Source of the DNA: Proteinivorax hydrogeniformans
Lineage (GTDB): Bacteria > Bacillota > Proteinivoracia > Proteinivoracales > Proteinivoracaceae
Length of the DNA: 64,000 nt
Assembly: GCF_040515995.1 (NCBI RefSeq)
Contig: NZ_CP159485.1
Span: 1,550,001 to 1,614,000, forward strand
Direction: 5' to 3'
Shown: in pieces, positions 1-64,000 of the stretch
How positions within the stretch are numbered: the first letter of the stretch is position 1
How the letters are laid out: every line of letters begins with the position of its first letter
Notes under the pieces: generated by a model
What the model saw: the letters and a program-made list of their open reading frames with translations, nothing else
The model's database searches: none
Told to the model about the DNA's origin: nothing
Position numbers and translations under genes: made by a program

Positions 1-1340
1 GTTGAGTATGTCTTTATAGGTTTCCTACCTTTAGGGAGCTGTTTTATTGATGATATATCTAAATCTCCATAAAGCATTTGTGCCATAGTTCTAGGAATTG
101 GAGTCGCAGACATTACCAAAACATCAGGGAAACTGCCTTTCCCTCTAAGTACTGCTCGTTGCTTAACGCCAAAACGATGTTGTTCATCAGTTACTATTAA
201 CGCAAGCTTATTAAATTTCACTCCCTCTTGCAAAATAGCATGAGTTCCTACCACTATGTCAACTTCACCTTTTTTTAGTCTTTCATATACCTTTATTTTA
301 TCCTTGCTACTTGAAGTTAATAGTTCTACGTTAATATTAAAATAATTAAAAATAGACTTTAGATTATAGTAATGTTGTTCTGCTAAAATCTCAGTTGGCA
401 CCATCAAGACTCCTTGACAACCACTAACTACAGTTAAGTAAAGTGAGTATGCTGCCACTATGGTTTTACCGCTTCCCACATCTCCTTGTAGCAGTCGGTT
501 CATTGGGGTTGAGGAAGCCATATCTTTAGAGATTTCAGACATTACTTTTTTCTGATCTCCAGTAAGCTCAAACCCTAGTACCTTCGAAAAAACTTCCATA
601 CTATCTTTCTTTATGTAATGCTCGATACCTTGTTGTTCATTATAACGTTTCTTCGCAATCAACAAAGCTGATTTAAAAGTCAAAAGCTCCTCAAAAATAA
701 ACCTTTTTTTCCCTTTCAGCCATTGGTCTTTACTTTTAGGCTGGTGAACTGCTAGCAAACTATCTCTTAGCCCCAAAAGTTTATATTTTTCTATAATTTC
801 TTTGGGTATAGGGTCTGTTAGATTATTGATATGATTTTTTAAGGCAATAGAAATACTTTGCTGTATTAACTTTTGATTTAGCCCCTCAGTTATGGGGTAA
901 ATAGGCTGTAAGGATCCTGTTGACTGCTGAGAGTTTATATTTTGATTTGAAAAGTTATACTCATTTACAGTTATTTGTCTATATTTTTTGTTATAAACTC
1001 CTTTTACTTTAATCGTTTTACCCACCGCTAGCTTGCTTTTCAAAAAGGGTTGGTTAAACCAAACTAACTTATACCTTCCTAAACTATCCGACACTTCAGT
1101 AGTTAACATGCTCAAATTGCCCCTAATACGTCTAACAGATGGTGCTGTAACTACAACACCTGTAAGAGCTACCTTAGCTTTGTCTTCTATTTTTGAGCCT
1201 GCGGACGATACATTTTGCACATTTTCTACTTCACGAGGAAGGTAAAAGAGTAAATCTTTGATAGTTTCAATTCCAAGACTTCTAAAAAGTCGGGCCCGTT
1301 TGGGCCCAACTCCTTTTAAGTACTGTATATCTCTATCCAT
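1..1340 (-). CDS. recG: ATP-dependent DNA helicase RecG (N-terminal part)
   Basis: RecG is the branched-DNA helicase that remodels stalled forks and Holliday junctions. The frame is open from the ATG at 1340 to the window edge, giving 446 complete codons of a protein that is usually about 680 long. Visible parts are the N-terminal helix-hairpin-helix-like start (LKGVGPKRARLF), the wedge/OB domain, the Walker A motif (GDVGSGKT), the motif II DEQHRFG and motif III SATPIPRT. The last readable residues, GRKPIKTY, match the RecG region just after the first helicase lobe. It begins 3 bases after the sdaAA stop, as in the Bacillus sdaAA-recG order. The C-terminal helicase lobe lies outside the window. 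Confidence 0.96.
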   Translation of the reverse strand, partial: MDRDIQYLKGVGPKRARLFRSLGIETIKDLLFYLPREVENVQNVSSAGSKIEDKAKVALTGVVVTAPSVRRIRGNLSMLTTEVSDSLGRYKLVWFNQPFLKSKLAVGKTIKVKGVYNKKYRQITVNEYNFSNQNINSQQSTGSLQPIYPITEGLNQKLIQQSISIALKNHINNLTDPIPKEIIEKYKLLGLRDSLLAVHQPKSKDQWLKGKKRFIFEELLTFKSALLIAKKRYNEQQGIEHYIKKDSMEVFSKVLGFELTGDQKKVMSEISKDMASSTPMNRLLQGDVGSGKTIVAAYSLYLTVVSGCQGVLMVPTEILAEQHYYNLKSIFNYFNINVELLTSSSKDKIKVYERLKKGEVDIVVGTHAILQEGVKFNKLALIVTDEQHRFGVKQRAVLRGKGSFPDVLVMSATPIPRTMAQMLYGDLDISSIKQLPKGRKPIKTYS

Positions 1341-1343
1341 ATC

Positions 1344-2213
1344 TTACTCACCCCTCAATACCTTTTCAATCCTCCTTGCTGATGATGTGTTTGCCAGACC
1401 ACCCATGGAGGTTTCCCTAAGCTCCTCAGGTAACATTTTCCCTACTTCTGCCATAGCGTCAATTACTTCATCTACATCGATTACGCTATGCACATCTGCC
1501 AAAGCCATTTGAGCTGAAATCATAGCAGCTGCCGCGTAATGACCATTTCTTTTTATGCACGGAACCTCCACTAAGCCTGCTACAGGATCACAAACTAGGC
1601 CCATCACATTCTTTATGGATATAGCAACTGCATTTTCTATTTGCTTTAAACTTCCCCCTAGTAGGTAAGTAACAGCTCCCGCTGACATAGCTGATGCACT
1701 GCCACATTCTGCTTGGCAGCCACCTTCCGCTCCAGCCACTGTCCCTTTATATGCAATAATTTTACCTATCATAGACGCCACAAAAATAGCATTAACTACT
1801 TCTTCTTGATTTATATCAAATTCCTCTTCTACTGCCATCAACACTCCCGGCATGATCCCACAAGATCCTGCCGTTGGTGTGGCGACTATTTTTCCCATCG
1901 AAGCGTTAACTTCAGCCATTGCCATTGCATATGCCATGGCTTTTTTAGGGGGTTTACCTATAAGCGATTGCGAATCTTTTAGCAATTTATACGCGTCTCC
2001 CCCTGTTAATCCTGAGACAGATTTAATATCAGGGCGTAACCCTTCATTTACCCCCTCTTTCATAACTTTCCAGTAATTTTCCATTTTTTCAATTATATTG
2101 ATTCTGCTTTTTTCCGTTTCTTCTACTTCCCAAGCTAGTATTTGTTCTGGTAATTGCTTATCAGTCTTATCTAAGTGCTCTCTCAACTGGGAAAAACTTT
2201 TAGGAAAGCCCAT
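1344..2213 (-). CDS. sdaAA: L-serine dehydratase, iron-sulfur-dependent, alpha subunit
   Basis: This is the catalytic subunit of the two-subunit [4Fe-4S] L-serine deaminase, which turns L-serine into pyruvate and ammonia. At 289 residues it has the family length. Conserved cysteine-containing segments are visible (GSCGIMPG near residue 118, GGCQAECGSASAMSAGA near 165, and CDPVAGLVEVPC near 210); such cysteines carry the oxygen-labile cluster. The ATG at 2213 follows GGAGG at 8 bases. It lies just downstream of the beta subunit and 3 bases before recG. Use of serine as an anaerobic carbon and energy source is an inference from the family. Confidence 0.96.
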   Translation of the reverse strand: MGFPKSFSQLREHLDKTDKQLPEQILAWEVEETEKSRINIIEKMENYWKVMKEGVNEGLRPDIKSVSGLTGGDAYKLLKDSQSLIGKPPKKAMAYAMAMAEVNASMGKIVATPTAGSCGIMPGVLMAVEEEFDINQEEVVNAIFVASMIGKIIAYKGTVAGAEGGCQAECGSASAMSAGAVTYLLGGSLKQIENAVAISIKNVMGLVCDPVAGLVEVPCIKRNGHYAAAAMISAQMALADVHSVIDVDEVIDAMAEVGKMLPEELRETSMGGLANTSSARRIEKVLRGE

Positions 2214-2225
2214 GCCTAATACCTC

Positions 2226-2882
2226 CTATAGTGGTGGAATAAAGGAAACGATGTCTACTTCATCTATGGCCTCTATTTTCTCAAGGCACATATTAGAAAC
2301 TTCTTGATCAGTTTCTACTACCATCAAGGCACTTACACCCTTTTCCTTTCTTGCCACACTCATATTTGCAATGTTTACTTTATCTACCGCTAGTTTGTGA
2401 GTTACTTTAGTTATTGTTCCATACATATCTTTATGGGGAATTATTAGGGTGTTAAATTTCCCAGTCAAATTCAATGAAAAATCATCAATTTTTGTTATGA
2501 TGATATTACCTCCACCTATGGAGCATCCTTCAACATTTATTCTTTTAGATTCTGTCATTATATCAAAAACAGCTGTGTTAGGATGACTTGCTCCTTTAGA
2601 TTCCTCGATAATTTCAAAGTTAACCCCTTTTTCTTTGGCAATCTCAAAAGAGTTTTTTAAGTCGGAGCTTTCCTCGGAAAGTCCCAGTAATCCAGCTACT
2701 AGTGCAATATCTGTTCCATGTCCTTTGTAAGTCTTTGCAAATGACCCATAAAGTTTTATAACTACTGATTTAATCGGTTCTCCAGCAATTATCTTTGCCA
2801 TTCTTCCCAACCTGGCTGCTCCTGCAGTATGAGAACTTGAAGGACCGATCATTATCGGACCAATTATGTCAAAAACGCTCAT
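2226..2882 (-). CDS. sdaAB: L-serine dehydratase, iron-sulfur-dependent, beta subunit
   Basis: This is the partner of the alpha subunit in the [4Fe-4S] serine dehydratase. The N-terminal part carries the family motif IGPSSSHTAGAARLGRM (about residues 11-28), and the C-terminal 75 residues form an ACT domain that starts around NTLIIPHKDMYGTITKV, a fold that often binds amino acids for regulation. The length of 218 fits the subunit. AAAGGAGG precedes the ATG at 2882. It lies 12 bases upstream of sdaAA, so both should be made from one transcript; degV is directly upstream. Confidence 0.95.
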   Translation of the reverse strand: MSVFDIIGPIMIGPSSSHTAGAARLGRMAKIIAGEPIKSVVIKLYGSFAKTYKGHGTDIALVAGLLGLSEESSDLKNSFEIAKEKGVNFEIIEESKGASHPNTAVFDIMTESKRINVEGCSIGGGNIIITKIDDFSLNLTGKFNTLIIPHKDMYGTITKVTHKLAVDKVNIANMSVARKEKGVSALMVVETDQEVSNMCLEKIEAIDEVDIVSFIPPL

Positions 2883-2896
2883 TATTAGGACCTCCT

Positions 2897-3739
2897 TTAT
2901 ACGGGATAAGTAGTTATTCCCAGAGCCTTAGGTCCTAGGTGTGCCCCAGTTGCAGCCCCAACCTGAGATAATATTAATTCATGATATTCCTGTCCACCTT
3001 CTAAGCTTTCCCGAAGCTTTAAAGCGTCGTTTAAGCAGTCTCCGTATGAAATGGCGACTTTATACTTTGCGGTGTTCAAAAACCTGCTTTGGGCTAATTT
3101 AGACAAACCTTCTAACGCTTTAGGTCTATTTTTAAAACAATCAACTACTTCTACCTTCCCACTTTTTATCATTATTATATAAATAGTATTTGCAACATCA
3201 TCGTTTTCTTTCTCTAGTTGCTTGTTCAGCTTTGCATTAATTGTGTCTGAACCCTCTATCAAAAAATAAGTTAACATATCATTTTTTAGATTATTGGCAT
3301 AGCTAACTAACTTCGTCTTTTTATTTGAACTTTTAGCCATTTTAGCTATTTCCATAACCAAAGAGCCAAGTCCTAAGGAAAACAGCTGAGTCTCAATCGT
3401 ACTAACTTTAGTTTCTGACAAAGCTTCCTTAGCACCAGTTGCTTTTTTAGCCACATTATTAAAGGTAGTGTTGCCATGTATTGAGATAATATTTTTATAT
3501 TTATTTGATAAGGATTGATAGACTTCTAGAAAATCACCAATATCTGGTTCACGCACAGAAATATCTTGACTTTCTTTTTTCAAAGTTCTAAACAATTGTT
3601 CTACAGATAGGCCAACACCATCTTTTTGATTTTGCCCATATGCTAATATCTCTAAAGGTACTATACAAATATCTAGCTCGTCGATGATACTCTCGGGTAG
3701 ATCAGCACCACTATCTGTGACAACTACTGTGGAGGTCAT
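2897..3739 (-). CDS. DegV family fatty-acid-binding protein (FakB-like)
   Basis: DegV/FakB proteins bind a fatty acid and present its carboxylate to the kinase FakA, making acyl phosphate for phospholipid synthesis. The family start VVVTDSGADLP (about residues 5-15), SIHGNTTFNNV (about 92-102) and the C-terminal GAATGAHLGPKALGI are all present in 280 residues. An upstream TTG is in frame, but the ATG at 3739 has the better spacing to AGGTGG. The gene sits 19 bases downstream of the fakA-like gene, which supports a working FakA-FakB pair. The lipid preference cannot be told from sequence. Confidence 0.88.
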   Translation of the reverse strand: MTSTVVVTDSGADLPESIIDELDICIVPLEILAYGQNQKDGVGLSVEQLFRTLKKESQDISVREPDIGDFLEVYQSLSNKYKNIISIHGNTTFNNVAKKATGAKEALSETKVSTIETQLFSLGLGSLVMEIAKMAKSSNKKTKLVSYANNLKNDMLTYFLIEGSDTINAKLNKQLEKENDDVANTIYIIMIKSGKVEVVDCFKNRPKALEGLSKLAQSRFLNTAKYKVAISYGDCLNDALKLRESLEGGQEYHELILSQVGAATGAHLGPKALGITTYPV

Positions 3740-3758
3740 CAAATCACCACCTTTAAGC

Positions 3759-5387
3759 TTATTCTACCGACACCAAAAAGTAATACAGTGGCTGTCCGCC
3801 ATAATGAAGCTCTACTTCAACATCTTCAAACTTAGCCTCGATACTTTCCACAATTTCAAAACTTTCTTCTTCTTTCATATCCTGACCATAAAAAAGCGTA
3901 ATAATTTCGCTCTCTTCATCCACAATCTTTTCTAATAATTCTAAGGTTATCTCCTTAACCCCTTTTCCCAACACAGTAATTTCGCCCTCTGCAATTCCAA
4001 GAATATCCCCTTTGTTGATCTCAAGATCATCGTACTTAGAGTCTCTTACCGCATAGGTAATTTGACCAGACTTAACGTCTGATATAGCTTCTTGCATTTG
4101 TCCAAAAACCTCATCTAATTCAGCGCCTTCAGCTTGATAATTAAGTAGTGAGGCAATACCTTGAGGAATTGTTTTACTAGGAATTACTCTAGCAGGTATC
4201 GGGGAGATTTTTTCTGCTTGCTGCGCAGCCAAGATGATATTACTATTATTTGGTATCAAAATGACAGATTTAGCATTAATCCTCTCTATCGCCTTTATGA
4301 AGTCTTCTGTCGAAGGGTTCATAGTCTGGCCACCCTCAATTACATAGTCTACCCCCATGCTGGTAAATATATCTGATAGACCTTTGCCACTAGCTACGGT
4401 AATTATGCCGATATCTTTTGCTGGTTTGCTAGGCTTAGATTGTTCTGTTACCATCTTATCTCTTGCTTGTGCCCTCATATTATCGATCTTTATCCCTTGT
4501 AGCTCTCCGTAGCTGATTGCATTTTCTAGTGCTTGGCCAGGGTTGTTAGTATGTACATGAACTTTAACAACATCTTCATCACCCACTACAAGTAGCGAGT
4601 CTCCCAAAACATTTAACTTTTCCTTTAGCTTTTCAATAGCTATATTATTACCTTGAACCAAGAATTCTGTACAATATCCGTGCTCAATATCTTCAATATT
4701 AGCGGGATGCTCATCTTCAAAATCACGAATATCTTCTGGAATTATCTCTTCACTAACCCCATCTAACTTTTCACCTTTTAAAGATCTTAGCCAGCCTTCA
4801 TAAATAACTAATAACCCTTTACCACCCGCATCAACTACATTAGCTTGCTTTAAAACCTCTAACATCTCAGGGGTTTTATCTAGGGTCTTTTGCCCTTCCT
4901 CAAGGCAAGCTTCCATTACGTCTATTATATCCCCGCCATCCCTAGCTTTTAAAAGCGCTGCTTTTGCAGCAAATTTCGATACAGTAAGGATAGTTCCTTC
5001 AACTGGCTTAAGTACAGCTTTATAGGCAGTTTTAACCCCATCATTTAAACCTACAGCGAAATCAACTGGTGTAACATTCTCTTTATCCTCTATAGCTTTA
5101 GAAAATCCCCTGAAAAGCTGTGATAAAATAACGCCGGAGTTACCCCTTGCTCCCATTAGAGAGCCGTTCGATAGTGCTTTTGCTACAGCCTTAACGCTAT
5201 CACTTTTTTGTTTTTCTATTTCATTTATAGCAGAGCCCATGGTCAGATTCATGTTAGTACCTGTGTCACCATCGGGAACAGGGAATACATTTAAGCTATC
5301 TACTCTTTCTTTGTTTATGGCTAGAGCTTCTGCTCCCATAATTAACATTTCTCTTAAAATTTTTCCATCTACTTGCTTAAGGTCCAT
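3759..5387 (-). CDS. fakA: DAK1/DegV-like kinase, FakA (YloV) type
   Basis: This is the ATP-dependent kinase subunit of the fatty acid kinase system, related to dihydroxyacetone kinase. In its 542 residues the N-terminal DhaL-like nucleotide domain has the metal-binding PVPDGDTGTNM (about residue 36) and MGARGNSGVILSQLFRGF (about 76). The middle and C-terminal YloV domains follow and end with YGGQPLYYFLVSVE. It stands between asp23 (19 bases upstream) and the FakB-like degV gene, the same context as yloU-yloV in Bacillus. Function follows from the characterised Staphylococcus FakA; the substrate here is inferred. Confidence 0.92.
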   Translation of the reverse strand: MDLKQVDGKILREMLIMGAEALAINKERVDSLNVFPVPDGDTGTNMNLTMGSAINEIEKQKSDSVKAVAKALSNGSLMGARGNSGVILSQLFRGFSKAIEDKENVTPVDFAVGLNDGVKTAYKAVLKPVEGTILTVSKFAAKAALLKARDGGDIIDVMEACLEEGQKTLDKTPEMLEVLKQANVVDAGGKGLLVIYEGWLRSLKGEKLDGVSEEIIPEDIRDFEDEHPANIEDIEHGYCTEFLVQGNNIAIEKLKEKLNVLGDSLLVVGDEDVVKVHVHTNNPGQALENAISYGELQGIKIDNMRAQARDKMVTEQSKPSKPAKDIGIITVASGKGLSDIFTSMGVDYVIEGGQTMNPSTEDFIKAIERINAKSVILIPNNSNIILAAQQAEKISPIPARVIPSKTIPQGIASLLNYQAEGAELDEVFGQMQEAISDVKSGQITYAVRDSKYDDLEINKGDILGIAEGEITVLGKGVKEITLELLEKIVDEESEIITLFYGQDMKEEESFEIVESIEAKFEDVEVELHYGGQPLYYFLVSVE

Positions 5388-5406
5388 TTATGTGTTCCTC
5401 CTCTAA

Positions 5407-5763
5407 CTAGCTTTGATCTACTTTGACTCCTTGGACGTTTATTTTAACATGCCCAACCTCTAATCCCGTTAGTTTCTGAACGGAATACTTAACTTTATCT
5501 ATAACATTTTGAGCAACCTGGTGTATCTTTGTGCCAAAACTTACTACAATAAAAAGTTCGATATGAAGCTGGTCATCTTGTTCGGTAATTTCAACTCCTT
5601 TTCCAAGATTTTCCTTCCCTAGTAGGTCTGATAAGCCATCCCTAACTTGCTTTCTAGACTGCATTCCCACAAGACCAAAACACTCTGTAGCACTAGCTCC
5701 TGCAATAGTAGCAATAACTTCTTTAGAAACATTGACATTACCTAACTCAGTTTTTAAGTTCAT
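5407..5763 (-). CDS. Asp23/Gls24 family envelope stress protein (YloU)
   Basis: A 118-residue Asp23/Gls24 protein. In Staphylococcus aureus the family member Asp23 sits at the membrane and is linked to cell-wall and alkaline stress; the exact role here is not known. Family features visible are the opening GNVNVSKEVIATIAGASATECFGLVGM and the acidic C-terminal half with the alternating strand VEITEQDDQLHIELFIVVSFG. It leads the asp23-fakA-degV-sdaAB-sdaAA-recG run and is divergent from rpmB. A candidate sigma-A promoter is at 5831-5858. Confidence 0.92.
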   Translation of the reverse strand: MNLKTELGNVNVSKEVIATIAGASATECFGLVGMQSRKQVRDGLSDLLGKENLGKGVEITEQDDQLHIELFIVVSFGTKIHQVAQNVIDKVKYSVQKLTGLEVGHVKINVQGVKVDQS

Positions 5764-5830
5764 TCTCTTTCCTCCTCTTAAAAATTTTATTCTTTTATTT
5801 TAAATTAGTAGCTTCTGATTTCTACTTACT

Positions 5831-5858
5831 ATTTTACTACATTTAGCGAAAAAATCAA
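5831..5858 (-). promoter_or_regulatory. Candidate sigma-A promoter for the asp23 operon
   Basis: On the minus strand TTGATT (-35) and TAAAAT (-10) are 16 bases apart, about 70 bases upstream of the asp23 ATG. The matches are partial, so this is a prediction. Confidence 0.45.
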
Positions 5859-5972
5859 AACTTACATATTGAGTTACTTATGCTCACCCCACACCCTTGT
5901 ATTTTTTGTTTTTTTTACTGTATACTATTTAAAAAGTAGTTATAAATTATTTTTTTCTACTCATTATTTATC

Positions 5973-6001
5973 TTGCTAAATTAAATATATTATGGTAAAA
6001 T
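5973..6001 (+). promoter_or_regulatory. Candidate sigma-A promoter for rpmB
   Basis: TTGCTA and TAAAAT are separated by 17 bases, and a TG one base before the -10 makes it an extended -10 type. It lies 30 bases before the rpmB start, in the divergent asp23-rpmB intergenic space. Confidence 0.6.
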
Positions 6002-6030
6002 GATATCTGTTGTAAAAGGAGGTGGGACAT

Positions 6031-6222
6031 ATGGCTAAAAAATGTATAATTTGTGAAAAAGCGCCCAGTACCGGTCATAGAGTAAGCCACTCTAACGTGA
6101 AAACTAAACGCAGATGGTCTCCAAATCTGCAAAAAATTAAAGCGGATATTAACGGTTCTATACAAAGAGTGAACGTTTGTACCCGTTGCTTAAAAGCAGG
6201 TAAAGTTAAAAGAGCCTTATAA
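6031..6222 (+). CDS. rpmB: 50S ribosomal protein L28
   Basis: Large-subunit ribosomal protein L28, 63 residues. It has the two cysteine pairs of the zinc-binding form (CIIC near residue 5 and CTRC near 52) and the family core [22 protein letters not shown] split over residues 13-34. The ATG at 6031 is preferred: AAAGGAGGTG lies just upstream, whereas an in-frame GTG at 6022 would overlap that ribosome binding site. It is one of three plus-strand genes here. Its terminator faces that of spoVM, as in the spoVM/rpmB arrangement of Bacillus. Confidence 0.97.
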
Positions 6223-6239
6223 TACAAATACTTAAGAAT

Positions 6240-6272
6240 AAAAAGCGCCCAACCGGTCGCTTTTTATTTTTT
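6240..6272 (+). terminator. rpmB terminator, shared with spoVM
   Basis: An 8-bp stem, AAAAAGCG pairing with CGCTTTTT, is followed by a T-rich run on the plus strand. The minus strand also ends in T-rich sequence, so it can serve the convergent spoVM gene, whose stop codon lies in the stem. Confidence 0.8.
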
Positions 6273-6344
6273 CTCTTTAGTTTTCATAAATACTCTCACT
6301 ACTTTACTTAAGAACTTGGGAAGTTTGATGGCAACTATTTTCAT
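6264..6344 (-). CDS. spoVM: Stage V sporulation protein SpoVM
   Basis: A 26-residue reading frame starting MKIVAIKLPKFLSKVVR. It matches Bacillus SpoVM (MKFYTIKLPKFLGGIVRA) in length and in the IKLPKFL core. SpoVM is an amphipathic helix that recognises the convex outer forespore membrane and, with SpoIVA, starts spore coat and cortex formation. The ATG is preceded by GGGGGTG at about 6 bases. The place next to rpmB and in the thiN-to-asp23 interval is the same as in Bacillus. The gene is too short for most automatic callers. In Bacillus it is made under sigma-E; I could not find a clear sigma-E promoter here. Confidence 0.93.
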   Translation of the reverse strand: MKIVAIKLPKFLSKVVRVFMKTKEKK

Positions 6345-6484
6345 AAGAACACCCCCACTTTTTAAAAAGAATCTGCTTACTTTATCTTTATTCTATAAAA
6401 AAGTAAATGTTCTAAAAAACATAAAAAGAACTTTTAAATTTGTAAATTATTCGTTAGCATATAAAATCTGTTATTACAGTTTAT

Positions 6485-6525
6485 GATATTATCTCCTAAA
6501 CATTCCTCATTTTAGTGATAATATC
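6485..6525. repeat. Inverted repeat upstream of luxS
   Basis: GATATTATC at 6485-6493 and GATAATATC at 6517-6525 are perfect inverted arms, and an inner CTAAA/TTTAG pair extends the stem, leaving a 10-base loop. It lacks a T-run after either arm, so it is not a normal terminator. The rest of the 6345-6690 gap holds only the luxS promoter and no reading frame I would call a gene. Confidence 0.6.
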
Positions 6526-6587
6526 CGAGAAATATAATGTGAAACTTACGATCACTGGGAACTAGCAGTCAGTTACCTGCGATAAAA

Positions 6588-6616
6588 TTGACCAAATGAC
6601 GATTAGGACTTATACT
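6588..6616 (+). promoter_or_regulatory. Sigma-A promoter for luxS
   Basis: TTGACC and TATACT are separated by exactly 17 bases, a near-consensus vegetative promoter. It gives a leader of roughly 65-70 bases before the luxS ATG. No S-box or other known SAM-sensing leader motif is visible. Confidence 0.75.
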
Positions 6617-6690
6617 AAAAATTGTGGTTATCCTGCTAAACACCTAGTATTTGAACATATTATAAAATTAGGCAAAAAGGAGAGGTTAAA

Positions 6691-7149
6691 ATGGAAAAAG
6701 TAGTAGTAGAAAGTTTTACAATGGATCATACCAAGGTAGACGCTCCCTTTGTGAGAAAATGTGGAGAAATCTGCACACCTAACAAAGACATAATCACAAA
6801 ATTTGATTTACGATTTGTTCAGCCTAATGAAACAGCGATTCCAACAGCAGCACTACATGGATTAGAGCATCTACTTGCTGGATTTTTTAGAGAGGAACTT
6901 AGTGATATTGTAGATATATCCCCTATGGGCTGCCGAACTGGCTTTTATCTAATAGTGGTGGGTAGTCGTGCAGAAGAAGATGTGCTAACTGCCTTACTAA
7001 ACTCTTTAAAAAAAGTTCTTTCTTCTAAAGAAATCCCAGCTGCAAACCCTGTACAATGCGGTAACTATAAAGACCTATCACTTTTTGGCGCGAAAGAATA
7101 TGCAAAAGAACTAGTTGATTTATTACAAAAAAAATATAACCTAAAATAG
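6691..7149 (+). CDS. luxS: S-ribosylhomocysteine lyase (AI-2 synthase) LuxS
   Basis: LuxS cleaves S-ribosylhomocysteine to homocysteine and DPD, the precursor of autoinducer 2, as part of the activated methyl cycle. The 152 residues carry the metal motif as HGLEH (about residue 56), the GCRTGFYLI segment and a late cysteine in NPVQCGNYKDL (about 125) that completes the metal site. The RBS AGGAGAGG is 6 bases before the ATG. It is a single-gene unit on the plus strand between its own promoter and a strong terminator, and faces the phosphodiesterase gene. Confidence 0.96.
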   Translation: MEKVVVESFTMDHTKVDAPFVRKCGEICTPNKDIITKFDLRFVQPNETAIPTAALHGLEHLLAGFFREELSDIVDISPMGCRTGFYLIVVGSRAEEDVLTALLNSLKKVLSSKEIPAANPVQCGNYKDLSLFGAKEYAKELVDLLQKKYNLK

Positions 7150-7179
7150 ACCGTCAACAAAATAGCTTAGTTGATTTAA

Positions 7180-7222
7180 TAAAGAATGGTATTGCTTTTT
7201 TAGCAATACCATTCTTTATTTT
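7180..7222. terminator. Bidirectional terminator between luxS and the phosphodiesterase gene
   Basis: The long stem AAAGAATGGTATTGCT pairs with AGCAATACCATTCTTT, with runs of A before and T after, so it can end transcripts from both sides. Confidence 0.88.
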
Positions 7223-7228
7223 TAATAA

Positions 7229-7777
7229 CTATATGTCAATACTCTTCACAGTTTTATGTGTCTTCAAATTAAGAATCTCTATTTTATCTTTTGAAAGCAT
7301 GCCAAAGCTAGGATAGTCATTTTTCGGTAGGGCTATAGAGCCAGGATTTAAAAAAATTGTGCCCTTCTCAGTATATATATCTGGGATATGCGTGTGACCA
7401 GTTATCATTATATCCAAATTAAACCTTTGCGCAAGACTCAGTCTTTCGCAATAATCAATATCATGTCCGTGAGTAGCTAGAATCTTCCTACCTGAAATTA
7501 TCATAATAGTATATGGGCTTTGTAGAGGGTGATTCAGCACCATTTGATCAACCTCTGCGTCACAATTTCCTTTTGCAAAAACTATCGGGGTTGAAATATT
7601 ATTTATACGCTCAACCAATAACTTAGGGTTATAAGTTTCGACAATTGGATTTCTAGGGCCATGATATAGAACATCTCCACAATGAATTATTAAGTCGGTA
7701 TAGCTAAGGTATTTAGAGTAAACTTCATCCCAACTGTCCACAACTCCATGAGTATCGCTAATTATACCTACCTTCAT
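7229..7777 (-). CDS. YfcE-type metallophosphoesterase
   Basis: A 182-residue calcineurin-fold phosphodiesterase. The metal ligands are in DTHG (residue 8 on), GDVLYHG (about 34), GNCD (about 71) and the C-terminal GHTHIPD (about 127), as in the E. coli YfcE/MJ0936 group. Those enzymes act on phosphodiesters with Mn or Ni; the natural substrate is unknown. It is the last gene of the thiT-thiN-phosphodiesterase unit, 31 bases after thiN, so it may be made together with thiamine genes, though no thiamine role is established. Confidence 0.88.
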   Translation of the reverse strand: MKVGIISDTHGVVDSWDEVYSKYLSYTDLIIHCGDVLYHGPRNPIVETYNPKLLVERINNISTPIVFAKGNCDAEVDQMVLNHPLQSPYTIMIISGRKILATHGHDIDYCERLSLAQRFNLDIMITGHTHIPDIYTEKGTIFLNPGSIALPKNDYPSFGMLSKDKIEILNLKTHKTVKSIDI

Positions 7778-7808
7778 AATAACTCCCTCCTGTTATACTA
7801 AAACAACT

Positions 7809-8402
7809 TTACTTATTTATAATTGTTGCCACGACTTTATCAGAATAAACATTTAGCGATTCAGAAGTACATATATTACTTAGGGTCAATGTTTCACCCA
7901 TATAAACCTTTTTATTTTCTAAGGGGTATTTAGCACCAGTAATAGAAAGACTTTCTAAATCCTCCAAAGGAAATATTGAAAAACTCTTTTCTTTACATCC
8001 TTTGATTTTCTGATTTCCCTTAGTGACATATATAGATTCATTTTCCGTTTCACATACAATATCAAAGCTATCGCTGTAATCTTTGAGGAGGAACAAATTG
8101 AATAGTTGGTGGTCAAACCTCCCCCCTGTCAAACCAAACACCACAAGCTTCTTATGTGAAAAAAACTTGGAGATATATTCTAAAGCTAGCTCAAAATCAC
8201 TTTTATCCTTATCTACCGGATGTTTGATAACTTCCACTTTAGGTTTAGCTCTGATAGAATCTAAATCTCCAATTATAATATCCTCCGTTAAACTCTCAGG
8301 AATTTTATCGGCACCTCCATCTACTGCAATTACTTTAGAAGGCTGTGTATAGAAAAAGTCACTTTTTAGTGGAACTTCTCCGTTTAAAAATAAATATATC
8401 AC
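7809..8402 (-). CDS. thiN: Thiamine pyrophosphokinase
   Basis: ThiN transfers pyrophosphate from ATP to thiamine to form TPP. Visible family signatures in about 197 residues are VDGGADKIPE (about 27), IIGDLDSI (about 43), DKDKSDFELAL (about 66) and GLTGGRFDHQLFNLFLL (about 90). I prefer the GTG at 8402, 8 bases after AAGAGG; an ATG three codons earlier overlaps that site. It follows thiT and the TPP riboswitch, so transporter and kinase form a thiamine salvage pair. thiN is also next to rpe in Bacillus, so the location is conserved. Confidence 0.93.
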   Translation of the reverse strand: MIYLFLNGEVPLKSDFFYTQPSKVIAVDGGADKIPESLTEDIIIGDLDSIRAKPKVEVIKHPVDKDKSDFELALEYISKFFSHKKLVVFGLTGGRFDHQLFNLFLLKDYSDSFDIVCETENESIYVTKGNQKIKGCKEKSFSIFPLEDLESLSITGAKYPLENKKVYMGETLTLSNICTSESLNVYSDKVVATIINK

Positions 8403-8432
8403 TGAAATCATCCTCTTTTATTTTACCATTAT

Positions 8433-9215
8433 TTAGTTAGAAAAAAAAGCGATAAGCGAAATCAAGATAAAAGCAACTAATGTAATTAGTTGAGTATATC
8501 CGAACACAATTAAGGGTGTCTTGATTTTAGACTTAACATAATCTTTAATGTTTAAATATAGAACCAATAGCCAGCCTAAACCTACAGAACCTTTAAAGAG
8601 ATATTCGTTTATAAACTCTAGTTTAAAATCTTCCATAAAAAATACTGTAATAAGTAGCGGAAGTGCTGCTGATAAGAAAAGTTTAAAAGTTTTTGCCTCT
8701 TCTTTTTGGTCTGCTGCAGAGCCCGTAAGCTTAGAAAGTAACATAGGAGTTATTAAAGCTGCTATTATAACCTCGGGGAGAATATATGTAATGTTATAAA
8801 CTCCGGAATAAACAAATACATTTTGATCACCAGCGTACTCAGCGAAAAATACAACACCAGCTATAAAATGGCATATAAACCTAAAAAATCCCCCAAAAAC
8901 CACACCAAGAACTTGTCTTTTCGAAAATAACCCCGAAAGACCAACTACTCCGAAAGCTAGTGGATAATCTAGAAAACCCTGAAGTGGTTGAGCAATTACA
9001 GCGTCTCCAAGAAAAATTTGCATCAAACCAAAAGCTGCTCCAGTTAAAACGCCAGGAAAAACACCCCATCTTAAAGCGATTATAAAGATAGGTACCATCT
9101 GTAGTGAAACGGATCCACCTTGAGGCATCCGGCCCAGTCTTAGATAACTTAGAATAATAGCAAGGGCAAGCATAACCCCAGCTTCAACTAAAACTTTAGT
9201 TTTTTGATTTCTCAT
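8433..9215 (-). CDS. thiT: Energy-coupled thiamine transporter ThiT with C-terminal extension
   Basis: ThiT (YuaJ) is the thiamine-binding S component of an ECF transporter. The N-terminal 180 residues match: AIILSYLRLGRMPQGGSVSL, then MVPIFIIALRWG and LQGFLDYPLAFG, with six membrane spans. The protein is about 260 residues, whereas the family is usually about 190. The extra C-terminal 75-80 residues contain about three further hydrophobic spans. The ATG at 9215 has AAAGGAGAG at 6 bases. The TPP riboswitch just upstream supports the substrate. ECF energising subunits are not in this window. Confidence 0.9.
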   Translation of the reverse strand: MRNQKTKVLVEAGVMLALAIILSYLRLGRMPQGGSVSLQMVPIFIIALRWGVFPGVLTGAAFGLMQIFLGDAVIAQPLQGFLDYPLAFGVVGLSGLFSKRQVLGVVFGGFFRFICHFIAGVVFFAEYAGDQNVFVYSGVYNITYILPEVIIAALITPMLLSKLTGSAADQKEEAKTFKLFLSAALPLLITVFFMEDFKLEFINEYLFKGSVGLGWLLVLYLNIKDYVKSKIKTPLIVFGYTQLITLVAFILISLIAFFSN

Positions 9216-9305
9216 ATTCAACTCTCCTTTAATAAATAAAATTTCAATCAGTTAGGGTTGTTTCCCCGCTAACCATTAAAATAAAAAGCCAGTTAAACTG
9301 TCATA

Positions 9306-9340
9306 AAAATTAGACCGTCCCAACGGGAACGGCCTAATTT
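9306..9340 (-). terminator. Terminator of the TPP riboswitch expression platform
   Basis: On the minus strand the stem AAATTAGGCCGTYCC/GGGACGGTCTAATTT is followed by a short T-run. It lies directly after the aptamer, so TPP binding would favour termination before thiT. The remaining 85 bases to the thiT start hold only the leader and RBS. Confidence 0.8.
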
Positions 9341-9349
9341 AGTTACTTG

Positions 9350-9441
9350 TACGCCGACTTCCCTCCGCTGGCACTATCCAGATCAGGTTCAAAGGGTCAA
9401 ACAAAATGTCTTCTCAGTTACTTTAAGTAACTCCCCCAGTC
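9350..9441 (-). promoter_or_regulatory. TPP riboswitch (THI element)
   Basis: The minus strand carries the hallmark sequences of the TPP aptamer: CTGAGA, then ACCCTTTGAACCTGATCTGG, then CCAGCGGAGGGAAGT. The outer GACT/AGTC can close P1. It starts about 12 bases after the rpe stop and precedes a terminator and thiT. TPP should lower thiT-thiN expression. Confidence 0.95.
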
Positions 9442-9452
9442 ATCACTATTAT

Positions 9453-10094
9453 TTAATTCATTAAACTTTCTATAGCTTTCCTTTTATCGATACTTTTAAA
9501 TATATAAGATCCGGCAACAAGCGAAGTTGCGCCAGCGCTTATAAGTTCACTGGCATTTTCACCATTTACACCACCGTCAATTTGTATCTCAACATCCTTC
9601 TCACTTGGCAGCATGCTCTTAAGATGCTTTATTTTCTCAACAGCTTCTTTAATAAACTTTTGTCCTCCAAAGCCTGGGTTTACAGACATTATAAGAATCA
9701 TATCTACTTCATTTAATATATACCTTAAATTTTCAACATTTGTGGCTGGATTTATTGCAACTCCTGCTTTAATATCATACGACTTTATCATTTGTACCAC
9801 TCTATGTAGGTGTATAGCAGATTCATAATGTACCGTAATAATGTCGGCACCATTTTCTGCAAATTTGGGTATATAAAGCTCTGGATTCTCTATCATTAAA
9901 TGTACATCCAATGTAAGGTTGCTGAGATTGTTAATAGCTTTTACATAATCAGGTCCAAAGGTTATGTTAGGAACAAAATGTCCATCCATGACATCTATAT
10001 GCAGCCAGTGGGCACCTGCATCTTCAATAATCTGTATTTCACTTTTTAGTTCAAGTATATTTGCTGCTAGAAGGGAAGGCGCAATTTTAACCAC
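9453..10094 (-). CDS. rpe: Ribulose-phosphate 3-epimerase
   Basis: Rpe interconverts D-ribulose 5-phosphate and D-xylulose 5-phosphate in the pentose phosphate pathway. The 213-residue TIM barrel has the opening KIAPSLLAANILEL, the metal-binding LHIDVMDGHFVPNI (about 32), the MSVNPGFGGQKFI loop (about 138) and the phosphate-binding IQIDGGVNGENA (about 173). The start is GTG at 10094 with AAAGGAGAG at 8 bases. It overlaps the end of rsgA by 8 bases, as in the cpgA-rpe pair of Bacillus. Confidence 0.96.
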   Translation of the reverse strand: MVKIAPSLLAANILELKSEIQIIEDAGAHWLHIDVMDGHFVPNITFGPDYVKAINNLSNLTLDVHLMIENPELYIPKFAENGADIITVHYESAIHLHRVVQMIKSYDIKAGVAINPATNVENLRYILNEVDMILIMSVNPGFGGQKFIKEAVEKIKHLKSMLPSEKDVEIQIDGGVNGENASELISAGATSLVAGSYIFKSIDKRKAIESLMN

Positions 10095-10962
10095 GTTTAT
10101 ATCTCTCCTTTAACTGTTTCAATTTTTTATTAAGCATAACATAACTTTCGTATCTATCTTGATGTAGCTGCCCTTTTTCCACTGCCTTTTTCACACCACA
10201 TTCTTGTTCACTCATGTGAGTACAAGAGGTAAATTTACACTCAAAACCATCAAAGTCGACATAAAGGTTAGCTAACTGTTTCAGGCCAACATCCTGCAAG
10301 GACAAATTTGAAAACCCTGGCGTGTCAACTATAAAACCATTTTTAGTAACTTCAACCAATGAGCTATGAGTAGTAGTATGCTTACCTCTTTGTATCTTAG
10401 TGGAAATATTCCCAACCCTAAAGTTGGCATCGGGATTTAAGTTGTTAACCAATGAGGATTTGCCAACTCCACTTTGCCCACATAAACAAGATATTTTATC
10501 CTCCATTAGACTTTTCAACTGAGAAATACCTTGTGGTGGTTGATTTGATATGCCTAAAACTCTATAGTTTGTACTTTGAAGCCTATCTTTAACATATTTT
10601 AACACACTATCTCCAAGATCTATCTTTGTAACACACACCAGCGCGCTAATATTATAATGCTCAGCTAGAGCTAGCAATGTATCCATTAGCATATAGTCAG
10701 GTTTTGGTTGCTCATTTGAGACCATTACAATCATTTGATCGATGTTTGCTACAGTAGGCCGATAAAGGAGGTTTTTCCTAGGCAAAACCTTTTCAATAAC
10801 ACCTTCGTCATCTGATATAGTAGTGATTTCCACCCTGTCACCTACTAAGGGCTTAATCTTTTCTTTTTTTAGCTTTCCTCGGCCCTTACATTGATAAGAA
10901 TAACCACTTTCTGTTTTTACATAATAAAACCCACTTAAAGCCTTATATATTATCCCGTTAAT
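10087..10962 (-). CDS. rsgA: Small ribosomal subunit GTPase RsgA, start disrupted or non-canonical
   Basis: RsgA (CpgA/YjeQ) is a circularly permuted GTPase that helps mature the 30S subunit. The frame gives 291 residues. It has an OB-fold N-terminus (IIYKALSGFYYV, YSYQCKGRGKLKK, VGDRV), then the permuted G motifs: VTKIDL (G4), CGQSGVGKSSLVN (G1), DTPGF (G3), and a C-terminal zinc knuckle with four Cys/His. There is no ATG, GTG or TTG in frame near the true N-terminus: the open frame begins right after a stop, at codon ATT (10962). A well-placed ATG at 10966 is one base out of frame. An internal GTG at 10833 would remove the OB domain. I give the full open frame. Confidence 0.85.
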   Translation of the reverse strand: MNGIIYKALSGFYYVKTESGYSYQCKGRGKLKKEKIKPLVGDRVEITTISDDEGVIEKVLPRKNLLYRPTVANIDQMIVMVSNEQPKPDYMLMDTLLALAEHYNISALVCVTKIDLGDSVLKYVKDRLQSTNYRVLGISNQPPQGISQLKSLMEDKISCLCGQSGVGKSSLVNNLNPDANFRVGNISTKIQRGKHTTTHSSLVEVTKNGFIVDTPGFSNLSLQDVGLKQLANLYVDFDGFECKFTSCTHMSEQECGVKKAVEKGQLHQDRYESYVMLNKKLKQLKERYKRG

Positions 10963-10986
10963 TCATTTTCACAACCTTTCTAAAAA

Positions 10987-12825
10987 TTATTGTAACTCAC
11001 CATCTACAAACACCCTAACTTCTCCACCTTCCCAAAGGCGCACATCAAACTCTCTAGGTCTGCGCCCTCCAGATATTCTCTCATCAACAACCGTAGTCAT
11101 ACCTTCAATATCTTCAACTACGATACGTACGTGTGTACCGAAAAAGTCAACATCAACCTCAACTGTTTTTTCTATGCGCTCATATGGTCTTATGCTCAAC
11201 TCCACAGTGGTCTGCCCTGGTAAAATCTCGTCATTAGAAGAAGGATTCTGATCAACAACAATTCCACTAGGACTTTCACCTTGAGGTTGTATCCATCTAG
11301 TTGTGTAATTCAAACCTAATTGCTCAAGTAAATCATTAGCTTCATTTAAGTCTTTATCGATTAATCCAGGCATATTTACAGGTTTAGGCCCCTCACTTAC
11401 TAAAATTGAGACAACTTCTTCCCTTTGTAAACTACCACCGCTAGGAGATTGACTTATCACTTTACCACTTTCCACAGCATCATCATACTCTCTATTTACC
11501 TCAACCTCAAATCCTACTTCGGACAGTGTGTTTAAAGCTGATCTTTCAGTCTCGCCCACAATATCAGGAACGTTAATGTATTGAGCTCCAAGGCTTAAAA
11601 TTAATGAGACCTCTCTACCTTCACGTCTCGTTGAACCCGCTGAAGGACTTTGGTATAGCACATGATTTGTAGGCAAATTACTGTGTTCTTCTCCTTCAAT
11701 CACATACTGTAATCCTAAGTCTTCTATCTCTTTGATAGCTTCAGACAGAGGCAGCCCCTCTACATTTGGCACTGGAACTTCCGGTACATGTAAGGCTCTT
11801 TTTGTTAAAGCGTACCCTCCACCTATTAAACCAGCTACAAGTAGTAGGGAAATCAAAACTATAGTTGTAATTTTTTTAGCTTTTGCTTTTCCTTTTTGAG
11901 TCCCCTTTATTTCATCAGCATCTTCTTTTTCTGTTGCCTCCGCAATTGAAAAACGCTGAGTCTTTTGATCTAATTCATCTGATTCTTCAATTTCTACAGC
12001 CCCATAATTGAGCCAGCTCCTAATATCATTTAATAATTCCTCTGCATTTTTATAGCGCATATCTTTGTTTTTAGTCACAGCTTTTTTTACAATACTTGAA
12101 ACCCCTTCAGGTATATCCGCATTAAGCTCATCTAGTGGCCTTACTGGTTCTTGGATATGTTTTATAGCTACAGATATTGGGCTATCTCCATCAAAAGGCA
12201 CTTTGCCAGTTAACATCTCATACATGACAATTCCTAGAGAATAGATGTCCGATTGTGCACCTGCATAGTTACCCTTTGCTTGCTCTGGGCTGAAATAATG
12301 GACTGAACCAAGTACTGTATTTGTATTTTGCATAGTTAAAGTTTGATCTGTATTTATTGCTTTTGCTATACCGAAATCAGTAACTTTAACATGCTTTTCT
12401 TTTGTTAATAATATGTTCTGGGGTTTGATATCCCTATGAATTATTGAATTATCATGGGCATGTTTTAACGCCTTACAAATATTTTTAGCAATATTTAAAA
12501 CTTCATTTAAATTAATTTTACCTTCATTTATATAATCTTTTAGAGTTTGACCAGCTACATATTCCATCACAATAAAATAATTTTGCTTATCTTGACCTAC
12601 ATCATATATTCCTACAATGTTGGGATGGGAGAGTCCAGCAGAAGCTTGTGCTTCCCGTCTAAACCTTCGAACTAGCTCTTGATCATGGACAAATTGGGCC
12701 TTTAATACCTTAACGGCAACTATCCGATTTAACAACGTACAGCGAGCTTTATAAACTATCGCCATACCACCTGTGCCTATTTTTTCTATTATATGATACC
12801 TATTTGCTAGCTTTTGTCCAACCAT
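10987..12825 (-). CDS. prkC: Serine/threonine protein kinase PrkC with PASTA domains
   Basis: Membrane Ser/Thr kinase that senses muropeptides and signals in growth and spore germination. The kinase domain (about 1-275) has GTGGMAIVYKA, VAVKVL, HRDIKPQNILL and DFGIA. A basic linker and one membrane span (about 322-344) lead to three extracellular PASTA repeats, each opening with a PxVxG-type motif (VPNVEGLPLSEA, VPDIVGETERSA, MPGLIDKDLNEA). A final 70-residue beta-rich tail follows. The length of 612 is typical. It is 1 base downstream of the phosphatase prpC, its usual antagonist. Confidence 0.96.
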   Translation of the reverse strand: MVGQKLANRYHIIEKIGTGGMAIVYKARCTLLNRIVAVKVLKAQFVHDQELVRRFRREAQASAGLSHPNIVGIYDVGQDKQNYFIVMEYVAGQTLKDYINEGKINLNEVLNIAKNICKALKHAHDNSIIHRDIKPQNILLTKEKHVKVTDFGIAKAINTDQTLTMQNTNTVLGSVHYFSPEQAKGNYAGAQSDIYSLGIVMYEMLTGKVPFDGDSPISVAIKHIQEPVRPLDELNADIPEGVSSIVKKAVTKNKDMRYKNAEELLNDIRSWLNYGAVEIEESDELDQKTQRFSIAEATEKEDADEIKGTQKGKAKAKKITTIVLISLLLVAGLIGGGYALTKRALHVPEVPVPNVEGLPLSEAIKEIEDLGLQYVIEGEEHSNLPTNHVLYQSPSAGSTRREGREVSLILSLGAQYINVPDIVGETERSALNTLSEVGFEVEVNREYDDAVESGKVISQSPSGGSLQREEVVSILVSEGPKPVNMPGLIDKDLNEANDLLEQLGLNYTTRWIQPQGESPSGIVVDQNPSSNDEILPGQTTVELSIRPYERIEKTVEVDVDFFGTHVRIVVEDIEGMTTVVDERISGGRRPREFDVRLWEGGEVRVFVDGELQ

Positions 12826-12826
12826 G

Positions 12827-13549
12827 CTAATTCACCTCCTTAATATCCCCAACATCTGCTATCGCAACTGTTACGTTATCTGTGCCACCTTGATTTAGTG
12901 CTGCTCCTATAAGCTTGTCGCAAATGTCTTCTACTTCTGATTCCATCATCAACTCAGCTATTTCTGTATCAGTTAGGCACTTAGTCAAACCGTCTGTACA
13001 CAGTAAAATTTTATCATATGATTTCAACCTATGACTTCTACTTTGAACTTCAATAATACTATCAGTGCCGACAGCTTGAGTTAAAACATTCCGTTGTGGA
13101 TGCTTTTCTGCCTCTTCTTCTGTTAATTGACCATGTCTAACTAGATCAGCTACCAATGAGTGATCATTTGTCAATTGTAAAAGCTGTTTATCTCTTAACA
13201 GGTAGACTCGACTATCGCCAACATGACCAACATTTAAGTAACCATTAGATATAATCACTACAGATAGCGTAGTACCCATACCTTTTAAACTTTCCTTTTC
13301 ATTAGAAATCTTATAAAGCTCCTCATTTACTTGTTCAATTAAAGTCTTGAGCTGTATAATATCATCGTTATTTTCAAGTTCATTTGCCAAAAAATTTACA
13401 GCTTTTTTACTGGCAATTTCTCCGGCTAAATGTCCACCCATCCCGTCGGCAACAATTATGTACGAAAAGCTACCATTTCTACCATAAACAAAATAATCTT
13501 GATTAATTTCTCTTTGATAACCACAATGAGTTTTCCCACCTATTTTCAT
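12827..13549 (-). CDS. prpC: PP2C-type Ser/Thr protein phosphatase PrpC
   Basis: This enzyme dephosphorylates PrkC and its targets. The 240-residue PPM fold shows the metal-binding motifs NQDYF (about 16), VADGMGGHLAGEIAS (about 34), GMGTTL (about 91), VGHVGDSRVYLL (about 106), LLCTDGL (about 180) and GGTDNVTVAI (about 221). It directly precedes prkC and follows rlmN by 23 bases. Confidence 0.96.
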   Translation of the reverse strand: MKIGGKTHCGYQREINQDYFVYGRNGSFSYIIVADGMGGHLAGEIASKKAVNFLANELENNDDIIQLKTLIEQVNEELYKISNEKESLKGMGTTLSVVIISNGYLNVGHVGDSRVYLLRDKQLLQLTNDHSLVADLVRHGQLTEEEAEKHPQRNVLTQAVGTDSIIEVQSRSHRLKSYDKILLCTDGLTKCLTDTEIAELMMESEVEDICDKLIGAALNQGGTDNVTVAIADVGDIKEVN

Positions 13550-13572
13550 TAGGCCTCACCTACATTCTTATT

Positions 13573-14595
13573 CTAATTATTCCTTTTCTTAAGTTGACCA
13601 CAAGCAGCATCAATATCGCTACCAAGTTCTCTTCGGATTGTCGCTTTAAAGCCTATTTTTTGTAAAACTTTTTGAAAGGCTTTTACTCTTTCGTCTGAGC
13701 TTTTTTTAAGTTCATGATCACTACTAGAGTCATTTAAAGGTATTAAGTTAATATGACATAACAGTCCAGACAATAAGCTAGCAAGCTCGAAGGCATCTTT
13801 ATCACTATCATTGAAATCACTAATCATAGCGTACTCTATAGTTAAACGACGTTTAGTCTGGTCAGAATAGTAGCGACAAGCGTCTATAACCTCCTTTAAA
13901 GGGAAGCTTTTGGAAATTGGCATAACTTTTTGCCTTTTTTGTTGATTTGGAGCATGTAAAGATAGTGCTAAAGTAATCCCAAGGCGCTCTTCAGCTAACC
14001 GGTAAATCTGGGGGACTAAACCTGAAGTTGAAAGAGTGATATTTCTGATTCCGATATTAAAAGTTGTTTCATCATTTACAAATTTGATAAACTCTAATAC
14101 ATTATCGTAATTATCTAGGGGTTCACCCATGCCCATAATAACAATATTTTTTATTCTCTCTTTTGTTATCCTTTGTATAGCCCAAAACTGCTCTACAATC
14201 TCAGCATTTGAAAGATTTCTTGTAAAACCTTGCTCGCCTGAGCTGCAAAACACACAGCCCATTTTACAACCTACTTGGGTTGATATACAAATACTTAAGC
14301 CATGCTCATATTTCATTAATACCGCTTCAGTTAAAGCTCCATCAGGAAACTTAAGCAAAAACTTTGTCGTACCATCTTTTGACACCTGTTTATCTTTAAT
14401 TCGAATATCACCTATAGTAAATTTATCCTGAAGTTCTTCTCGCAGACTTTGAGGAAGATTTGACATCTCCATAAAAGATGATACTTGCTTTTGATATATC
14501 CACTGATGAATTTGTTTAATCCTAAATTTTTGACTAATATATGGATTTAATTTATCTTCCATAGTTTTAACATCTAATCCTACTAAGTTTATCAC
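13573..14595 (-). CDS. rlmN: Dual-specificity 23S rRNA/tRNA adenine C2 methyltransferase RlmN
   Basis: Radical-SAM enzyme that methylates C2 of A2503 in 23S rRNA and A37 in some tRNAs. The 340 residues include the CX3CX2C cluster as CKMGCVFC (about 108), the SAM-binding MGMGEPLDN (about 164) and the reactive late cysteine in DIDAACGQLKK (about 334). The start is a GTG at 14595 which overlaps the stop of rsmB, suggesting coupled translation. Confidence 0.96.
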   Translation of the reverse strand: MINLVGLDVKTMEDKLNPYISQKFRIKQIHQWIYQKQVSSFMEMSNLPQSLREELQDKFTIGDIRIKDKQVSKDGTTKFLLKFPDGALTEAVLMKYEHGLSICISTQVGCKMGCVFCSSGEQGFTRNLSNAEIVEQFWAIQRITKERIKNIVIMGMGEPLDNYDNVLEFIKFVNDETTFNIGIRNITLSTSGLVPQIYRLAEERLGITLALSLHAPNQQKRQKVMPISKSFPLKEVIDACRYYSDQTKRRLTIEYAMISDFNDSDKDAFELASLLSGLLCHINLIPLNDSSSDHELKKSSDERVKAFQKVLQKIGFKATIRRELGSDIDAACGQLKKRNN

Positions 14596-15908
14596 TAGTC
14601 AATTTCACCCTTTTTTCTTTTTTTAATTTTTGCTATATAGAACCCATCTGTATTATCTTTATCTGGAAAAACATGCCTTTGTTGAACTAAAGACAGCGTA
14701 TCATCGATATTTAAAGCATAGTTAACTATATCTTCATTTTCTGTTTTAGTCAATGTACATGTGGAATAGATCAAGACCCCTCCAGGGTTTAATAATTTAA
14801 CTCCATTTTTAATCAGTTCTAACTGTAACGACGCAATGCTAACCAAGTCATCCTTGCTCTTATTCCATTTTATATCTGGCTTATTTGCAATTACTCCTAA
14901 ACCGCTACAAGGGGCATCTAAAAGCACTAAGTCAAATCTTTTTTGGAAATACTCACAAGCTTTAGTGCTGTCTAATAAAACCGGCTCTACAATATTGACG
15001 CCAGCAGTTTGACAGGATTTTTTTATAAGATTCACTCTATGCTTATGAACATCACACGCATAAATTTTACCCTTATCACCCATTTGCTGAGCTAAATGGG
15101 TTGTTTTTGTGCCTGGTGCTGCACACATATCGATAACTGTTTCCCCTGGCTTAGGATCAGCTATTTCCCCTACCAAAATTGAACCTAAACTTTGCACAAA
15201 ACATTTGCCCTCATCAAGTTCTTTAATGTTATTTAGCGGGGTACTGCTGTTAAATTTTATGGCAACTCGATACTGGTCAACACTGCTGACATCAATACCC
15301 TTATCTTTTAATGTCCTTAAAAGCTCTTCTTTTGTACTTTTCAAAGTATTAACCCTTAGGGTTGTATGGTGCGAAGAGTTCATAGCTTTTAACAAAGCTT
15401 CTAGATGTTCATTCGTTGTAGTGACCTTAGAAAACTCTTCTACCATCCACCTTGGATAGGAATATCTGATAGAAAGAAACTCGAGGAAATCTTCTTTGGG
15501 CACATCAAAAATACTGTCTTTTTCCCTGACAATATTCCTAAGAACAGCATTTACAAATGACGCTTTTCTATAATTGCGTTTTTTAACATACTTTACGCCT
15601 TCATTAACTACAGCATAATCAGGTATGCTATCTAGAAAAGCGATTTGATATAGTGATGTCATTAACGTGTACTTTAACCAATCCTGCTGTTTGTGAGGTC
15701 TTTTTACATACTTTTTTAGCACCCATAGAAGAAATGTTTTATTAGCTATAACTCCATAGACGATTTTTGTAAAAAGACTTTTATCCTCAGGAGTAAAAGT
15801 TACCTTTTTTAAAACATCGTTAATAACTAAATTTGAATAGCTTTCGTTACGTTCTATCTGCACTAATGCCTTAATACATTCAACTCTAGGGTTTGAATTA
15901 TTTTCCAT
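14595..15908 (-). CDS. rsmB: 16S rRNA cytosine-967 C5 methyltransferase RsmB
   Basis: RsmB makes m5C967 in 16S rRNA. Its N-terminal NusB-like RNA-binding domain (about 1-150) is followed by a Rossmann methyltransferase domain with the SAM motif DMCAAPGTKTTHLA (about 256), motif IV DAPCSGLGV (about 325) and the catalytic cysteine motif YSTCTL (about 378). The length of 437 is usual. It overlaps yugP upstream (stop/start overlap at 15908) and rlmN downstream, in a tightly packed translation and RNA modification operon. Confidence 0.95.
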   Translation of the reverse strand: MENNSNPRVECIKALVQIERNESYSNLVINDVLKKVTFTPEDKSLFTKIVYGVIANKTFLLWVLKKYVKRPHKQQDWLKYTLMTSLYQIAFLDSIPDYAVVNEGVKYVKKRNYRKASFVNAVLRNIVREKDSIFDVPKEDFLEFLSIRYSYPRWMVEEFSKVTTTNEHLEALLKAMNSSHHTTLRVNTLKSTKEELLRTLKDKGIDVSSVDQYRVAIKFNSSTPLNNIKELDEGKCFVQSLGSILVGEIADPKPGETVIDMCAAPGTKTTHLAQQMGDKGKIYACDVHKHRVNLIKKSCQTAGVNIVEPVLLDSTKACEYFQKRFDLVLLDAPCSGLGVIANKPDIKWNKSKDDLVSIASLQLELIKNGVKLLNPGGVLIYSTCTLTKTENEDIVNYALNIDDTLSLVQQRHVFPDKDNTDGFYIAKIKKRKKGEID

Positions 15909-16627
15909 TACCTTCGACTATTCCTTAACAAGATTAATCTAAGAAGCTGCGCTAATGCAACCGCAGTTGCCGCTATATAAGTTAGGGCTGCTGCATTTAA
16001 TACTGCTTTAGTCCCCTTTTGTTCCTCATTAGTTATAATCCCTTCATTTGTTAGTAATGCCATCGCCCTGCTAGAGGCATTAAATTCAACGGGAAGAGTA
16101 ACTAATTGAAATATAAGCGCAAAGGAAAAAAACGCAATTCCTAAGTCCATTAAGTAAGTTGGCCCACCACCTTGGGCGCTAAAAATAAATCCAATCAAAA
16201 ATAGAGGCATAGCTAGAGAGCTTCCAAACTGTGCCAATGGAACAAAGTTATTTCTAAAGGCTAAAAAGAAATAACCTTCATCATGCTGATTAGCATGACC
16301 GGTTTCATGGGCAGCAATTGCCAAAGAAGCTAGAGATGTACCGTTATGGACTTCTCTTGATAATCTAACCTTTTTAGCTTTTGGATCGTAGTGATCAGAT
16401 AAATGTCCACTTGTAAGTTCCACGTCAACATCCTGCAAACCCATCCTATCAAGCAATGTCCTTGCCACTTGCGCTCCTGTTATTCTTTTGTTAGCCATAA
16501 CTTTAGAATATTTTGCATAAGCTGACTTCACCTTTCCCTGGGCATACATAGCAAAGATACCTGCTGGAATGACAAAATAAATTAACCCCGAATCGAAGAA
16601 AAAAAGACCTGTGCCGCCAAAAAACAT
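15908..16627 (-). CDS. YugP-type membrane zinc metallopeptidase
   Basis: A 239-residue integral membrane protein of the neutral zinc metallopeptidase family (YugP). The zinc motif is HETGH (about residue 107, in AIAAHETGHANQHDEG), and several hydrophobic spans lie on either side. The substrate is unknown; membrane protein turnover is only an inference. In many Clostridia this gene sits between fmt and rsmB as it does here, with 2-base spacing or overlap on both sides. Confidence 0.88.
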   Translation of the reverse strand: MFFGGTGLFFFDSGLIYFVIPAGIFAMYAQGKVKSAYAKYSKVMANKRITGAQVARTLLDRMGLQDVDVELTSGHLSDHYDPKAKKVRLSREVHNGTSLASLAIAAHETGHANQHDEGYFFLAFRNNFVPLAQFGSSLAMPLFLIGFIFSAQGGGPTYLMDLGIAFFSFALIFQLVTLPVEFNASSRAMALLTNEGIITNEEQKGTKAVLNAAALTYIAATAVALAQLLRLILLRNSRR

Positions 16628-16629
16628 AA

Positions 16630-17394
16630 TTATTCCTCCCTCAACATTTTTTTTACTTTTAGTTTTAATTCCTTTTCATCAACCAATGTATTGTAACATG
16701 GACCGTTTGGTCTCTGGTTTAAGATTCCTACAACAGGAAGTGGTTTGCAATCCATTATGCCACTGAAAAGGTCTCTTTCGCAGGCTACCGCTAAAATGCC
16801 TTTCGGTCTTGACTTTTTAACAACTTCGCGGGCAGCGGTCCCTCCTGTTGCTACATAAAGATTGAATTTGTATTCATCTTTTAGCTTTAAGATTGAAGCA
16901 AGGTCACACTTGCCACAACGCTTACATTTGTCAACATCATGGGTTACCTTAACCTCACAGCTTGCCTTTTGTATGCAATGAGGCAAAAGCACTAATAGCT
17001 CCTCCCCTTTTAATCCATCGTTAACCTCCGCCATCATTTCATTGTTGATAGCTATAAAGGACCCCTTTATTTTTTCTTTATTCAATTTAAAAATCTTTGC
17101 TAAGAAAAATACCACAGGATATAATACTTTAATACTGAGCCAGCCTAGCTTCTGTAGTGATTTAGGTACCTTTTTAAAAGCTACACTTTCTAATAACACC
17201 AAAATACCTAAGCTCACTATCACTAAAAAACTGAGTAAAAGAACAAATAACGTATATATAATTACATTTATTACTACAGAGTTGGCTATTATACCACTTA
17301 CTAGTAGGCCAATAAACCCTACAATAAGCATAAGCGCAACAATAAGTAGCGACATAAACAATCTTTTTTGATATGCTTCTACTTTAAAAGCCAA
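16630..17394 (-). CDS. DUF116 family membrane protein with cysteine cluster
   Basis: A 254-residue DUF116 protein. Two N-terminal membrane spans (about 13-36 and 40-72) are followed by a cytoplasmic domain with a cysteine-rich segment (CIQKASCEV, then CKRCGKCD near 166-173) that could bind a metal or iron-sulfur cluster, and further CERDL and C in MDCKPLP. The function is not known. The start is a TTG at 17394 with AAGGGGA 5 bases upstream. It is 2 bases downstream of fmt, a frequent clostridial neighbour. Confidence 0.85.
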   Translation of the reverse strand: MAFKVEAYQKRLFMSLLIVALMLIVGFIGLLVSGIIANSVVINVIIYTLFVLLLSFLVIVSLGILVLLESVAFKKVPKSLQKLGWLSIKVLYPVVFFLAKIFKLNKEKIKGSFIAINNEMMAEVNDGLKGEELLVLLPHCIQKASCEVKVTHDVDKCKRCGKCDLASILKLKDEYKFNLYVATGGTAAREVVKKSRPKGILAVACERDLFSGIMDCKPLPVVGILNQRPNGPCYNTLVDEKELKLKVKKMLREE

Positions 17395-17396
17395 TT

Positions 17397-18338
17397 TTAT
17401 CCCCTTCTCTTTTCCCCAAATTTATCCCCTTCTTTAATATTGTATCCATTTACGAAAGAGATAGCATCCATTTTCTTTTTGTTTTGTGGTTGTACAGTTT
17501 TCAACGATACAGCACCATCTTTTGCCTGGACCAATAAACCGTCTTTATCTGCGGAAACTACCTGCCCACATTCTTTTTTAAAACTTTTGCTAGATACTGC
17601 ACTATCATAGAGTTTAATTCTAGTATTATTAAAATGTGTGTGTGCCCCAGGCCATGGGTTTAGTCCACGGATTTTATTGAAAATTTGTGTGCTTTCTTCA
17701 TTCCAGTTAATCTCACAAATTTCTTTTGTTATCTTAGGAGCATATGTTGCTTCCTTAGAATCTTGTGGTATAGGAGTTATTTTATCATTTTTAAGCTGTT
17801 CCAATGTTTCAATCAATGCATCGGCTCCAACCTTTGATAGCTTATCGTGTAAGGTAGCTACATTATCCTCTGAATTTATATCTACCTTTTTTTTAATAAG
17901 CATATCTCCTGTATCCATTCCTTCATCCATCAGCATTGTAGTTATGCCTGTGAACGCCTTGCCTTCGATTACAGCCCAGTGAATCGGTGCAGCACCTCTA
18001 AACTCAGGCAATAGCGACCCATGAACATTGACACATCCTAAAGGTGGTATCTGCAGGATTTCCTTTGGAATAATTTGACCATATGCCACAACAACTATAA
18101 CGTCTGGAGAAAGCTTTTTTAACTCTAAAATAAATTCCTTATCTTTTACCTTATCTGGCTGAAACACATCTATTTTATTTTCCACTGCATAACTTTTCAC
18201 CGGCGAATAAGAAAACTTTTGTCCTCTTCCTCTTTTTCTATCCGGTTGCGTCACAACAGCTATAACATCATAATTATTATTAAGATTCTCCAAAGTCGGG
18301 ACCGCAAAATCTGGGGTTCCCATAAATACAACTTTCAT
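17397..18338 (-). CDS. fmt: Methionyl-tRNA formyltransferase
   Basis: Fmt formylates initiator Met-tRNA using 10-formyl-tetrahydrofolate. In 313 residues the N-terminal catalytic domain has MGTPDFAVPTL (about 6), VVAYGQIIP (about 94), NVHGSLLPEFRGAAPIHWA (about 115) with the catalytic Asn-His, and the Asp loop DEGMDTGDM (about 149). A C-terminal OB-like tRNA-binding domain follows. I take the ATG at 18338, with AGGTG 6 bases upstream, over an in-frame GTG 9 bases earlier that would overlap that site. It directly follows def. Confidence 0.97.
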   Translation of the reverse strand: MKVVFMGTPDFAVPTLENLNNNYDVIAVVTQPDRKRGRGQKFSYSPVKSYAVENKIDVFQPDKVKDKEFILELKKLSPDVIVVVAYGQIIPKEILQIPPLGCVNVHGSLLPEFRGAAPIHWAVIEGKAFTGITTMLMDEGMDTGDMLIKKKVDINSEDNVATLHDKLSKVGADALIETLEQLKNDKITPIPQDSKEATYAPKITKEICEINWNEESTQIFNKIRGLNPWPGAHTHFNNTRIKLYDSAVSSKSFKKECGQVVSADKDGLLVQAKDGAVSLKTVQPQNKKKMDAISFVNGYNIKEGDKFGEKRRG

Positions 18339-18347
18339 ATTAAACAC

Positions 18348-18806
18348 CTAACCTTCTATGAGTTTATCTACTTTGTCGGTAAAAATTATACCATCTAGAT
18401 GATCAATCTCATGTTGTATAGCTCTCGCAAGCATACCCTTAGCATTAAATTTGATGTTTTTACCAACCCTATTTACCCCCGAGACAGTTACTTCTTCTGC
18501 CCTTTTAACTTCGCCATAAACTCCTGGCACACTCAAGCACCCTTCTAAATCAGCTTCCTCACCGGTAGCGTTTTCAATCTTGGGGTTAATAAGCTCTATT
18601 TTAGGAAGTTCATCACCCACTTGAATAACTATCACCCTTTTTAACACCCCAATTTGAGGTGCTGCTAGTCCTATTCCATTATAATCTACCATAGTTTCAT
18701 ACATATCATCTAATAGCTTTATTATCTCTTTATTTACCTCCACTACGGGATGGGATTTTTTTCTTAATATTGGATTCTCATCTGCTAACACCTGTTTAAC
18801 TGCCAA
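18348..18806 (-). CDS. def: Peptide deformylase
   Basis: Metal-dependent removal of the N-formyl group from new proteins. All three motifs are present in 152 residues: GIGLAAPQIG (about 44), EGCLSVPG (about 90) and QHEIDHLDG (about 133), which together give the Cys and two His metal ligands and the catalytic Glu. Placed between priA and fmt, as in most Bacillota. Confidence 0.97.
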   Translation of the reverse strand: MAVKQVLADENPILRKKSHPVVEVNKEIIKLLDDMYETMVDYNGIGLAAPQIGVLKRVIVIQVGDELPKIELINPKIENATGEEADLEGCLSVPGVYGEVKRAEEVTVSGVNRVGKNIKFNAKGMLARAIQHEIDHLDGIIFTDKVDKLIEG

Positions 18807-18819
18807 AACAAAAACCTCC

Positions 18820-21195
18820 TTATGTTGTCGTCAGTGGATCTACATCGATAGAAACCCTAACACCTTTTGAAAACTTATAGGGGAAGTTAGCCTTGTTTAA
18901 GACATCTAGCCATTGTTTAAGGTCTTTGGTTTTCAAAATAACTTGCCACCTATAATTGTTTCTAAGCTTATACCTAGGACTCATTACCGGCCCTAAAATT
19001 TCACTTTTTTTTATTTTATGATTTTGAAGTATCTCTTTTAAAGCAAAAGATACTTTTTCAGCTTCACTTCTTACTTTTTCTTCTTGACTTGCGATTATGT
19101 CAAATTTTATCATATGTGCAAATGGTGGATAATTCAATGCTTCACGAATCTTCAATTCCTTAGTGTAAAAGTCCATATATTCATAACTTGAGCTATGCTC
19201 AATGCTATAATGCTCAGGAGAGTATGTTTGTAATATTACTTTACCTTCTTTCTCATCTCTCCCAGCTCTACCTGCTACCTGCGTGACAAGTTGGAATGTT
19301 TTTTCTGCACTTCTAAAGTCAGGAATGTTAAGCCCCATATCTGCAATAACTATGCCTACCGTGGTAACGTTTGGGAAATCAAATCCTTTGGCTATCATCT
19401 GGGTGCCAATTAGGATATCTACTTGTCCATTGGCAAACTGTTGATAAACCTTATTGTAGCTATCTTTGGAGGACATAGTATCTACATCCATCCTTAAAAC
19501 CCTGCTATGCGGAAAAGTTTCCTGTACTTTTTTTTGAAGTTTTTCAGTTCCTATACCATTAAAAGCTAAATGAATACTTTTACATGATGGGCATTTACTT
19601 GGATTGGCAATCTGGTAATGACAATAATGACAAACCATATAATTACCGCTATCATGACTAGTCAAAGTTAAGTCACAACTTGGGCACTTAAAAGTGAACC
19701 CACATTTTCTGCATAATGTTGTTGTTGAAAAACCTCTCCTATTTAAAAACAGTACAACTTGCTCATTGTTATCTAGTGAATTATTTATATGATTTAACAA
19801 CTTTCTGCTAAATACACTGCGGTTTCCTTCTGTAAGTTCCTGCTTCATATCGATGACGTCAATTTTGGGCATTGGTCTGCTATTGGCTCTCTTAGGTAGT
19901 TTTAAAAGTTTATATTCACCTTTTTGTGCCTTATAAATACTTTCTAAAGCAGGAGTAGCAGAGCCTAAAATTAATACTCCTCCTAATAGTTTTACTCTTT
20001 TTTTAGCAACCTCGACAGTGTTATATTTAGGATTTTCCTCTTGTTTATAAGTATTTTCATGTTCTTCATCTATTATAATCAATCCAAGATTTTTAAAAGG
20101 AGCAAACACTGCACTTCTAGCTCCCACAACAACTTTTACCTTGCCCTCATTTATTTTTTGCCACTGATCTAACTTCTCCCCCTGTGAGAGACCTGAGTGT
20201 AACACTGCAACATCATCTTTAAATCGGCTTTTAAAACGATTTACCATAAGTGGCGTTAACGAAATTTCAGGAACTAAAACAATTACTTGCTTGTTTTGCG
20301 TTATTATCTTTTGTGCAAGCCTTAGATAAATCTCAGTTTTACCGCTTCCTGTCACTCCCCATAACAAAAAATTATCCTGTTTATGCTTATTTAAAGATTC
20401 GGAAATCATCTCATACGCTTTTTTTTGATGGGCTGTTAAGTCAGATATCACTTTTTCTTTAATATTTATACTATCAGGTTCTCTAAAAACTTGAGTTTTG
20501 TTTCTTTGAACAACGCCTTTTTCAACCAACGTATTAGCCGCCCTTTTTAGTTCTGTGGGAAGCTTTTGGTAAACAACTTCTCCCTGATTTTGCAGCACTT
20601 CAAACAACTGATGTTGTCGAAATGCTCCCTTAGTTATTTGGTTTTTACTAGATCGTGCATTTAAGCTTAAAATATCGATATATTTTTTTGAACTTTTTTG
20701 CTGAAAAAATTTATGTTTAACCAAAACCTTTTCTTTAATGTAACAGGCTACATCATCAGAGGATACATTAAATTTTTTCGCAAGTTCACCTAAAGTCCTA
20801 GGTTTTGACATGAAAGCCTTTAACTCTTCATTGGTACAACTATTACCTGCTACATACTTTTCAATTGTATTGGTTTTAAGGCCAGCTGGTAACATAGCAT
20901 TAAAACATACTGCTAAGTTAGTTATATAACGATGTGCCATCCATTTACCCAATTTGATCATATCGTCCCCTATAAGTGGGTCTGCATCTAAAACATCAAT
21001 AATCTGTTTTAAATTTTCCACTTCACTTTGTCCCTTAATATCTATTACATAGCCTAACATTCTTTGCCGTCCAAAAGGAACTATCACCCTTGCTCCATAA
21101 CTAAGGATTTTAGATAGGTGTGGGGGTACTAAATAATGATAAACCTTATTTAGTTGTTTTGTGGGGCAGTCGACGGCTACCTCAGCAATTTTCAA
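18820..21195 (-). CDS. priA: Primosomal replication restart helicase PriA
   Basis: PriA recognises abandoned forks and reloads the replisome. The 791 residues show the N-terminal 3'-DNA-binding domain (VAVDCPTKQLNKVYHYLVP), Walker A as WGVTGSGKTEIY (about 281), DEEH (about 378), GSATPALES (about 412), the zinc-binding cysteine pairs (CRKCGFTFKCPSCD, CHYCHYQI, CPSCK, about 490-535) and the C-terminal helicase motifs (GTQMIAKGFDFPNV, QVAGRAGR). The start is a TTG at 21195 after GGGGGGA. A separate promoter lies upstream. Confidence 0.96.
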   Translation of the reverse strand: MKIAEVAVDCPTKQLNKVYHYLVPPHLSKILSYGARVIVPFGRQRMLGYVIDIKGQSEVENLKQIIDVLDADPLIGDDMIKLGKWMAHRYITNLAVCFNAMLPAGLKTNTIEKYVAGNSCTNEELKAFMSKPRTLGELAKKFNVSSDDVACYIKEKVLVKHKFFQQKSSKKYIDILSLNARSSKNQITKGAFRQHQLFEVLQNQGEVVYQKLPTELKRAANTLVEKGVVQRNKTQVFREPDSINIKEKVISDLTAHQKKAYEMISESLNKHKQDNFLLWGVTGSGKTEIYLRLAQKIITQNKQVIVLVPEISLTPLMVNRFKSRFKDDVAVLHSGLSQGEKLDQWQKINEGKVKVVVGARSAVFAPFKNLGLIIIDEEHENTYKQEENPKYNTVEVAKKRVKLLGGVLILGSATPALESIYKAQKGEYKLLKLPKRANSRPMPKIDVIDMKQELTEGNRSVFSRKLLNHINNSLDNNEQVVLFLNRRGFSTTTLCRKCGFTFKCPSCDLTLTSHDSGNYMVCHYCHYQIANPSKCPSCKSIHLAFNGIGTEKLQKKVQETFPHSRVLRMDVDTMSSKDSYNKVYQQFANGQVDILIGTQMIAKGFDFPNVTTVGIVIADMGLNIPDFRSAEKTFQLVTQVAGRAGRDEKEGKVILQTYSPEHYSIEHSSSYEYMDFYTKELKIREALNYPPFAHMIKFDIIASQEEKVRSEAEKVSFALKEILQNHKIKKSEILGPVMSPRYKLRNNYRWQVILKTKDLKQWLDVLNKANFPYKFSKGVRVSIDVDPLTTT

Positions 21196-21226
21196 CTATA
21201 TCCCCCCTAAAGTTCGATAATAATTA

Positions 21227-21235
21227 ATTATATCA
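21227..21235 (-). promoter_or_regulatory. Candidate extended -10 promoter for priA-def-fmt operon
   Basis: The minus strand has TGATATAAT, an exact extended -10 element, about 32 bases before the priA start and just after the coaBC terminator. No good -35 is seen, as is common for this promoter class. Confidence 0.5.
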
Positions 21236-21251
21236 TAATTTATGGTACATG

Positions 21252-21285
21252 GGAAAACAAACTAGCCCGAAGGGCTAGTTTGTTA
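21252..21285 (-). terminator. coaBC terminator
   Basis: The stem AACAAACTAGCCC pairs perfectly with GGGCTAGTTTGTT around a GAA-type loop and is followed by TTTT on the minus strand. It overlaps the coaBC stop and separates the yicC-coaBC unit from priA. Confidence 0.8.
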
Positions 21286-22467
21286 ATTGATTAAATTTAT
21301 TACTTTATCTAATATTTTTTTGGCACAATCGTGCTTACTCATTATTTCAAAAGGCATTACTTCTTTTTCACTGATGATAGTTATTTGATTAGTATCACTT
21401 TTAAAACCTGATTTATCATCAGAGATGTCATTAGCCACTATCAAATCAAGTTTCTTTTTAATTAGCTTTTCCTTTGCATATTCTATTATGTTGTCAGTTT
21501 CAGCTGCAAACCCCACTTTTACCAAACCAGGACATGAAGTGCTAATATATTGCAGGATATCAGGGGTTTTAGTGAGCTCTAGCGTCAAGTTATCACTTTT
21601 CTTTTTCACCTTTTTTTCATGATACATTTTTGGTGCATAATCTGAAATAGCAGCAGACATAATTAGTGCATCACTAGATTGGGCATAGCTTTTAACTGCC
21701 TTTAGCATGTCATCAGCAGTTAAAATAGGAACATACTCAACTCCAGTTGGTTTTTCTAGGTGGGTAGGTCCGCTAATCAAAGTTACGTTTGCACCTAAGG
21801 ATTTTGCAGTTTCAGCTATAGCATAACCCATTTTGCCGCTTGAATGATTTGTTATAAACCTGAAAGGGTCAATAGGTTCTTGCGTAGGGCCTGCTGTTAC
21901 CAAAATATTTTTTCCCTTTAAGGCTTGTTTTTGAGATAGTAGCCCATTTATTTCTTCTACAATATCAGAAGGTTCAGCCATCTTCCCTTTTCCAACATCT
22001 CCACAAGCTAGCCTGCCTTGCTGCGGCTTAATAAAGTGGTATCCTAACCCCTCAAGGTTCTTTATATTTTGCTGTACAACCTTATTTTCATACATCGCCG
22101 TATTCATAGCTGGGGCAAAAATCACTGGTGATTTCACAGCCATTAACGTAGTCGTTAGCAAATCGTCAGCTATGCCACATGCAACTTTGCCAAGGATATT
22201 TGCAGTAGCAGGTGCTACAACGAAAACATCTGCCCTTTTAGCTAAAGCTATGTGCTCAGTATCATGCTGAGGAATATCAAACATGTCGGTATATACTTGG
22301 TTTTGTGAGATGGATTGAAAAGTTGTCTTTGTTATAAACTTTTGACCGTGGCCGGTTAACACTACAAACACATCATATCCTTGTTTTTTTAACCTACTGA
22401 CAATTTCAGCTGATTTATATGCAGCTATTCCTCCTGTCACACCTAATACAACAGTCTTTTTAGACAT
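21283..22467 (-). CDS. coaBC: Bifunctional phosphopantothenoylcysteine decarboxylase / phosphopantothenate-cysteine ligase
   Basis: CoaBC carries out two successive steps of coenzyme A synthesis. The N-terminal flavin domain (about 1-180) has GVTGGIAAYKSAEIVSRL, the active-site His region and PAMNTAMYEN (about 124) plus a GRLACGDVGKGKM substrate loop (about 150). The C-terminal CTP-dependent synthetase (about 185-394) has VTAGPTQEPIDPFRFITNHS and SGKMG. The length of 394 is typical for the fused form. It follows rpoZ by 21 bases. Confidence 0.96.
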   Translation of the reverse strand: MSKKTVVLGVTGGIAAYKSAEIVSRLKKQGYDVFVVLTGHGQKFITKTTFQSISQNQVYTDMFDIPQHDTEHIALAKRADVFVVAPATANILGKVACGIADDLLTTTLMAVKSPVIFAPAMNTAMYENKVVQQNIKNLEGLGYHFIKPQQGRLACGDVGKGKMAEPSDIVEEINGLLSQKQALKGKNILVTAGPTQEPIDPFRFITNHSSGKMGYAIAETAKSLGANVTLISGPTHLEKPTGVEYVPILTADDMLKAVKSYAQSSDALIMSAAISDYAPKMYHEKKVKKKSDNLTLELTKTPDILQYISTSCPGLVKVGFAAETDNIIEYAKEKLIKKKLDLIVANDISDDKSGFKSDTNQITIISEKEVMPFEIMSKHDCAKKILDKVINLIN

Positions 22468-22488
22468 ATCAAAATCCCCTTAACATTC

Positions 22489-22674
22489 CTAGTTAACAGT
22501 TATCTTTTCATCTAGAACTTCTTCTAGCGCTATGGTAACTGTTTTTTTATTTTTCTCCTCCATATCTTCCTGAGAATCTAACAATAACTCTCTTGAACGT
22601 TTTGCAGCTAACACTACTAACGCGTACTTGTTATCAACTTTTTTAAGTAAATCATCAATCGATGGGTAGATCAT
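22489..22674 (-). CDS. rpoZ: RNA polymerase omega subunit
   Basis: Omega helps assemble RNA polymerase. The 61-residue protein starts MIYPSIDDLLKKVDNKYAL and has the family core VVLAAKRSREL with the EEVLDEKI C-terminus. The ATG at 22674 is chosen because AAGGAGGGG lies 7 bases upstream; it starts inside the last codons of gmk (20-base overlap), so translation is likely coupled. Confidence 0.95.
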   Translation of the reverse strand: MIYPSIDDLLKKVDNKYALVVLAAKRSRELLLDSQEDMEEKNKKTVTIALEEVLDEKITVN

Positions 22675-23275
22675 TTTTAAACCCCTCCTTAACAACATCT
22701 ATTTTATTTACTTTACACTTTTCGGCTACAATAATAGCCTTAATTTTTTCTACAGCATTCTCTACTTTGTCATTTAAGACAGCATAGTTATAATTTTTCA
22801 TTTCTTCTATCTCACCTTCAGCAGATGCCAGTCTTTTCTTTATTACATCTTTAGAGTCTGTACCTCTTTTGTAAATTCTATTCGATAACTCCTCTAAAGA
22901 AGGTGGTAATAAAAATATAAAAGTTCCTTCAGGGAAATTTTCCATCACCTGCTTAGCTCCGTTTACATCAATCTCTAAGATTACATCTCTCCCATTTTTT
23001 AGATTTTCAATAACAAAATCTCTTGGAGTTCCGTAATAATTATCATAAACTTTAGCCCATTCTAGAAAGTTTTTGCTTGCAATTTTTTCTTCAAAATCCT
23101 CTACTTTAGTAAAAAAATAGTTTTTACCATGCACTTCTCCAACTCTGGGCTCACGTGTTGTTGCAGAAATGGAATATTGAATTTGTGGGCACTCTTTTAG
23201 TAAAGCTTTACATACAGTACCCTTCCCCGCACCAGAAGGACCTGATAGCACTATTAATAAACCTTGTGTTGACAT
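22655..23275 (-). CDS. gmk: Guanylate kinase
   Basis: Gmk phosphorylates GMP to GDP with ATP. The P-loop is SGPSGAGKGTV (about 10-20), the GMP-binding segment TTREPRVGEVHGKNYFF (about 39) and the IFLLPPSLEEL strand/lid region follow in 206 residues. It follows remA by 9 bases and overlaps rpoZ, the same remA-gmk-rpoZ order as Bacillus. Confidence 0.97.
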   Translation of the reverse strand: MSTQGLLIVLSGPSGAGKGTVCKALLKECPQIQYSISATTREPRVGEVHGKNYFFTKVEDFEEKIASKNFLEWAKVYDNYYGTPRDFVIENLKNGRDVILEIDVNGAKQVMENFPEGTFIFLLPPSLEELSNRIYKRGTDSKDVIKKRLASAEGEIEEMKNYNYAVLNDKVENAVEKIKAIIVAEKCKVNKIDVVKEGFKNDLPID

Positions 23276-23284
23276 ATAGCTCTC

Positions 23285-23548
23285 CTACTCCTCTTCTATT
23301 GTCTGAGATTTGCCGTTTAGCCTTTGGGCTACAGTTTCTGGCTGGACAGCGGACAAAATAACATGTTCACTATCTGTTATAACAACAGCTCTAGTTCTTC
23401 TTCCATAAGTTGCATCAATTAACGTACCATCATCTCTTGCTTCTTGCACTATTCTTTTAATTGGCGCTGACTCAGGGCTTACAATTGCAATTATTCTATT
23501 AGCTGATACGATATTTCCAAACCCTATATTTATTAATTTTATCTCCAT
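23285..23548 (-). CDS. remA: Extracellular matrix regulator RemA (DUF370)
   Basis: RemA is a small ring-forming DNA-binding protein that activates biofilm matrix and osmoprotection genes in Bacillus. The 87 residues open with [19 protein letters not shown] and hold the conserved [18 protein letters not shown] and [12 protein letters not shown]. The ATG at 23548 has AAAGGAG 7 bases upstream. Its direct targets in this organism are not known. Confidence 0.93.
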
Positions 23549-23575
23549 CAATATTCTCCTTTCATACGCTTATAA

Positions 23576-24454
23576 TTATTCTATATTTTGGATTTGCTCT
23601 CTGATTTTTTCCGTTTCTCCCTTTATGTCTACCACTAATTTGTTAATATCATAACTATGAGACTTCGAACCAATAGTGTTTGTCTCGCGATTAATCTCTT
23701 GAACTATAAAGTCTAGTTTTCTGCCTATTGTTCCAGTTTGATTTAAAGTGTTTTCAAACTCTTTTAAATGACTATTGAGTCTTACAAGCTCTTCAGTAAT
23801 GCTAGACCTTTCAGCAAATATGGCGACCTCCATCATCAAACGATTTTCATCTAGGTCTACGCCATCTAAATTCAGTTTTTCTATCTTTTTTTTAAGCTTA
23901 TCTCTGTAGTCATCAGTCATGTTTTCAGCAAGTCCTTCAATTTTAATGATTTTATTGCTGATAAGATTTAGTCTTTGTAAAATATCTTCCTTTAGCCTAG
24001 CCCCTTCTGATTGTCTCATATTAATAAAATCATTAATTACTTTTTCAATTTTTGGAATGATAGCCTTTTTTAATTCTTTATCATCCTGCCTTACAGGTTC
24101 CTCAACTACTATGCCGGGAATCTGCAAAAAATGTTCTAAGTTTTTAGGGGCTGTGAAGTTAGCCTCTGACGCTACCTGCTGTCCTTGCGCAATTAAATTA
24201 TGTAAGGCTTCTTTATCAATCATATATGTTTTTTGAGAGGAGTTGTCTTTAAACTTTAATCGAACTTCCACCCTGCCTCGTCCTAACTTAGTACGAATCA
24301 ATTCTTTTATAGCTTCCTCAAAAAAAGAAAAGCTTTCAGGAAGCTTACATATCACATCTAGATAACGATTGTTAACACCTCTTAGTTCTATAACCAAATC
24401 AAGATTTTCTAGCTGTATTTCATCTCGAGCAAATCCAGTCATACTATGTACCAT
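23576..24454 (-). CDS. YicC family endoribonuclease
   Basis: A 292-residue YicC/YloC protein; in E. coli and Bacillus this family was shown to be an endoribonuclease. It starts MVHSMTGFARDEI and has the conserved EVRGVNNRYLD-like segment (ELRGVNNRYLDV, about 24), GRGRVEVRL (about 60) and the C-terminal QEINRETNTIGSKSHS (about 249). I choose the ATG at 24454, 8 bases after AGAGGTGG; two in-frame GTGs lie within that RBS. It leads the yicC-remA-gmk-rpoZ-coaBC unit. Confidence 0.92.
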   Translation of the reverse strand: MVHSMTGFARDEIQLENLDLVIELRGVNNRYLDVICKLPESFSFFEEAIKELIRTKLGRGRVEVRLKFKDNSSQKTYMIDKEALHNLIAQGQQVASEANFTAPKNLEHFLQIPGIVVEEPVRQDDKELKKAIIPKIEKVINDFINMRQSEGARLKEDILQRLNLISNKIIKIEGLAENMTDDYRDKLKKKIEKLNLDGVDLDENRLMMEVAIFAERSSITEELVRLNSHLKEFENTLNQTGTIGRKLDFIVQEINRETNTIGSKSHSYDINKLVVDIKGETEKIREQIQNIE

Positions 24455-24477
24455 AAAATTCACCACCTCTTTAGATT

Positions 24478-24506
24478 ATTTTAACCAATAAATTGAAAAA
24501 TTTCAA
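24478..24506 (-). promoter_or_regulatory. Sigma-A promoter for yicC-remA-gmk-rpoZ-coaBC
   Basis: On the minus strand TTGAAA and TAAAAT are 17 bases apart, ending 24 bases before the yicC start. The rest of the 24507-24617 gap shows nothing gene-like. Confidence 0.6.
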
Positions 24507-24617
24507 CCTTAGCATCAAAAATCTCTTGCATTTGTTAAATTGCTCGTTTTTTTGTCAAAATACTAGCGATAACAACTCTATAAACTAAAAGAGGCTTGGA
24601 CATATCTAATAAACCCA

Positions 24618-24673
24618 AATAAAAACAAGCGGTTCCGATCATCTATTTTCGATGATTGGAACCACTTGTTTTA
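24618..24673 (-). terminator. Terminator of the Ca-type P-ATPase gene
   Basis: Arms of about 20 bases (AACAAGTGGTTCC-type and GGAACCGCTTGTTTT on the minus strand) form a long stem with few mismatches and are followed by TTTTTATTT, about 65 bases after the ATPase stop. Confidence 0.82.
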
Positions 24674-24738
24674 GAATAACCTGATACTAGTGTTGGACTC
24701 TTACTGACATTTAAAAGCATTGGCAATGTAAAATGTGG

Positions 24739-27456
24739 TTATTCAAGAAAGCTACTGTAATGGGGCTTTTTTACCAAGTACTTATACGCCACAACAAGCA
24801 TTTGAATTATATATGGTATAGCTACTACTCCAAAGATCATAACCCACTGTTGCATGGTTAAGGGAACAGTGCTGAATACTTTTTGAAGTGGAGTTACATA
24901 AATAACTGCTAGCATCAATAAAGTCGATAAGGAAACTGCCGCTATTAAGTAAAAATTACTAAAGATATTCATTTCAAATATTGTTTTGTTCTCAGACCTA
25001 CAATCAAAAACATGTACTAACTGAGTAACAATCAAACTAACAAAAGCCATTGTCCTTGCCACTTCTATATTTTGGTTAGATGTTCTATAGCCTATAATAA
25101 ACAAACTTAACGTAATAATACTAATTATGAGCCCTCTACTAAATATTTTAAAATCTAATCCATCACTAAAAACGCTCTGATTCTTTTTACGAGGCTTTCT
25201 TTTCATAATATCTTCTTCTGGCTTCTCTACTCCCAAAGCCAAAGCTGGGAATCCGTCTGTTACAAGGTTTATCCACAGTATTTGAATTGGTTTTAGCGGA
25301 AGTGGTAACCCCATTAACATTGCTAAAAACATTGTCATAATCTCACCGACATTGCATGATAACAAAAACCTAATAAACTTTCGTATGTTATCATAGATGT
25401 TTCTACCTTCTTCCACAGCTTCTACGATAGTTGCAAAATTATCATCACTTAGCACAAGTGATGCCGCTTCCTTCGTTACTTCAGTACCAGTTATCCCCAT
25501 TGCAATGCCAATATCTGCTGCTTTTATTGCGGGACCGTCATTGACTCCGTCACCGGTCATAGCCACGGTGTGGCCCTTTTCCTTTAAGGCCTTCACTATC
25601 TTTAGTTTATGCTCTGGAGAAACCCTTGCAAAAACATATACGTCATCGATAATATCCATTAACCGTGAAAGAGAGTATTCGCTTAATTCCGCTCCCGTTA
25701 CCACTCTTCCTCCTGGGGGTAAAATTTTAAGTTGCTTAGCTATGCTCACAGCAGTTGCTTTGTGATCGCCTGTTATCATAATGGTCCGGATTCCTGCACT
25801 TCTGCATTTAGCAACGGCAGAAAACACCTCTTTTCTAGGCGGATCAAATATAGCAGTCAAACCGACAAACGTCATGCCATCTTCCACATGTTTTTCATCA
25901 CTGCTTATTACATTACTTTTATAACTTATAGCCAAGGTCCTATACCCTTGGTTTGCTAAACGACTGATGGCGCTTTCTATTTCCCTTTGCCTTTCACTTG
26001 TTAAGGGCATTTCAATACCCGACATCAGAACTTTTTTACATTTTGACAGTATAATATCCGGAGCACCTTTGGTGTAGCCAGTTAATTTGTTTTTGTCCCT
26101 TACTACTACGGACATCATCTTTCTATCAGAGTCGAAGGGTAATTCTGATACCAGCTCTTTTCCTATAAGCTCTTCCTCTTTTGTTATGTCAGCCTTTTGA
26201 CAACAAACATTTAATGCTCCCTCAGTTGGGTCGCCTTGTATATCATAATTTTTAGAACCTAACTTTTTGGCTATCTTTATAACTTTGCTGTTGTTACAGA
26301 CAGATGCTATTTTTAATAGCTGTAATAAACTGCTTTTGCCATTTAGCTTATCAAGTATCGAATTTTTGTATAAAAACCTTCCTTTCGGAGTATATCCCTC
26401 GCCTGTTACATCTATGTACTTTCCATCAACATATATTTTTTCCACTGTCATTTTATTCTGTGTTAAAGTGCCTGTTTTATCTGAGCATATAACGGTAGCA
26501 CACCCTAAGGTTTCGACAGCGGGTAGTTTTCTAACAATAGCCCTTCTTTTTAGCATTCTCTGAACTCCCAATGCTAAGCATATTGTAACGATTGCTGGCA
26601 TCCCCTCTGGTATAGCGGCAACTGCTAAGCTTACCCCCGCCAAAAACATCTTATATATATTTTCTCCTCTATATATTCCTAGTAGGACAACAAGAAAACT
26701 AACTAACAAACATATTGACACAAGAACTTTGCCTAACTGGTTAAGTCTGACTTGAAGTGGGGTTGGTTCGTTACCTTCACTGTCAATCATATGAGCTATT
26801 TGCCCCATGGCCGTTTTCATTCCAGTTGCAAAAACCATCCCCCTCGCCTTACCTTTTGTAACAGAAGTTCCCATAAAACCACAGTTTACAGCGTCTGAAA
26901 TCACTGCACTTTTAACCTTTTTCTGGTGTTTTTTTAAAACTGGAACTGACTCTCCAGTAAGAGCTGATTCATCAATTTCTAAGTTCTGAGAGTCAATTAA
27001 TCGAATATCAGCAGGTACTTTGTCACCTCCAGACAACAAAACTATATCACCAACAACTATGTCTGAACTGTCAATCTTTTGCTCTTTACCCCCTCTTATC
27101 ACTGTAGCTTTAGGAGAGGTCATCTTTGCTAAAGCTTGAAGGGATTTTTCCGCTTTGAACTCTTGAAAAAAACCTAAAACTGCATTTAACACAATAATAA
27201 TTATGATTGTTATGCTGTCATAATACTCTCCTAATAAACCTGAGATTAAGGTGGCAAATATTAAAACTATAACCATTGCATCCTTAAACTGATCTATAAA
27301 TAGACCTATAGGACTTACACTTTTCTGCTGCTTAATTTCATTTTTGCCATCTTTGTTCAACCTTTGTTGAGCTGTGGACTCCTTCAGTCCACTATCAAAG
27401 TTCGTGGCTAATCGCTTTTCTAGTTGTGTTAAATCAAGATTTGTGATGTTATCCAA
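24739..27456 (-). CDS. Calcium-transporting P-type ATPase (P2A, YloB-like)
   Basis: Cation pump with about ten membrane spans. In about 905 residues it shows the actuator motif ALTGESVPV (about 167), the M4 metal site VAAIPEGMPAIV (about 280), the phosphorylation site CSDKTGTLTQNKMTV (about 325), KGAPD, and the hinge MTGDGVNDGPAIKAADIGIAMG (split, about 636-656). The PEGMP and later NxxTD (LWINLVTDGFPALALG) signatures are those of Ca pumps. It corresponds to yloB. The start is probably the TTG at 27456, 7 bases after GGAGG; a GTG at 27462 almost touches that site. Confidence 0.93.
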   Translation of the reverse strand: MDNITNLDLTQLEKRLATNFDSGLKESTAQQRLNKDGKNEIKQQKSVSPIGLFIDQFKDAMVIVLIFATLISGLLGEYYDSITIIIIIVLNAVLGFFQEFKAEKSLQALAKMTSPKATVIRGGKEQKIDSSDIVVGDIVLLSGGDKVPADIRLIDSQNLEIDESALTGESVPVLKKHQKKVKSAVISDAVNCGFMGTSVTKGKARGMVFATGMKTAMGQIAHMIDSEGNEPTPLQVRLNQLGKVLVSICLLVSFLVVLLGIYRGENIYKMFLAGVSLAVAAIPEGMPAIVTICLALGVQRMLKRRAIVRKLPAVETLGCATVICSDKTGTLTQNKMTVEKIYVDGKYIDVTGEGYTPKGRFLYKNSILDKLNGKSSLLQLLKIASVCNNSKVIKIAKKLGSKNYDIQGDPTEGALNVCCQKADITKEEELIGKELVSELPFDSDRKMMSVVVRDKNKLTGYTKGAPDIILSKCKKVLMSGIEMPLTSERQREIESAISRLANQGYRTLAISYKSNVISSDEKHVEDGMTFVGLTAIFDPPRKEVFSAVAKCRSAGIRTIMITGDHKATAVSIAKQLKILPPGGRVVTGAELSEYSLSRLMDIIDDVYVFARVSPEHKLKIVKALKEKGHTVAMTGDGVNDGPAIKAADIGIAMGITGTEVTKEAASLVLSDDNFATIVEAVEEGRNIYDNIRKFIRFLLSCNVGEIMTMFLAMLMGLPLPLKPIQILWINLVTDGFPALALGVEKPEEDIMKRKPRKKNQSVFSDGLDFKIFSRGLIISIITLSLFIIGYRTSNQNIEVARTMAFVSLIVTQLVHVFDCRSENKTIFEMNIFSNFYLIAAVSLSTLLMLAVIYVTPLQKVFSTVPLTMQQWVMIFGVVAIPYIIQMLVVAYKYLVKKPHYSSFLE

Positions 27457-27494
27457 GTTCACACCTCCAACAGACCATTTATTTACAAGCTCAT

Positions 27495-27518
27495 ATAAAT
27501 TTTTATGTAAAAATTTAT
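27495..27518. repeat. AT-rich palindrome between the ATPase gene and rqcH
   Basis: ATAAATTTTTA and TAAAAATTTAT are perfect 11-base arms around TG. It sits in the divergent intergenic space, about 40 bases before the ATPase start and 20 bases before the rqcH -35, so it could be an operator; no T-run or known regulator site identifies it. Confidence 0.6.
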
Positions 27519-27537
27519 AAAAAATTCCCCTTATGTT

Positions 27538-27566
27538 TTGACTGCTATTAATGGATAAGCTAAACT
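27538..27566 (+). promoter_or_regulatory. Candidate sigma-A promoter for rqcH
   Basis: TTGACT and TAAACT are separated by 17 bases; AAAGGAGG (27573-27580) and the ATG follow. The leader would be very short. Confidence 0.55.
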
Positions 27567-27587
27567 AAGATAAAAGGAGGACTTAAT

Positions 27588-29318
27588 ATGTTTGATGTTT
27601 TATGTACACACACTCTTGTAAAAGAGTATAATGAGATATTAGAAAATGCTAGAATTGATAAAGTAACCCAACCTAAAAAAAATATGATTATAATAACAGT
27701 ACGGAAGCCAGGAAAAAACCACAGTATAATCTTAGATGCGTCCCCTGAATCTTGCCATACAAGAATATCCAACCAAACTTTTAAAAACCCCATAACCCCA
27801 CCAAATTTTTGTATGCTTCTGAGAAAGTATCTCAGTTCAGCTAGAATAGCTTCCATTAGTGCTGTTAACAATGAAAGGATTATAAATTTTGATATCGAAG
27901 GAAGACATCCTGATGGGGATTTGGGTAGTTGGACCCTTTCATTTGAAGTTATGGGGAAACATAGCAACCTAATATTTTATGATAATAAAACTAAAATAAT
28001 TTTGGGCTCACTAAAGACCATAAGTTCTACCCATAGGGAGATCAAGGCTAACGCCACATACACTCTTCCCCCAGCTCAGAATAAAATTGATATAAAAGAT
28101 AGTAAGCTTTCTGACTTAAAGCTGTTAGCTGTAAGCTATGACAGTTACTTATTGGATAAATTCCTTTTTGAGAACATCCATATGGTTAGCCCACAATTAG
28201 CTAAAGAAATAGTCTTTAGGGTATTTAATAGAAACAACATATATGTAAAGGAGCTAACTGACTCTAACTTAAACGATATCTATTGCTTGTTACAGGAGCT
28301 TTTATATAACACCCCTTACGATCCTATGGTTTTTTATAAAAATGGCGAATTAGTTGATTTCTACCCTTTTAAACTAGAGTGTTTAAATTTAAAAGAAACT
28401 GAAACCTCATCTTTAAATGAAGCTATTGACTTGTTTTATTCTTATAAAAGTAAGCAGCAAGCCAGAAAAGACATTTACTCAACATTAGTCAAAAGTGTAG
28501 ATAACTACCTAAAGAAGCTAGTGAAGAAGCTAAAAGGTCTTAAAAAGGATCTTAAGAAAAATGAAAAAAGCCTTAAGTATAAATTGTACGGAGAACTTTT
28601 AACAGCTAATATGTATAATATGAAAAAGGGAGAAAACTCTACAAAAGTATATAATTATTATGAAGACGAATATATAGAAATACCGCTTAAAGCTAGTTTA
28701 ACTCCTAACGAGAACAGCCAAAGATATTTCAAAAAATATTCCAAGGCTAAACGGGGCATCGAAGTAATTAAAGCTAATATTCTAAAGTGTGAAAACGAGT
28801 TAGACTATCTAAACTCTGTGCGGTACAGCTTAGATATCTCAGAGTTAGATGAACTAATCGAAATAAAAGAGGAGTTAATACGAATAGGCTATTTAAAAGA
28901 GGTTCGTAAAAAAGACAATGGCAAAAAAAGAGAGGAATCTAACAGCAAACCTATGAAGTTTGTGTCCTCTGACAATATCACTATTTATGTGGGGAAAAAC
29001 AATAAACAAAATGATTTTGTTACGCTCCGGTTGGCTAACCCAAATGATTTATGGTTTCATACCAAGAGTTTAGCTGGTAGTCATGTGGTTGTTAGAAATG
29101 AGGCAAAAATCCCTGCTGAAACAATAAGCGAAGCGGCAATGCTTTCGGCATATTTTAGTAAGGGTCGACATTCAGGTAATGTTGAGGTCGATTATACAGA
29201 AATAAAAAACGTCAAAAAGCCCAAAGGTGCAAAACCGGGTATGGTAATTTATGATAACTACACAACATTATTTGTAACTCCAGATGAAAATGTTGTTAAA
29301 AAGCTTCGTAGTAAATAA
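27588..29318 (+). CDS. rqcH: Ribosome quality control protein RqcH (NFACT family, Rqc2 homologue)
   Basis: RqcH binds stalled 50S subunits and recruits Ala-tRNA to add C-terminal alanine tails that mark proteins for decay. The 576 residues hold the NFACT-N domain (MFDVLCTHTLVKEYNE onward, with ILDASPESCHTRIS), a helix-rich coiled-coil middle (about 285-420) and the NFACT-R domain with DLWFHTKSLAGSHVVVRN (about 484). Older annotations call it fibronectin-binding protein. It is divergent from the Ca-ATPase gene, the yloA-yloB neighbourhood of Bacillus. Confidence 0.94.
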   Translation: MFDVLCTHTLVKEYNEILENARIDKVTQPKKNMIIITVRKPGKNHSIILDASPESCHTRISNQTFKNPITPPNFCMLLRKYLSSARIASISAVNNERIINFDIEGRHPDGDLGSWTLSFEVMGKHSNLIFYDNKTKIILGSLKTISSTHREIKANATYTLPPAQNKIDIKDSKLSDLKLLAVSYDSYLLDKFLFENIHMVSPQLAKEIVFRVFNRNNIYVKELTDSNLNDIYCLLQELLYNTPYDPMVFYKNGELVDFYPFKLECLNLKETETSSLNEAIDLFYSYKSKQQARKDIYSTLVKSVDNYLKKLVKKLKGLKKDLKKNEKSLKYKLYGELLTANMYNMKKGENSTKVYNYYEDEYIEIPLKASLTPNENSQRYFKKYSKAKRGIEVIKANILKCENELDYLNSVRYSLDISELDELIEIKEELIRIGYLKEVRKKDNGKKREESNSKPMKFVSSDNITIYVGKNNKQNDFVTLRLANPNDLWFHTKSLAGSHVVVRNEAKIPAETISEAAMLSAYFSKGRHSGNVEVDYTEIKNVKKPKGAKPGMVIYDNYTTLFVTPDENVVKKLRSK

Positions 29319-29373
29319 TAAAAGGGGCCGTCTCAAGCAGGATAAATTCCTTTAAGAGACAGCCCCTTTTTTT
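29318..29373 (+). terminator. Terminator between rqcH and uraA
   Basis: AAAGGGGCCGTCTC and GAGACAGCCCCTTTT form a strong stem followed by a T-run. Because both strands end in T-rich sequence it can also end the convergent uraA transcript. Confidence 0.85.
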
Positions 29374-29375
29374 AT

Positions 29376-30602
29376 TTAATTAAAGTTTGGCAAAGTAGCG
29401 TTTAGCACTATTCCTACTAGAGCAGCTAGCCCCATGCCTTCAAACTGCCAAATACTGATGCCGCTAATCCCAATTATCAGGATAGTTGAAACTATTACAA
29501 GGTTTCTGGTGTTACCTAGATCCACCTTATTTTCCACTAAGGTTCTGATTCCTATCGAGGCGATCATACCAAATAGCAGTATAACAATTCCACCCATAAC
29601 CGCTTCAGGTATTGTTCCTAAAAGGGCTACAAACTTAGGGTTAACACTGAGAATAATGACAAGAACTGCTGCTAGCTGTATTACTCTTGAGTCTTTAACT
29701 TTTGTTATTGCTAAAACTCCAATGTTTTCGCCATAAGTAGTGTTAGGTGGTCCCCCTAAAAATGACGCAACTAACGTTGCAACACCATCACCAGCCAAAG
29801 TTCTTGACAAACCAGGCTTCTTCATTAAGTCTTTATCGATAGTTCGCCCTATTGCTAAAATATCTCCTAAGTGCTCCACTAGTGTAACTAGCACGAAAGG
29901 TATCATATACAGCATTGCATTTATTTCAAATTTAGGCGCGGTAAAGTTAGGTAGAGCTGGAACCCAGCTGCTGTTAAACACTTCTGTGAAATCTATTATT
30001 GTTGCAGAAGGTAGCAATGTCATCCCAAACAACTCTAATGGTGCCACCCATTGATATCCTAGCGCAAATAGATATCCACCAATGATTGCTAAAAGTAAGG
30101 GAATTACTCGTAAAAACCCTTTGCCAAAAGCAGTTAGTGAAATTGCTAATATCAAAGTAAAAACTGCAGTTGGAGTATGGGTTGAGGACATATCCTTTGC
30201 GACAGGAGCTAGTGACAAGCCGATTGTCATTATAACAGGCCCTACTACTACAGGTGGTAACACTTTTTTCAAAAAATCGGTGCCAACACGCTTTATTATG
30301 GTGGAAACGATTAGATAAATAACACCTGCTACTGCCGCTCCCCCCAGTGCCACAGAAGGTGAATAGTTAGTGGATAATTGCTGGATTGGATAAATAAAAG
30401 CAAAGGATGATCCAAGATAAGCGGGAACTTGTCCCTTAGTTATAAAGTGAAATAATAGCGTGCCAATAGCTGAGGTGAAAAGGGCAACCCCCATGTCTAA
30501 GCCAGTCAAAGCAGGAACTAATATTGTTGCCCCAAACATAGCAAAGATATGCTGGATGGATAGAGGTAGCATTTTACCTACTGATAATGTTTGATTTTTC
30601 AT
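29376..30602 (-). CDS. uraA: Uracil permease (NCS2 family)
   Basis: A 408-residue uracil:proton symporter with about 14 membrane spans. NCS2/UraA hallmarks are the start QHIFAMFGATILVP, the substrate region FVLVTLVEHLGDILAIG (about 234, with the key Glu-His) and GDGVATLVASFLGGPPNTTYGENIGV (split over 265-290). The leader carries a promoter, a PyrR-type hairpin and an attenuator, which supports a pyrimidine substrate and control by uridine nucleotides. No other pyr gene is in the window. Confidence 0.93.
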   Translation of the reverse strand: MKNQTLSVGKMLPLSIQHIFAMFGATILVPALTGLDMGVALFTSAIGTLLFHFITKGQVPAYLGSSFAFIYPIQQLSTNYSPSVALGGAAVAGVIYLIVSTIIKRVGTDFLKKVLPPVVVGPVIMTIGLSLAPVAKDMSSTHTPTAVFTLILAISLTAFGKGFLRVIPLLLAIIGGYLFALGYQWVAPLELFGMTLLPSATIIDFTEVFNSSWVPALPNFTAPKFEINAMLYMIPFVLVTLVEHLGDILAIGRTIDKDLMKKPGLSRTLAGDGVATLVASFLGGPPNTTYGENIGVLAITKVKDSRVIQLAAVLVIILSVNPKFVALLGTIPEAVMGGIVILLFGMIASIGIRTLVENKVDLGNTRNLVIVSTILIIGISGISIWQFEGMGLAALVGIVLNATLPNFN

Positions 30603-30701
30603 TTTTTCTCCTCCTAATTTTTGTATTAGCCCTTAAGATAAGTTTGGAGGATTCTCCTCCTTTTCTGAGCTCGCTGTCTCAGTTTAAAGAAGTAACCAAA
30701 C

Positions 30702-30748
30702 AAAAAAACTTCTTGCCTTTTTTGCGCATGCAAAATTAGCAAGAAGTT
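30702..30748 (-). terminator. Attenuator terminator in the uraA leader
   Basis: On the minus strand AACTTCTTGC pairs with GCAAGAAGTT around a 26-base interior, followed by TTTTTTT. It lies between the PyrR-type hairpin and uraA, the layout of pyr attenuators. Confidence 0.8.
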
Positions 30749-30773
30749 ATAACCATAGTATTAGGTTACTCCT

Positions 30774-30794
30774 TACTAATCTCTCGGATTAGTT
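30774..30794 (-). promoter_or_regulatory. PyrR-binding hairpin (anti-antiterminator) in the uraA leader
   Basis: The minus strand has ACTAATCCGAGAGATTAGT: a 6-bp stem with a CCGAGAG loop, close to the known PyrR-binding loop with its UCC-GAGAG core. The exact loop is one base shorter than the Bacillus consensus, so PyrR binding is likely but not certain. Confidence 0.6.
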
Positions 30795-30810
30795 TAAAGG
30801 CTTCTAATAG

Positions 30811-30839
30811 ATAATAACATAAGCTCTACCCTATGGCAA
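30811..30839 (-). promoter_or_regulatory. Sigma-A promoter for uraA
   Basis: TTGCCA and TATTAT are 17 bases apart on the minus strand with a TG before the -10 (extended -10). The -35 lies inside the last codons of rluD; transcription would start just upstream of the PyrR hairpin. Confidence 0.65.
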
Positions 30840-31743
30840 CAAGTTTTTTTATAGTTGCTTCAAACTGTAAAGGCAACTCACTATTAAACTCCATCCATTG
30901 TTTCGATGTTGGATGGTATATTCCTAACCTTTTGGCATGCAACAACTGCCCGGGCAGATTAATTTTTTGTCTTTTATAGCCATAAGTTAAATCTCCCACA
31001 ATTGGATGGTTAATATGTTTTAAGTGGACTCTTATCTGATGAGTTCTTCCTGTTATTAAATCTAACTCAACTAGTGTATTCTCTTTATATCTCTTTATCA
31101 CTTTATATTTTGTCTTAGCATCCCTACTACTAGAGTTTTGTATAACAGCCATCTGTTTCCTATCCTTTGGATTGCGTCCAATTGGCGCGTTTATAGTACC
31201 ACTATCTTCTTTTATGACACCTTCCACCAGAGCCCAGTATACTTTCTTAGTCTCACGATTTGCCATCTGCTGCGATAGACTTTCATGAGCGGCATCATTT
31301 TTTGCCACCACCAATAGACCTGAAGTATCTTTGTCAAGCCTATGAACTATGCCAGGTCTTTTAATTCCACCAATTGAAGATAAATCAGTTAAATGATAAA
31401 GAAGAGCATTAACTAAAGTGCCGCTATAGTGTCCCGGAGCCGGGTGAACAACTATGCCCTGGGGCTTGTTTAACACACAAATATCGCTATCTTGATACAC
31501 GACATTTATGGGTATATCTTCAGCATTAACATTGGGTTCTTTTGGCTGAGGGATCAAAAGAGATATGGTTTGCCCTTTTTGTAATTTAATGTTAGCTTTA
31601 GACAGACGCTGGCCCTCTACAATTGCATTGCCATCTTTTATTAGTTTTTGAATTTTAGACCTAGATAGTCCTGTCTCTTCAGCTAAAAAAACATCCACTC
31701 TCGTATTATTCTCTTGACAGGTTAAGACTTTTTCTTCTTGCAA
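30826..31743 (-). CDS. RluD-family 23S rRNA pseudouridine synthase
   Basis: A 305-residue RluA/RluD-type pseudouridine synthase. An N-terminal S4 domain (GLSRSKIQKLIKDGNAIV, about 25) precedes the catalytic domain with the Asp in GIVHRLDKDTSGLLVVAK (about 133) and the GRTHQIRVHL motif (about 228). The start is probably TTG at 31743, with GGGAGGG 8 bases upstream. It follows lspA by 4 bases; the lspA-rluD pair is widespread in Bacillota (ylyA-lspA-ylyB in Bacillus). The exact target uridine is not determined. Confidence 0.93.
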   Translation of the reverse strand: MQEEKVLTCQENNTRVDVFLAEETGLSRSKIQKLIKDGNAIVEGQRLSKANIKLQKGQTISLLIPQPKEPNVNAEDIPINVVYQDSDICVLNKPQGIVVHPAPGHYSGTLVNALLYHLTDLSSIGGIKRPGIVHRLDKDTSGLLVVAKNDAAHESLSQQMANRETKKVYWALVEGVIKEDSGTINAPIGRNPKDRKQMAVIQNSSSRDAKTKYKVIKRYKENTLVELDLITGRTHQIRVHLKHINHPIVGDLTYGYKRQKINLPGQLLHAKRLGIYHPTSKQWMEFNSELPLQFEATIKKLVAIG

Positions 31744-31747
31744 GAAT

Positions 31748-32209
31748 TTAACCCTCCCCTGTTTTTTCTTGTATCATATCAAAAACTAAAACATCTAGTG
31801 CAAAAAGTGCTACACCGACAACTATAGCTATATCAGCCACGTTAAATATCGGCGACCAAATTTTAAAGTCAATAAAATCTATAACTTCACCTAAGTAAAT
31901 TCTATCAATTAAGTTCCCTAATGCTCCTCCTATTTGTAAAGAGAAAGCAAGCTTTAGAACCCATTTTTCACTGGGAAGCTTATATATATAATAACTTAAC
32001 ACAACAGTTACTAAAATCGTAACCACAATAAAAAATAACCTTTGGTGTGGTAATATTCCAAAAGCTGCCCCTGGATTTGTCCAAAGTGTAATATGTAAAA
32101 AGTTTTCGATTAAAGGAATGCTTTCACTTATGTCCATTAAGTTGTATGCCAAAAGCTTACTTATTTGATCTAAAGCTATGATGATTATTATGATAACAGG
32201 ATAAAGCAC
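31748..32209 (-). CDS. lspA: Lipoprotein signal peptidase II
   Basis: LspA cleaves the signal peptide of diacylglyceryl prolipoproteins. The 153 residues have four membrane spans and the catalytic aspartates in GALGNLIDRIYLGEVIDFID (about 105-124) and FNVADIAI (about 132). The start is GTG at 32209 with AGGGAGAG 6 bases upstream. Lgt, the preceding enzyme of lipoprotein maturation, is also in this window but 30 kb away. Confidence 0.95.
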   Translation of the reverse strand: MLYPVIIIIIIALDQISKLLAYNLMDISESIPLIENFLHITLWTNPGAAFGILPHQRLFFIVVTILVTVVLSYYIYKLPSEKWVLKLAFSLQIGGALGNLIDRIYLGEVIDFIDFKIWSPIFNVADIAIVVGVALFALDVLVFDMIQEKTGEG

Positions 32210-32248
32210 TAGTATCTCTCCCTTGACTTAGAAGTATGTAACAAATCA

Positions 32249-32277
32249 ATTTTAGCAGATACTTTAAAAATTGTCTA
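32249..32277 (-). promoter_or_regulatory. Sigma-A promoter for lspA-rluD
   Basis: TAGACA and TAAAAT are 17 bases apart on the minus strand, about 40 bases before the lspA start, and each differs from consensus at one position. Confidence 0.6.
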
Positions 32278-32285
32278 TATAATTA

Positions 32286-32310
32286 AATTAAGTCACCTGT
32301 AACGGTGACT
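32286..32310 (-). terminator. Possible terminator after the DksA/TraR-type gene
   Basis: AGTCACC and GGTGACT form a 7-bp stem on the minus strand followed by TTAATTTAATT. The T-run is broken, so termination may be partial. Confidence 0.4.
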
Positions 32311-32686
32311 AATACTGAGAGGAATCCAAGTGCTTTTGTGAACTTGCTTTACCACATTGAGCGCATATTGTAGTGTACGGAATTGCTTCTAAACGCTGAT
32401 TTTCTATTTCACTTCCGCAGCTATCGCATAAGCCATATTGGTCAGAATCGATTTTTTTAAGTGCATCGTCTATTTTTTTTATTTCTGCATCACTATTATC
32501 TTTAAGTGCTAAGTCTTTCTCCTTTTCATATAGTTCGCTTGCCAACTCCCCTGGATGATTATCGTAAGTAGATAAATCTTGAGTTTGATCTCTAAGAGAG
32601 CCATTTTCCTGTAGATAACTTCTTTCTAACTCCTTTTTCATTTTTAAAAGTTTTTCCTTTAGATGTTTCTTCTCTTGTTCTTTCAT
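32309..32686 (-). CDS. TraR/DksA-type zinc finger protein (YteA-like)
   Basis: A 125-residue protein with a long N-terminal coiled-coil (KEQEKKHLKEKLLKMKKEL), the acidic DNHPGELASELYEKEKDLAL segment of the YteA/YocK group (about 42-61), and a four-cysteine zinc finger (CDSCGSEI at about 93, CAQCG at about 112). DksA-fold proteins act in the RNA polymerase secondary channel; whether this one does so is inferred. In Bacillus the homologue ylyA lies next to lspA, as here. Confidence 0.88.
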   Translation of the reverse strand: MKEQEKKHLKEKLLKMKKELERSYLQENGSLRDQTQDLSTYDNHPGELASELYEKEKDLALKDNSDAEIKKIDDALKKIDSDQYGLCDSCGSEIENQRLEAIPYTTICAQCGKASSQKHLDSSQY

Positions 32687-32695
32687 ATTTTCCTC

Positions 32696-32983
32696 CTACA
32701 TATTTTTTTGTACTAGTTTAACTATTTCAGCGATAAAATCTCCAATTACCGGTAAGTTTAATAGCATAACTCTTTGTAAGAAATAGACCACCATTGCACC
32801 TAGTATCGTAAATCCCACAGCTATACCAAAGCCTCTAGCTAGTCCAGCTAAGAAATTTACCATTAAGTATCTTTTGGGATTATTCAATATGCTGATATAT
32901 TCTGCTATGTTATATTTTTCCATTTGGTGGGAGATTTCTTCACCTTTTTGTAAAAGTTTCTTCTGTAGCTGCAACTTTTTCAT
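32696..32983 (-). CDS. DUF5665 family membrane protein
   Basis: A 95-residue protein with a basic, helical N-terminus (LQLQKKLLQKGEEISHQ), a conserved YNIAEYISILNNPKRYLMVN stretch (about 24-43) and one or two hydrophobic segments (about 50-70). The family is common in Clostridia next to DksA-type and lspA genes and has no known function. It ends 9 bases before the TraR/DksA-type gene, so the two are probably co-transcribed. Confidence 0.8.
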   Translation of the reverse strand: MKKLQLQKKLLQKGEEISHQMEKYNIAEYISILNNPKRYLMVNFLAGLARGFGIAVGFTILGAMVVYFLQRVMLLNLPVIGDFIAEIVKLVQKNM

Positions 32984-33049
32984 GTAAAGATCACCACCTT
33001 AATTCTATTATTTTATGATATAGCAATTTATATACTAAAGTTTAAATAT

Positions 33050-33097
33050 AAAAAATAAGGCTGTCTCAATCAGGCATATTTTGCCCACGAGACAACC
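33050..33097 (-). terminator. aroA terminator
   Basis: On the minus strand GGTTGTCTC and GAGACAGCC close a stem with an inner GGCA/TGCC pairing; TTATTTTTTAT follows. It is 25 bases after the aroA stop and shares its GTCTC/GAGAC core with the terminator at 29318-29373. Confidence 0.8.
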
Positions 33098-33120
33098 TCA
33101 CATAACTAAAATCCTTTATG

Positions 33121-34410
33121 TCATTTAATACACCCAGGAATCAACCTTTCTAATTCTGAAAAAAACTCAGAATTAGATATTTCTACCCATTTTGCATCTT
33201 CAATTTTAGTCTCCCCCGCACTTCCTAACGCAGCAACAGACATAGACATAATAACTCTATGGTCTTTTTGACAGTTTAAAACAGTTCCATTTAATTGAGT
33301 CTTCCCTCGTACTATAAACCCATCTTTTAACTCTTTTATATCCGCCCCTAGTTTATTAAGGTTTGAAACTGTGTTACTTATTCTATCACTTTCCTTAACT
33401 CTTAATTCCTCTGCTCCTCTAACCTTAGTAATACCATCGGCATAAGCTGCTAAAACTGCAATTAAAGGTAGCTCATCAATTAAGTTAGCCACCATATCTT
33501 GCGATATTTCAATCCCTTTTAAACTAGAGGGCTTTATCCGTATGCAGCCCACTAACTCATCGTTCCATTTCTTTGTATCGAAAACTTCAACTTTAGCATT
33601 CATAGCTTTTATAACTTGTAAAAAACCTGTTCTAGTGGGGTTTAATCCGACATCTTTAACTGTCAACTCAAAACCTTTAACAAGTGCAGCTGCAATCATA
33701 AAAGCTGCTGAAGAAAAGTCACCACAAACATTATACTCTCCCCTGACAATTGGTTTTTGAGGTCCTTTAATTTTTAAGTATGGGTATTGATTTATTAGGC
33801 TAACACCATAATGCTTTAGCATAATCTCAGTATGATCTCTAGATTTTGCTGGTTGTTTTATTTTAACCTTGCCACAACCAAGCAGCGCTGCAAAAAGTAA
33901 GGCCGTTTTCACCTGAGCGCTAGCCACAGGCATATCGTAGAAAATCTCTGTATATTTACGCCGATTTGGCTTTATTGTAATAGGCAATTTCCCATCGCTT
34001 GATTCAATATCGAGCCCTAGATCCTGTAATGGTAAAACAATCCTATCCATCGGCCTTTTAGATAATGAAGCATCGCCTACTAAAGTTGCTTCAGCACCTA
34101 AAGATGCTGCAACGACACCAATCAGCCTAGCTGTAGTGCCTGAGTTTTCGCAGTCTAAAACAACATTATTTTTTTTAGTTTTTTCTTCCATCTTAATTAT
34201 AACTGTGTTCTCATTTCTAATAACTTTAAAGCCTAAATTCTCCACACACCTTAGGGTTGCTTGACAGTCTTTTGCCAATGAAAAATTATTGATTTTTATT
34301 GTTCCTTTACTTAGCGCCGTTAACATCGCTATCCTATGACTTATTGATTTGTCGCCACCAGGTGTATAAACAGTATTATAAACCTTATCCCCTTTTGAAA
34401 TAACCAACAT
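33121..34410 (-). CDS. aroA: 3-phosphoshikimate 1-carboxyvinyltransferase (EPSP synthase)
   Basis: AroA joins PEP to shikimate 3-phosphate in aromatic amino acid synthesis. The 429 residues show PGGDKSISHRIAMLTAL (about 18), NSGTTARLIGV (about 86), KRPMDRIVLPL (about 120) and RVKESDRISN (about 337). The segment here reads NSGTTARL rather than the common NAGTAMR, which suggests a class II-type sequence. I take ATG at 34410, 9 bases after GGAGG, rather than an in-frame TTG upstream of that site. It overlaps aroB by 26 bases. Confidence 0.94.
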   Translation of the reverse strand: MLVISKGDKVYNTVYTPGGDKSISHRIAMLTALSKGTIKINNFSLAKDCQATLRCVENLGFKVIRNENTVIIKMEEKTKKNNVVLDCENSGTTARLIGVVAASLGAEATLVGDASLSKRPMDRIVLPLQDLGLDIESSDGKLPITIKPNRRKYTEIFYDMPVASAQVKTALLFAALLGCGKVKIKQPAKSRDHTEIMLKHYGVSLINQYPYLKIKGPQKPIVRGEYNVCGDFSSAAFMIAAALVKGFELTVKDVGLNPTRTGFLQVIKAMNAKVEVFDTKKWNDELVGCIRIKPSSLKGIEISQDMVANLIDELPLIAVLAAYADGITKVRGAEELRVKESDRISNTVSNLNKLGADIKELKDGFIVRGKTQLNGTVLNCQKDHRVIMSMSVAALGSAGETKIEDAKWVEISNSEFFSELERLIPGCIK

Positions 34411-35449
34411 CGCCGTTAACCTCCGCAAATTTATTCCAACACATATTTAAAAAATTTAAGGTAACTTTTTCCGTAGCCCAGCCTTTTGCCAATGGATAAA
34501 TAAATACCAATTTGTCTTTATCTGCCTTTTTGTCATAGCATAAGTTTTGTTGTACATACTTTGTAAAAACACTATACTTTATGCCTGGAAGTATGGGCTT
34601 TAATAACTCGTAATATTTAGTGGCATCGTTAATACCTAGTTTTCCTTTATAAAAAGCAACAAACAGAGCAAAGTTTAGTCCAATTGCCACAGCTTGACCA
34701 TGGCCTAGGGGATGTTTGCACTGCTTCTCTATGGCATGTCCTATAGTATGCCCAAGGTTTAGTGCCACCCGTTTACCTTTTGTATCAAAAAAGTCGTCAT
34801 CTACATATTTTTCTTTTATCCGAAAGCACAGCGGCACTAAATTATTATATTTAGATATATCTCCATTTAAAATTGACTCTATATCCCCCTTGGCATCAAC
34901 AAAATCATCAGGTTGTAGCATCACATACTTTGCTACTTCCCCAAGACCATTATATACTTCTTTTTTGGGCAAACTCCTCAAAACCGAAGTATCTATACCT
35001 ATAACATCAGCTGGATAAAAGCTCCCGAGCTGGTTTTTATATTCTCCAAAATTCACAGCTGTTTTACCGCCATAAGCACTGTCAACCTGCGCAATGATCG
35101 TTGTAGGTAAATAGCAAAGTTTTGCACCCCTTTTATAGATTGATGCAAAAAAACCTGCTAGATCTAAAACTGCACCACCGCCTATAGCAACTGCCCAATC
35201 ACCACGATTAAGTTTAAAATCCAACGCTTTTTCAGCTAAAATTTTCACAAAATCCAATGACTTCTTTTCTTCCGGGTTCTTCACCAAAACTTCATCTACA
35301 TTCTGAAAATTTTTCTTAAACGACGCTAGTTTATCAGCATATAACTCTTTTATCCTGTGATCTATCACCAACATAGCTCTATCGTCAGCTAATTCTTCAG
35401 CGCACTGCTTCCAGCTGCTTTTTCCAAAAAAACATCTACTAGTTCTCAT
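34385..35449 (-). CDS. aroB: 3-dehydroquinate synthase
   Basis: AroB makes 3-dehydroquinate from DAHP using NAD and a divalent metal. The 354 residues have the NAD motif GGGAVLDLAGFFASIYKRG (about 91), the PTTIIAQVDSAYGGKTAVN loop (about 117), and metal-binding NLGHTIGHAIE and LGHGQAVAIG (about 231-260). It overlaps aroC by 11 bases and aroA by 26, indicating a tightly coupled aroC-aroB-aroA run. Other shikimate pathway genes are not nearby. Confidence 0.93.
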   Translation of the reverse strand: MRTSRCFFGKSSWKQCAEELADDRAMLVIDHRIKELYADKLASFKKNFQNVDEVLVKNPEEKKSLDFVKILAEKALDFKLNRGDWAVAIGGGAVLDLAGFFASIYKRGAKLCYLPTTIIAQVDSAYGGKTAVNFGEYKNQLGSFYPADVIGIDTSVLRSLPKKEVYNGLGEVAKYVMLQPDDFVDAKGDIESILNGDISKYNNLVPLCFRIKEKYVDDDFFDTKGKRVALNLGHTIGHAIEKQCKHPLGHGQAVAIGLNFALFVAFYKGKLGINDATKYYELLKPILPGIKYSVFTKYVQQNLCYDKKADKDKLVFIYPLAKGWATEKVTLNFLNMCWNKFAEVNGDVGYFKRG

Positions 35450-36584
35450 AATCCTTTTGCCTTTCTACCCGTCTAACATAGTTTTTGAAATTATTTTTAA
35501 CATCATTTAACGAGTCTCCCCCAAACTTTTCTAAAAACACCCTTGCTATTTCTATAGCAGTTACTGAGCTAACAACCACAGATGCTGCTGGAACAACTGT
35601 TGTATCGCTTCTTTGGTAGTCGGTTACTGTTTCTTTATAAGTTTCAACGTTATAGGTTCTTAGTCCCTTTAAAACTGTTGGGATAGGCTTAATTGCCGTT
35701 GTAAAGCAGATATGTTGACCATTTGACATGCCGCCTTCAATGCCCCCTGCGTTGTTAGTAATCCTATAGATTTTTTTATTTTCATCTAAAAATATCTCAT
35801 CATGATACTGGCTACCTTTAAGCTTGGATCCTTTAAACCCTATGCCAAATTCAACCCCTTTGACAGAAGGTATTGACATGACTTGACTAGTCAATCTGCA
35901 ATCTAACTTTTTGTCCCATTGGGAGTAACTACCTAGCCCCATAGGTAGATTTCGAACCTCTGTGTATACCTTGCCACCAAGACTGTCTTTCTCTTCTTTT
36001 GCTTTGTCGATTTCTTTTACCATTTCTTCATGGTTGTCAAACGGGCAGTATACCGGAGAATTATACACCAAATCCTTAGGTACGTTTGATTTTATAGCTG
36101 AAGATATAGTTCCTATACTATATACATACGAAACTATAGTAATATTAAATTTCTCTAGTAATTGTTCAGAAATAGCACCTACAGCAACCCTGATTGCTGT
36201 TTCTCTAGCGCTCGCTCTTTCTAGAACATCTCTACAATCACTTAAATTATATTTATACATACCCACTAAATCGGCGTGTCCTGGCCTAGGTGTACAATAT
36301 TTCATCTTATCATCGTCATTATAAATCTCCCTATAATTATACCAGTCCTTATTTTCTATAACTAATCCAATGGGCGCACCTGTAGTATATCCGCCTCTTA
36401 CACCAGAATAAATATTAACCTTGTCCTTTTCAATTTTCATTCTATTGCCCCTACCATACCCACCTTGCCTTAGTCTTAGAACATTGTTAATTTTATTGAC
36501 ATCTATATCTAACCCTGCTGGTATTCCCTCAATAATCGCAATTAAGCCCTTATTGTGGGACTCCCCTGCTGTTAGGTACCTCAT
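35439..36584 (-). CDS. aroC: Chorismate synthase
   Basis: AroC forms chorismate from EPSP and needs reduced FMN. The 381 residues open MRYLTAGESHNKGLIAIIEG and show RQGGYGRGNRMKIEKD (about 37), RPGHADLVG (about 100), RASARETAIRVAVGAI (about 120) and the GGMSNG motif near residue 284. The ATG at 36584, 6 bases after AAAGGAGG, is clearly the start although the frame extends 51 bases further. It starts inside the end of the preceding Gate-domain gene (35-base overlap). Confidence 0.95.
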   Translation of the reverse strand: MRYLTAGESHNKGLIAIIEGIPAGLDIDVNKINNVLRLRQGGYGRGNRMKIEKDKVNIYSGVRGGYTTGAPIGLVIENKDWYNYREIYNDDDKMKYCTPRPGHADLVGMYKYNLSDCRDVLERASARETAIRVAVGAISEQLLEKFNITIVSYVYSIGTISSAIKSNVPKDLVYNSPVYCPFDNHEEMVKEIDKAKEEKDSLGGKVYTEVRNLPMGLGSYSQWDKKLDCRLTSQVMSIPSVKGVEFGIGFKGSKLKGSQYHDEIFLDENKKIYRITNNAGGIEGGMSNGQHICFTTAIKPIPTVLKGLRTYNVETYKETVTDYQRSDTTVVPAASVVVSSVTAIEIARVFLEKFGGDSLNDVKNNFKNYVRRVERQKDYEN

Positions 36585-37020
36585 ATGAATCCTCCTTTGC
36601 CCACCTTTTATATAATAATGTGGCCAAAACTGCACTTAAAATCCTAAAAATTAGCACCCAGTGCCATGCAGCTCCTATCCTAGCAAAAACGATTGTTTCT
36701 TCTAAAATTGCGTGGCAAATTCCCACAAAAATTAGCAGTCCAGTTAACTCTTTCTTAGTAAAGTTTTGCTCTTTTGCTAAGCTCATAATTACCCCTGCAC
36801 CATAAGTTAGTCCAACGAAAAGTCCTACGCTCAACGGAACTGCAGTTTCCTTAGGAAGCCCTAACCCTCTAGTTAAGGGTGCAAATAAATTCCCTATTTT
36901 ATCTAACACCTTAAATTCTTTTAAAAACTCGATAACTATAAGTAATGGTACAATAATAACTGCCAAGTTTATAATATCTAACGTCGCCATCTTCAAACTT
37001 TCTAATAGAAATATAATCAT
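36550..37020 (-). CDS. Gate-domain (nucleoside recognition) membrane protein, second of a pair
   Basis: A 156-residue membrane protein with about four spans. GLFVGLTYGAGVIMSLAK (about 67) and the HAILEETIVFARIGA segment (about 99) are typical of Gate-domain proteins, a fold shared with SpmB, FeoB and concentrative nucleoside transporters. The substrate is unknown. It follows the related 139-residue gene by 16 bases and leads into aroC. A link to sporulation (SpmA/SpmB-like) is possible but the proteins are shorter than SpmA/B. Confidence 0.75.
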   Translation of the reverse strand: MIIFLLESLKMATLDIINLAVIIVPLLIVIEFLKEFKVLDKIGNLFAPLTRGLGLPKETAVPLSVGLFVGLTYGAGVIMSLAKEQNFTKKELTGLLIFVGICHAILEETIVFARIGAAWHWVLIFRILSAVLATLLYKRWAKEDSYEVPNSRGVPQ

Positions 37021-37036
37021 TTCAGTTTTACATCCT

Positions 37037-37456
37037 TTATAAAATTTGTCCTAAAATAATTCCCGCTATTATAGACATAACAAGCCGACTCCCAACTACA
37101 AGCAAAGGTTTTGCACCTGTCTTTTTAGCTATCACAGTCTCAGTTAGCATACTATGGCATATAGCAACCATTGTTGATAAAATCGTTAGCTCAACAGCGC
37201 TAAAATCAAGGCTAAGCATAGCAGCTACAGCCCCATAAACAGTAGTTAGATTACCAATAATTAAAACTAAAGCAGCTTCTCCAGGCAAAGAAAATATTGA
37301 CATAACCGGCATTAACACATCAGCTAGGCTTTCTAAAAAACCCAAATACTCCAAAAAATTAACCAAGGTAATAATAGGTATCATTACCTTGGCTAACTCC
37401 CAAACTACAGAAAGCCCATTCTTTGAGCCATCTCTTATAATTTTAAGTAGTTTCAC
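37037..37456 (-). CDS. Gate-domain (nucleoside recognition) membrane protein, first of a pair
   Basis: A 139-residue membrane protein: MIPIITLVNFLEYLGFLE (about 26), then IGNLTTVYGAVAAMLSL (about 66) and VAICHSMLTETVIAKKTGA (about 96). The H-x-x-L-x-E-T pattern is shared with its partner downstream, so the two look like ancient duplicates that may form a heterodimer. Function is unknown. The probable GTG start at 37456 lies within the end of divIVA (14-base overlap). Confidence 0.72.
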   Translation of the reverse strand: MKLLKIIRDGSKNGLSVVWELAKVMIPIITLVNFLEYLGFLESLADVLMPVMSIFSLPGEAALVLIIGNLTTVYGAVAAMLSLDFSAVELTILSTMVAICHSMLTETVIAKKTGAKPLLVVGSRLVMSIIAGIILGQIL

Positions 37457-37922
37457 TTAAATCATTCTCCAAATTATTCCAGTCATCGGAGTTTATCATT
37501 TCTAGCTGCGCTTCTAGTAGTGTTCTAAATCTAGTTCTAAATACATGAGATTGTTTTGCCATCTCTTCCACATCTGAGTGTATTTTTCTAGCCTTTGTTA
37601 TAGCTTCTTCAACAATTTTCTTTGCTTCTCTTTCTGCTTCTCTTCTTATAAGTTCGCCTTCTCTGCTGGCATTTTGCTTAACTTCCTCTGCAGTTTCCTG
37701 GGCGACAACTATTGCATTATGTAGCGTATCCTCAATTTTTGAGTAATGTTCTAATTTCTCGGTTAAATCCTTCGAATTTTTTTCTAAATCTTGCTTTTCC
37801 TTCATTACACGTTCATAATCATCTACTATTTGATCTAAAAACTCGTTAACTTCATCTTCATTAAAACCTCTAAACGATTTACTAAATTCCTTATTGTGGA
37901 TATCTAAGGGGGTTAGTGACAT
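37443..37922 (-). CDS. divIVA: Cell division/polarity protein DivIVA
   Basis: DivIVA is a coiled-coil protein that gathers at curved membrane near the septum and poles. The 159 residues start with the conserved membrane-binding region SLTPLDIHNKEFSKSFRGF and EDEVNEFLDQIVDDY, followed by a long coiled coil (about 30-140). GGAGGTG is well placed before the ATG at 37922. It ends the ylm cluster and overlaps the first Gate-domain gene. Confidence 0.94.
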   Translation of the reverse strand: MSLTPLDIHNKEFSKSFRGFNEDEVNEFLDQIVDDYERVMKEKQDLEKNSKDLTEKLEHYSKIEDTLHNAIVVAQETAEEVKQNASREGELIRREAEREAKKIVEEAITKARKIHSDVEEMAKQSHVFRTRFRTLLEAQLEMINSDDWNNLENDLSETT

Positions 37923-37997
37923 TAATTAGCACCTCCGATTTGAATGTTTATTTCTTATGTAATATTTCTACATTTTACCTTCAAATCCTTTTTATTT

Positions 37998-38783
37998 TTA
38001 CATAAATCTATTTAATTCTAAGTGAATCCTACCTTTTCTAGTTTCTCCACCACAAGCGGCTAACTCCACTCTTCCTTTTCCCCTTAGAGAAATTATATCT
38101 CCTTCCTCTAGAGTAAAAGAAGGATTTTTGATAGTCTTCCAGTTCACCTTAACCCGTTCACCTTTAATAAGGCCAGATAGCTTTGTACGGGATAGACCAA
38201 AACCTAACCCTGAAACAGCATCTAACCGTAAAGAAGCTACTGTTCCTTTTATTTTTTTTATTTTGATATCCTCAACTTTAAGTTGGTGTGGATATATTTC
38301 TTTAACCTTAACGCTTACATTCCCAACTTTTTCTAGGTTAAGTTTTACAAAATCTACAAGGCTATCGTCTATTACCGCTTGACAACCATCTTCAGATACG
38401 ATGATGTCTCCCAATTTCTCCCTGCTTATACCTAGCCCTAAAATACTACCTAGAAAATCCCTATGACTATATTTTTTGGGAAAACTTCCATTTATCTCAA
38501 TACAACTGATACAATCTTCAACATCGTCTTTATGCAAAAAGTCGGGGAAAAAAACAATTCTGGCCCTTTCAGCCCCTTGATACCCACCGCTGACAAAATG
38601 TTTTATGCCAAATAAACCTTTTGTAATCTTTAAGACTGTGTCTCTGTAGTATGGATCTAAAAAATCAGTTTCCTTTACCATGTTTTTTTGCTGGGCTAAC
38701 TCTGCGGCATCTAAAGATTTTGCAATTGTTACCTTATCAATCTCTTTATCTAGTAGCTTAAATATCTTTTCCCGTTCTATCAT
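37998..38783 (-). CDS. ylmH: YlmH, S4-domain RNA-binding protein
   Basis: A 261-residue YlmH protein. The C-terminal S4 domain starts around LRLDAVSGLGFGLSRTKLSGLI (split over 185-206) and includes GERVKVNWKTI and EGDIISLRGKGRVEL. The N-terminal region has the family GGYQGAERARIVFFPDF (about 62) and DFLGSILGLGISREKLGDI (about 106). Recent work on Bacillus places YlmH at stalled 50S-peptidyl-tRNA in quality control, which would link it with rqcH in this window. It lies between yggT and divIVA. Confidence 0.93.
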   Translation of the reverse strand: MIEREKIFKLLDKEIDKVTIAKSLDAAELAQQKNMVKETDFLDPYYRDTVLKITKGLFGIKHFVSGGYQGAERARIVFFPDFLHKDDVEDCISCIEINGSFPKKYSHRDFLGSILGLGISREKLGDIIVSEDGCQAVIDDSLVDFVKLNLEKVGNVSVKVKEIYPHQLKVEDIKIKKIKGTVASLRLDAVSGLGFGLSRTKLSGLIKGERVKVNWKTIKNPSFTLEEGDIISLRGKGRVELAACGGETRKGRIHLELNRFM

Positions 38784-38796
38784 TAACTAACCTCCA

Positions 38797-39075
38797 TTAT
38801 AAAAGCGTCATTAATAAGTTTCTTAATATCCTAATAAGCACAAAGGCTAAGATAGGTGATAAGTCTAGGTACCCTCCTCCTGCTTGCACCGGCGGAACTA
38901 CATTTCTTATTGGCTTTATAACTATGTTTGTGATAGACCAAATAACTTCCATTATATCTCTAACTGTTTTGTTATGCATCGGTATTGGGAACCAACTTGT
39001 TATCACCCTTACTAATAATAAAATCCAAAACAAATGAAGTATTGCGTCTATAGCTATTAACACCTGTTGTGGCAT
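38797..39075 (-). CDS. YggT family membrane protein
   Basis: A 92-residue YggT (YlmG) protein with two hydrophobic segments (about 5-30 and 70-90). The conserved VRVITSWFPIP (about 22) and the PIRNVVPPVQAGGGYLDLSPILAF stretch (about 53) identify the family, which is tied to division clusters but has no settled molecular role. It starts only 11 bases after ylmE; sepF, usually between them, is missing. Confidence 0.9.
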   Translation of the reverse strand: MPQQVLIAIDAILHLFWILLLVRVITSWFPIPMHNKTVRDIMEVIWSITNIVIKPIRNVVPPVQAGGGYLDLSPILAFVLIRILRNLLMTLL

Positions 39076-39086
39076 TTTTTTCCCTC

Positions 39087-39737
39087 CTAACTAAAAATTT
39101 TACTGCCTATTCTAATTATTGTAGCTCCTTCTTCAACTGCTACTTGATAATCGTTAGTCATTCCCATAGAAAGTTCCTTTATGTTTGAATAGCCATTATC
39201 CTTAAGTTTATTTCTAAGCTCTTTTAAGCCTTTAAATACATATCGCACTTCTTCTGGGTTATCAGTAAGTGGCGCCATAGTCATAAGGCCTGTTATGCTC
39301 AAGTTTGGAAGTTCGCTACAGCTATCTAAAAAGCTAAAAACTTCCTCAACGAGTAAGCCATGCTTACTCTCCTCTTTAGCCACATTAACCTGAACTAAAC
39401 CCTTTTGCACTATACCTTTCTTTTTAGCTCTTTTGTCTATTTCTTTTGCTACCTTCCAACGATTTATGGAATGTATAAGCTGCACCTTTCCAACGCAATC
39501 TTTTACCTTTCTAGTTTGCAGATGCCCAATAAAGTGCCAGTTAGCATCAGGAAAATGTTCTTCCTTTATTTTTAAATTTTCTGTACGACTTTCTCCAAAA
39601 TTATTAATACCATTACTATATAACGCATTCATCTTGTCAACCTCAGCATATTTAGTAACTGGTACAATTTCTACCTTTCTTTCTGTAAGTTGTGATACTT
39701 CTTTTACAAGTGTTTTGTAATTTGCTAGCACAGTCAT
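39087..39737 (-). CDS. ylmE: YggS family pyridoxal-phosphate-binding protein (YlmE)
   Basis: A 216-residue PLP-binding TIM-barrel protein involved in PLP homeostasis. The PLP lysine is in VPVTKYAEVD (about 27), followed by NFGESRTENLKIKEE (about 46), WHFIGHLQTRKVK (about 67), LSMGMTNDYQVAVEEGATIIRIG (split, about 190-212). Its position in the division cluster is conserved. The ATG at 39737 follows GAGGTG at 8 bases. Confidence 0.94.
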   Translation of the reverse strand: MTVLANYKTLVKEVSQLTERKVEIVPVTKYAEVDKMNALYSNGINNFGESRTENLKIKEEHFPDANWHFIGHLQTRKVKDCVGKVQLIHSINRWKVAKEIDKRAKKKGIVQKGLVQVNVAKEESKHGLLVEEVFSFLDSCSELPNLSITGLMTMAPLTDNPEEVRYVFKGLKELRNKLKDNGYSNIKELSMGMTNDYQVAVEEGATIIRIGSKIFS

Positions 39738-39749
39738 ATGTATTTCACC

Positions 39750-40721
39750 TCATCTAATCTTCTGTCCTATGTTCACTAGTTTTGGATTCAATATCACTTC
39801 TGAACTTTCGGTCAACCCATGAACCCACACGTATTCACTATCTTTTTCCATGACTATAACTTCTTTAAAATCCACTTTGTTTCTATTTACTAAGTAAACT
39901 CCTTCCTGTCCTTCATGCTGAACTAAAGCTTGTAAAGGTAGCTTGATACCTTCAAGTGTATCAAGTATAAAAAAAACCTCGCTAAATCGCTCACCGAAAA
40001 AATCTTCTTTTATATTTCGTGGTTTAAGATGAACAAATGCATAATCACCTTGTGCAACACTATCGAAAATATCAGCCGTTAACATTTGACTAACACTCTC
40101 ACTGATTATTTTCACCCTCACACTGCTCAATTCCTGCATTTTTTCAAATTTTTCTTTTTGCATTTTGACAATCAAGTCACTATTAAAATTATCTATAACC
40201 TTAAATAGAGGCTCGCCCGAGCTACTGCTAGAAATAGTTTGACGGGCATAATCATCTTGTTGTTCAAAAACATTTATTAGTTCACGATTGTCTAATCCGG
40301 TTTCGATATATTCAAGCCCATCATTGTAGAATACAATTAAACCTGATTTTGGCGTCTCAATTTCTGTTTGGCCAACAGTTCCAATAATCTGTTCTTTCCT
40401 AACTCTTTGAAACTGCTTAATTTCAGTATCTAAACTCCCGCTTGTTGGGCTATAAACCACCTTCTCATCCCAAAGGAAAACTCCGTCACCATAAACTCCT
40501 CGCTGCGCCGATGCCATTTCAATATGTTCCGTTATTATCATTTGACTAACTGCAAAATCTCTAATCCATAAAAATCCTTGACTGGCTAAAAATAAAAAGA
40601 CTGCAGCTATAACGAAAAATATAACCGCCTTAATAGGTGAAGGGCGATTAGGGTTTTGGTTTTTAGCCTTGCCCCCAGAAACAACGGAGAACCCTTTACT
40701 GTTTCTCTTACGGTTATTCAT
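39750..40721 (-). CDS. HlyD-like membrane-anchored protein
   Basis: A 323-residue protein with a basic cytoplasmic N-terminus, one membrane span (about 31-52) and a large extracytoplasmic part. It has the look of HlyD-like adaptor domains: a biotinyl-lipoyl-like hairpin (SPTSGSLDTEI to VGQTEIETPKSGLIVFYNDG) and a C-terminal beta domain (IKLPLQALVQHEGQEGVYLVNRN). Proteins of this type occur upstream of ylmE in many Clostridia. No export ATPase is nearby, so a transport role is not supported; division or envelope function is an inference from context. Confidence 0.7.
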   Translation of the reverse strand: MNNRKRNSKGFSVVSGGKAKNQNPNRPSPIKAVIFFVIAAVFLFLASQGFLWIRDFAVSQMIITEHIEMASAQRGVYGDGVFLWDEKVVYSPTSGSLDTEIKQFQRVRKEQIIGTVGQTEIETPKSGLIVFYNDGLEYIETGLDNRELINVFEQQDDYARQTISSSSSGEPLFKVIDNFNSDLIVKMQKEKFEKMQELSSVRVKIISESVSQMLTADIFDSVAQGDYAFVHLKPRNIKEDFFGERFSEVFFILDTLEGIKLPLQALVQHEGQEGVYLVNRNKVDFKEVIVMEKDSEYVWVHGLTESSEVILNPKLVNIGQKIR

Positions 40722-40733
40722 TTTATCACCCCT

Positions 40734-41183
40734 TTATTTTATAAGCTTATCCAACTCTAGTTTGAATGTCTTAATATCTTTAAAATCTTTATAAACAGAT
40801 GCAAAACGGACATAAGCAACCTCATCAATTTGCTTAATCTTTTCCATAAGCATATCTCCCAAATCTTTACTTTTAATTTCATTAACTAAATTATTAGCCA
40901 TTTCTTTTTCAATTTCCGACACTAAGTTTTGAAGCTCTTTTATGTCAACGTTTCTTTTCTCAAACGACCTGGTTAAACCTCTTAAAACTTTTTGGCGTTG
41001 AAATAGCTCCCTTGTCCCATCCCGTTTTATAACAATTACTGGCGGTTCTTCAGTTTTTTCATAAGTAGTAAACCTTTTACTACATTTATTGCATTCTCTC
41101 CTTCTTCGAGTTGAACTCTTATCTTCTGTTGGACGAGAATCCAAAACCTTGCTTTCAACCGACGCACAATACGGACATTTCAT
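40734..41183 (-). CDS. nrdR: Transcriptional repressor NrdR
   Basis: NrdR represses ribonucleotide reductase genes in response to dATP/ATP. The 149 residues hold a zinc ribbon (MKCPYCASVESKVLDSR, CNKCSKRFTTYE) and an ATP-cone (VIKRDGTRELFQRQKVLRGL, about 46). I choose ATG at 41183, 8 bases after TAGGAGGG; the longer frame starts before that site. No NrdR box pair is evident nearby and no nrd gene is in the window. Confidence 0.96.
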   Translation of the reverse strand: MKCPYCASVESKVLDSRPTEDKSSTRRRRECNKCSKRFTTYEKTEEPPVIVIKRDGTRELFQRQKVLRGLTRSFEKRNVDIKELQNLVSEIEKEMANNLVNEIKSKDLGDMLMEKIKQIDEVAYVRFASVYKDFKDIKTFKLELDKLIK

Positions 41184-41233
41184 TTTCTTTACCCTCCTAC
41201 GCAGCATTCAATTTAACCAATTAAATTATACCA

Positions 41234-41494
41234 TTATTCGCCTCCTTGTTTAACCCTATCTTCTGTTCTAGTGTCTATTATAATAACATCTTGGCCTATT
41301 TTTTTGATTTTGTTCCAAGGAATTATATAGTCGTTCCCTGAAGACATTAACCCTAAGAACCCACTCTGCCCAGTTACAATTAAAGCTTTTATTTGCCCAC
41401 TGTCAGCGTTAATTTCTAGGTCGTCAAAATGACCTAAAACTTTTCCATCACCTAGGTTTACTATCTCCCTCTCTCTTAAATCAGAAATACGCAT
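41234..41494 (-). CDS. ylmC: YlmC/YmxH family PRC-barrel protein
   Basis: An 86-residue PRC-barrel protein of the YlmC/YmxH sporulation-associated family, starting MRISDLREREIVNLGDGKVL and holding GHFDDLEINADSGQI and the YIIPWNKIKKIGQDVIII end. The second ATG (41494) is better placed, 6 bases after AAGGGGG, than the first (41500). Its role is not known. It is separated from sigG by a terminator. Confidence 0.88.
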   Translation of the reverse strand: MRISDLREREIVNLGDGKVLGHFDDLEINADSGQIKALIVTGQSGFLGLMSSGNDYIIPWNKIKKIGQDVIIIDTRTEDRVKQGGE

Positions 41495-41555
41495 GTTCAT
41501 CCCCCTTTTTCTCAGATAACTTTATTAATAAATATATTCTTAAAAGTTATTATTA

Positions 41556-41590
41556 AAACAAAAAATACCTCAAAGTGTAGACTTTGAGGT
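41556..41590 (-). terminator. Terminator after sigG and the small reading frame
   Basis: ACCTCAAAGT and ACTTTGAGGT form a perfect 10-bp stem with a 4-base loop, followed on the minus strand by ATTTTTTGTTTT. The stop codon of the 46-codon frame touches the stem. Confidence 0.88.
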
Positions 41591-41730
41591 TAAAATCCTT
41601 GTACTATTATCTTACTGATTTCCAAAAAGAAATTATCACTATTATAGGCGTGCATAGCTTCAATTGTACTCTCTACACTAGGCTGAGAATCTAAAATAAG
41701 GGCGCTATACATTATAAACTTGTTTAACAA
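41590..41730 (-). CDS. Candidate 46-residue protein coupled to sigG
   Basis: A short open frame starts at TTG, 2 bases after the sigG stop, with AAAGGAGG (formed by the last sigG codons) 7 bases upstream. It ends exactly at the terminator stem. The product begins MLNKFIMYSALILDSQPS and ends FFLEISKIIVQGF; it is mildly acidic with a hydrophobic N-terminus. An ATG at codon 7 is a second possible start. I do not recognise a family. The tight fit between RBS, frame and terminator suggests a real gene made with sigma-G, but conservation was not tested. Confidence 0.55.
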   Translation of the reverse strand: MLNKFIMYSALILDSQPSVESTIEAMHAYNSDNFFLEISKIIVQGF

Positions 41731-41732
41731 TT

Positions 41733-42512
41733 TTAATCCTCCTTTACGTATTTTTTAAGGTGGCCTAAAGCAACTTTTTCTAATCTGGAAACCTGCGCTT
41801 GTGATATGCCGATTTCATCAGCAACTTCCATCTGAGTTTTACCTTCAAAAAACCTTAAAGTTAAAATTGTCTTTTCTCGTTCATTTAGGCGAGTCAATGC
41901 CTCGCTAACAGCAATCCCTTGTAACCAAGTACTATCTAGCTCCCCATCATCCTTGATTTGATCCATAACAAAAATCGGCTCCCCACCATCATGATATATA
42001 GGTTCGAAAAGTGAGACTGGCTCCTGAATAGCATCTAAAGCAAAAACCACTTCTTCTCTTTTAATATCCAATTCAGAAGCTATTTCGCTAACTGTAGGTT
42101 CTCTATCATGTGCATTAGTCAGCTTATCCCTTACTTGCAAAGCTTTATAAGCTATATCTCTAAGAGATCTACTAACTCTTATAGGGTTATTATCTCTAAG
42201 ATACCTTCTAATCTCACCAATAATCATAGGTACTGCATAGGTAGAAAATTTAACATTTTGACCTAAGTCAAAGTTATCAATTGCTTTCATTAAGCCTATA
42301 CACCCAACCTGAAAAAGGTCGTCTACACTTTCCCCCCTATTATTAAAGCGCTGTATTACGCTGAGCACTAACCGTAAATTACAGTTTACTAGCTGCTCCC
42401 GCGCTTCTTCCTCCCCTCCTTTTAACCGGATAAATAACTCTTTCATCTCTGCACTTTTTAGCACTGGTAGTTTAGCTGTATTAACTCCGCATATTTCTAC
42501 TTTATTTATCAC
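41733..42512 (-). CDS. sigG: Forespore sigma factor SigG
   Basis: Late forespore-specific sigma factor. The protein starts close to INKVEICGVNTAKLPVL, almost identical to the Bacillus SigG start, and has region 2 (LFQVGCIGLMKAIDNFD, FSTYAVPMIIGEIRRYLRD), region 3 and region 4 (LTLRFFEGKTQMEVADEIGISQAQVSRLE). I use GTG at 42512 (259 residues), 8 bases after GGAGG; an ATG at 42518 lies only 2 bases after it. It follows sigE, from which it is separated by a terminator. Confidence 0.96.
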   Translation of the reverse strand: MINKVEICGVNTAKLPVLKSAEMKELFIRLKGGEEEAREQLVNCNLRLVLSVIQRFNNRGESVDDLFQVGCIGLMKAIDNFDLGQNVKFSTYAVPMIIGEIRRYLRDNNPIRVSRSLRDIAYKALQVRDKLTNAHDREPTVSEIASELDIKREEVVFALDAIQEPVSLFEPIYHDGGEPIFVMDQIKDDGELDSTWLQGIAVSEALTRLNEREKTILTLRFFEGKTQMEVADEIGISQAQVSRLEKVALGHLKKYVKED

Positions 42513-42544
42513 GGTCATGTCCTCCTAAGTTAGTTGATATATTT

Positions 42545-42573
42545 ATTTATTGCCATTGATGGTTCAAATATGC
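42545..42573 (-). promoter_or_regulatory. Possible forespore (sigma-F/G type) promoter for sigG
   Basis: The minus strand has GCATA, then 14 bases, then GGCAATAAAT, resembling the sigma-F/G pattern of GNATA and GG-A-rich -10. Spacing and one base depart from consensus, so this is weak. The terminator after sigE makes a separate sigG promoter likely. Confidence 0.35.
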
Positions 42574-42658
42574 TTTACATTTTTGGCAAATTTTTAATGT
42601 GTTTTTATGTTTCCTCTTTTCGCTAATAATAATCCAGCATAACGCTACCTTTTTTTGT

Positions 42659-42695
42659 TAAAAAAAGTGAGGTGAATTTAGTTATTCACCTCACT
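42659..42695 (-). terminator. sigE terminator
   Basis: AGTGAGGTGAAT pairs perfectly with ATTCACCTCACT across a 6-base loop and is followed by TTTTTTT on the minus strand. The sigE stop lies in the stem. Confidence 0.9.
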
Positions 42696-43422
42696 CCATT
42701 TTTTTAATTTCCTTTTGAAGTCTAGAAATTATTTTTTTCTCTAATCTTGAAATATACGATTGCGAGATCCCCAAAATTTGTGCCACATCTTTTTGGGTGC
42801 GAATAACGCCGTCTGTTAGACCAAATCTTAGAATCATAATTTTTTGTTCTCGCTTACTTAACTTAATGAGAGCTTTTGACAGTAGTTCTCGATTCACTTC
42901 CTGCTCTAAATCTTGGTGGACTAGATCAGCATCCGTTCCTAAAACATCGGAAAGTAAAAGCTCATTCCCATCCCAGTCTATATTTAAAGGTTCATCAAAT
43001 GAAACTTCTGATTTAATCTTATTATTTCTCCTTAAGTACATTAGTATCTCATTCTCTATACATTTAGAGGCATAGGTCGCTAGTTTGATTTTCTTTTCTG
43101 GATCAAAAGTGTTAACAGCTTTTATTAATCCTATCGTCCCAATAGAAACCAAATCTTCGATGTTAATACCAGTGTTTTCAAATTTCCGCCCTATGTAAAC
43201 CACTAAGCGTAAATTATGCTCAATTAGCAGTTGTTTTACCGCCTCATCCCCTTTTTTCAGTTTTTCCATTAAGAATTTTTCTTCGTCTTTAGTAAGAGGT
43301 GGTGGCAAGGCTTCTGTGCTTCCTACAAAGTGGACGTAACTTTTTGATATCCCAAGTCTAATACACAGCCCGCCTAATAGCAATCTCCATCTAAGTTTAA
43401 TTAGTCTAAAAAAATTTAACAT
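42691..43422 (-). CDS. sigE: Mother-cell sigma factor SigE precursor (pro-sigma-E)
   Basis: Early mother-cell sigma factor, 243 residues. The N-terminal pro-sequence is a basic-hydrophobic segment ([19 protein letters not shown]) ending near [16 protein letters not shown], where SpoIIGA cuts. Region 2 ([39 protein letters not shown]) and region 4 ([19 protein letters not shown] then [14 protein letters not shown]) follow. The ATG at 43422 with GAGGAGGGG upstream gives the expected pro-sequence. It lies directly after spoIIGA. Confidence 0.96.
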
Positions 43423-43466
43423 TAAACCCCTCCTCATAATTATCAAGCTAATGAGTATGTCCCAAA

Positions 43467-44345
43467 CTATAAATTATCAACGTTAGCTAATACATTAGGA
43501 TGTATTAGTGCATCAAAGCCTGGTAATACATCCTTTTTGTGCGGATTGACACCTACAAGAGCTAGAACTTCCTCTTTGCTGTCTTTAGTTATTAAGTACA
43601 CTTTCTGTGGCTTTAAAATCACCATTAGGGATGTTCCTCCAATAGTATTTATTGGAGCATACCTAATATTAAATCCATCATTAGGTACATTCCAACTGTC
43701 TCCCACCTCTAGCCACCTATCCCACTTATCTGATAAGACACCCTTTAAAGCTTTTCTATCAAGGATTATAATCGGTAATTTAGAGACAGGGTCAACCAAA
43801 GTGTTACCTGTATCTACAAACCCTTTTAAATTCACCGCCTTACCTCTAAGCCATACCTGTACCTTATAAGACATTTTTTCTGCATTGGACAGTTTTTTTA
43901 CACTTACTATAAATACTCTAAAAAATGGTGGGATTATTACAAAAAGCGCTAAAAAAATAAAAACATACCAAAAATTTTTTATATCAATAAATGGATTAGG
44001 TCCAGTCTCCCCCTGGCCGACTAGACTGTTAAGACCCATATACAAAAAACCTGAAAAAGTAGCAGTGAATAGTATTACACAAGAAGTTTGGGCCAATAAT
44101 CTCTTGAAGTTGGTATATCCAAAGCAGACTAGTACTGTCATTATAACTATAGTAATTTTCATAAAAATATTGTTTGCAAAGTTATACCAAAATAAAAAAG
44201 CTACTAAATAACAACTACCTATAACTGAAGCTAAAAGTTTCCTAATTTTTCTAGCAGAAGTGTTCAAGACAAACTCTGTAATGCTAAAAGCTATCCAACA
44301 AACTATACCATTTAAAATTAAAGTCAGATCTAAATAAAGGGTCAT
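43467..44345 (-). CDS. spoIIGA: Sporulation sigma-E factor-processing peptidase SpoIIGA
   Basis: SpoIIGA is the membrane aspartic protease that activates pro-sigma-E after septation. The N-terminal half has five hydrophobic spans (about 5-150) and the C-terminal domain holds the aspartic protease motif [14 protein letters not shown] (about 177). The length of 292 is near the usual 309. It is followed at 44 bases by sigE, its substrate. A Spo0A box and a terminator-like hairpin are upstream. Confidence 0.94.
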
Positions 44346-44371
44346 TTTATCCCCCCTCGTTAACTAATGGT

Positions 44372-44399
44372 ATCATAAGCTAGATAAAAAAAATGTCAT
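44372..44399 (-). promoter_or_regulatory. Candidate promoter for spoIIGA-sigE
   Basis: ATGACA and TATGAT are 16 bases apart on the minus strand, about 30 bases before the spoIIGA start. The -35 overlaps the hairpin at 44386-44416. In Bacillus this promoter is Spo0A-activated. Confidence 0.4.
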
Positions 44400-44416
44400 A
44401 CCCTGAAGGATACGAC
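44386..44416 (-). terminator. Terminator-like hairpin in the spoIIGA upstream region
   Basis: GTCGTATCC and GGGTATGAC form a 9-bp stem (two G-T pairs) with a TTCA loop, followed by eight T on the minus strand. It may be a second ftsZ terminator or, if a promoter lies upstream, a leader attenuator. Confidence 0.7.
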
Positions 44417-44455
44417 TTAAAAATAAGATAACTATTTGTCTTTTTATAACTAAAG

Positions 44456-44462
44456 TTCGACA
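44456..44462 (-). promoter_or_regulatory. Spo0A box upstream of spoIIGA
   Basis: TGTCGAA on the minus strand is a perfect 0A box, about 115 bases before the spoIIGA start and next to the ftsZ terminator. A 7-base match can occur by chance, but the position fits the known Spo0A control of this gene. Confidence 0.5.
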
Positions 44463-44500
44463 TAAAAACTGACCCCATTATAAGAGGTCAGTCTCTTTTG
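44463..44500 (-). terminator. ftsZ terminator
   Basis: ACTGACC and GGTCAGT form a 7-bp stem followed by TTTTT on the minus strand, just after the ftsZ stop at 44503. Confidence 0.8.
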
Positions 44501-44502
44501 TA

Positions 44503-45567
44503 CTATTTAGTAGTTTTCTTTCTTAGATAAGCTGGTATGTCAAAATCATCCTCTTGGAAAGTTTTCACATCCCAATCTTTTGGTTTTTCTTCGTCTTGTT
44601 GTATTTGTTTTTTCTCATCATCAAAACCTGTTGCAATAACCGTTACCTTTATCTCATCTTTTAAAGATTCATCTATAACAGCACCGAAGATAATGTTTGC
44701 ATCTTCATCAACATATTTTTCTACTGCGCTGGCAGCCTCCTGAACTTCATGCAATCCTAAGTTTCCACCACCTGTTATATTAAGCAATACTCCTTTAGCG
44801 CCATCTATAGATGTTTCTAATAGTGGTGAAGAAACAGCTTGATTTGCAGCATCCTCTGCTCGTTTTTCTCCGCTAGCCAATCCAATACCCATTAATGCAG
44901 AACCAGTGTCTTGCATTATAGTCTTAACATCAGCAAAATCGAGGTTTATTAAGCCTGGTACCGCGATTAAGTCAGATATACCCTTAACACCTTGTAGCAA
45001 AACATCGTCAGCTATTGTAAAGGCTTCTGTTATTGGGGTATTCTTCTCAATTACCTGAAGTAACCTATCATTTGGTATTACTATTAAAGTATCAACTTTT
45101 TCTTTTAAGTTTTCAATACCTTTTTCCGCAAACTTTTGACGCTTTCGACCTTCAAATAAAAAAGGCTTGGTTGCCACACCTACTGTTAAGGCACCCATTT
45201 CTTTAGCTACCTCGGCAACTATAGGTGCAGCTCCTGTTCCTGTGCCGCCACCCATACCTGCTGTAACGAACACCATATCAGCACCCTTTAGTGCATTGGC
45301 AATTTCCTCTTTGTTTTCTTCAGCTGACTGTCTTCCCACTTCAGGGTTTGCACCTGCTCCAAGGCCTTTTGTTACTTTTTCTCCAATTTGCAATTTTTCA
45401 TCTGCCTGGGAGTTATGTAGGGCTTGAGCGTCAGTATTAACAACAATAAAGTCAACGCCTTTTAAGCCAGAACTAATCATCCTGTTAACGGCATTGCTAC
45501 CTCCACCGCCAACTCCTATAACTTTTATTTGAGCAAATTGTTCCATATCCATATCAAACTCTAACAT
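44503..45567 (-). CDS. ftsZ: Cell division GTPase FtsZ
   Basis: Tubulin-like GTPase that forms the division ring. The 354 residues show the GTP-binding [16 protein letters not shown] (about 15), the signature loop [17 protein letters not shown] (about 105), the [11 protein letters not shown] synergy loop and the C-terminal conserved peptide [10 protein letters not shown], which binds FtsA and other partners. It follows ftsA by 18 bases and ends at a terminator. Confidence 0.97.
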
Positions 45568-45585
45568 CGAAAGTCCCCCTCCCTA

Positions 45586-46800
45586 TTAGCCGAAAAAATC
45601 ATTAAATAGGTCTTTTATTTTGTCTTTTATACTAGTTACTGCGCCATTTCCTTTAGAAACTGGAACGGAATCATCTACATTTTCCATGGATTGCTGGATA
45701 ATCCCTACACCAGTTGTATACGTCGGATCAGCAACACCAATAAACTCAGGCTGATAAATTCGCACTGAGTTACCTAACTGGACTTGAGCTATACTATCTA
45801 TTCCTTCTAAGGATGCGACTCCTCCAGTTAATACCACTCCTCCAGGAAGTTCATCCTCCAAACCCATTTCTAAAAGCTCCTTATTAACCATATAAAAAAT
45901 TTCTTGCACCCTTGGCTCGATTATTCCTATCAAAGAGTCTGCACTGATTTCCTCGGTTTTTTTGCCAACAGTAGTAACTTCAAACTTATTAGAAGTTCCC
46001 TCTGGATATATTGTTGTACCGTACTTCAGCTTTATTTTTTCTCCTTCAGCAAGAGATACCTTAAGGCCTTGAGATATATCGCTAGATATATGTCCACCAC
46101 CAATAGGGATAACACTTTTTTTAGCTAAAGCTCCATGTTGGAAAACAGAAATCTCTGTTGTGCCGCCGCCGATATCTATCAGTACAGCTCCTAACTCTTT
46201 TTCATCCTCGTTAAGAGCTACATTTGCAGAGGCTAGATTGTTAACAACTAAACCTCTTATATCTAGGCCGGCTCTTTCTACACATTTTGTTAAATTTTTC
46301 AGTATTGTTGATTTACACATCATTATTAGAGCATCAACTTCAAGACGCACCCCTATCATGCCTATGGGGTCTTTTATACCGTCATATCCATCCACTATAA
46401 AGTTTGTGGGCACAATTTCAATTATTTCTAGTTCAGGAGGCATAGCCACCACTCCTGCACCATCTAAAACCCTATCATAGTCCTGCCTAGTAATTTCTTT
46501 ATCCTCGCTAGAAACAGCTACCACACCACGGTTTTTCATGACTTGGACATGTGCACTAGAAACGCCTACATAAACGGAATCTATGTTCATCCCTACCATT
46601 CTTTCAGCTTGCTCAATAGCTTCTCTTATAGATCGAACAGTGTTATCTAAATCAACTATAGTTCCTTTACGCAAACCTAGGGACTCACTACGTCCAATAC
46701 CAATGATGTTAACATTTCTATCTTCACTTATTTCCCCTACAATAACTCTTGTATTTGAAGTGCCAATATCTAAACTGGCAACTATCGATTTCCTAGACAA
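45586..46800 (-). CDS. ftsA: Cell division protein FtsA
   Basis: Actin-like protein that anchors FtsZ to the membrane. The N-terminal phosphate loop is SLDIGTSNTRVIVGEI, the GAVLIDIGGGTTEISVF (about 205) and VVLTGGVASLEGID (about 328) motifs bind nucleotide, and the C-terminal amphipathic helix is IKDKIKDLFNDFFG. About 404 residues. The start is probably TTG at 46800, 8 bases after GGGGAGG; a GTG at 46809 overlaps that site. Confidence 0.96.
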   Translation of the reverse strand: MSRKSIVASLDIGTSNTRVIVGEISEDRNVNIIGIGRSESLGLRKGTIVDLDNTVRSIREAIEQAERMVGMNIDSVYVGVSSAHVQVMKNRGVVAVSSEDKEITRQDYDRVLDGAGVVAMPPELEIIEIVPTNFIVDGYDGIKDPIGMIGVRLEVDALIMMCKSTILKNLTKCVERAGLDIRGLVVNNLASANVALNEDEKELGAVLIDIGGGTTEISVFQHGALAKKSVIPIGGGHISSDISQGLKVSLAEGEKIKLKYGTTIYPEGTSNKFEVTTVGKKTEEISADSLIGIIEPRVQEIFYMVNKELLEMGLEDELPGGVVLTGGVASLEGIDSIAQVQLGNSVRIYQPEFIGVADPTYTTGVGIIQQSMENVDDSVPVSKGNGAVTSIKDKIKDLFNDFFG

Positions 46801-46871
46801 CTGCTTCACCTCCCCAGGTTATTTCTCTCATAATAAATTCAACATGGACTGTCCTTTTCCCTTTTAATTTA

Positions 46872-47219
46872 TTAGTTTTTTTTCAAACTCATAAGGTTTT
46901 TTAGTCCCATACGCCTAATTATGGCTAAATTTTTAAATAATCTAAACACAAATACAAATACAACCGCTAGGTATAAATCCACTCCAAGCCTTTCGCCCAT
47001 CAATAATATAACGGCTGCTAATAAAATATTTCCAAAAAAACCTGTAAAGAAAACATCTTTATCAAACTCTTTAGTTAAATAAGAGCGTGCTCCACCAAAA
47101 ACAGAGTCAAGCCCAGCAAGCAAGGCTATAGAAAGGTAATGAGCATATTCCACGGGGACGGTTATGCTAGAAATCCACCCAAATACAAACCCCGCTAACA
47201 AACCTAAAACTGGCAACAT
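46872..47219 (-). CDS. sbp: Small basic protein Sbp (DUF1290)
   Basis: A 115-residue membrane protein of the DUF1290 family with about four hydrophobic stretches; LLAGLDSVFGGARSYL (about 32) and FFGNILLAAVILLMGERLGVD are the conserved parts. Found between ylxW-type genes and ftsA/ftsZ in Bacillota; function unknown. Its ATG overlaps the stop of the DUF881 gene. Confidence 0.88.
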   Translation of the reverse strand: MLPVLGLLAGFVFGWISSITVPVEYAHYLSIALLAGLDSVFGGARSYLTKEFDKDVFFTGFFGNILLAAVILLMGERLGVDLYLAVVFVFVFRLFKNLAIIRRMGLKNLMSLKKN

Positions 47220-47944
47220 TATTTTGCCTCCTTGCTTGAAAGCTCTATATAGTCAAATTCTAGGCTTCCTTTATACGAGGGTATTAAAACACTTTCTTTA
47301 GCCTCAACCTCAATTTGAATTCCCCACAAACTAAGGCTGTCAGCAATTCCCCCACGCATTAACAGCGCTGCTTTTAAGGTATCAGCATCACCAATAGTAG
47401 TGATTATATAAGGTGGAGCTAACCTAGTTTGATTAACTAAAATAACTGGACCGGCACAGCTAAACTCTGTTAGTCCGGTAACCCTTTGTCCGTTAACAGC
47501 TACAGCTTCAGCACCAGCTGCTTGTAAAGTGTTTACTAGTTTCATTAGATCTTCATCATGCACAATGCTTAAGTTTGCATCCTCAGCATAGGAATAAGGA
47601 CTTTCATTATCTCTTACCTCCACTACCAAACCGGGACCTTCTACTTCAGTTAAGCCAGCCAAAACTCTAACCCTATTTAGCTCATTTAATAAAATGTCAA
47701 CATCATCTTCACCTTGGGCCGCTTTTTTTTCATACTCCCTAATTTGATTTGCTAAAGAGATATTATCTTGTTTGATTAACTCCTTATTATCCAACAACTC
47801 AAAAAACTTTCCTCGCATCTCCATTTCTCGCATGCCGTAGGTGTAATCTACGTCTTTTTGAGTTCTAACATTTACAGCAGTCATAAATCCTAATACAGTA
47901 CAGATAATTGTGAACATAATGGTGCTTGTGTTTTGAAATTTCAA
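47219..47944 (-). CDS. DUF881 family division-cluster protein (YlxW/YlxX type)
   Basis: A 241-residue protein with an N-terminal membrane span (TIMFTIICTVLGFMTAVNV), a short coiled coil (about 40-75) and the DUF881 domain with GPGLVVEVRD (about 95) and NGQRVTGLTEFSCAGPVIL (about 147). Role unknown. The TTG at 47944, 8 bases after GGAGG, is the likely start, 1 base after the ftsQ stop; a TTG 15 bases earlier overlaps the site. Bacillus has two such genes here (ylxW, ylxX); only one is present. Confidence 0.88.
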   Translation of the reverse strand: MKFQNTSTIMFTIICTVLGFMTAVNVRTQKDVDYTYGMREMEMRGKFFELLDNKELIKQDNISLANQIREYEKKAAQGEDDVDILLNELNRVRVLAGLTEVEGPGLVVEVRDNESPYSYAEDANLSIVHDEDLMKLVNTLQAAGAEAVAVNGQRVTGLTEFSCAGPVILVNQTRLAPPYIITTIGDADTLKAALLMRGGIADSLSLWGIQIEVEAKESVLIPSYKGSLEFDYIELSSKEAK

Positions 47945-47945
47945 T

Positions 47946-48725
47946 TTATTCTCCTCCAAACGGGGAGAAAGTTACAGTTCTTCCCCTTATATCAATAATC
48001 CCCCTTTGATCTTGACTTTTTTGAAATTCTACAAGCTGCATAATCTCAATAACTCGATTAGAAGTTAATCTTTGGATATCCCCTACAATTATAGTAAAAT
48101 TGTCAACTGTGTATAGCTCTACTTTATTAGAGTTCTCGATATTAACCTCAGCAACGGATTCTACAAAACTATTATCTAAATCTGACAAAACATCTACAAG
48201 ATGTGGGATCTGCTCACTATTTTCAAGCCCCGTAATATATGGTACGGAATATTCTTTTATATTTGGCAGTTTTACGCCATCAATAGAAACTAAATAAACT
48301 TCATCATTGTCTATAGTTTTGAACAAAGGGGTTCTTTCAGTAATATCTATTATAACCCTTCGATGAAAAATATTTCTTTCTATAGAAAAATCTTTTATTA
48401 AAGGTTCTTCAGCTAGTGCTTCTTTATAGTAACTAGTCCTTTTGGCGTAAAAATTAGCTTGTCCAACTTTAGGCAAAATCTCGAGAATTTCCTGCTTTTC
48501 TAACAAGAAATTCCCGTGAATTTCAATTTCGGAAATTAAAGCAACTGGAGAGTTTAGAAAGGCAAAAATACTTATAGAAATTAAAAGTATAAGGGCCGCT
48601 ATTGAAAATGTCCCTTTTAATATTTTTAAGCGCTTAGCTTTTTTCCTTTTTAATTCATTCTTTCTGAAGTTATGCCTATGAGACATCTCAATTACATTTC
48701 TTCGATTATAGCTACTCTTTTTCAA
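47946..48725 (-). CDS. ftsQ: Cell division protein FtsQ/DivIB
   Basis: Single-span division protein that works with FtsL and DivIC. A basic cytoplasmic N-terminus (KNELKRKKAKRLKILKG) leads to one membrane span (about 43-64), a POTRA domain (ISEIEIHGNFLLEKQEILEI) and a beta domain (YLVSIDGVKLPNI). The TTG at 48725 is favoured, 8 bases after GGGGAGAG; a TTG 9 bases earlier abuts that site. About 259 residues. Confidence 0.92.
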   Translation of the reverse strand: MKKSSYNRRNVIEMSHRHNFRKNELKRKKAKRLKILKGTFSIAALILLISISIFAFLNSPVALISEIEIHGNFLLEKQEILEILPKVGQANFYAKRTSYYKEALAEEPLIKDFSIERNIFHRRVIIDITERTPLFKTIDNDEVYLVSIDGVKLPNIKEYSVPYITGLENSEQIPHLVDVLSDLDNSFVESVAEVNIENSNKVELYTVDNFTIIVGDIQRLTSNRVIEIMQLVEFQKSQDQRGIIDIRGRTVTFSPFGGE

Positions 48726-48749
48726 AGTTTCCAACTCTCCCCTCTAAAT

Positions 48750-50012
48750 TCAACAAAGGACCCGTTTAATATCTCCACCTAAACTAGTAAATAAAGCTTC
48801 TATCTGTTCATATCCTCTGTCGATATGGTGTATGTTGGTGATAATTGTTATATTTTCTGCAGCTAGACCGGCAAGTACTAATGCAGCACCAGCTCGTAAG
48901 TCAGAGCTTTCCACCAAGGCGCCTCTTAATGTATCCACGCCTCTTACAACAGCAGTCCTATTATCAGTACTTATCTGCGCTCCCATACGTCTAAACTCCC
49001 CAACGTGTTTAAACCTTCCATCAAATACATTTTCACTAACTAGGCTAGATCCCTTTGCCATAGTCAACGCTATCATCATTTGTGGCTGCATATCAGTGGG
49101 AAACCCAGGATAAGGAGCAGTTCGGATTAAATCCACAGCCTTTAAAGGCAGATTCCCTTTAACACGTATGCTGTTAACATCTTTACTGATTGTAGCACCC
49201 ATCTCCTTAAGTTTAATCATAACCGATTCAAGGTGAGGCGGAATTACGTCATTGAGTTTTACATCTCCTCCAGTCATAGCAGCTCCGACCATTACAGTCC
49301 CAGCTACAATCCTGTCAGGTATTATGTCATGTTGACAATGCTTAGTAAAAGCCTTTTGTGTCCCATATATTTTAATTTCTGCTGTACCTGCTCCTTTGAC
49401 TTTTGCTCCTATATTGTTTAAGAAATTGGCAAGGTCAATTATTTCAGGTTCTCTAGCGGCATTTTTTATTATAGTAGTACCTTCTGCCTTTACAGCAGCC
49501 AGCATTACATTTTCTGTAGCTCCCACAGAAGGATAATCCAGGTAAATCTCGCTGCCTTTTAGTTTATCTGCTGATACTTCTATATACCCAAACTTTTCAT
49601 CAATTTTTGCACCTAGGCTAGCTAAGCCTTTTATGTGTAAGTCAATAGCCCTAGTCCCTATGGCGCAACCTCCAGGGTAAACAATTTTAACCTTTTTAAA
49701 TCTAGCCAACAGTGGGCCCATTAAAAAGATTGAAGAACGCATAGTCCTTACCAAATCATCAGGTACATTCCAACTATTTATGTCAGAGCAATCTAGGTGT
49801 ACATTGTCAGCTTCTCTTTTAAAATTTGCACCTAAGCTTTCCAGTATTTTTATCATCATAGATACATCTTTAAGGTAAGGAACATTTGAGATAGTGCATT
49901 TACCTTCAACTAATAAAGAAGCAGCTAAAATAGGCAGCGCTGAATTTTTAGCTCCTGGAATTGAAACTTCACCTTTTAACGGTTTTTTTCCCCTTATAAC
50001 CAGTTTTTCCAT
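48750..50012 (-). CDS. murA: UDP-N-acetylglucosamine 1-carboxyvinyltransferase MurA
   Basis: First committed step of peptidoglycan synthesis: transfer of enolpyruvate from PEP to UDP-GlcNAc. The 420 residues have IPGAKNSALPILAASLL (about 19), the active-site cysteine in VYPGGCAIGTRAIDLHIKGL (about 112) and APYPGFPTDMQPQMMIAL (about 302). The presence of Cys rather than Asp suggests fosfomycin sensitivity. A new promoter and a terminator separate it from ftsW; murG and murB are not between them. Confidence 0.96.
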   Translation of the reverse strand: MEKLVIRGKKPLKGEVSIPGAKNSALPILAASLLVEGKCTISNVPYLKDVSMMIKILESLGANFKREADNVHLDCSDINSWNVPDDLVRTMRSSIFLMGPLLARFKKVKIVYPGGCAIGTRAIDLHIKGLASLGAKIDEKFGYIEVSADKLKGSEIYLDYPSVGATENVMLAAVKAEGTTIIKNAAREPEIIDLANFLNNIGAKVKGAGTAEIKIYGTQKAFTKHCQHDIIPDRIVAGTVMVGAAMTGGDVKLNDVIPPHLESVMIKLKEMGATISKDVNSIRVKGNLPLKAVDLIRTAPYPGFPTDMQPQMMIALTMAKGSSLVSENVFDGRFKHVGEFRRMGAQISTDNRTAVVRGVDTLRGALVESSDLRAGAALVLAGLAAENITIITNIHHIDRGYEQIEALFTSLGGDIKRVLC

Positions 50013-50062
50013 TTGGAGAGGCCTCCTTCAAAGTCATGTTTATACAACTGCTTTACATTTTT

Positions 50063-50091
50063 ATTCTATGTAAGAGGCCTAATAAGGTGAA
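50063..50091 (-). promoter_or_regulatory. Candidate sigma-A promoter for murA-ftsQ-DUF881-sbp-ftsA-ftsZ
   Basis: TTCACC and TAGAAT are 17 bases apart on the minus strand, about 50 bases before the murA start and after the ftsW terminator. Confidence 0.5.
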
Positions 50092-50123
50092 TGTTTTTTT
50101 CAGCATATATCTTACTTAGTAGC

Positions 50124-50155
50124 CAAAAAGGCAGGCAAGTAGCCTACCGTTTTTT
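50124..50155 (-). terminator. ftsW terminator
   Basis: GGTAGGC and GCCTGCC (one G-T pair) form a stem followed by TTTTT on the minus strand, 4 bases after the ftsW stop. Confidence 0.75.
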
Positions 50156-50158
50156 AAT

Positions 50159-51253
50159 TTAATACGAATATCTAGAAATATTAAGCAATATCCCGATGCT
50201 AGCTAAGGTGACCATAAGAGATGTTCCCCCAAAACTAATTAACGGCAGAGTTATCCCTGTAGTTGGCATACTAGAAGTAACAACTCCTATGTTAATAATC
50301 ACCTGTAAACCTATCATAGCAGTAGTGCCCATAGCTAAGTAGCAACCAAAGTTGTCAGGAGCTTTTATGGCAATTCGTAAGCCTCTCCAAACCAATATAG
50401 CAAAAAGTATTATTATTAACGCCCCACCGATAAATCCTAGCTCTTCAACTATAATGGTATATATAAAATCAGTCTGAGCCTCAGGTAGATAACCACTTTT
50501 TTGCCGGCTAGCTCCTAACCCTACCCCCATTAATCCGCCTCCGGCTATCCCATACAAGGACTGGATAATCTGCCATCCCGCCCCACTGACATCTGCCCAT
50601 GGATCTCTAAACGTAACAAGCCGTCGCATTCTATATTCTTTGGAGGTTGCAAACCAGGTCATAAGAGCTGCAGCAGGTATGGCTAGACCTATCAAATGTT
50701 TATATTTTGCTCCCGCCGCAAACAACATAATGCCTATAGTTCCTGCCAATGAGATAGCAGTTCCTAAGTCAGGCTGTAACATGATCAGTCCAAAAGACAG
50801 TCCTAAAACCACCAAAAGTGGTGTTAACCCAAAGAAAAAATCTAAAATCCTCTCTTTTTTTAAAGCTAAGTAATTTGCTGTAAATAAAATCAAGGCAAAC
50901 TTAGTAAAGTCAGACGGCTGAAATCTCATAAACCCTAGGTTGATCCATCTAGTAGCATCATTAATTGTAACTCCAACCCCTGGGATTATGACCGCAATTA
51001 AAAAGACAAAGTTAAGTATAAAAAAAAGTTTGATAAATTTTTTCCATTGCCAGTAATTTAAGTTAATACAAAAATACATAGCGCCTAAACCTAAAAGTGC
51101 ATAAACCGTTTGACGTTTTAAAAAATAAAAGCTATCTCCGTATCTTGCCGCTGCCATTATAGCACTAGCGCTATACACCATAACAAGGCCAAAGCCAAGG
51201 AGAACCATTGTAACTATCAATAATAAAGTATCAGGAGACTGTTTTCTTTTCAT
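50159..51253 (-). CDS. ftsW: Peptidoglycan glycosyltransferase FtsW/SpoVE (SEDS family)
   Basis: SEDS polymerase that builds septal or spore glycan together with a class B PBP. The 364 residues have ten spans, the start LLLIVTMVLLGFGLVMVYSAS, the catalytic Asp region RFQPSDFTKFALILFTA (about 115), LQPDLGTA and the signature PTGITLPLISFGGTSL (about 324). FtsW and SpoVE cannot be separated by sequence alone; only one copy is present in this cluster. Confidence 0.93.
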   Translation of the reverse strand: MKRKQSPDTLLLIVTMVLLGFGLVMVYSASAIMAAARYGDSFYFLKRQTVYALLGLGAMYFCINLNYWQWKKFIKLFFILNFVFLIAVIIPGVGVTINDATRWINLGFMRFQPSDFTKFALILFTANYLALKKERILDFFFGLTPLLVVLGLSFGLIMLQPDLGTAISLAGTIGIMLFAAGAKYKHLIGLAIPAAALMTWFATSKEYRMRRLVTFRDPWADVSGAGWQIIQSLYGIAGGGLMGVGLGASRQKSGYLPEAQTDFIYTIIVEELGFIGGALIIILFAILVWRGLRIAIKAPDNFGCYLAMGTTAMIGLQVIINIGVVTSSMPTTGITLPLISFGGTSLMVTLASIGILLNISRYSY

Positions 51254-51264
51254 TTACCACACCC

Positions 51265-52617
51265 CTACTGAGCTGATAAAACTAATTCTTTAAACTTTTT
51301 ACCCCTTTGCTCAAAATTTTTGAAAGTGTCCCAACTAGCACATGCTGGAGAAAATAACACAACATCTCCCTCTTGTGCCTTTATTATTGCTATTTTAATT
51401 GCCTCTTCTATATTACTAATTGAAGTAATATTTTTATTTTTTTTAGAAAGAGTCTCCTTTAATTTATCTTTACATTGCCCAAAAGTAATAATCTCCCTTA
51501 CCCCACCATGCAAAGCAGTTGCTAATTCATCAAATTTCTCACCCTTATCGTATCCACCTAGCAGCAAAATTAGCGGCCTATCAAATGCGTTTATAGCCTG
51601 TATAGTGCTATTTGAGTTAGTAGCTTTAGAGTCATTATAAAATTGCACCCCATCAATTTCGGTTACATACTCTAACCTATGTTCAACTCCTTTAAAGCTA
51701 GCTATTGTTTTGGAGATTTGCTGAAGGCTCATCCCTGCTAACCTTGTTGCAACAATCGATGCTAATACATTATCAATGTTATGTTCACCTTTTAGCTGCA
51801 CGCTATCTAGATCCATAACAACTTTACTTTTGCCACCTTCTGCAAAATATATTTTACCATCTTGTAGATAAGCACCATCTCTAACTTCATCAAAGCGACT
51901 AAACCAGTAAACATCCCCTCTAGTAGCATCAGCAAACCTTTTTGCATATAAGTCTCGCTTGTTTAAAACCACATAATCACTTTCATTTTGATTAATGCAT
52001 ACGTTCAACTTTGATTCTACATAATTGTTCATATTTAAATGTCTATCTAGATGGTCAGGCGAAATATTTGTAACAACTGCAATTTTAGGTGCAAACCTTT
52101 GAGTTGATTCTAATTGAAATGAACTAACTTCACAAACTACAAACTCAGAATCGCTTTCATAAACGGCATCCGCAATAGAATACCCAATGTTTCCACCTAT
52201 AGAAACCTGTCTTTGTGCTCCCGTTAATATATGACCTATCAAAGAAGTTACTGTTGTTTTACCATTAGTACCGGTTACAGCTATAATTGGAGCGTCAGTA
52301 AAGCTTGAGATTAACTCAACGTCCGAAACTACCTGAATATTTTTAGATCTTGCACTTTCCAAAAAGGGAATATCCATTGGAATTCCAGGATTTTTTACTA
52401 TAAAATCCGGCTTGGGATCCAAAAGACTTTTAGGATGACCACCAACCACAGCCTCAATATCCAACTGACTTAGTTTCTCTAAATCATTTTTTAGTGATTC
52501 GGAACTTGCGCCATCATTTACGACAACATCAGCACCTTCGAGCTTTAAAACTTTTGCTATACCGACACCGGTTCTTCCCGCACCCAACACTAAAATTCGT
52601 TTATTCTTAAATTCCAA
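51265..52617 (-). CDS. murD: UDP-N-acetylmuramoylalanine-D-glutamate ligase
   Basis: MurD adds D-Glu to UDP-MurNAc-L-Ala. The 450 residues hold the N-terminal UDP-binding GAGRTGVGIAKVL (about 12), the ATP loop VTGTNGKTTVTSLIGHIL (about 113), NISPDHLDRH (about 183) and YNDSKATNSNSTIQAI (about 320). Probable TTG start at 52617, 6 bases after AGAGGTG. It lies between mraY and ftsW in the usual order. Confidence 0.96.
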   Translation of the reverse strand: MEFKNKRILVLGAGRTGVGIAKVLKLEGADVVVNDGASSESLKNDLEKLSQLDIEAVVGGHPKSLLDPKPDFIVKNPGIPMDIPFLESARSKNIQVVSDVELISSFTDAPIIAVTGTNGKTTVTSLIGHILTGAQRQVSIGGNIGYSIADAVYESDSEFVVCEVSSFQLESTQRFAPKIAVVTNISPDHLDRHLNMNNYVESKLNVCINQNESDYVVLNKRDLYAKRFADATRGDVYWFSRFDEVRDGAYLQDGKIYFAEGGKSKVVMDLDSVQLKGEHNIDNVLASIVATRLAGMSLQQISKTIASFKGVEHRLEYVTEIDGVQFYNDSKATNSNSTIQAINAFDRPLILLLGGYDKGEKFDELATALHGGVREIITFGQCKDKLKETLSKKNKNITSISNIEEAIKIAIIKAQEGDVVLFSPACASWDTFKNFEQRGKKFKELVLSAQ

Positions 52618-52630
52618 TTAATTCACCTCT

Positions 52631-53593
52631 TTAGTAATACAGGTTCCATAACACTACAGCGAGCAAAGTAAATAGTAGTTGTACAAACCAAAAGACAAGC
52701 ACAATTTTCCATTCAGACCAACCTTTTAGTTCAAAGTGATGATGTATAGGGCTCATCAAAAATACTCTTTTACCAGTTAATTTAAACGAAGTTACTTGAA
52801 TAATTATCGATAAAGTCTCTATCACAAAAATGGCTCCTAATGGGATTAAAAGCAGCTCAGTCTTGGTTAAAATGGCCAATGTGGCTAAGCCACCTCCTAA
52901 AGCTAGAGAGCCTGTGTCACCCATAAAAACTTTAGCAGGATGTGCATTGTAAACCAAAAAGGCTAATGTGCCACCTAAAAGACTTAGAGAAAATATGCCT
53001 AGGCCGATCTCGTTTTGACTAAAAGCTATGTATATCATTCCTAAAATACTAAAGCTGAATGTCCCAGCTAAAAGTCCATCTAACCCATCTGTCATGTTGG
53101 TAGCATTTGACGCGCCTAGTAAAACCACTAGTATAAATGGAAAGTAAAAATGTCCAAATTCTATAGCGCCAACATATGGAAGTAATACTTCTGTACTCAG
53201 GTCAAAATAATAAACGGCACCATAAATTATCAAAGCAACCAGAGTTTGAAAAATCAATTTCTCTCTGGCCTTTAACCCTAAAGACCGCCTCAAAACCACC
53301 TTTATATAATCATCGGCAAACCCTATCAAGCCATAGCTAAATGTGGAGAAAATAACTATTAATACCATAGGTTCTTTAGGACCAAATATAAGGGTTGTAA
53401 GTATAGCTGCAAAAATAAATATTAGTCCCCCCATCGTTGGCGTGCCTGATTTTTTCATATGACTTTCAGGGCCATCCTCTCTAATGCTTTGTCCAACCTT
53501 TAAACGCCTTAAAAGGGGTAGCAAAATAGGAGCAAAAATGACACCTACTATAAAGCTTGTCATAGCAACATAAATTAAAACATTATCACCCAT
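52631..53593 (-). CDS. mraY: Phospho-N-acetylmuramoyl-pentapeptide transferase
   Basis: MraY makes lipid I at the membrane. Ten spans in 320 residues, with the conserved KKSGTPTMGGLIFI (about 47), FADDYIKV (about 91), TNMTDGLDGLLAGTF (about 167), FMGDTGSLALGG (about 228) and MSPIHHHFELKGWSE (about 284). The two Asp-Asp and His-rich motifs form the catalytic site. Confidence 0.97.
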   Translation of the reverse strand: MGDNVLIYVAMTSFIVGVIFAPILLPLLRRLKVGQSIREDGPESHMKKSGTPTMGGLIFIFAAILTTLIFGPKEPMVLIVIFSTFSYGLIGFADDYIKVVLRRSLGLKAREKLIFQTLVALIIYGAVYYFDLSTEVLLPYVGAIEFGHFYFPFILVVLLGASNATNMTDGLDGLLAGTFSFSILGMIYIAFSQNEIGLGIFSLSLLGGTLAFLVYNAHPAKVFMGDTGSLALGGGLATLAILTKTELLLIPLGAIFVIETLSIIIQVTSFKLTGKRVFLMSPIHHHFELKGWSEWKIVLVFWFVQLLFTLLAVVLWNLYY

Positions 53594-53596
53594 TAT

Positions 53597-54976
53597 TTAA
53601 AACTCCTCCCGTATTAATTTTACTACCTTCTCTAGCTTCAACCCTCTAGACCCCTTAACTAGCACCAAGTCACCCTTTGTTAAATGGCTGCCTATATTTT
53701 TTAACAACTGGTCTGTGTTTTCAAAAGCCAAAGCCTTACTTTTGTTACTATGAGCATTCCATCCTGATGCTAGAAACTCAGCATACTGCCCTACTGCAAT
53801 GAAGAAGTCTACATTATTCTCTGCAGCTTTTTGTCCGGCCTCTTTATGGGCTGCTTCCGTATATTGACCTAATTCTAGCATGTCGCCTACAATAGCCACC
53901 TTGCGACCTTCATTCCTATAGTCCGATAGTACTTTTAAGGCAGCATTAGTAGAAGTAAGTGAGGCATTATAGCAATCACTTATTACCTTTAACTCTTCAC
54001 TTTTACTTGTTAAAACTTCTGTACGCATTCCTGTCATATTCGGCCCTTTAAGTCCTTCAATTATGTCTTGTTCTGAAACGCCATAAAGCAGGGCGCATAA
54101 AATTGCAGCTAGGGCGTTTAAAACATTGTGTTCCCCCAGTATTGGCATCGAAACAGAAAAATCCTTGCCTAGCCCTTTGACTGAAAAGCTTACTTTGGTA
54201 TTATTCTGTTCTATGTTATAAGCAACTAAGTGATTGTGGTCTTCAAACCCATAAAGAAAAGTTTCTGAATAAACATCCTTCATGTTCTTTAGATATGGAT
54301 CATCTCCATTTAATATGGCTTTTCCACCACTTTTTATTCGATGCAGTAATTCTCCCTTAGCTTTTGCTATGCCCTCTTTTGATTTTAAATATTCAATATG
54401 AGATTCACCTATATTTGTAATAACACCAAAGGTTGGTTTGCATAATCTAGCTAAAAAATCGATTTCTCCAAAGTCACTCATACCAAGCTCTAAGACAGCT
54501 ACATCATTCGATCTTTCAAGCCTAGTAAGCATAAGTGGAAGTCCAATTTCATTGTTATAGTTTCCTTGTGTTTTTACTGTATCAACTGTTTGCGAAAATA
54601 TGGAAAATATTAAGTCCTTGGTAGTAGTTTTCCCATTACTCCCTGTGATTGCAATTACATCAATATCAAGAATTTGCCTATAATTCTCTGCTAGCTCTTG
54701 TAATGCTGCTAAATTATCTGAATTTAAGATAAACTCACAATCTAAGCTAGAATCTACATAAGTCTCATCTTCGATAAATATGCAGTTGCATCCATTGTTT
54801 ACAGCGTCTTTAATAAACTTATGTCCATCATGGTTTTCCCCTTTTAACGGTACAAACAGCCCATTTTTTGCTGAGACTCTACTATCTATGGTTACAGTAT
54901 ATACCTCTTTGTTTAAACCATTAGTTAGCAATTTACCTTTGCAAAGTTTAGATAATTCCTTCACTGTTATCTTCAT
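53597..54976 (-). CDS. murF: UDP-N-acetylmuramoyl-tripeptide-D-alanyl-D-alanine ligase
   Basis: MurF adds D-Ala-D-Ala to complete the pentapeptide. In 459 residues: N-terminal substrate domain (DSRVSAKNGLFVPLKG), ATP loop ITGSNGKTTTKDLIFSIF (about 109), NIGESHIEYL (about 191) and DCYNASLTSTNAALKVL (about 326). Its ATG lies inside the end of murE (29-base overlap); mraY follows after 3 bases. Confidence 0.96.
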   Translation of the reverse strand: MKITVKELSKLCKGKLLTNGLNKEVYTVTIDSRVSAKNGLFVPLKGENHDGHKFIKDAVNNGCNCIFIEDETYVDSSLDCEFILNSDNLAALQELAENYRQILDIDVIAITGSNGKTTTKDLIFSIFSQTVDTVKTQGNYNNEIGLPLMLTRLERSNDVAVLELGMSDFGEIDFLARLCKPTFGVITNIGESHIEYLKSKEGIAKAKGELLHRIKSGGKAILNGDDPYLKNMKDVYSETFLYGFEDHNHLVAYNIEQNNTKVSFSVKGLGKDFSVSMPILGEHNVLNALAAILCALLYGVSEQDIIEGLKGPNMTGMRTEVLTSKSEELKVISDCYNASLTSTNAALKVLSDYRNEGRKVAIVGDMLELGQYTEAAHKEAGQKAAENNVDFFIAVGQYAEFLASGWNAHSNKSKALAFENTDQLLKNIGSHLTKGDLVLVKGSRGLKLEKVVKLIREEF

Positions 54977-56453
54977 GTTTTTTCATACTCCTTAAAATTT
55001 CTTCTACTATTAACTTATCATCAAAATCTATTGTCTTATCAGCTAAGATTTGATAATTTTCATGCCCCTTACCAGCCACGATAACGGTGTCTTTTGCACT
55101 AGCTATGTTTAAGGCTTGTTCAATTGCCTCTTTTCTAGATAAAATAACTTTGTAATTAGCTGAAGTGCTCAACCCTTTGACTATTTCTTCTGCGATTTTA
55201 CCTGTGTCTTCACTCCGTGGGTTATCATTTGTAATCACGATAAAATCACTATATCTTTCGGCGACCTCAGCCATTATCGGTCTTTTCTCTGCATCACGTT
55301 CTCCGCCACACCCAAAAACAGTTATAAGTTTTCCGGCAGTTATTTCTTTGGCAGTTTTTAAAACGTTGCTCAAGCCATCTGGAGTGTGTGCATAATCTAC
55401 AACAACAGAAAAACCTTGATCGCTTTTCACTAACTCAAATCTTCCTGGAACGCCAACTAATTTTGCCATGGCATTTTTAATTTCAGACAAAGTAAAGCCT
55501 TCAACCAGCGCAACTGTTATTGCTGCTAGACAATTATATACATTAAACTCCCCTGTTAACGAAGTCTTTATATCTATACTACCCATCCAAGTCTCTAAAA
55601 TAAATGAACTTCCTTGAGAAGACATAGTTATCTCTTTAGCAATAATATCACTATTTTGATTATAAATACCATATGTAACGACATCAGTTAAAGTTACGCT
55701 TTGAAAATACTCAGCATGTTTGTCATCATTGTTAATTATTGCAACCTTTGTTTTACCACCTTTACTAGCACCTGTCCCTAAAGACGTGAAAAATCTTCCT
55801 TTTGCGTGTTTATATTCATCCATCGTTTTATGAAAGTCTAAATGGTCTTGAGTTAGATTAGTAAAAACACCAATGTCATAATCTGTACCGTAAATTCTTT
55901 TAGTAACTACCGCGTGGGAAGACACCTCCATTGTAGCGTATTCTCCCCCACCATCTAATATCTCAGAACACATTTTTTGTATTTGAAAGGACTCTGGTGT
56001 TGTAGTAGGTGCATCTATTATTTTATCTATAACTTTATAATTATTTGTCCCAAAAAGACCGGTTTTATGCCCTCGCGATTCTAGCATTTCATTGATTAAA
56101 TTCGTCACTGTAGTTTTCCCATTAGTGCCTGTAACACCTATAACTCTAAGTTTTTCCGTTGGATGACCGTAAAACTCCATAGAAAGTTTAGCTAAAGCTT
56201 TTCTACTATCCTTTACAGTAACGGTCGTTACAGGTAGTTCTCCTTTAAAATCGCGATCTACTATAACTACAGATGCTCCATTTTCTAGCGCTTGAGGAAT
56301 AAACTTATGGCCATCGGTACTATATCCTTTTATTGCTACAAAAGCCCACCCAGCTTGGACTTTTCTGGTATCATTTGTTATGCCTAACACCTCAACATCT
56401 TTATCGCCTGTTATAGCGCAACGAAGATTTGATGTTATTTTAGAAAGTTTCAT
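54948..56453 (-). CDS. murE: UDP-N-acetylmuramoyl-L-alanyl-D-glutamate ligase MurE (meso-DAP type)
   Basis: MurE adds the third residue of the stem peptide. The 501 residues have DTRKVQAGWAFVAIKGYSTDG, the ATP loop VTGTNGKTTVTNLINEML (about 106), NLTQDHLDFHKTMDEY and, importantly, TNDNPRSEDTGKIAEEI (about 408). The DNPR motif marks enzymes that add meso-diaminopimelate, so the wall is predicted to be A1-gamma type. A terminator separates it from the PBP gene upstream. Confidence 0.96.
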   Translation of the reverse strand: MKLSKITSNLRCAITGDKDVEVLGITNDTRKVQAGWAFVAIKGYSTDGHKFIPQALENGASVVIVDRDFKGELPVTTVTVKDSRKALAKLSMEFYGHPTEKLRVIGVTGTNGKTTVTNLINEMLESRGHKTGLFGTNNYKVIDKIIDAPTTTPESFQIQKMCSEILDGGGEYATMEVSSHAVVTKRIYGTDYDIGVFTNLTQDHLDFHKTMDEYKHAKGRFFTSLGTGASKGGKTKVAIINNDDKHAEYFQSVTLTDVVTYGIYNQNSDIIAKEITMSSQGSSFILETWMGSIDIKTSLTGEFNVYNCLAAITVALVEGFTLSEIKNAMAKLVGVPGRFELVKSDQGFSVVVDYAHTPDGLSNVLKTAKEITAGKLITVFGCGGERDAEKRPIMAEVAERYSDFIVITNDNPRSEDTGKIAEEIVKGLSTSANYKVILSRKEAIEQALNIASAKDTVIVAGKGHENYQILADKTIDFDDKLIVEEILRSMKKHEDNSEGII

Positions 56454-56510
56454 AATTGTATGTCCCCCTTAGTAGTTTTACTCCCTACTATTAAACCACA
56501 ATTTCGCTTT

Positions 56511-56540
56511 AATTAAAAGAGACAGGATTAACCTGCCTCA
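56511..56540 (-). terminator. Terminator after the PASTA PBP gene
   Basis: GAGGCAGG and CCTGTCTC form an 8-bp stem (one G-T pair) around TTAAT, followed by TTTTAATT on the minus strand. It would split the dcw cluster between the PBP and murE. Confidence 0.7.
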
Positions 56541-56543
56541 TCT

Positions 56544-58640
56544 TTAATGCGGTGGAGCAAAGTTAACTGTAATAGTTGAGCCAGCTTCAACATCTTCTCC
56601 AGGAAGCGGGCGTTGCTCCACAGCCAGACCGCTTCCAACAGCCTCTAGGTTTAAGTTTAACAAGTCCAAAGTTTGTTCTGCTTCCCTTATGGATTTGCCT
56701 ATTAAATTAGGGACAGACACTACATTTTCTCTTTGAGATTGTTCGTCACCTGTATAAACGATTATTGTGCTATCAATTGGTATCTCAACACCTGCTTTGG
56801 GCGTCTGATCTATGATATAATTTCCTTCACCATAATGTTTTAAATTAAAACCTACATGTTCTAAGGTTCCTCGTGCTTCTTCTAAACTAAAATTAACTAA
56901 ATCAGGCACCACAGCCATTTGAGGCGCTTCCTCTTGACCTTCCTCGTAGTTTCTAGGTATCTCCATGTACTCTAAAACACCTTCCATAATATCCTTAAAC
57001 AGTGGAGCGGCAATTTGCGAACCCCATTGTGGACCATGGCTGGGTTCATCTACCATGACATATAACACAACTTGAGGATCTTCTACAGGAGCAAAGCCCA
57101 CAAAAGAACCAATTATTGCATCATCTCTGTAGCCACCGTCGGGAGAGATTTTTTGTGCGGTTCCTGTTTTGCCTGCGATTGTGTAACCTTCTATGGCAGC
57201 AAACCTACCACTTCCATTTTCAACTACGCTAGTTAATATCCCTTTCATCTCAACGGCTGTTTCTTCGGAAAAAACTGTCCTTACAACATTAGCCTCTTTT
57301 ATATCGACGGTTTGCCCGTTGGCATCTCTAAACTCCTTTGCTAAATGCGGCTGCATCAGCTTGCCTCCATTAGCAACAGCCGCTACCCCCATAACTTGCT
57401 GTATCGGTGTTACTGAGTTTCCTTGACCAAAGGAACTTACCGCTAAGTCCACTTCACTCATGGTTTCTGGATTAAATAATATCCCTGTAGATTCACCAGG
57501 TAAATCTATACCTGTTTTTTGACCAAAACCTAGTCCATGTATGTAATGGAATAATCTTTCTTTACCTAATTCTAGCCCCAGTGTCATCAATCCAGGGTTA
57601 CAAGAGTTTTCCGCAACTTCGGTGTAAGTTTGCGAACCATGCCCCCTCGAACGCCAACACCTAATCCTTCTTCCTCCTACAAGCTTACTCCCTGAGCATG
57701 AAAACCCCGAAGTAGGGGTGATTATATTTTCTTCCAGCCCTGCGGCTAAGGTCACTATCTTAAATGTAGACCCAGGCTCAAAGCTGTTTGAAAGCAAAGC
57801 GTTTCTCCACGTAGATTGCGGATAATCGGCATAGTTTTCTGGGTTATAGTCTGGTTTGTTAGCTAAAGCTAACACCTCTCCAGTAATAGGGTCAACTGCT
57901 ATAACAGAAATCCCCTTAGGTTCGTATTTAAGCATTGCTTTTGTCATTTCAGTTTCAACTATATGCTGAATCGTTCTATCTATAGTAGTTACCATATTTA
58001 ATCCATCTTCTGGTGGTATGTATCTCTGTACTCCATCTGGTAGCTCTCTGCCTCTAACATCAGACTCATAAACTATATGACCTGGCTTTCCTGCTAGTTC
58101 GTCCTCATAGTATGCCTCTAACCCTTCTAGACCTTCATCTATTCCTGCAAAGCCTAAAACATGGCTAGCCAACTTGTCATGAGGATAAAACCTCTTACTT
58201 TCCATTGTAGTTCTTATCCCACGTAAATTAAGTTTTTTTACCTCTTGAGCAACCTCATCGCCAACACGCCTTTGAACATAAACTTCAGCTGCATGCTTGG
58301 TTATCCGTTCAATTACAGCCTCTTTTTCCATATCCAAAACTGGTGCCAGTTGAGTTGCTACTTCTTCAGGGTTTTCTATTTCTGAAGGTATAGCAACAAT
58401 AGTTTCAGCTGTTGCACTTCCTGCTAACAGATCGCCATTTCTGTCATATATTTGCCCCCTTTGAGGCCTTATAATTAGCTGGCGATTCCATTGGTTTTCC
58501 GCTTTTTCTAAATAAAAATCTCCTCGAACAAATTGCACCCAAAACAATCTAACAACTAAAAGACTAAATAAAAATAAAAATCCTGCAAAAGTAACCATCA
58601 TCCTTTTTCTAATCGTTACATTAGAAAGTTGTTCTTTCAC
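56544..58640 (-). CDS. PASTA-containing class B penicillin-binding protein (PbpB/SpoVD type)
   Basis: D,D-transpeptidase that crosslinks septal or spore peptidoglycan with its SEDS partner FtsW/SpoVE. The 698 residues hold one N-terminal membrane span (about 12-34), the PBP dimerisation domain (RPQRGQIYDRNGDLLAGS, about 53), the transpeptidase motifs SFEPGSTFKIVT (SxxK, about 284), SSFGQGNSVTP (about 402; the usual SxN is within this area as SCN upstream) and KTGTAQKI (KTG, about 495), then two C-terminal PASTA repeats (about 580-698). Two PASTA repeats favour PbpB over SpoVD. Probable GTG start. Confidence 0.93.
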   Translation of the reverse strand: MKEQLSNVTIRKRMMVTFAGFLFLFSLLVVRLFWVQFVRGDFYLEKAENQWNRQLIIRPQRGQIYDRNGDLLAGSATAETIVAIPSEIENPEEVATQLAPVLDMEKEAVIERITKHAAEVYVQRRVGDEVAQEVKKLNLRGIRTTMESKRFYPHDKLASHVLGFAGIDEGLEGLEAYYEDELAGKPGHIVYESDVRGRELPDGVQRYIPPEDGLNMVTTIDRTIQHIVETEMTKAMLKYEPKGISVIAVDPITGEVLALANKPDYNPENYADYPQSTWRNALLSNSFEPGSTFKIVTLAAGLEENIITPTSGFSCSGSKLVGGRRIRCWRSRGHGSQTYTEVAENSCNPGLMTLGLELGKERLFHYIHGLGFGQKTGIDLPGESTGILFNPETMSEVDLAVSSFGQGNSVTPIQQVMGVAAVANGGKLMQPHLAKEFRDANGQTVDIKEANVVRTVFSEETAVEMKGILTSVVENGSGRFAAIEGYTIAGKTGTAQKISPDGGYRDDAIIGSFVGFAPVEDPQVVLYVMVDEPSHGPQWGSQIAAPLFKDIMEGVLEYMEIPRNYEEGQEEAPQMAVVPDLVNFSLEEARGTLEHVGFNLKHYGEGNYIIDQTPKAGVEIPIDSTIIVYTGDEQSQRENVVSVPNLIGKSIREAEQTLDLLNLNLEAVGSGLAVEQRPLPGEDVEAGSTITVNFAPPH

Positions 58641-58658
58641 ATTTTATCATCCTCACTT

Positions 58659-59030
58659 TTAATTGCTTTGCTCTGGGGAATGACGAACAACTTTAAACTC
58701 ATCTGGTTGAGGCAAAACTAAGTCTAGCTCTTCCATTGCCACCCTCTCAACTCTGGAAAGAGAACTAGCTCTAGCAACCTCAATTTGCATGCTATTTCTC
58801 TCGTCGATAAGTTGATTTCTTTGAGTTTGTAAGTTGTTAACCTCTCTTGACATAGCGACCAAGTTAGCATGCCCATATACTACACCGACAGACATTCCTA
58901 CCATTATTAGTATCAACATAGCGTTTTTGAATATAGGATGGACTGGCCCCTGATTGTTTTTAGTAACCTGTGATGTTTGGCTTTTTTCATTTCCCCAGTG
59001 ATAAACCTGTTTTTTTCTTTCAGCTACCAT
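58659..59030 (-). CDS. ftsL: Cell division protein FtsL
   Basis: A 123-residue bitopic protein: basic N-terminus, one span (about 34-54) and a leucine-zipper-like coiled coil (LVAMSREVNNLQTQRNQL) followed by the conserved SRVERVAMEELDLVLPQPDEF. FtsL joins FtsQ/DivIB and DivIC and helps activate FtsW-PBP. Position between rsmH and the PBP is the conserved one. Confidence 0.88.
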   Translation of the reverse strand: MVAERKKQVYHWGNEKSQTSQVTKNNQGPVHPIFKNAMLILIMVGMSVGVVYGHANLVAMSREVNNLQTQRNQLIDERNSMQIEVARASSLSRVERVAMEELDLVLPQPDEFKVVRHSPEQSN

Positions 59031-59068
59031 AATTTTTATTCACTCCCCCCTAAATTTAGAACTTTTAT

Positions 59069-59995
59069 CTATAATCGTTCTACTGCTCTTAGTTTTGCGC
59101 TTCTAGCTCTGTGGTTATTTTCCAATTCTTCTTCGCTCGGCATTATTGGCTTTGTTTGTACAAGTTTTACTTTTGGCTCATTTTTACATACACACATCGG
59201 TAAATCCTTTGGACAAATGCAGCCCTTAGCCTGTTCCTTAAATATTTTCTTTATAATTCTATCCTCAAGCGAGTGGAAGGTGATTACTGCCATCCTACCT
59301 CCTGGCTTTAAACATTTCAAACCGTTTTCGACTCCCCTTCGCACCACTGCCAGTTCATCATTTACCTCAATTCTTATAGCCTGAAATGTCCTTTTAGCTG
59401 GGTGTGGACCCTCTCTCCTTGCTGCTGCAGGTATAGCTCCTTTTATGACATCCACTAATTGCAATGTAGTTTCGATAGGTCTAGCTTTTACTATAAAGTT
59501 AGCAATCCTTTTTGCCCATTTTTCTTCACCATAATCTTTTATAAGCCTACCTAATTCTTCCTCAGAATAACTGTTTACAACATCGTAAGCTGATAATGAA
59601 CTATCTGTATCCATCCTCATATCTAAAGGTGCATCATTATTATAACTAAATCCTCGGCTAGCTTCATCAAGTTGTGGTGACGACACTCCTAAGTCATAGC
59701 ATATACCATCAACTTCTTTTATCTTAAGCTTCTGTAACTCCTTATCAATAAACTCAAAGTTACTTTTGACAGCAATAAACTTCTGTTCATATTCGCTAAA
59801 CTGTTTTAAATTATATTGTATTGCTGTTTGATCTTGGTCTATACCAATCACTTTACCACTTGGCCCTATTAACTTTAAGATTTCTCTGGTATGCCCTCCA
59901 CCACCTAAGGTGCAATCCACATATATACCATCTTTCTTTATATCCAGCTGCTTAATCAGCTCATTTTGTAACACTGTTTTATGTTTAAACTCCAC
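59069..59995 (-). CDS. rsmH: 16S rRNA cytosine-1402 N4 methyltransferase RsmH (MraW)
   Basis: SAM-dependent enzyme making m4C1402 in 16S rRNA. The 308 residues have the SAM site DCTLGGGGHTREIL (about 28), YDLGVSSPQLDEASRGFSY (about 100), RTFQAIRIEVNDEL (about 202) and FHSLEDRIIKKIF (about 241). GTG start at 59995 with AGGAGG 7 bases upstream. Follows mraZ by 11 bases. Confidence 0.97.
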   Translation of the reverse strand: MEFKHKTVLQNELIKQLDIKKDGIYVDCTLGGGGHTREILKLIGPSGKVIGIDQDQTAIQYNLKQFSEYEQKFIAVKSNFEFIDKELQKLKIKEVDGICYDLGVSSPQLDEASRGFSYNNDAPLDMRMDTDSSLSAYDVVNSYSEEELGRLIKDYGEEKWAKRIANFIVKARPIETTLQLVDVIKGAIPAAARREGPHPAKRTFQAIRIEVNDELAVVRRGVENGLKCLKPGGRMAVITFHSLEDRIIKKIFKEQAKGCICPKDLPMCVCKNEPKVKLVQTKPIMPSEEELENNHRARSAKLRAVERL

Positions 59996-60006
59996 GAATT
60001 ATCCTC

Positions 60007-60438
60007 CTAGATATCAAATTTGCCAATTTCCTCAGCAATTTGATCAAATGATTGTTCAGCTTGTTGACTATATTTTTCCCATTTTTCCTTACTCCAAACC
60101 TCAACACGGTTAGAAACCCCTATAATAACTGCTTCTTTTTCTATATTTGCATATCTGCGTAGAGTTTGTGGTATTAAAACTCTTCCCTGTTTATCAATTT
60201 CACATTCAGTGGCTCCAGAAAAAAGAAATCTTACAAAAGCTCGAGCATCTCCTTGGGTAAAAGGTAAGGACTTTAACTTTTCTTCCATGTTAGCCCACTC
60301 ATCTTTAGGATAAACAAATAAGCAATTATCCAGTCCTCTAGTTATAATAAAACCTTTGCCAAGACCCTCGCGAAACTTAGCAGGTATTATAACCCTTCCT
60401 TTTCCATCTAAGTTATGAAAAAATTCACCAAGAAACAT
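60007..60438 (-). CDS. mraZ: Transcriptional regulator MraZ
   Basis: MraZ is an AbrB-fold protein that controls the dcw operon from its own promoter. The 143 residues start [20 protein letters not shown] and hold two related half-domains, each with a DxxGR motif (DGKGRVIIP and DKQGRVLIP). The ATG at 60438 gives the family length; the frame extends 33 bases further without a better start. A phased array of GTGG repeats lies just upstream. Confidence 0.96.
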
Positions 60439-60445
60439 GCCTTCA

Positions 60446-60502
60446 CCCACTTTCGCTCCACTTCGACCCACATCTAACCACTTTTATGTATCTTCTACCC
60501 AC
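60446..60502 (-). promoter_or_regulatory. MraZ operator: phased GTGG repeats
   Basis: On the minus strand GTGGGT, GTGGTT, GTGGGT, GTGGAG and GTGGGT begin at 60502, 60481, 60471, 60461 and 60450. The last four are 10, 10 and 11 bases apart and the first is 21 bases away, so all lie on one face of the helix. MraZ is known to bind GTGGG-type direct repeats at such spacing. Confidence 0.75.
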
Positions 60503-60538
60503 TTAACTCAAAACCCTTCTTTTTTTGGAATTTTCCCC

Positions 60539-60566
60539 AAAAAAAAACTAGTCCATTAGGACTAGA
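60539..60566 (-). terminator. Terminator after the zinc-ribbon microprotein gene
   Basis: CTAGTCC and GGACTAG form a perfect 7-bp stem with a 4-base loop and nine T follow on the minus strand. Between it and mraZ lies only the mraZ control region. Confidence 0.88.
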
Positions 60567-60579
60567 AAAGGTAAGGCAA

Positions 60580-60729
60580 TTAATTTAAAACTTCGGAGGT
60601 TTCACTATCTGTTGTGGAACTTATTACATCTTCACCACACTTTGGGCAGCTAAAGCCGTTATTTTGCTGAACCATTCCCTGCAATCCACAGCTTAAACAC
60701 AAAAACTCCATAACCTCCACTTTTGCCAA
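60580..60729 (-). CDS. Zinc-ribbon microprotein
   Basis: A 49-residue frame starting at TTG (60729), 9 bases after GGGAGG; an ATG six codons later (60711) has only 2 bases to its GGAGG, so I prefer the TTG. The product has two cysteine pairs, CLSCG and CPKCG, spaced as in a zinc ribbon, then an acidic Ser/Thr-rich tail. Its own terminator follows 14 bases after the stop. Function unknown; a rubredoxin-like or zinc-binding fold is possible. The 60730-60858 gap upstream is AT-rich with no other gene. Confidence 0.65.
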   Translation of the reverse strand: MAKVEVMEFLCLSCGLQGMVQQNNGFSCPKCGEDVISSTTDSETSEVLN

Positions 60730-60858
60730 AATATATCGCCTCCCGTTTTTAAAAGTTGGACTTCTTATTTAGTACATTCTAAACCACAACTCAAAATTCC
60801 TTCTTTTTCAGAAAATTTTTTATATATTATAATTTATTATATTTTATCCAATATTGTG

Positions 60859-61731
60859 CTAGTTTATTCCAATCATAACGTTTTCTTGGTGAAATTCCCG
60901 TAAATCGGACTCTCTAATGAATTTTATAACGTTCTCTCCCTTTTCAAAGTAATTCTTATCAATAGAAATAAATTGATAACCTTCGGACTCGTTAAAGTAA
61001 ACTCTAGTTAAATTTTTCCTTTGTTGTATTGTAACCACTTCACCGCCAAAAACATACATGCACAGTTCATCTTCCGGAATTATCTCTTCTGAATATATGT
61101 CTGTTTTAGCTAAAATTGGAACAGTTGATGAATCAGCTATCACAAAGTTTCCCAATTCATTATTTGCGGTGTATTCTTCCCCCTCTTTTATTAAAGTAAA
61201 TTGTACCGGTGTTGAGTATATGTAATCCTCCTCACTTCCTAAAACAGAATTAGTATCTGCATCTAAGAAAATATATGTTATCGGCCCCTCCCCCAGTGTC
61301 TCTTTACCAAAGGTCACAAGCTGATAGCTTTCATGATTTTTTTTAAGCTCGACATAAACTTCCCTTTCTGCCTCTGAAAAATTCACATTCTTAATTTTAG
61401 ATCCAACAGCGTAAATTCCAATATCATTAAAGTGGTTGACACTTGCCGGAAGAACATTTTCAATTCCGTGATGCGATAAAATATTGTGGTCATAATTTAC
61501 CCCTCCAGCAACAAAAAATTCTGGGAAGTCGTCATTATGTTGACCATACCACTGTTTCTTTAAAACTTCATTATATTGAATTTCTTCAACGTTGTTTGAG
61601 TCTGAAACTAAAAAGTTTGCAAAAGATACTATTAAAAATACACCTACAATCAGCAAAACTAAAATCCCCAGTCCATATAATAAAACGTTATTCTTATTTA
61701 AGTTTATTACAGCAAAAAATTGTCCTCTCAA
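60859..61731 (-). CDS. Uncharacterised membrane-anchored extracytoplasmic protein
   Basis: About 290 residues: a short basic N-terminus, one strong hydrophobic span (about residues 17-41 of the longest frame; VLLYGLGILVLLIVGVFLIV) and a hydrophilic, beta-rich outer domain with no family I recognise. It has only one cysteine outside the membrane and no obvious catalytic motif. The likely start is TTG at 61731, 8 bases after GGAGG; an ATG at 61746 lies in front of that site and has no RBS. Terminators lie upstream (61797-61819), so it is transcribed alone. Confidence 0.7.
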   Translation of the reverse strand: MRGQFFAVINLNKNNVLLYGLGILVLLIVGVFLIVSFANFLVSDSNNVEEIQYNEVLKKQWYGQHNDDFPEFFVAGGVNYDHNILSHHGIENVLPASVNHFNDIGIYAVGSKIKNVNFSEAEREVYVELKKNHESYQLVTFGKETLGEGPITYIFLDADTNSVLGSEEDYIYSTPVQFTLIKEGEEYTANNELGNFVIADSSTVPILAKTDIYSEEIIPEDELCMYVFGGEVVTIQQRKNLTRVYFNESEGYQFISIDKNYFEKGENVIKFIRESDLREFHQENVMIGIN

Positions 61732-61790
61732 ATTTCCCACCTCCATTAACTATTTATCTAATATTTATTTGCTATCTCTTAAAACTAGAA

Positions 61791-61819
61791 CAAAAAAACA
61801 TCACCTATTCTGTGATGTT
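61791..61819 (-). terminator. Second terminator downstream of copZ
   Basis: AACATCAC and GTGATGTT form an 8-bp stem with a 7-base loop followed by T-rich sequence on the minus strand. It backs up the terminator at 61855-61878. The rest of 61747-61882 shows no gene. Confidence 0.75.
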
Positions 61820-61854
61820 TTATATCTACCAAGTATTCTGATTGATACTAGCAT

Positions 61855-61878
61855 TAAAAAAAGGGCCCAAAGGCCCTT
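61855..61878 (-). terminator. copZ terminator
   Basis: AAGGGCC and GGCCCTT form a GC-rich 7-bp stem with a 4-base loop and a T-run follows on the minus strand, 5 bases after the copZ stop. Confidence 0.85.
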
Positions 61879-61882
61879 AACT

Positions 61883-62089
61883 TTATATAACACTGTATCC
61901 TGCATCAGTAATTGTATTTATTAATTGTTCCCGTGTTACTACATTTTCATCGTAGTTTATAGTAACTTCACCTAACTCAAGATTAACATCAACAGTTTTT
62001 ACTCCGTCTAATTTATCCAATGCCTTTTCTACTGCCGCTTTACAGTGTCCACAAGACATTCCCGATACACTAAAAATAACTTTTACCAT
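61883..62089 (-). CDS. copZ: Copper chaperone CopZ (heavy-metal-associated domain)
   Basis: A 68-residue single HMA domain with the copper motif GMSCGHC and the fold elements VEKALDKLDGVKTVDVNL and TITDAGYSVI. CopZ binds Cu(I) and passes it to exporters. The ATG at 62089 has GGAG 8 bases upstream; the frame opens 9 bases earlier at a GTG inside that site. It follows csoR by 11 bases. No copper ATPase follows, since two terminators come next. Confidence 0.93.
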   Translation of the reverse strand: MVKVIFSVSGMSCGHCKAAVEKALDKLDGVKTVDVNLELGEVTINYDENVVTREQLINTITDAGYSVI

Positions 62090-62100
62090 TAACCTCACTC

Positions 62101-62364
62101 CTATTTTAAAAATTTTCCCATAACATCTAAAAGTTCCTCAATAGCCTCTTCTTGATTATCATTGTCAAAGGCCTGTGCTACGCACCCCTTAGTATGTCCT
62201 TCTAAAATCATAAGACCAACTTTATTTACCCCCGCTCTTACCGCTGCAAGTTGCGTGAGAATATCCACACAATACCTCTCATCGTCAACCATCTTTTGTA
62301 TACCCCTCAACTGACCTTCAATCCTCTTTAAGCGATCCTGTAGCTTCTGCTTTTCACAACCCAT
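62101..62364 (-). CDS. csoR: Copper-sensing repressor CsoR
   Basis: An 87-residue all-helical DUF156 repressor that leaves DNA when Cu(I) binds. The ligand pattern Cys-His-Cys is present: YCVDIL (about 32), then LEGHTKGC (about 54-61). RLKRIEGQLRGIQKMV is the conserved first helix. It should repress its own csoR-copZ unit; an operator-like inverted repeat lies just upstream. Confidence 0.93.
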   Translation of the reverse strand: MGCEKQKLQDRLKRIEGQLRGIQKMVDDERYCVDILTQLAAVRAGVNKVGLMILEGHTKGCVAQAFDNDNQEEAIEELLDVMGKFLK

Positions 62365-62372
62365 TTAAGAAT

Positions 62373-62387
62373 TACCCCCTAACGGTA
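62373..62387 (-). promoter_or_regulatory. Candidate CsoR operator
   Basis: TACCGTTAGGGGGTA is an imperfect inverted repeat (TACC and GGTA arms) similar to CsoR operators. It lies between the predicted promoter and the csoR start, where a repressor would block transcription. Confidence 0.45.
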
Positions 62388-62401
62388 TAGGTATATGTTT
62401 C

Positions 62402-62430
62402 ATCTTATAATTTATACCTACTTTTGTCAA
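62402..62430 (-). promoter_or_regulatory. Sigma-A promoter for csoR-copZ
   Basis: A perfect TTGACA and TAAGAT are 17 bases apart on the minus strand, about 40 bases before csoR. Confidence 0.65.
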
Positions 62431-62445
62431 ATATTACTGAAATAT

Positions 62446-62488
62446 ATAAAATATCCAGTCTAACCGCCTATTTACGTGAAAGACTGGA
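62446..62488 (-). terminator. Possible terminator after lgt
   Basis: TCCAGTCT and AGACTGGA form an 8-bp stem with a 19-base loop and TATTTTATATATT follows on the minus strand. The long loop and broken T-run make it moderate. Confidence 0.5.
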
Positions 62489-62495
62489 CAAATTT

Positions 62496-63230
62496 TTAGT
62501 TAGCTTTTTTCTTCCTATTAAGATAGTAATATATCCCTACGCCAATTACAATAAGAGCTATACTAACTAACTGAGCTGTGCGAAGAGGACCTATCATAAG
62601 ACTATCAGTTCTTAACCCCTCTATAAAAAACCTGCCAAACGAATACCCTATAAGATAAAAGGCAAAAATAGAACCTTTAGCTAACTTTTTCTTGCGTAGC
62701 ATTAACAGTCCGCCTAAGACAATCAAATTCCACACAAATTCATAAAAAAATGTCGGGTGCCTATAGGCACCATCAATATACATAGCCCATGGAAGATCAG
62801 TTTCCACACCATAAGCCTCTTGATTAACATAATTGCCCCACCTACCAATAGCTTGAGCCAATATTAGACCAGGCACTACCACGTCTGCAAACTGCCAGAA
62901 GTTTATTTTTTTTACTTTAACAAAAATGTACGCTACTAATACACCGGCCAAAATTCCGCCGTGTATAGCTAGCCCACCTTCCCAGATAGAGAAAACTCTA
63001 GATAAGTCTCCTCTATAAGCTTCTAAGTTAAAAAGAACATAATAAACCCTCGCCCCTAAAATCCCTACTGGGAGGGCGATAAGCAAAAACTCATCAAAAA
63101 TATCCGGGTCAAGCCCATCTCTCTTGCCTAAAGTCTTTATTAAAAATAACGCCACTAATGCACCGAAACCTATTATGATTCCATACCAATATACCGGAAT
63201 CGGGCCTAAGTTAAATGCTACAGGATCCAT
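62496..63230 (-). CDS. lgt: Prolipoprotein diacylglyceryl transferase
   Basis: Lgt adds diacylglycerol to the lipobox cysteine of prolipoproteins. The 244 residues have seven spans, IPVYWYGIIIGFGAL near the start, the essential HGGILAG (about 90), and the signature GRWGNYVNQEAYG (about 128) with the conserved Arg and Asn. It follows cysK by 35 bases and may share its transcript. Confidence 0.96.
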   Translation of the reverse strand: MDPVAFNLGPIPVYWYGIIIGFGALVALFLIKTLGKRDGLDPDIFDEFLLIALPVGILGARVYYVLFNLEAYRGDLSRVFSIWEGGLAIHGGILAGVLVAYIFVKVKKINFWQFADVVVPGLILAQAIGRWGNYVNQEAYGVETDLPWAMYIDGAYRHPTFFYEFVWNLIVLGGLLMLRKKKLAKGSIFAFYLIGYSFGRFFIEGLRTDSLMIGPLRTAQLVSIALIVIGVGIYYYLNRKKKAN

Positions 63231-63265
63231 AAAATACCACCTTCTATATATTTTTTATACTATTT

Positions 63266-64000
63266 TTAGACAGTCTCATATAAAGGAGTAGATAAGTATC
63301 GTTCACCATTATCAGGCAAAAGAACTACGATATTTTTCCCCTTATTTTCTGCGTCCTTTGCTAAATCGATAGCTACAGACAAAGCCGCTCCTGAAGAGAT
63401 ACCTGTTAAAATACCATGGTTTTTAGCTAACCAACGACTGGCTTCAAAAGCAGTTTGGTGCCCGACTTTCGAAACTGTATCAATCACTTCTTTACGAAGA
63501 ACTTTAGGCACAAACCCCGCTCCTATGCCCTGTATTTTATGCGGACCAGGACTTCCTCCAGATAACACTGGTGAGTCTTCTGGTTCTACTGCTATAACCG
63601 ATACATCACTTAATTTTTCTTTTAAAACCTGGCCTACGCCGGTTATAGTTCCTCCTGTTCCTACTCCTGCAACAAAATAGTCGATTTCACCATTTGTATC
63701 TTCTAAAACTTCCATTGCAGTTGTCTCTTTGTGAACCTGAGGATTAGCTTCGTTGTAGAATTGACTTGGTATAAAAGAATTCCCATCTTCATCAGCTAGT
63801 TTTTCCGCTCTTTCAATCGCCCCTGGCATTCCCTTTTTACCCTCAGTTAATTCTAAGTGGGCGCCAAAAGCTTTTAACAATTTTCTTCTTTCAACACTCA
63901 TAGTATCAGGCATAGTCAGAATTAGCTTATACCCTTTAGCAGCTGCAACCATAGCCAAGCCCACACCTGTATTACCCGATGTCGCCTCAATGATAGTTGT
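63266..64000 (-). CDS. cysK: Cysteine synthase A (C-terminal part)
   Basis: O-acetylserine sulfhydrylase: makes L-cysteine from O-acetylserine and sulfide with PLP. The open frame continues past the right edge; 244 codons are visible of a protein usually about 305 long. Seen are [19 protein letters not shown] (substrate loop), [13 protein letters not shown] (about 85 residues later), [18 protein letters not shown] (phosphate-binding glycine loop) and [13 protein letters not shown], then GISSGAALS. The PLP lysine region lies outside the window. CysK versus CysM cannot be fully settled but the motifs favour CysK. Confidence 0.92.

Follow-up and report, generated by a model that had tools for sequence, protein, structure and literature searches.

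Few loci in bacterial development have been studied as closely as spoIIGA-sigE-sigG. SpoIIR, through which the forespore signals for sigma-E, is needed for the SpoIIGA-dependent activation of pro-sigma-E. The accessible sections of a 2026 paper argue for a SpoIIR that works within the mother cell without being secreted, and report that cleaved SpoIIR went unseen in B. subtilis and that its leader tolerates replacement by other membrane segments (PMC13174948). As described in the available excerpts of the respective papers, SpoIIT (DUF1779, PF08680) is a secreted forespore co-activator of sigma-E processing (PMC4703394), SpoIIIL, which occurs exclusively in Bacillales and has a three-helix model, is a forespore membrane-associated factor for cell-cell signalling (PMC12251134), and the expression of sigG is finely tuned in B. 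subtilis (PMC5942855). Neither a small gene behind sigG nor a stand-alone SpoIIR leader appears in the excerpts consulted of the open-licence sporulation literature, including PMC3738446, PMC5942855, PMC13174948, PMC3533761, PMC4703394 and PMC12251134.

We describe here a microprotein gene that is unnamed and widely spread: despite the attention the locus has received, at least 11 coded families of the phylum sampled carry a conserved small gene behind sigG.

The frame behind sigG and its conservation

The window, by which we mean the whole 64,000-nucleotide stretch of Proteinivorax hydrogeniformans DNA under analysis, comes from a genome of 2.83 Mb (G000) and carries the following features in and around sigG:

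41234-41500, minus strand: YlmC/YmxH family gene (PRC barrel; TIGR02888 and PF05239), the next gene past the terminator
41567-41590, minus strand: intrinsic terminator, with a perfect 10-bp stem, a 4-base loop and a T run
41590-41730, minus strand: microprotein gene, 46 codons plus stop, with a TTG start at 41730 and the stop at 41592-41590
41629-41649, minus strand: conserved motif A-Y-N-S-D-N-F, residues 28-34, its codons placed by alignments
41733-42518, minus strand: sigG, the upstream gene coupled to the frame, with a TAA stop at 41735-41733
41738-41745, minus strand: ribosome-binding site AAAGGAGG, in the final codons of sigG, 7 bases ahead of the TTG
42545-42573, minus strand: candidate sigma-F/sigma-G type promoter of sigG (GCATA, 14 bases, GGCAATAAAT), found by eye against what we take to be the sigma-F/G consensus

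The upstream gene matches the NCBIfam model TIGR02850 at 491 bits, versus a cut-off of 457. The first-pass annotation, made from the letters and their open reading frames, had described a 46-codon TTG frame starting after 2 bases from the sigG stop, a ribosome-binding site in the last sigG codons at 7 bases from the TTG, and a frame end at a perfect 10-bp terminator stem. The frame is there in both the sequence and the ORF list, the binding site reads AAAGGAGG at 41745-41738, and the frame and the stem share one base, with which the stop codon ends and the stem begins. The terminator stretch (41590-41567) has a folding energy of -13.2 kcal/mol (z -6.2), and 0/200 shuffles were equally stable.

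Chance frames of 30-60 codons are numerous near the microprotein frame in the window ORF list, and its length by itself is weak evidence for a gene; the frame rises above chance because frame, motif and place are all conserved. The window's family comprises five genomes, and reading past sigG in each of them shows a 45-50 codon frame coupled to sigG, with A-Y-N-x-x-N common to all. These frames begin -4 to +2 bases from the sigG stop and all end in F, and a hairpin and a T-rich stretch can be discerned by eye after each stop; the five-copy alignment is invariant at M1, A28, Y29, N30, N33 and F46. The genus-mate (G001) keeps the TTG start, the same ribosome-binding string AAAGGAGG and the hairpin, and its copy was recovered at E 3e-8 by a motif-free protein search of 41 genomes. 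The other three family copies rest on place and motif, because this search missed them; its two matches at E 0.16 and 0.36 look like chance. In two other families of the class, seven sigG loci lack such a frame, and the one genome representing the class's fourth family gave no sigG match. In one family member (G004, locus L101), several hundred additional bases lie between the microprotein gene and ylmC, with near-copies of the terminator-like CCAGC...GCTGG on both sides; judging by its sequence, this segment looks like an inserted element.

The pattern of substitutions fits coding-type evolution. In 14 overlapping pairs, in-frame pN/pS was 0.09-0.55, versus 0.48-6.17 in shifted frames, the comparison being confined to typed cores (38 codons in the window's own genus), with silent sites near saturation in several pairs. 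Fisher p values, obtained for seven of the 14 pairs, range from 2.8e-3 for the weakest to 1.6e-9 for G279/G117; the own-genus pair gave a pN/pS of 0.42 (p 1.1e-4) and the G003/G004 pair 0.22 (p 8.6e-4). For G366/G399, the in-frame value of 0.47 was practically no lower than that of one shifted frame (0.48). The earlier reading of the frame as a possible new sporulation microprotein gains support, as the frame is open directly behind sigG in 5/5 family genomes and shows fewer amino-acid-changing than silent differences; the frameshifts, stops or lack of conservation in close relatives that had been named as speaking against the gene were looked for, and the five open frames and the two ratios of 0.42 and 0.22 were found instead. 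The frame is very probably a real protein-coding gene.

Microproteins behind sigG in other genomes

Altogether, 42 distinct microproteins were collected behind sigG: 5 from the window's family, 5 from named contigs (L019, L020, L027, L028 and L036) and 32 from sampled genomes, the coded ones spanning 11 family codes. Inspection by eye of 80 named loci, which were the best SigG matches, showed spoIIR often directly behind sigG, and at L019, L020, L028 and L036 one frame each, of 52-68 codons, that carries AYNxxNL or AFNxxNL but lacks a SpoIIR domain. Further loci (24 new and 80 fetched) came from among the SigG matches listed, genomes with two sigG genes first and then downward, with G242 skipped, and a profile search of 398 genomes supplied additional microprotein cases. 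A pattern-based survey covering 196 sigG loci (187 distinct), which leans toward SigG most like the window's because the best matches were taken first, gave 34 with a microprotein, 77 with spoIIR (70 distinct) and 85 with neither (83 distinct), the last class including the L027 frame, located 464 bases downstream of sigG. All of the named Paenibacillus, Cohnella, Brevibacillus, Alicyclobacillus and Clostridium loci belong to the class with neither; since 83/187 distinct loci do so, sporulation can do without the microprotein.

A hydrophobic stretch above our mark of 1.8 is found in 41/42 microproteins, versus 25/140 like-sized frames from the window, and the window's own copy, at 1.63, is the sole one below it. 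Ahead of the conserved part, where a signal peptidase site would lie, V or I occupies residue -3 in 35/42 (M in the window's copy) and A occupies residue -1 in 40/42, although the search pattern admitted only A, S or T at the latter position. The tail past the motif varies from 9 to 53 residues, with about 12 in the window's copy, and a ribosome-binding match of at least 4 bases precedes the best possible start in 31/42. The microprotein is, as a family, probably membrane-inserted or exported; this is less assured for the window's own copy, which by sequence is the least typical of the set for export. At one locus (L201, in G397), the motif-bearing frame has no ATG, GTG or TTG far enough upstream to take in the hydrophobic part, so that it is possibly decayed or possibly uses another start codon.

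The strict motif A[YF]N..N[LF] occurs in 60 (35 distinct) of the 6367 frames of 30-110 codons from all loci gathered plus the window, and all 35 lie behind sigG, in a collection which is not a random genome sample, because its loci were chosen for their proximity to sigG, spoIIR or profile matches. A second protein family with the motif was considered and rejected: at the 20 places read, profile matches of ~285-330 residues were either full SpoIIRs or a protein with YAVGAFNTNNLEIVQAI, presumably a class II aldolase. Because its long matches are of these two kinds, we do not use the lower part of the profile-search list (180/398 genomes, E up to 0.05) as evidence; the search also gave two additional weak matches in G000 and one in G001.

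Relation to the SpoIIR leader

Part of the SpoIIR family has an N-terminal leader in which a hydrophobic segment is followed by A-Y-N-x-x-N-L, and this feature is present in the microproteins. The SpoIIR domain itself, of ~128 positions and including the NWWC stretch, gave no PF09551 or TIGR02837 match in the window protein or in 30 other members, and with that domain absent the microprotein fails, on its sequence, to qualify as a SpoIIR. The first-pass annotation had recognised no family, and this stands to the extent that no Pfam or NCBIfam model fits any of the 31 microproteins scanned; what it lacked was the resemblance to the SpoIIR leader. In hhalign, a profile of the 31 microproteins matched the SpoIIR N-terminus with probability 94 and E 8.5e-8, a match that, like the strength of the motif, is partly circular because most rows were picked by motif. 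The match to 26 SpoIIRs not behind canonical sigG was weaker (probability 32, E 4.8e-4), and the five family copies alone gave a weak match to the SpoIIR profile (probability 41, E 2.8e-4). Shared descent of the motif region with the SpoIIR leader is, in our judgement, likely.

The leader motif is distributed unevenly among the SpoIIRs themselves. In its relaxed form it was found in 39/64 SpoIIR N-termini next to canonical sigG, versus 0/38 elsewhere (0/18 next to a second SigG-like sigma gene and 0/20 without sigG near); the strict form was found in 18/64 and in none of either other class. The association with sigG adjacency has Fisher p 1.9e-11 for the relaxed and 9.5e-5 for the strict motif, with related genomes treated as independent. 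Correction for relatedness leaves one informative pair on supported branches and six at most, too few to confer power, and the opposite direction was never seen; this corrected test omits the SpoIIRs of L036, L026, L142 and L158. The N-terminus count dropped L136 and missed L120, L124, L134, L135, L249, L250, L251, L255, L260 and L264; the SpoIIRs of L124 and L135, read separately, are also without the motif.

A complete spoIIR is present elsewhere in all of the microprotein genomes tested: 24/24 sampled genomes, 5/5 of the window's family and 4/4 with named contigs. In a quick sigG tree, loci with the microprotein intermingle with those that have spoIIR, and the microprotein state needs six changes, three of them forced by well-supported branches. 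This pattern fits, and may reflect, repeated splitting of a sigG-spoIIR pair. As the simplest summary of the sequences compared, the leader would stay at the sigG locus with or without a SpoIIR body, and SpoIIRs elsewhere would be without it.

In the genome that contains the window, and outside the window itself, a further SigG-like sigma gene with a complete spoIIR directly behind it is located at G000:C1:2713679-2714918 (L109, L326). It matches SigG at 61% and scores above the NF006071 SigG cut-off and below that of TIGR02850. It is the third gene of its kind in G000, since sigG is also there, as is a sigma gene (L330) behind spoIIAA-like and spoIIAB-like frames, which was taken as sigF. This arrangement, with spoIIR following such a sigma gene, recurs in further families of the class and among some of the microprotein genomes.

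AlphaFold modelling of a SpoIIR that bears AYN (L071; mean pLDDT 87) places the AYNPNN stretch (38-43) in a coil, with the membrane helix (8-29) before it and the first strand (45-50) after it. The PDB contained no solved SpoIIR relative by sequence search (5 matches up to E 1, the best, at 0.024, being a designed protein) or by a fold search with this model (best E 0.39), and the modelled SpoIIR fold appears to be unrepresented in the PDB copy searched.

Possible roles and comparison with known systems

We lean slightly toward reading the frame's product as a genuine SpoIIR-leader protein that is directed to the membrane, whatever its target. The frame would be translated from the sigG message, in coupling with the end of sigG, and would be expressed in the forespore together with sigG. 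Its product would be a SpoIIR N-terminal leader without the SpoIIR domain, laid out as a hydrophobic stretch, in most cases V/I-x-A next, then Y/F-N-x-x-N-L/F, and finally a tail that is short and variable. It probably inserts into the forespore membrane with the tail toward the space beside the mother cell, and would either stay anchored there or be freed by signal peptidase past V/I-x-A. Acting from that position, it might adjust the SpoIIR-to-SpoIIGA line that turns on sigma-E. SpoIIGA, being SpoIIR's own target, is the most economical choice of target; that the microprotein acts in the SpoIIR/SpoIIGA line is proposed here tentatively on the basis of sequence likeness, and there is room for another target because the gene is linked to sigG and not to spoIIR.

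This linkage, along with the presence in the window's family of a spoIIR behind another sigma gene and the 0/38 motif count for SpoIIRs away from canonical sigG, would suit a forespore membrane microprotein directed at something other than SpoIIGA, such as the intercellular channel or the switch to sigma-G. We regard this reading as doubtful, the SpoIIR leader being the only relative found. A secreted, sigG-linked leader (YNxxNL...) could even constitute an unrecognised forespore peptide signal, fused to SpoIIR in some lineages and standing alone in many; we consider this unlikely, and if true, such a signal would report sigG expression to the mother cell separately from the SpoIIR signal.

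The remaining alternatives deny the peptide any function. Translation of the frame might act in cis, setting sigG message stability, termination or sigG output, with an inert product, as the tight coupling to sigG, the stop codon touching the terminator and the fine tuning of sigG in B. subtilis (available excerpts of PMC5942855) would lead one to expect; however, amino acid selection and a fixed peptide motif speak against it, as do relatives that lie 100-460 bases past the sigG stop and lack the tight packing, and we hold it to be quite unlikely. Alternatively, spoIIR may have left, or been copied from, its place behind sigG, and its front end may persist as a functionless, decaying fossil. 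The complete spoIIR found elsewhere in 24/24 tested microprotein genomes, the interleaved states on the sigG tree and the L201 frame without a usual start are compatible with such a stub, but in-frame pN/pS below 0.56 in 14/14 pairs, and frames that remain open and keep the motif and the stop position within clades, make it very unlikely. As for a random open frame, frames of like length are common by chance in the window, but the frame is conserved, is under selection and carries a motif at a constant place, all of which contradicts this explanation and renders it extremely improbable.

If the leader protein that we favour is real, the natural separation of SpoIIR into leader and body offers a direct handle on the leader's job. 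Among the described systems, SpoIIT differs in size, having ~250 residues where the microprotein is far shorter (46 codons in the window), and its PF08680 (DUF1779) domain had no match among the 31 microproteins scanned against Pfam. A separate DUF1779 gene is present in 38/61 genomes; replacement of SpoIIT by the microprotein is no general rule, as this gene coexists with it in 5/5 genomes of the window's family and 14/24 sampled microprotein genomes. SpoIIIL, compared by description only, resembles the microprotein in being a forespore membrane factor, as predicted for the latter, and differs from it in its confinement to the Bacillales and its three-helix model. SpoIIR (PF09551, TIGR02837) is the closest system: like the microprotein, it lies directly behind sigG in many genomes and has a hydrophobic start followed by A-Y-N-x-x-N-L. 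Unlike SpoIIR, the microprotein is without the SpoIIR domain (R-L-H ... N-W-W-C), a complete spoIIR being present elsewhere. Lineages bearing the motif may differ in this respect from B. subtilis, because there, according to the accessible sections of PMC13174948, SpoIIR cleavage was not observed and the leader is exchangeable.
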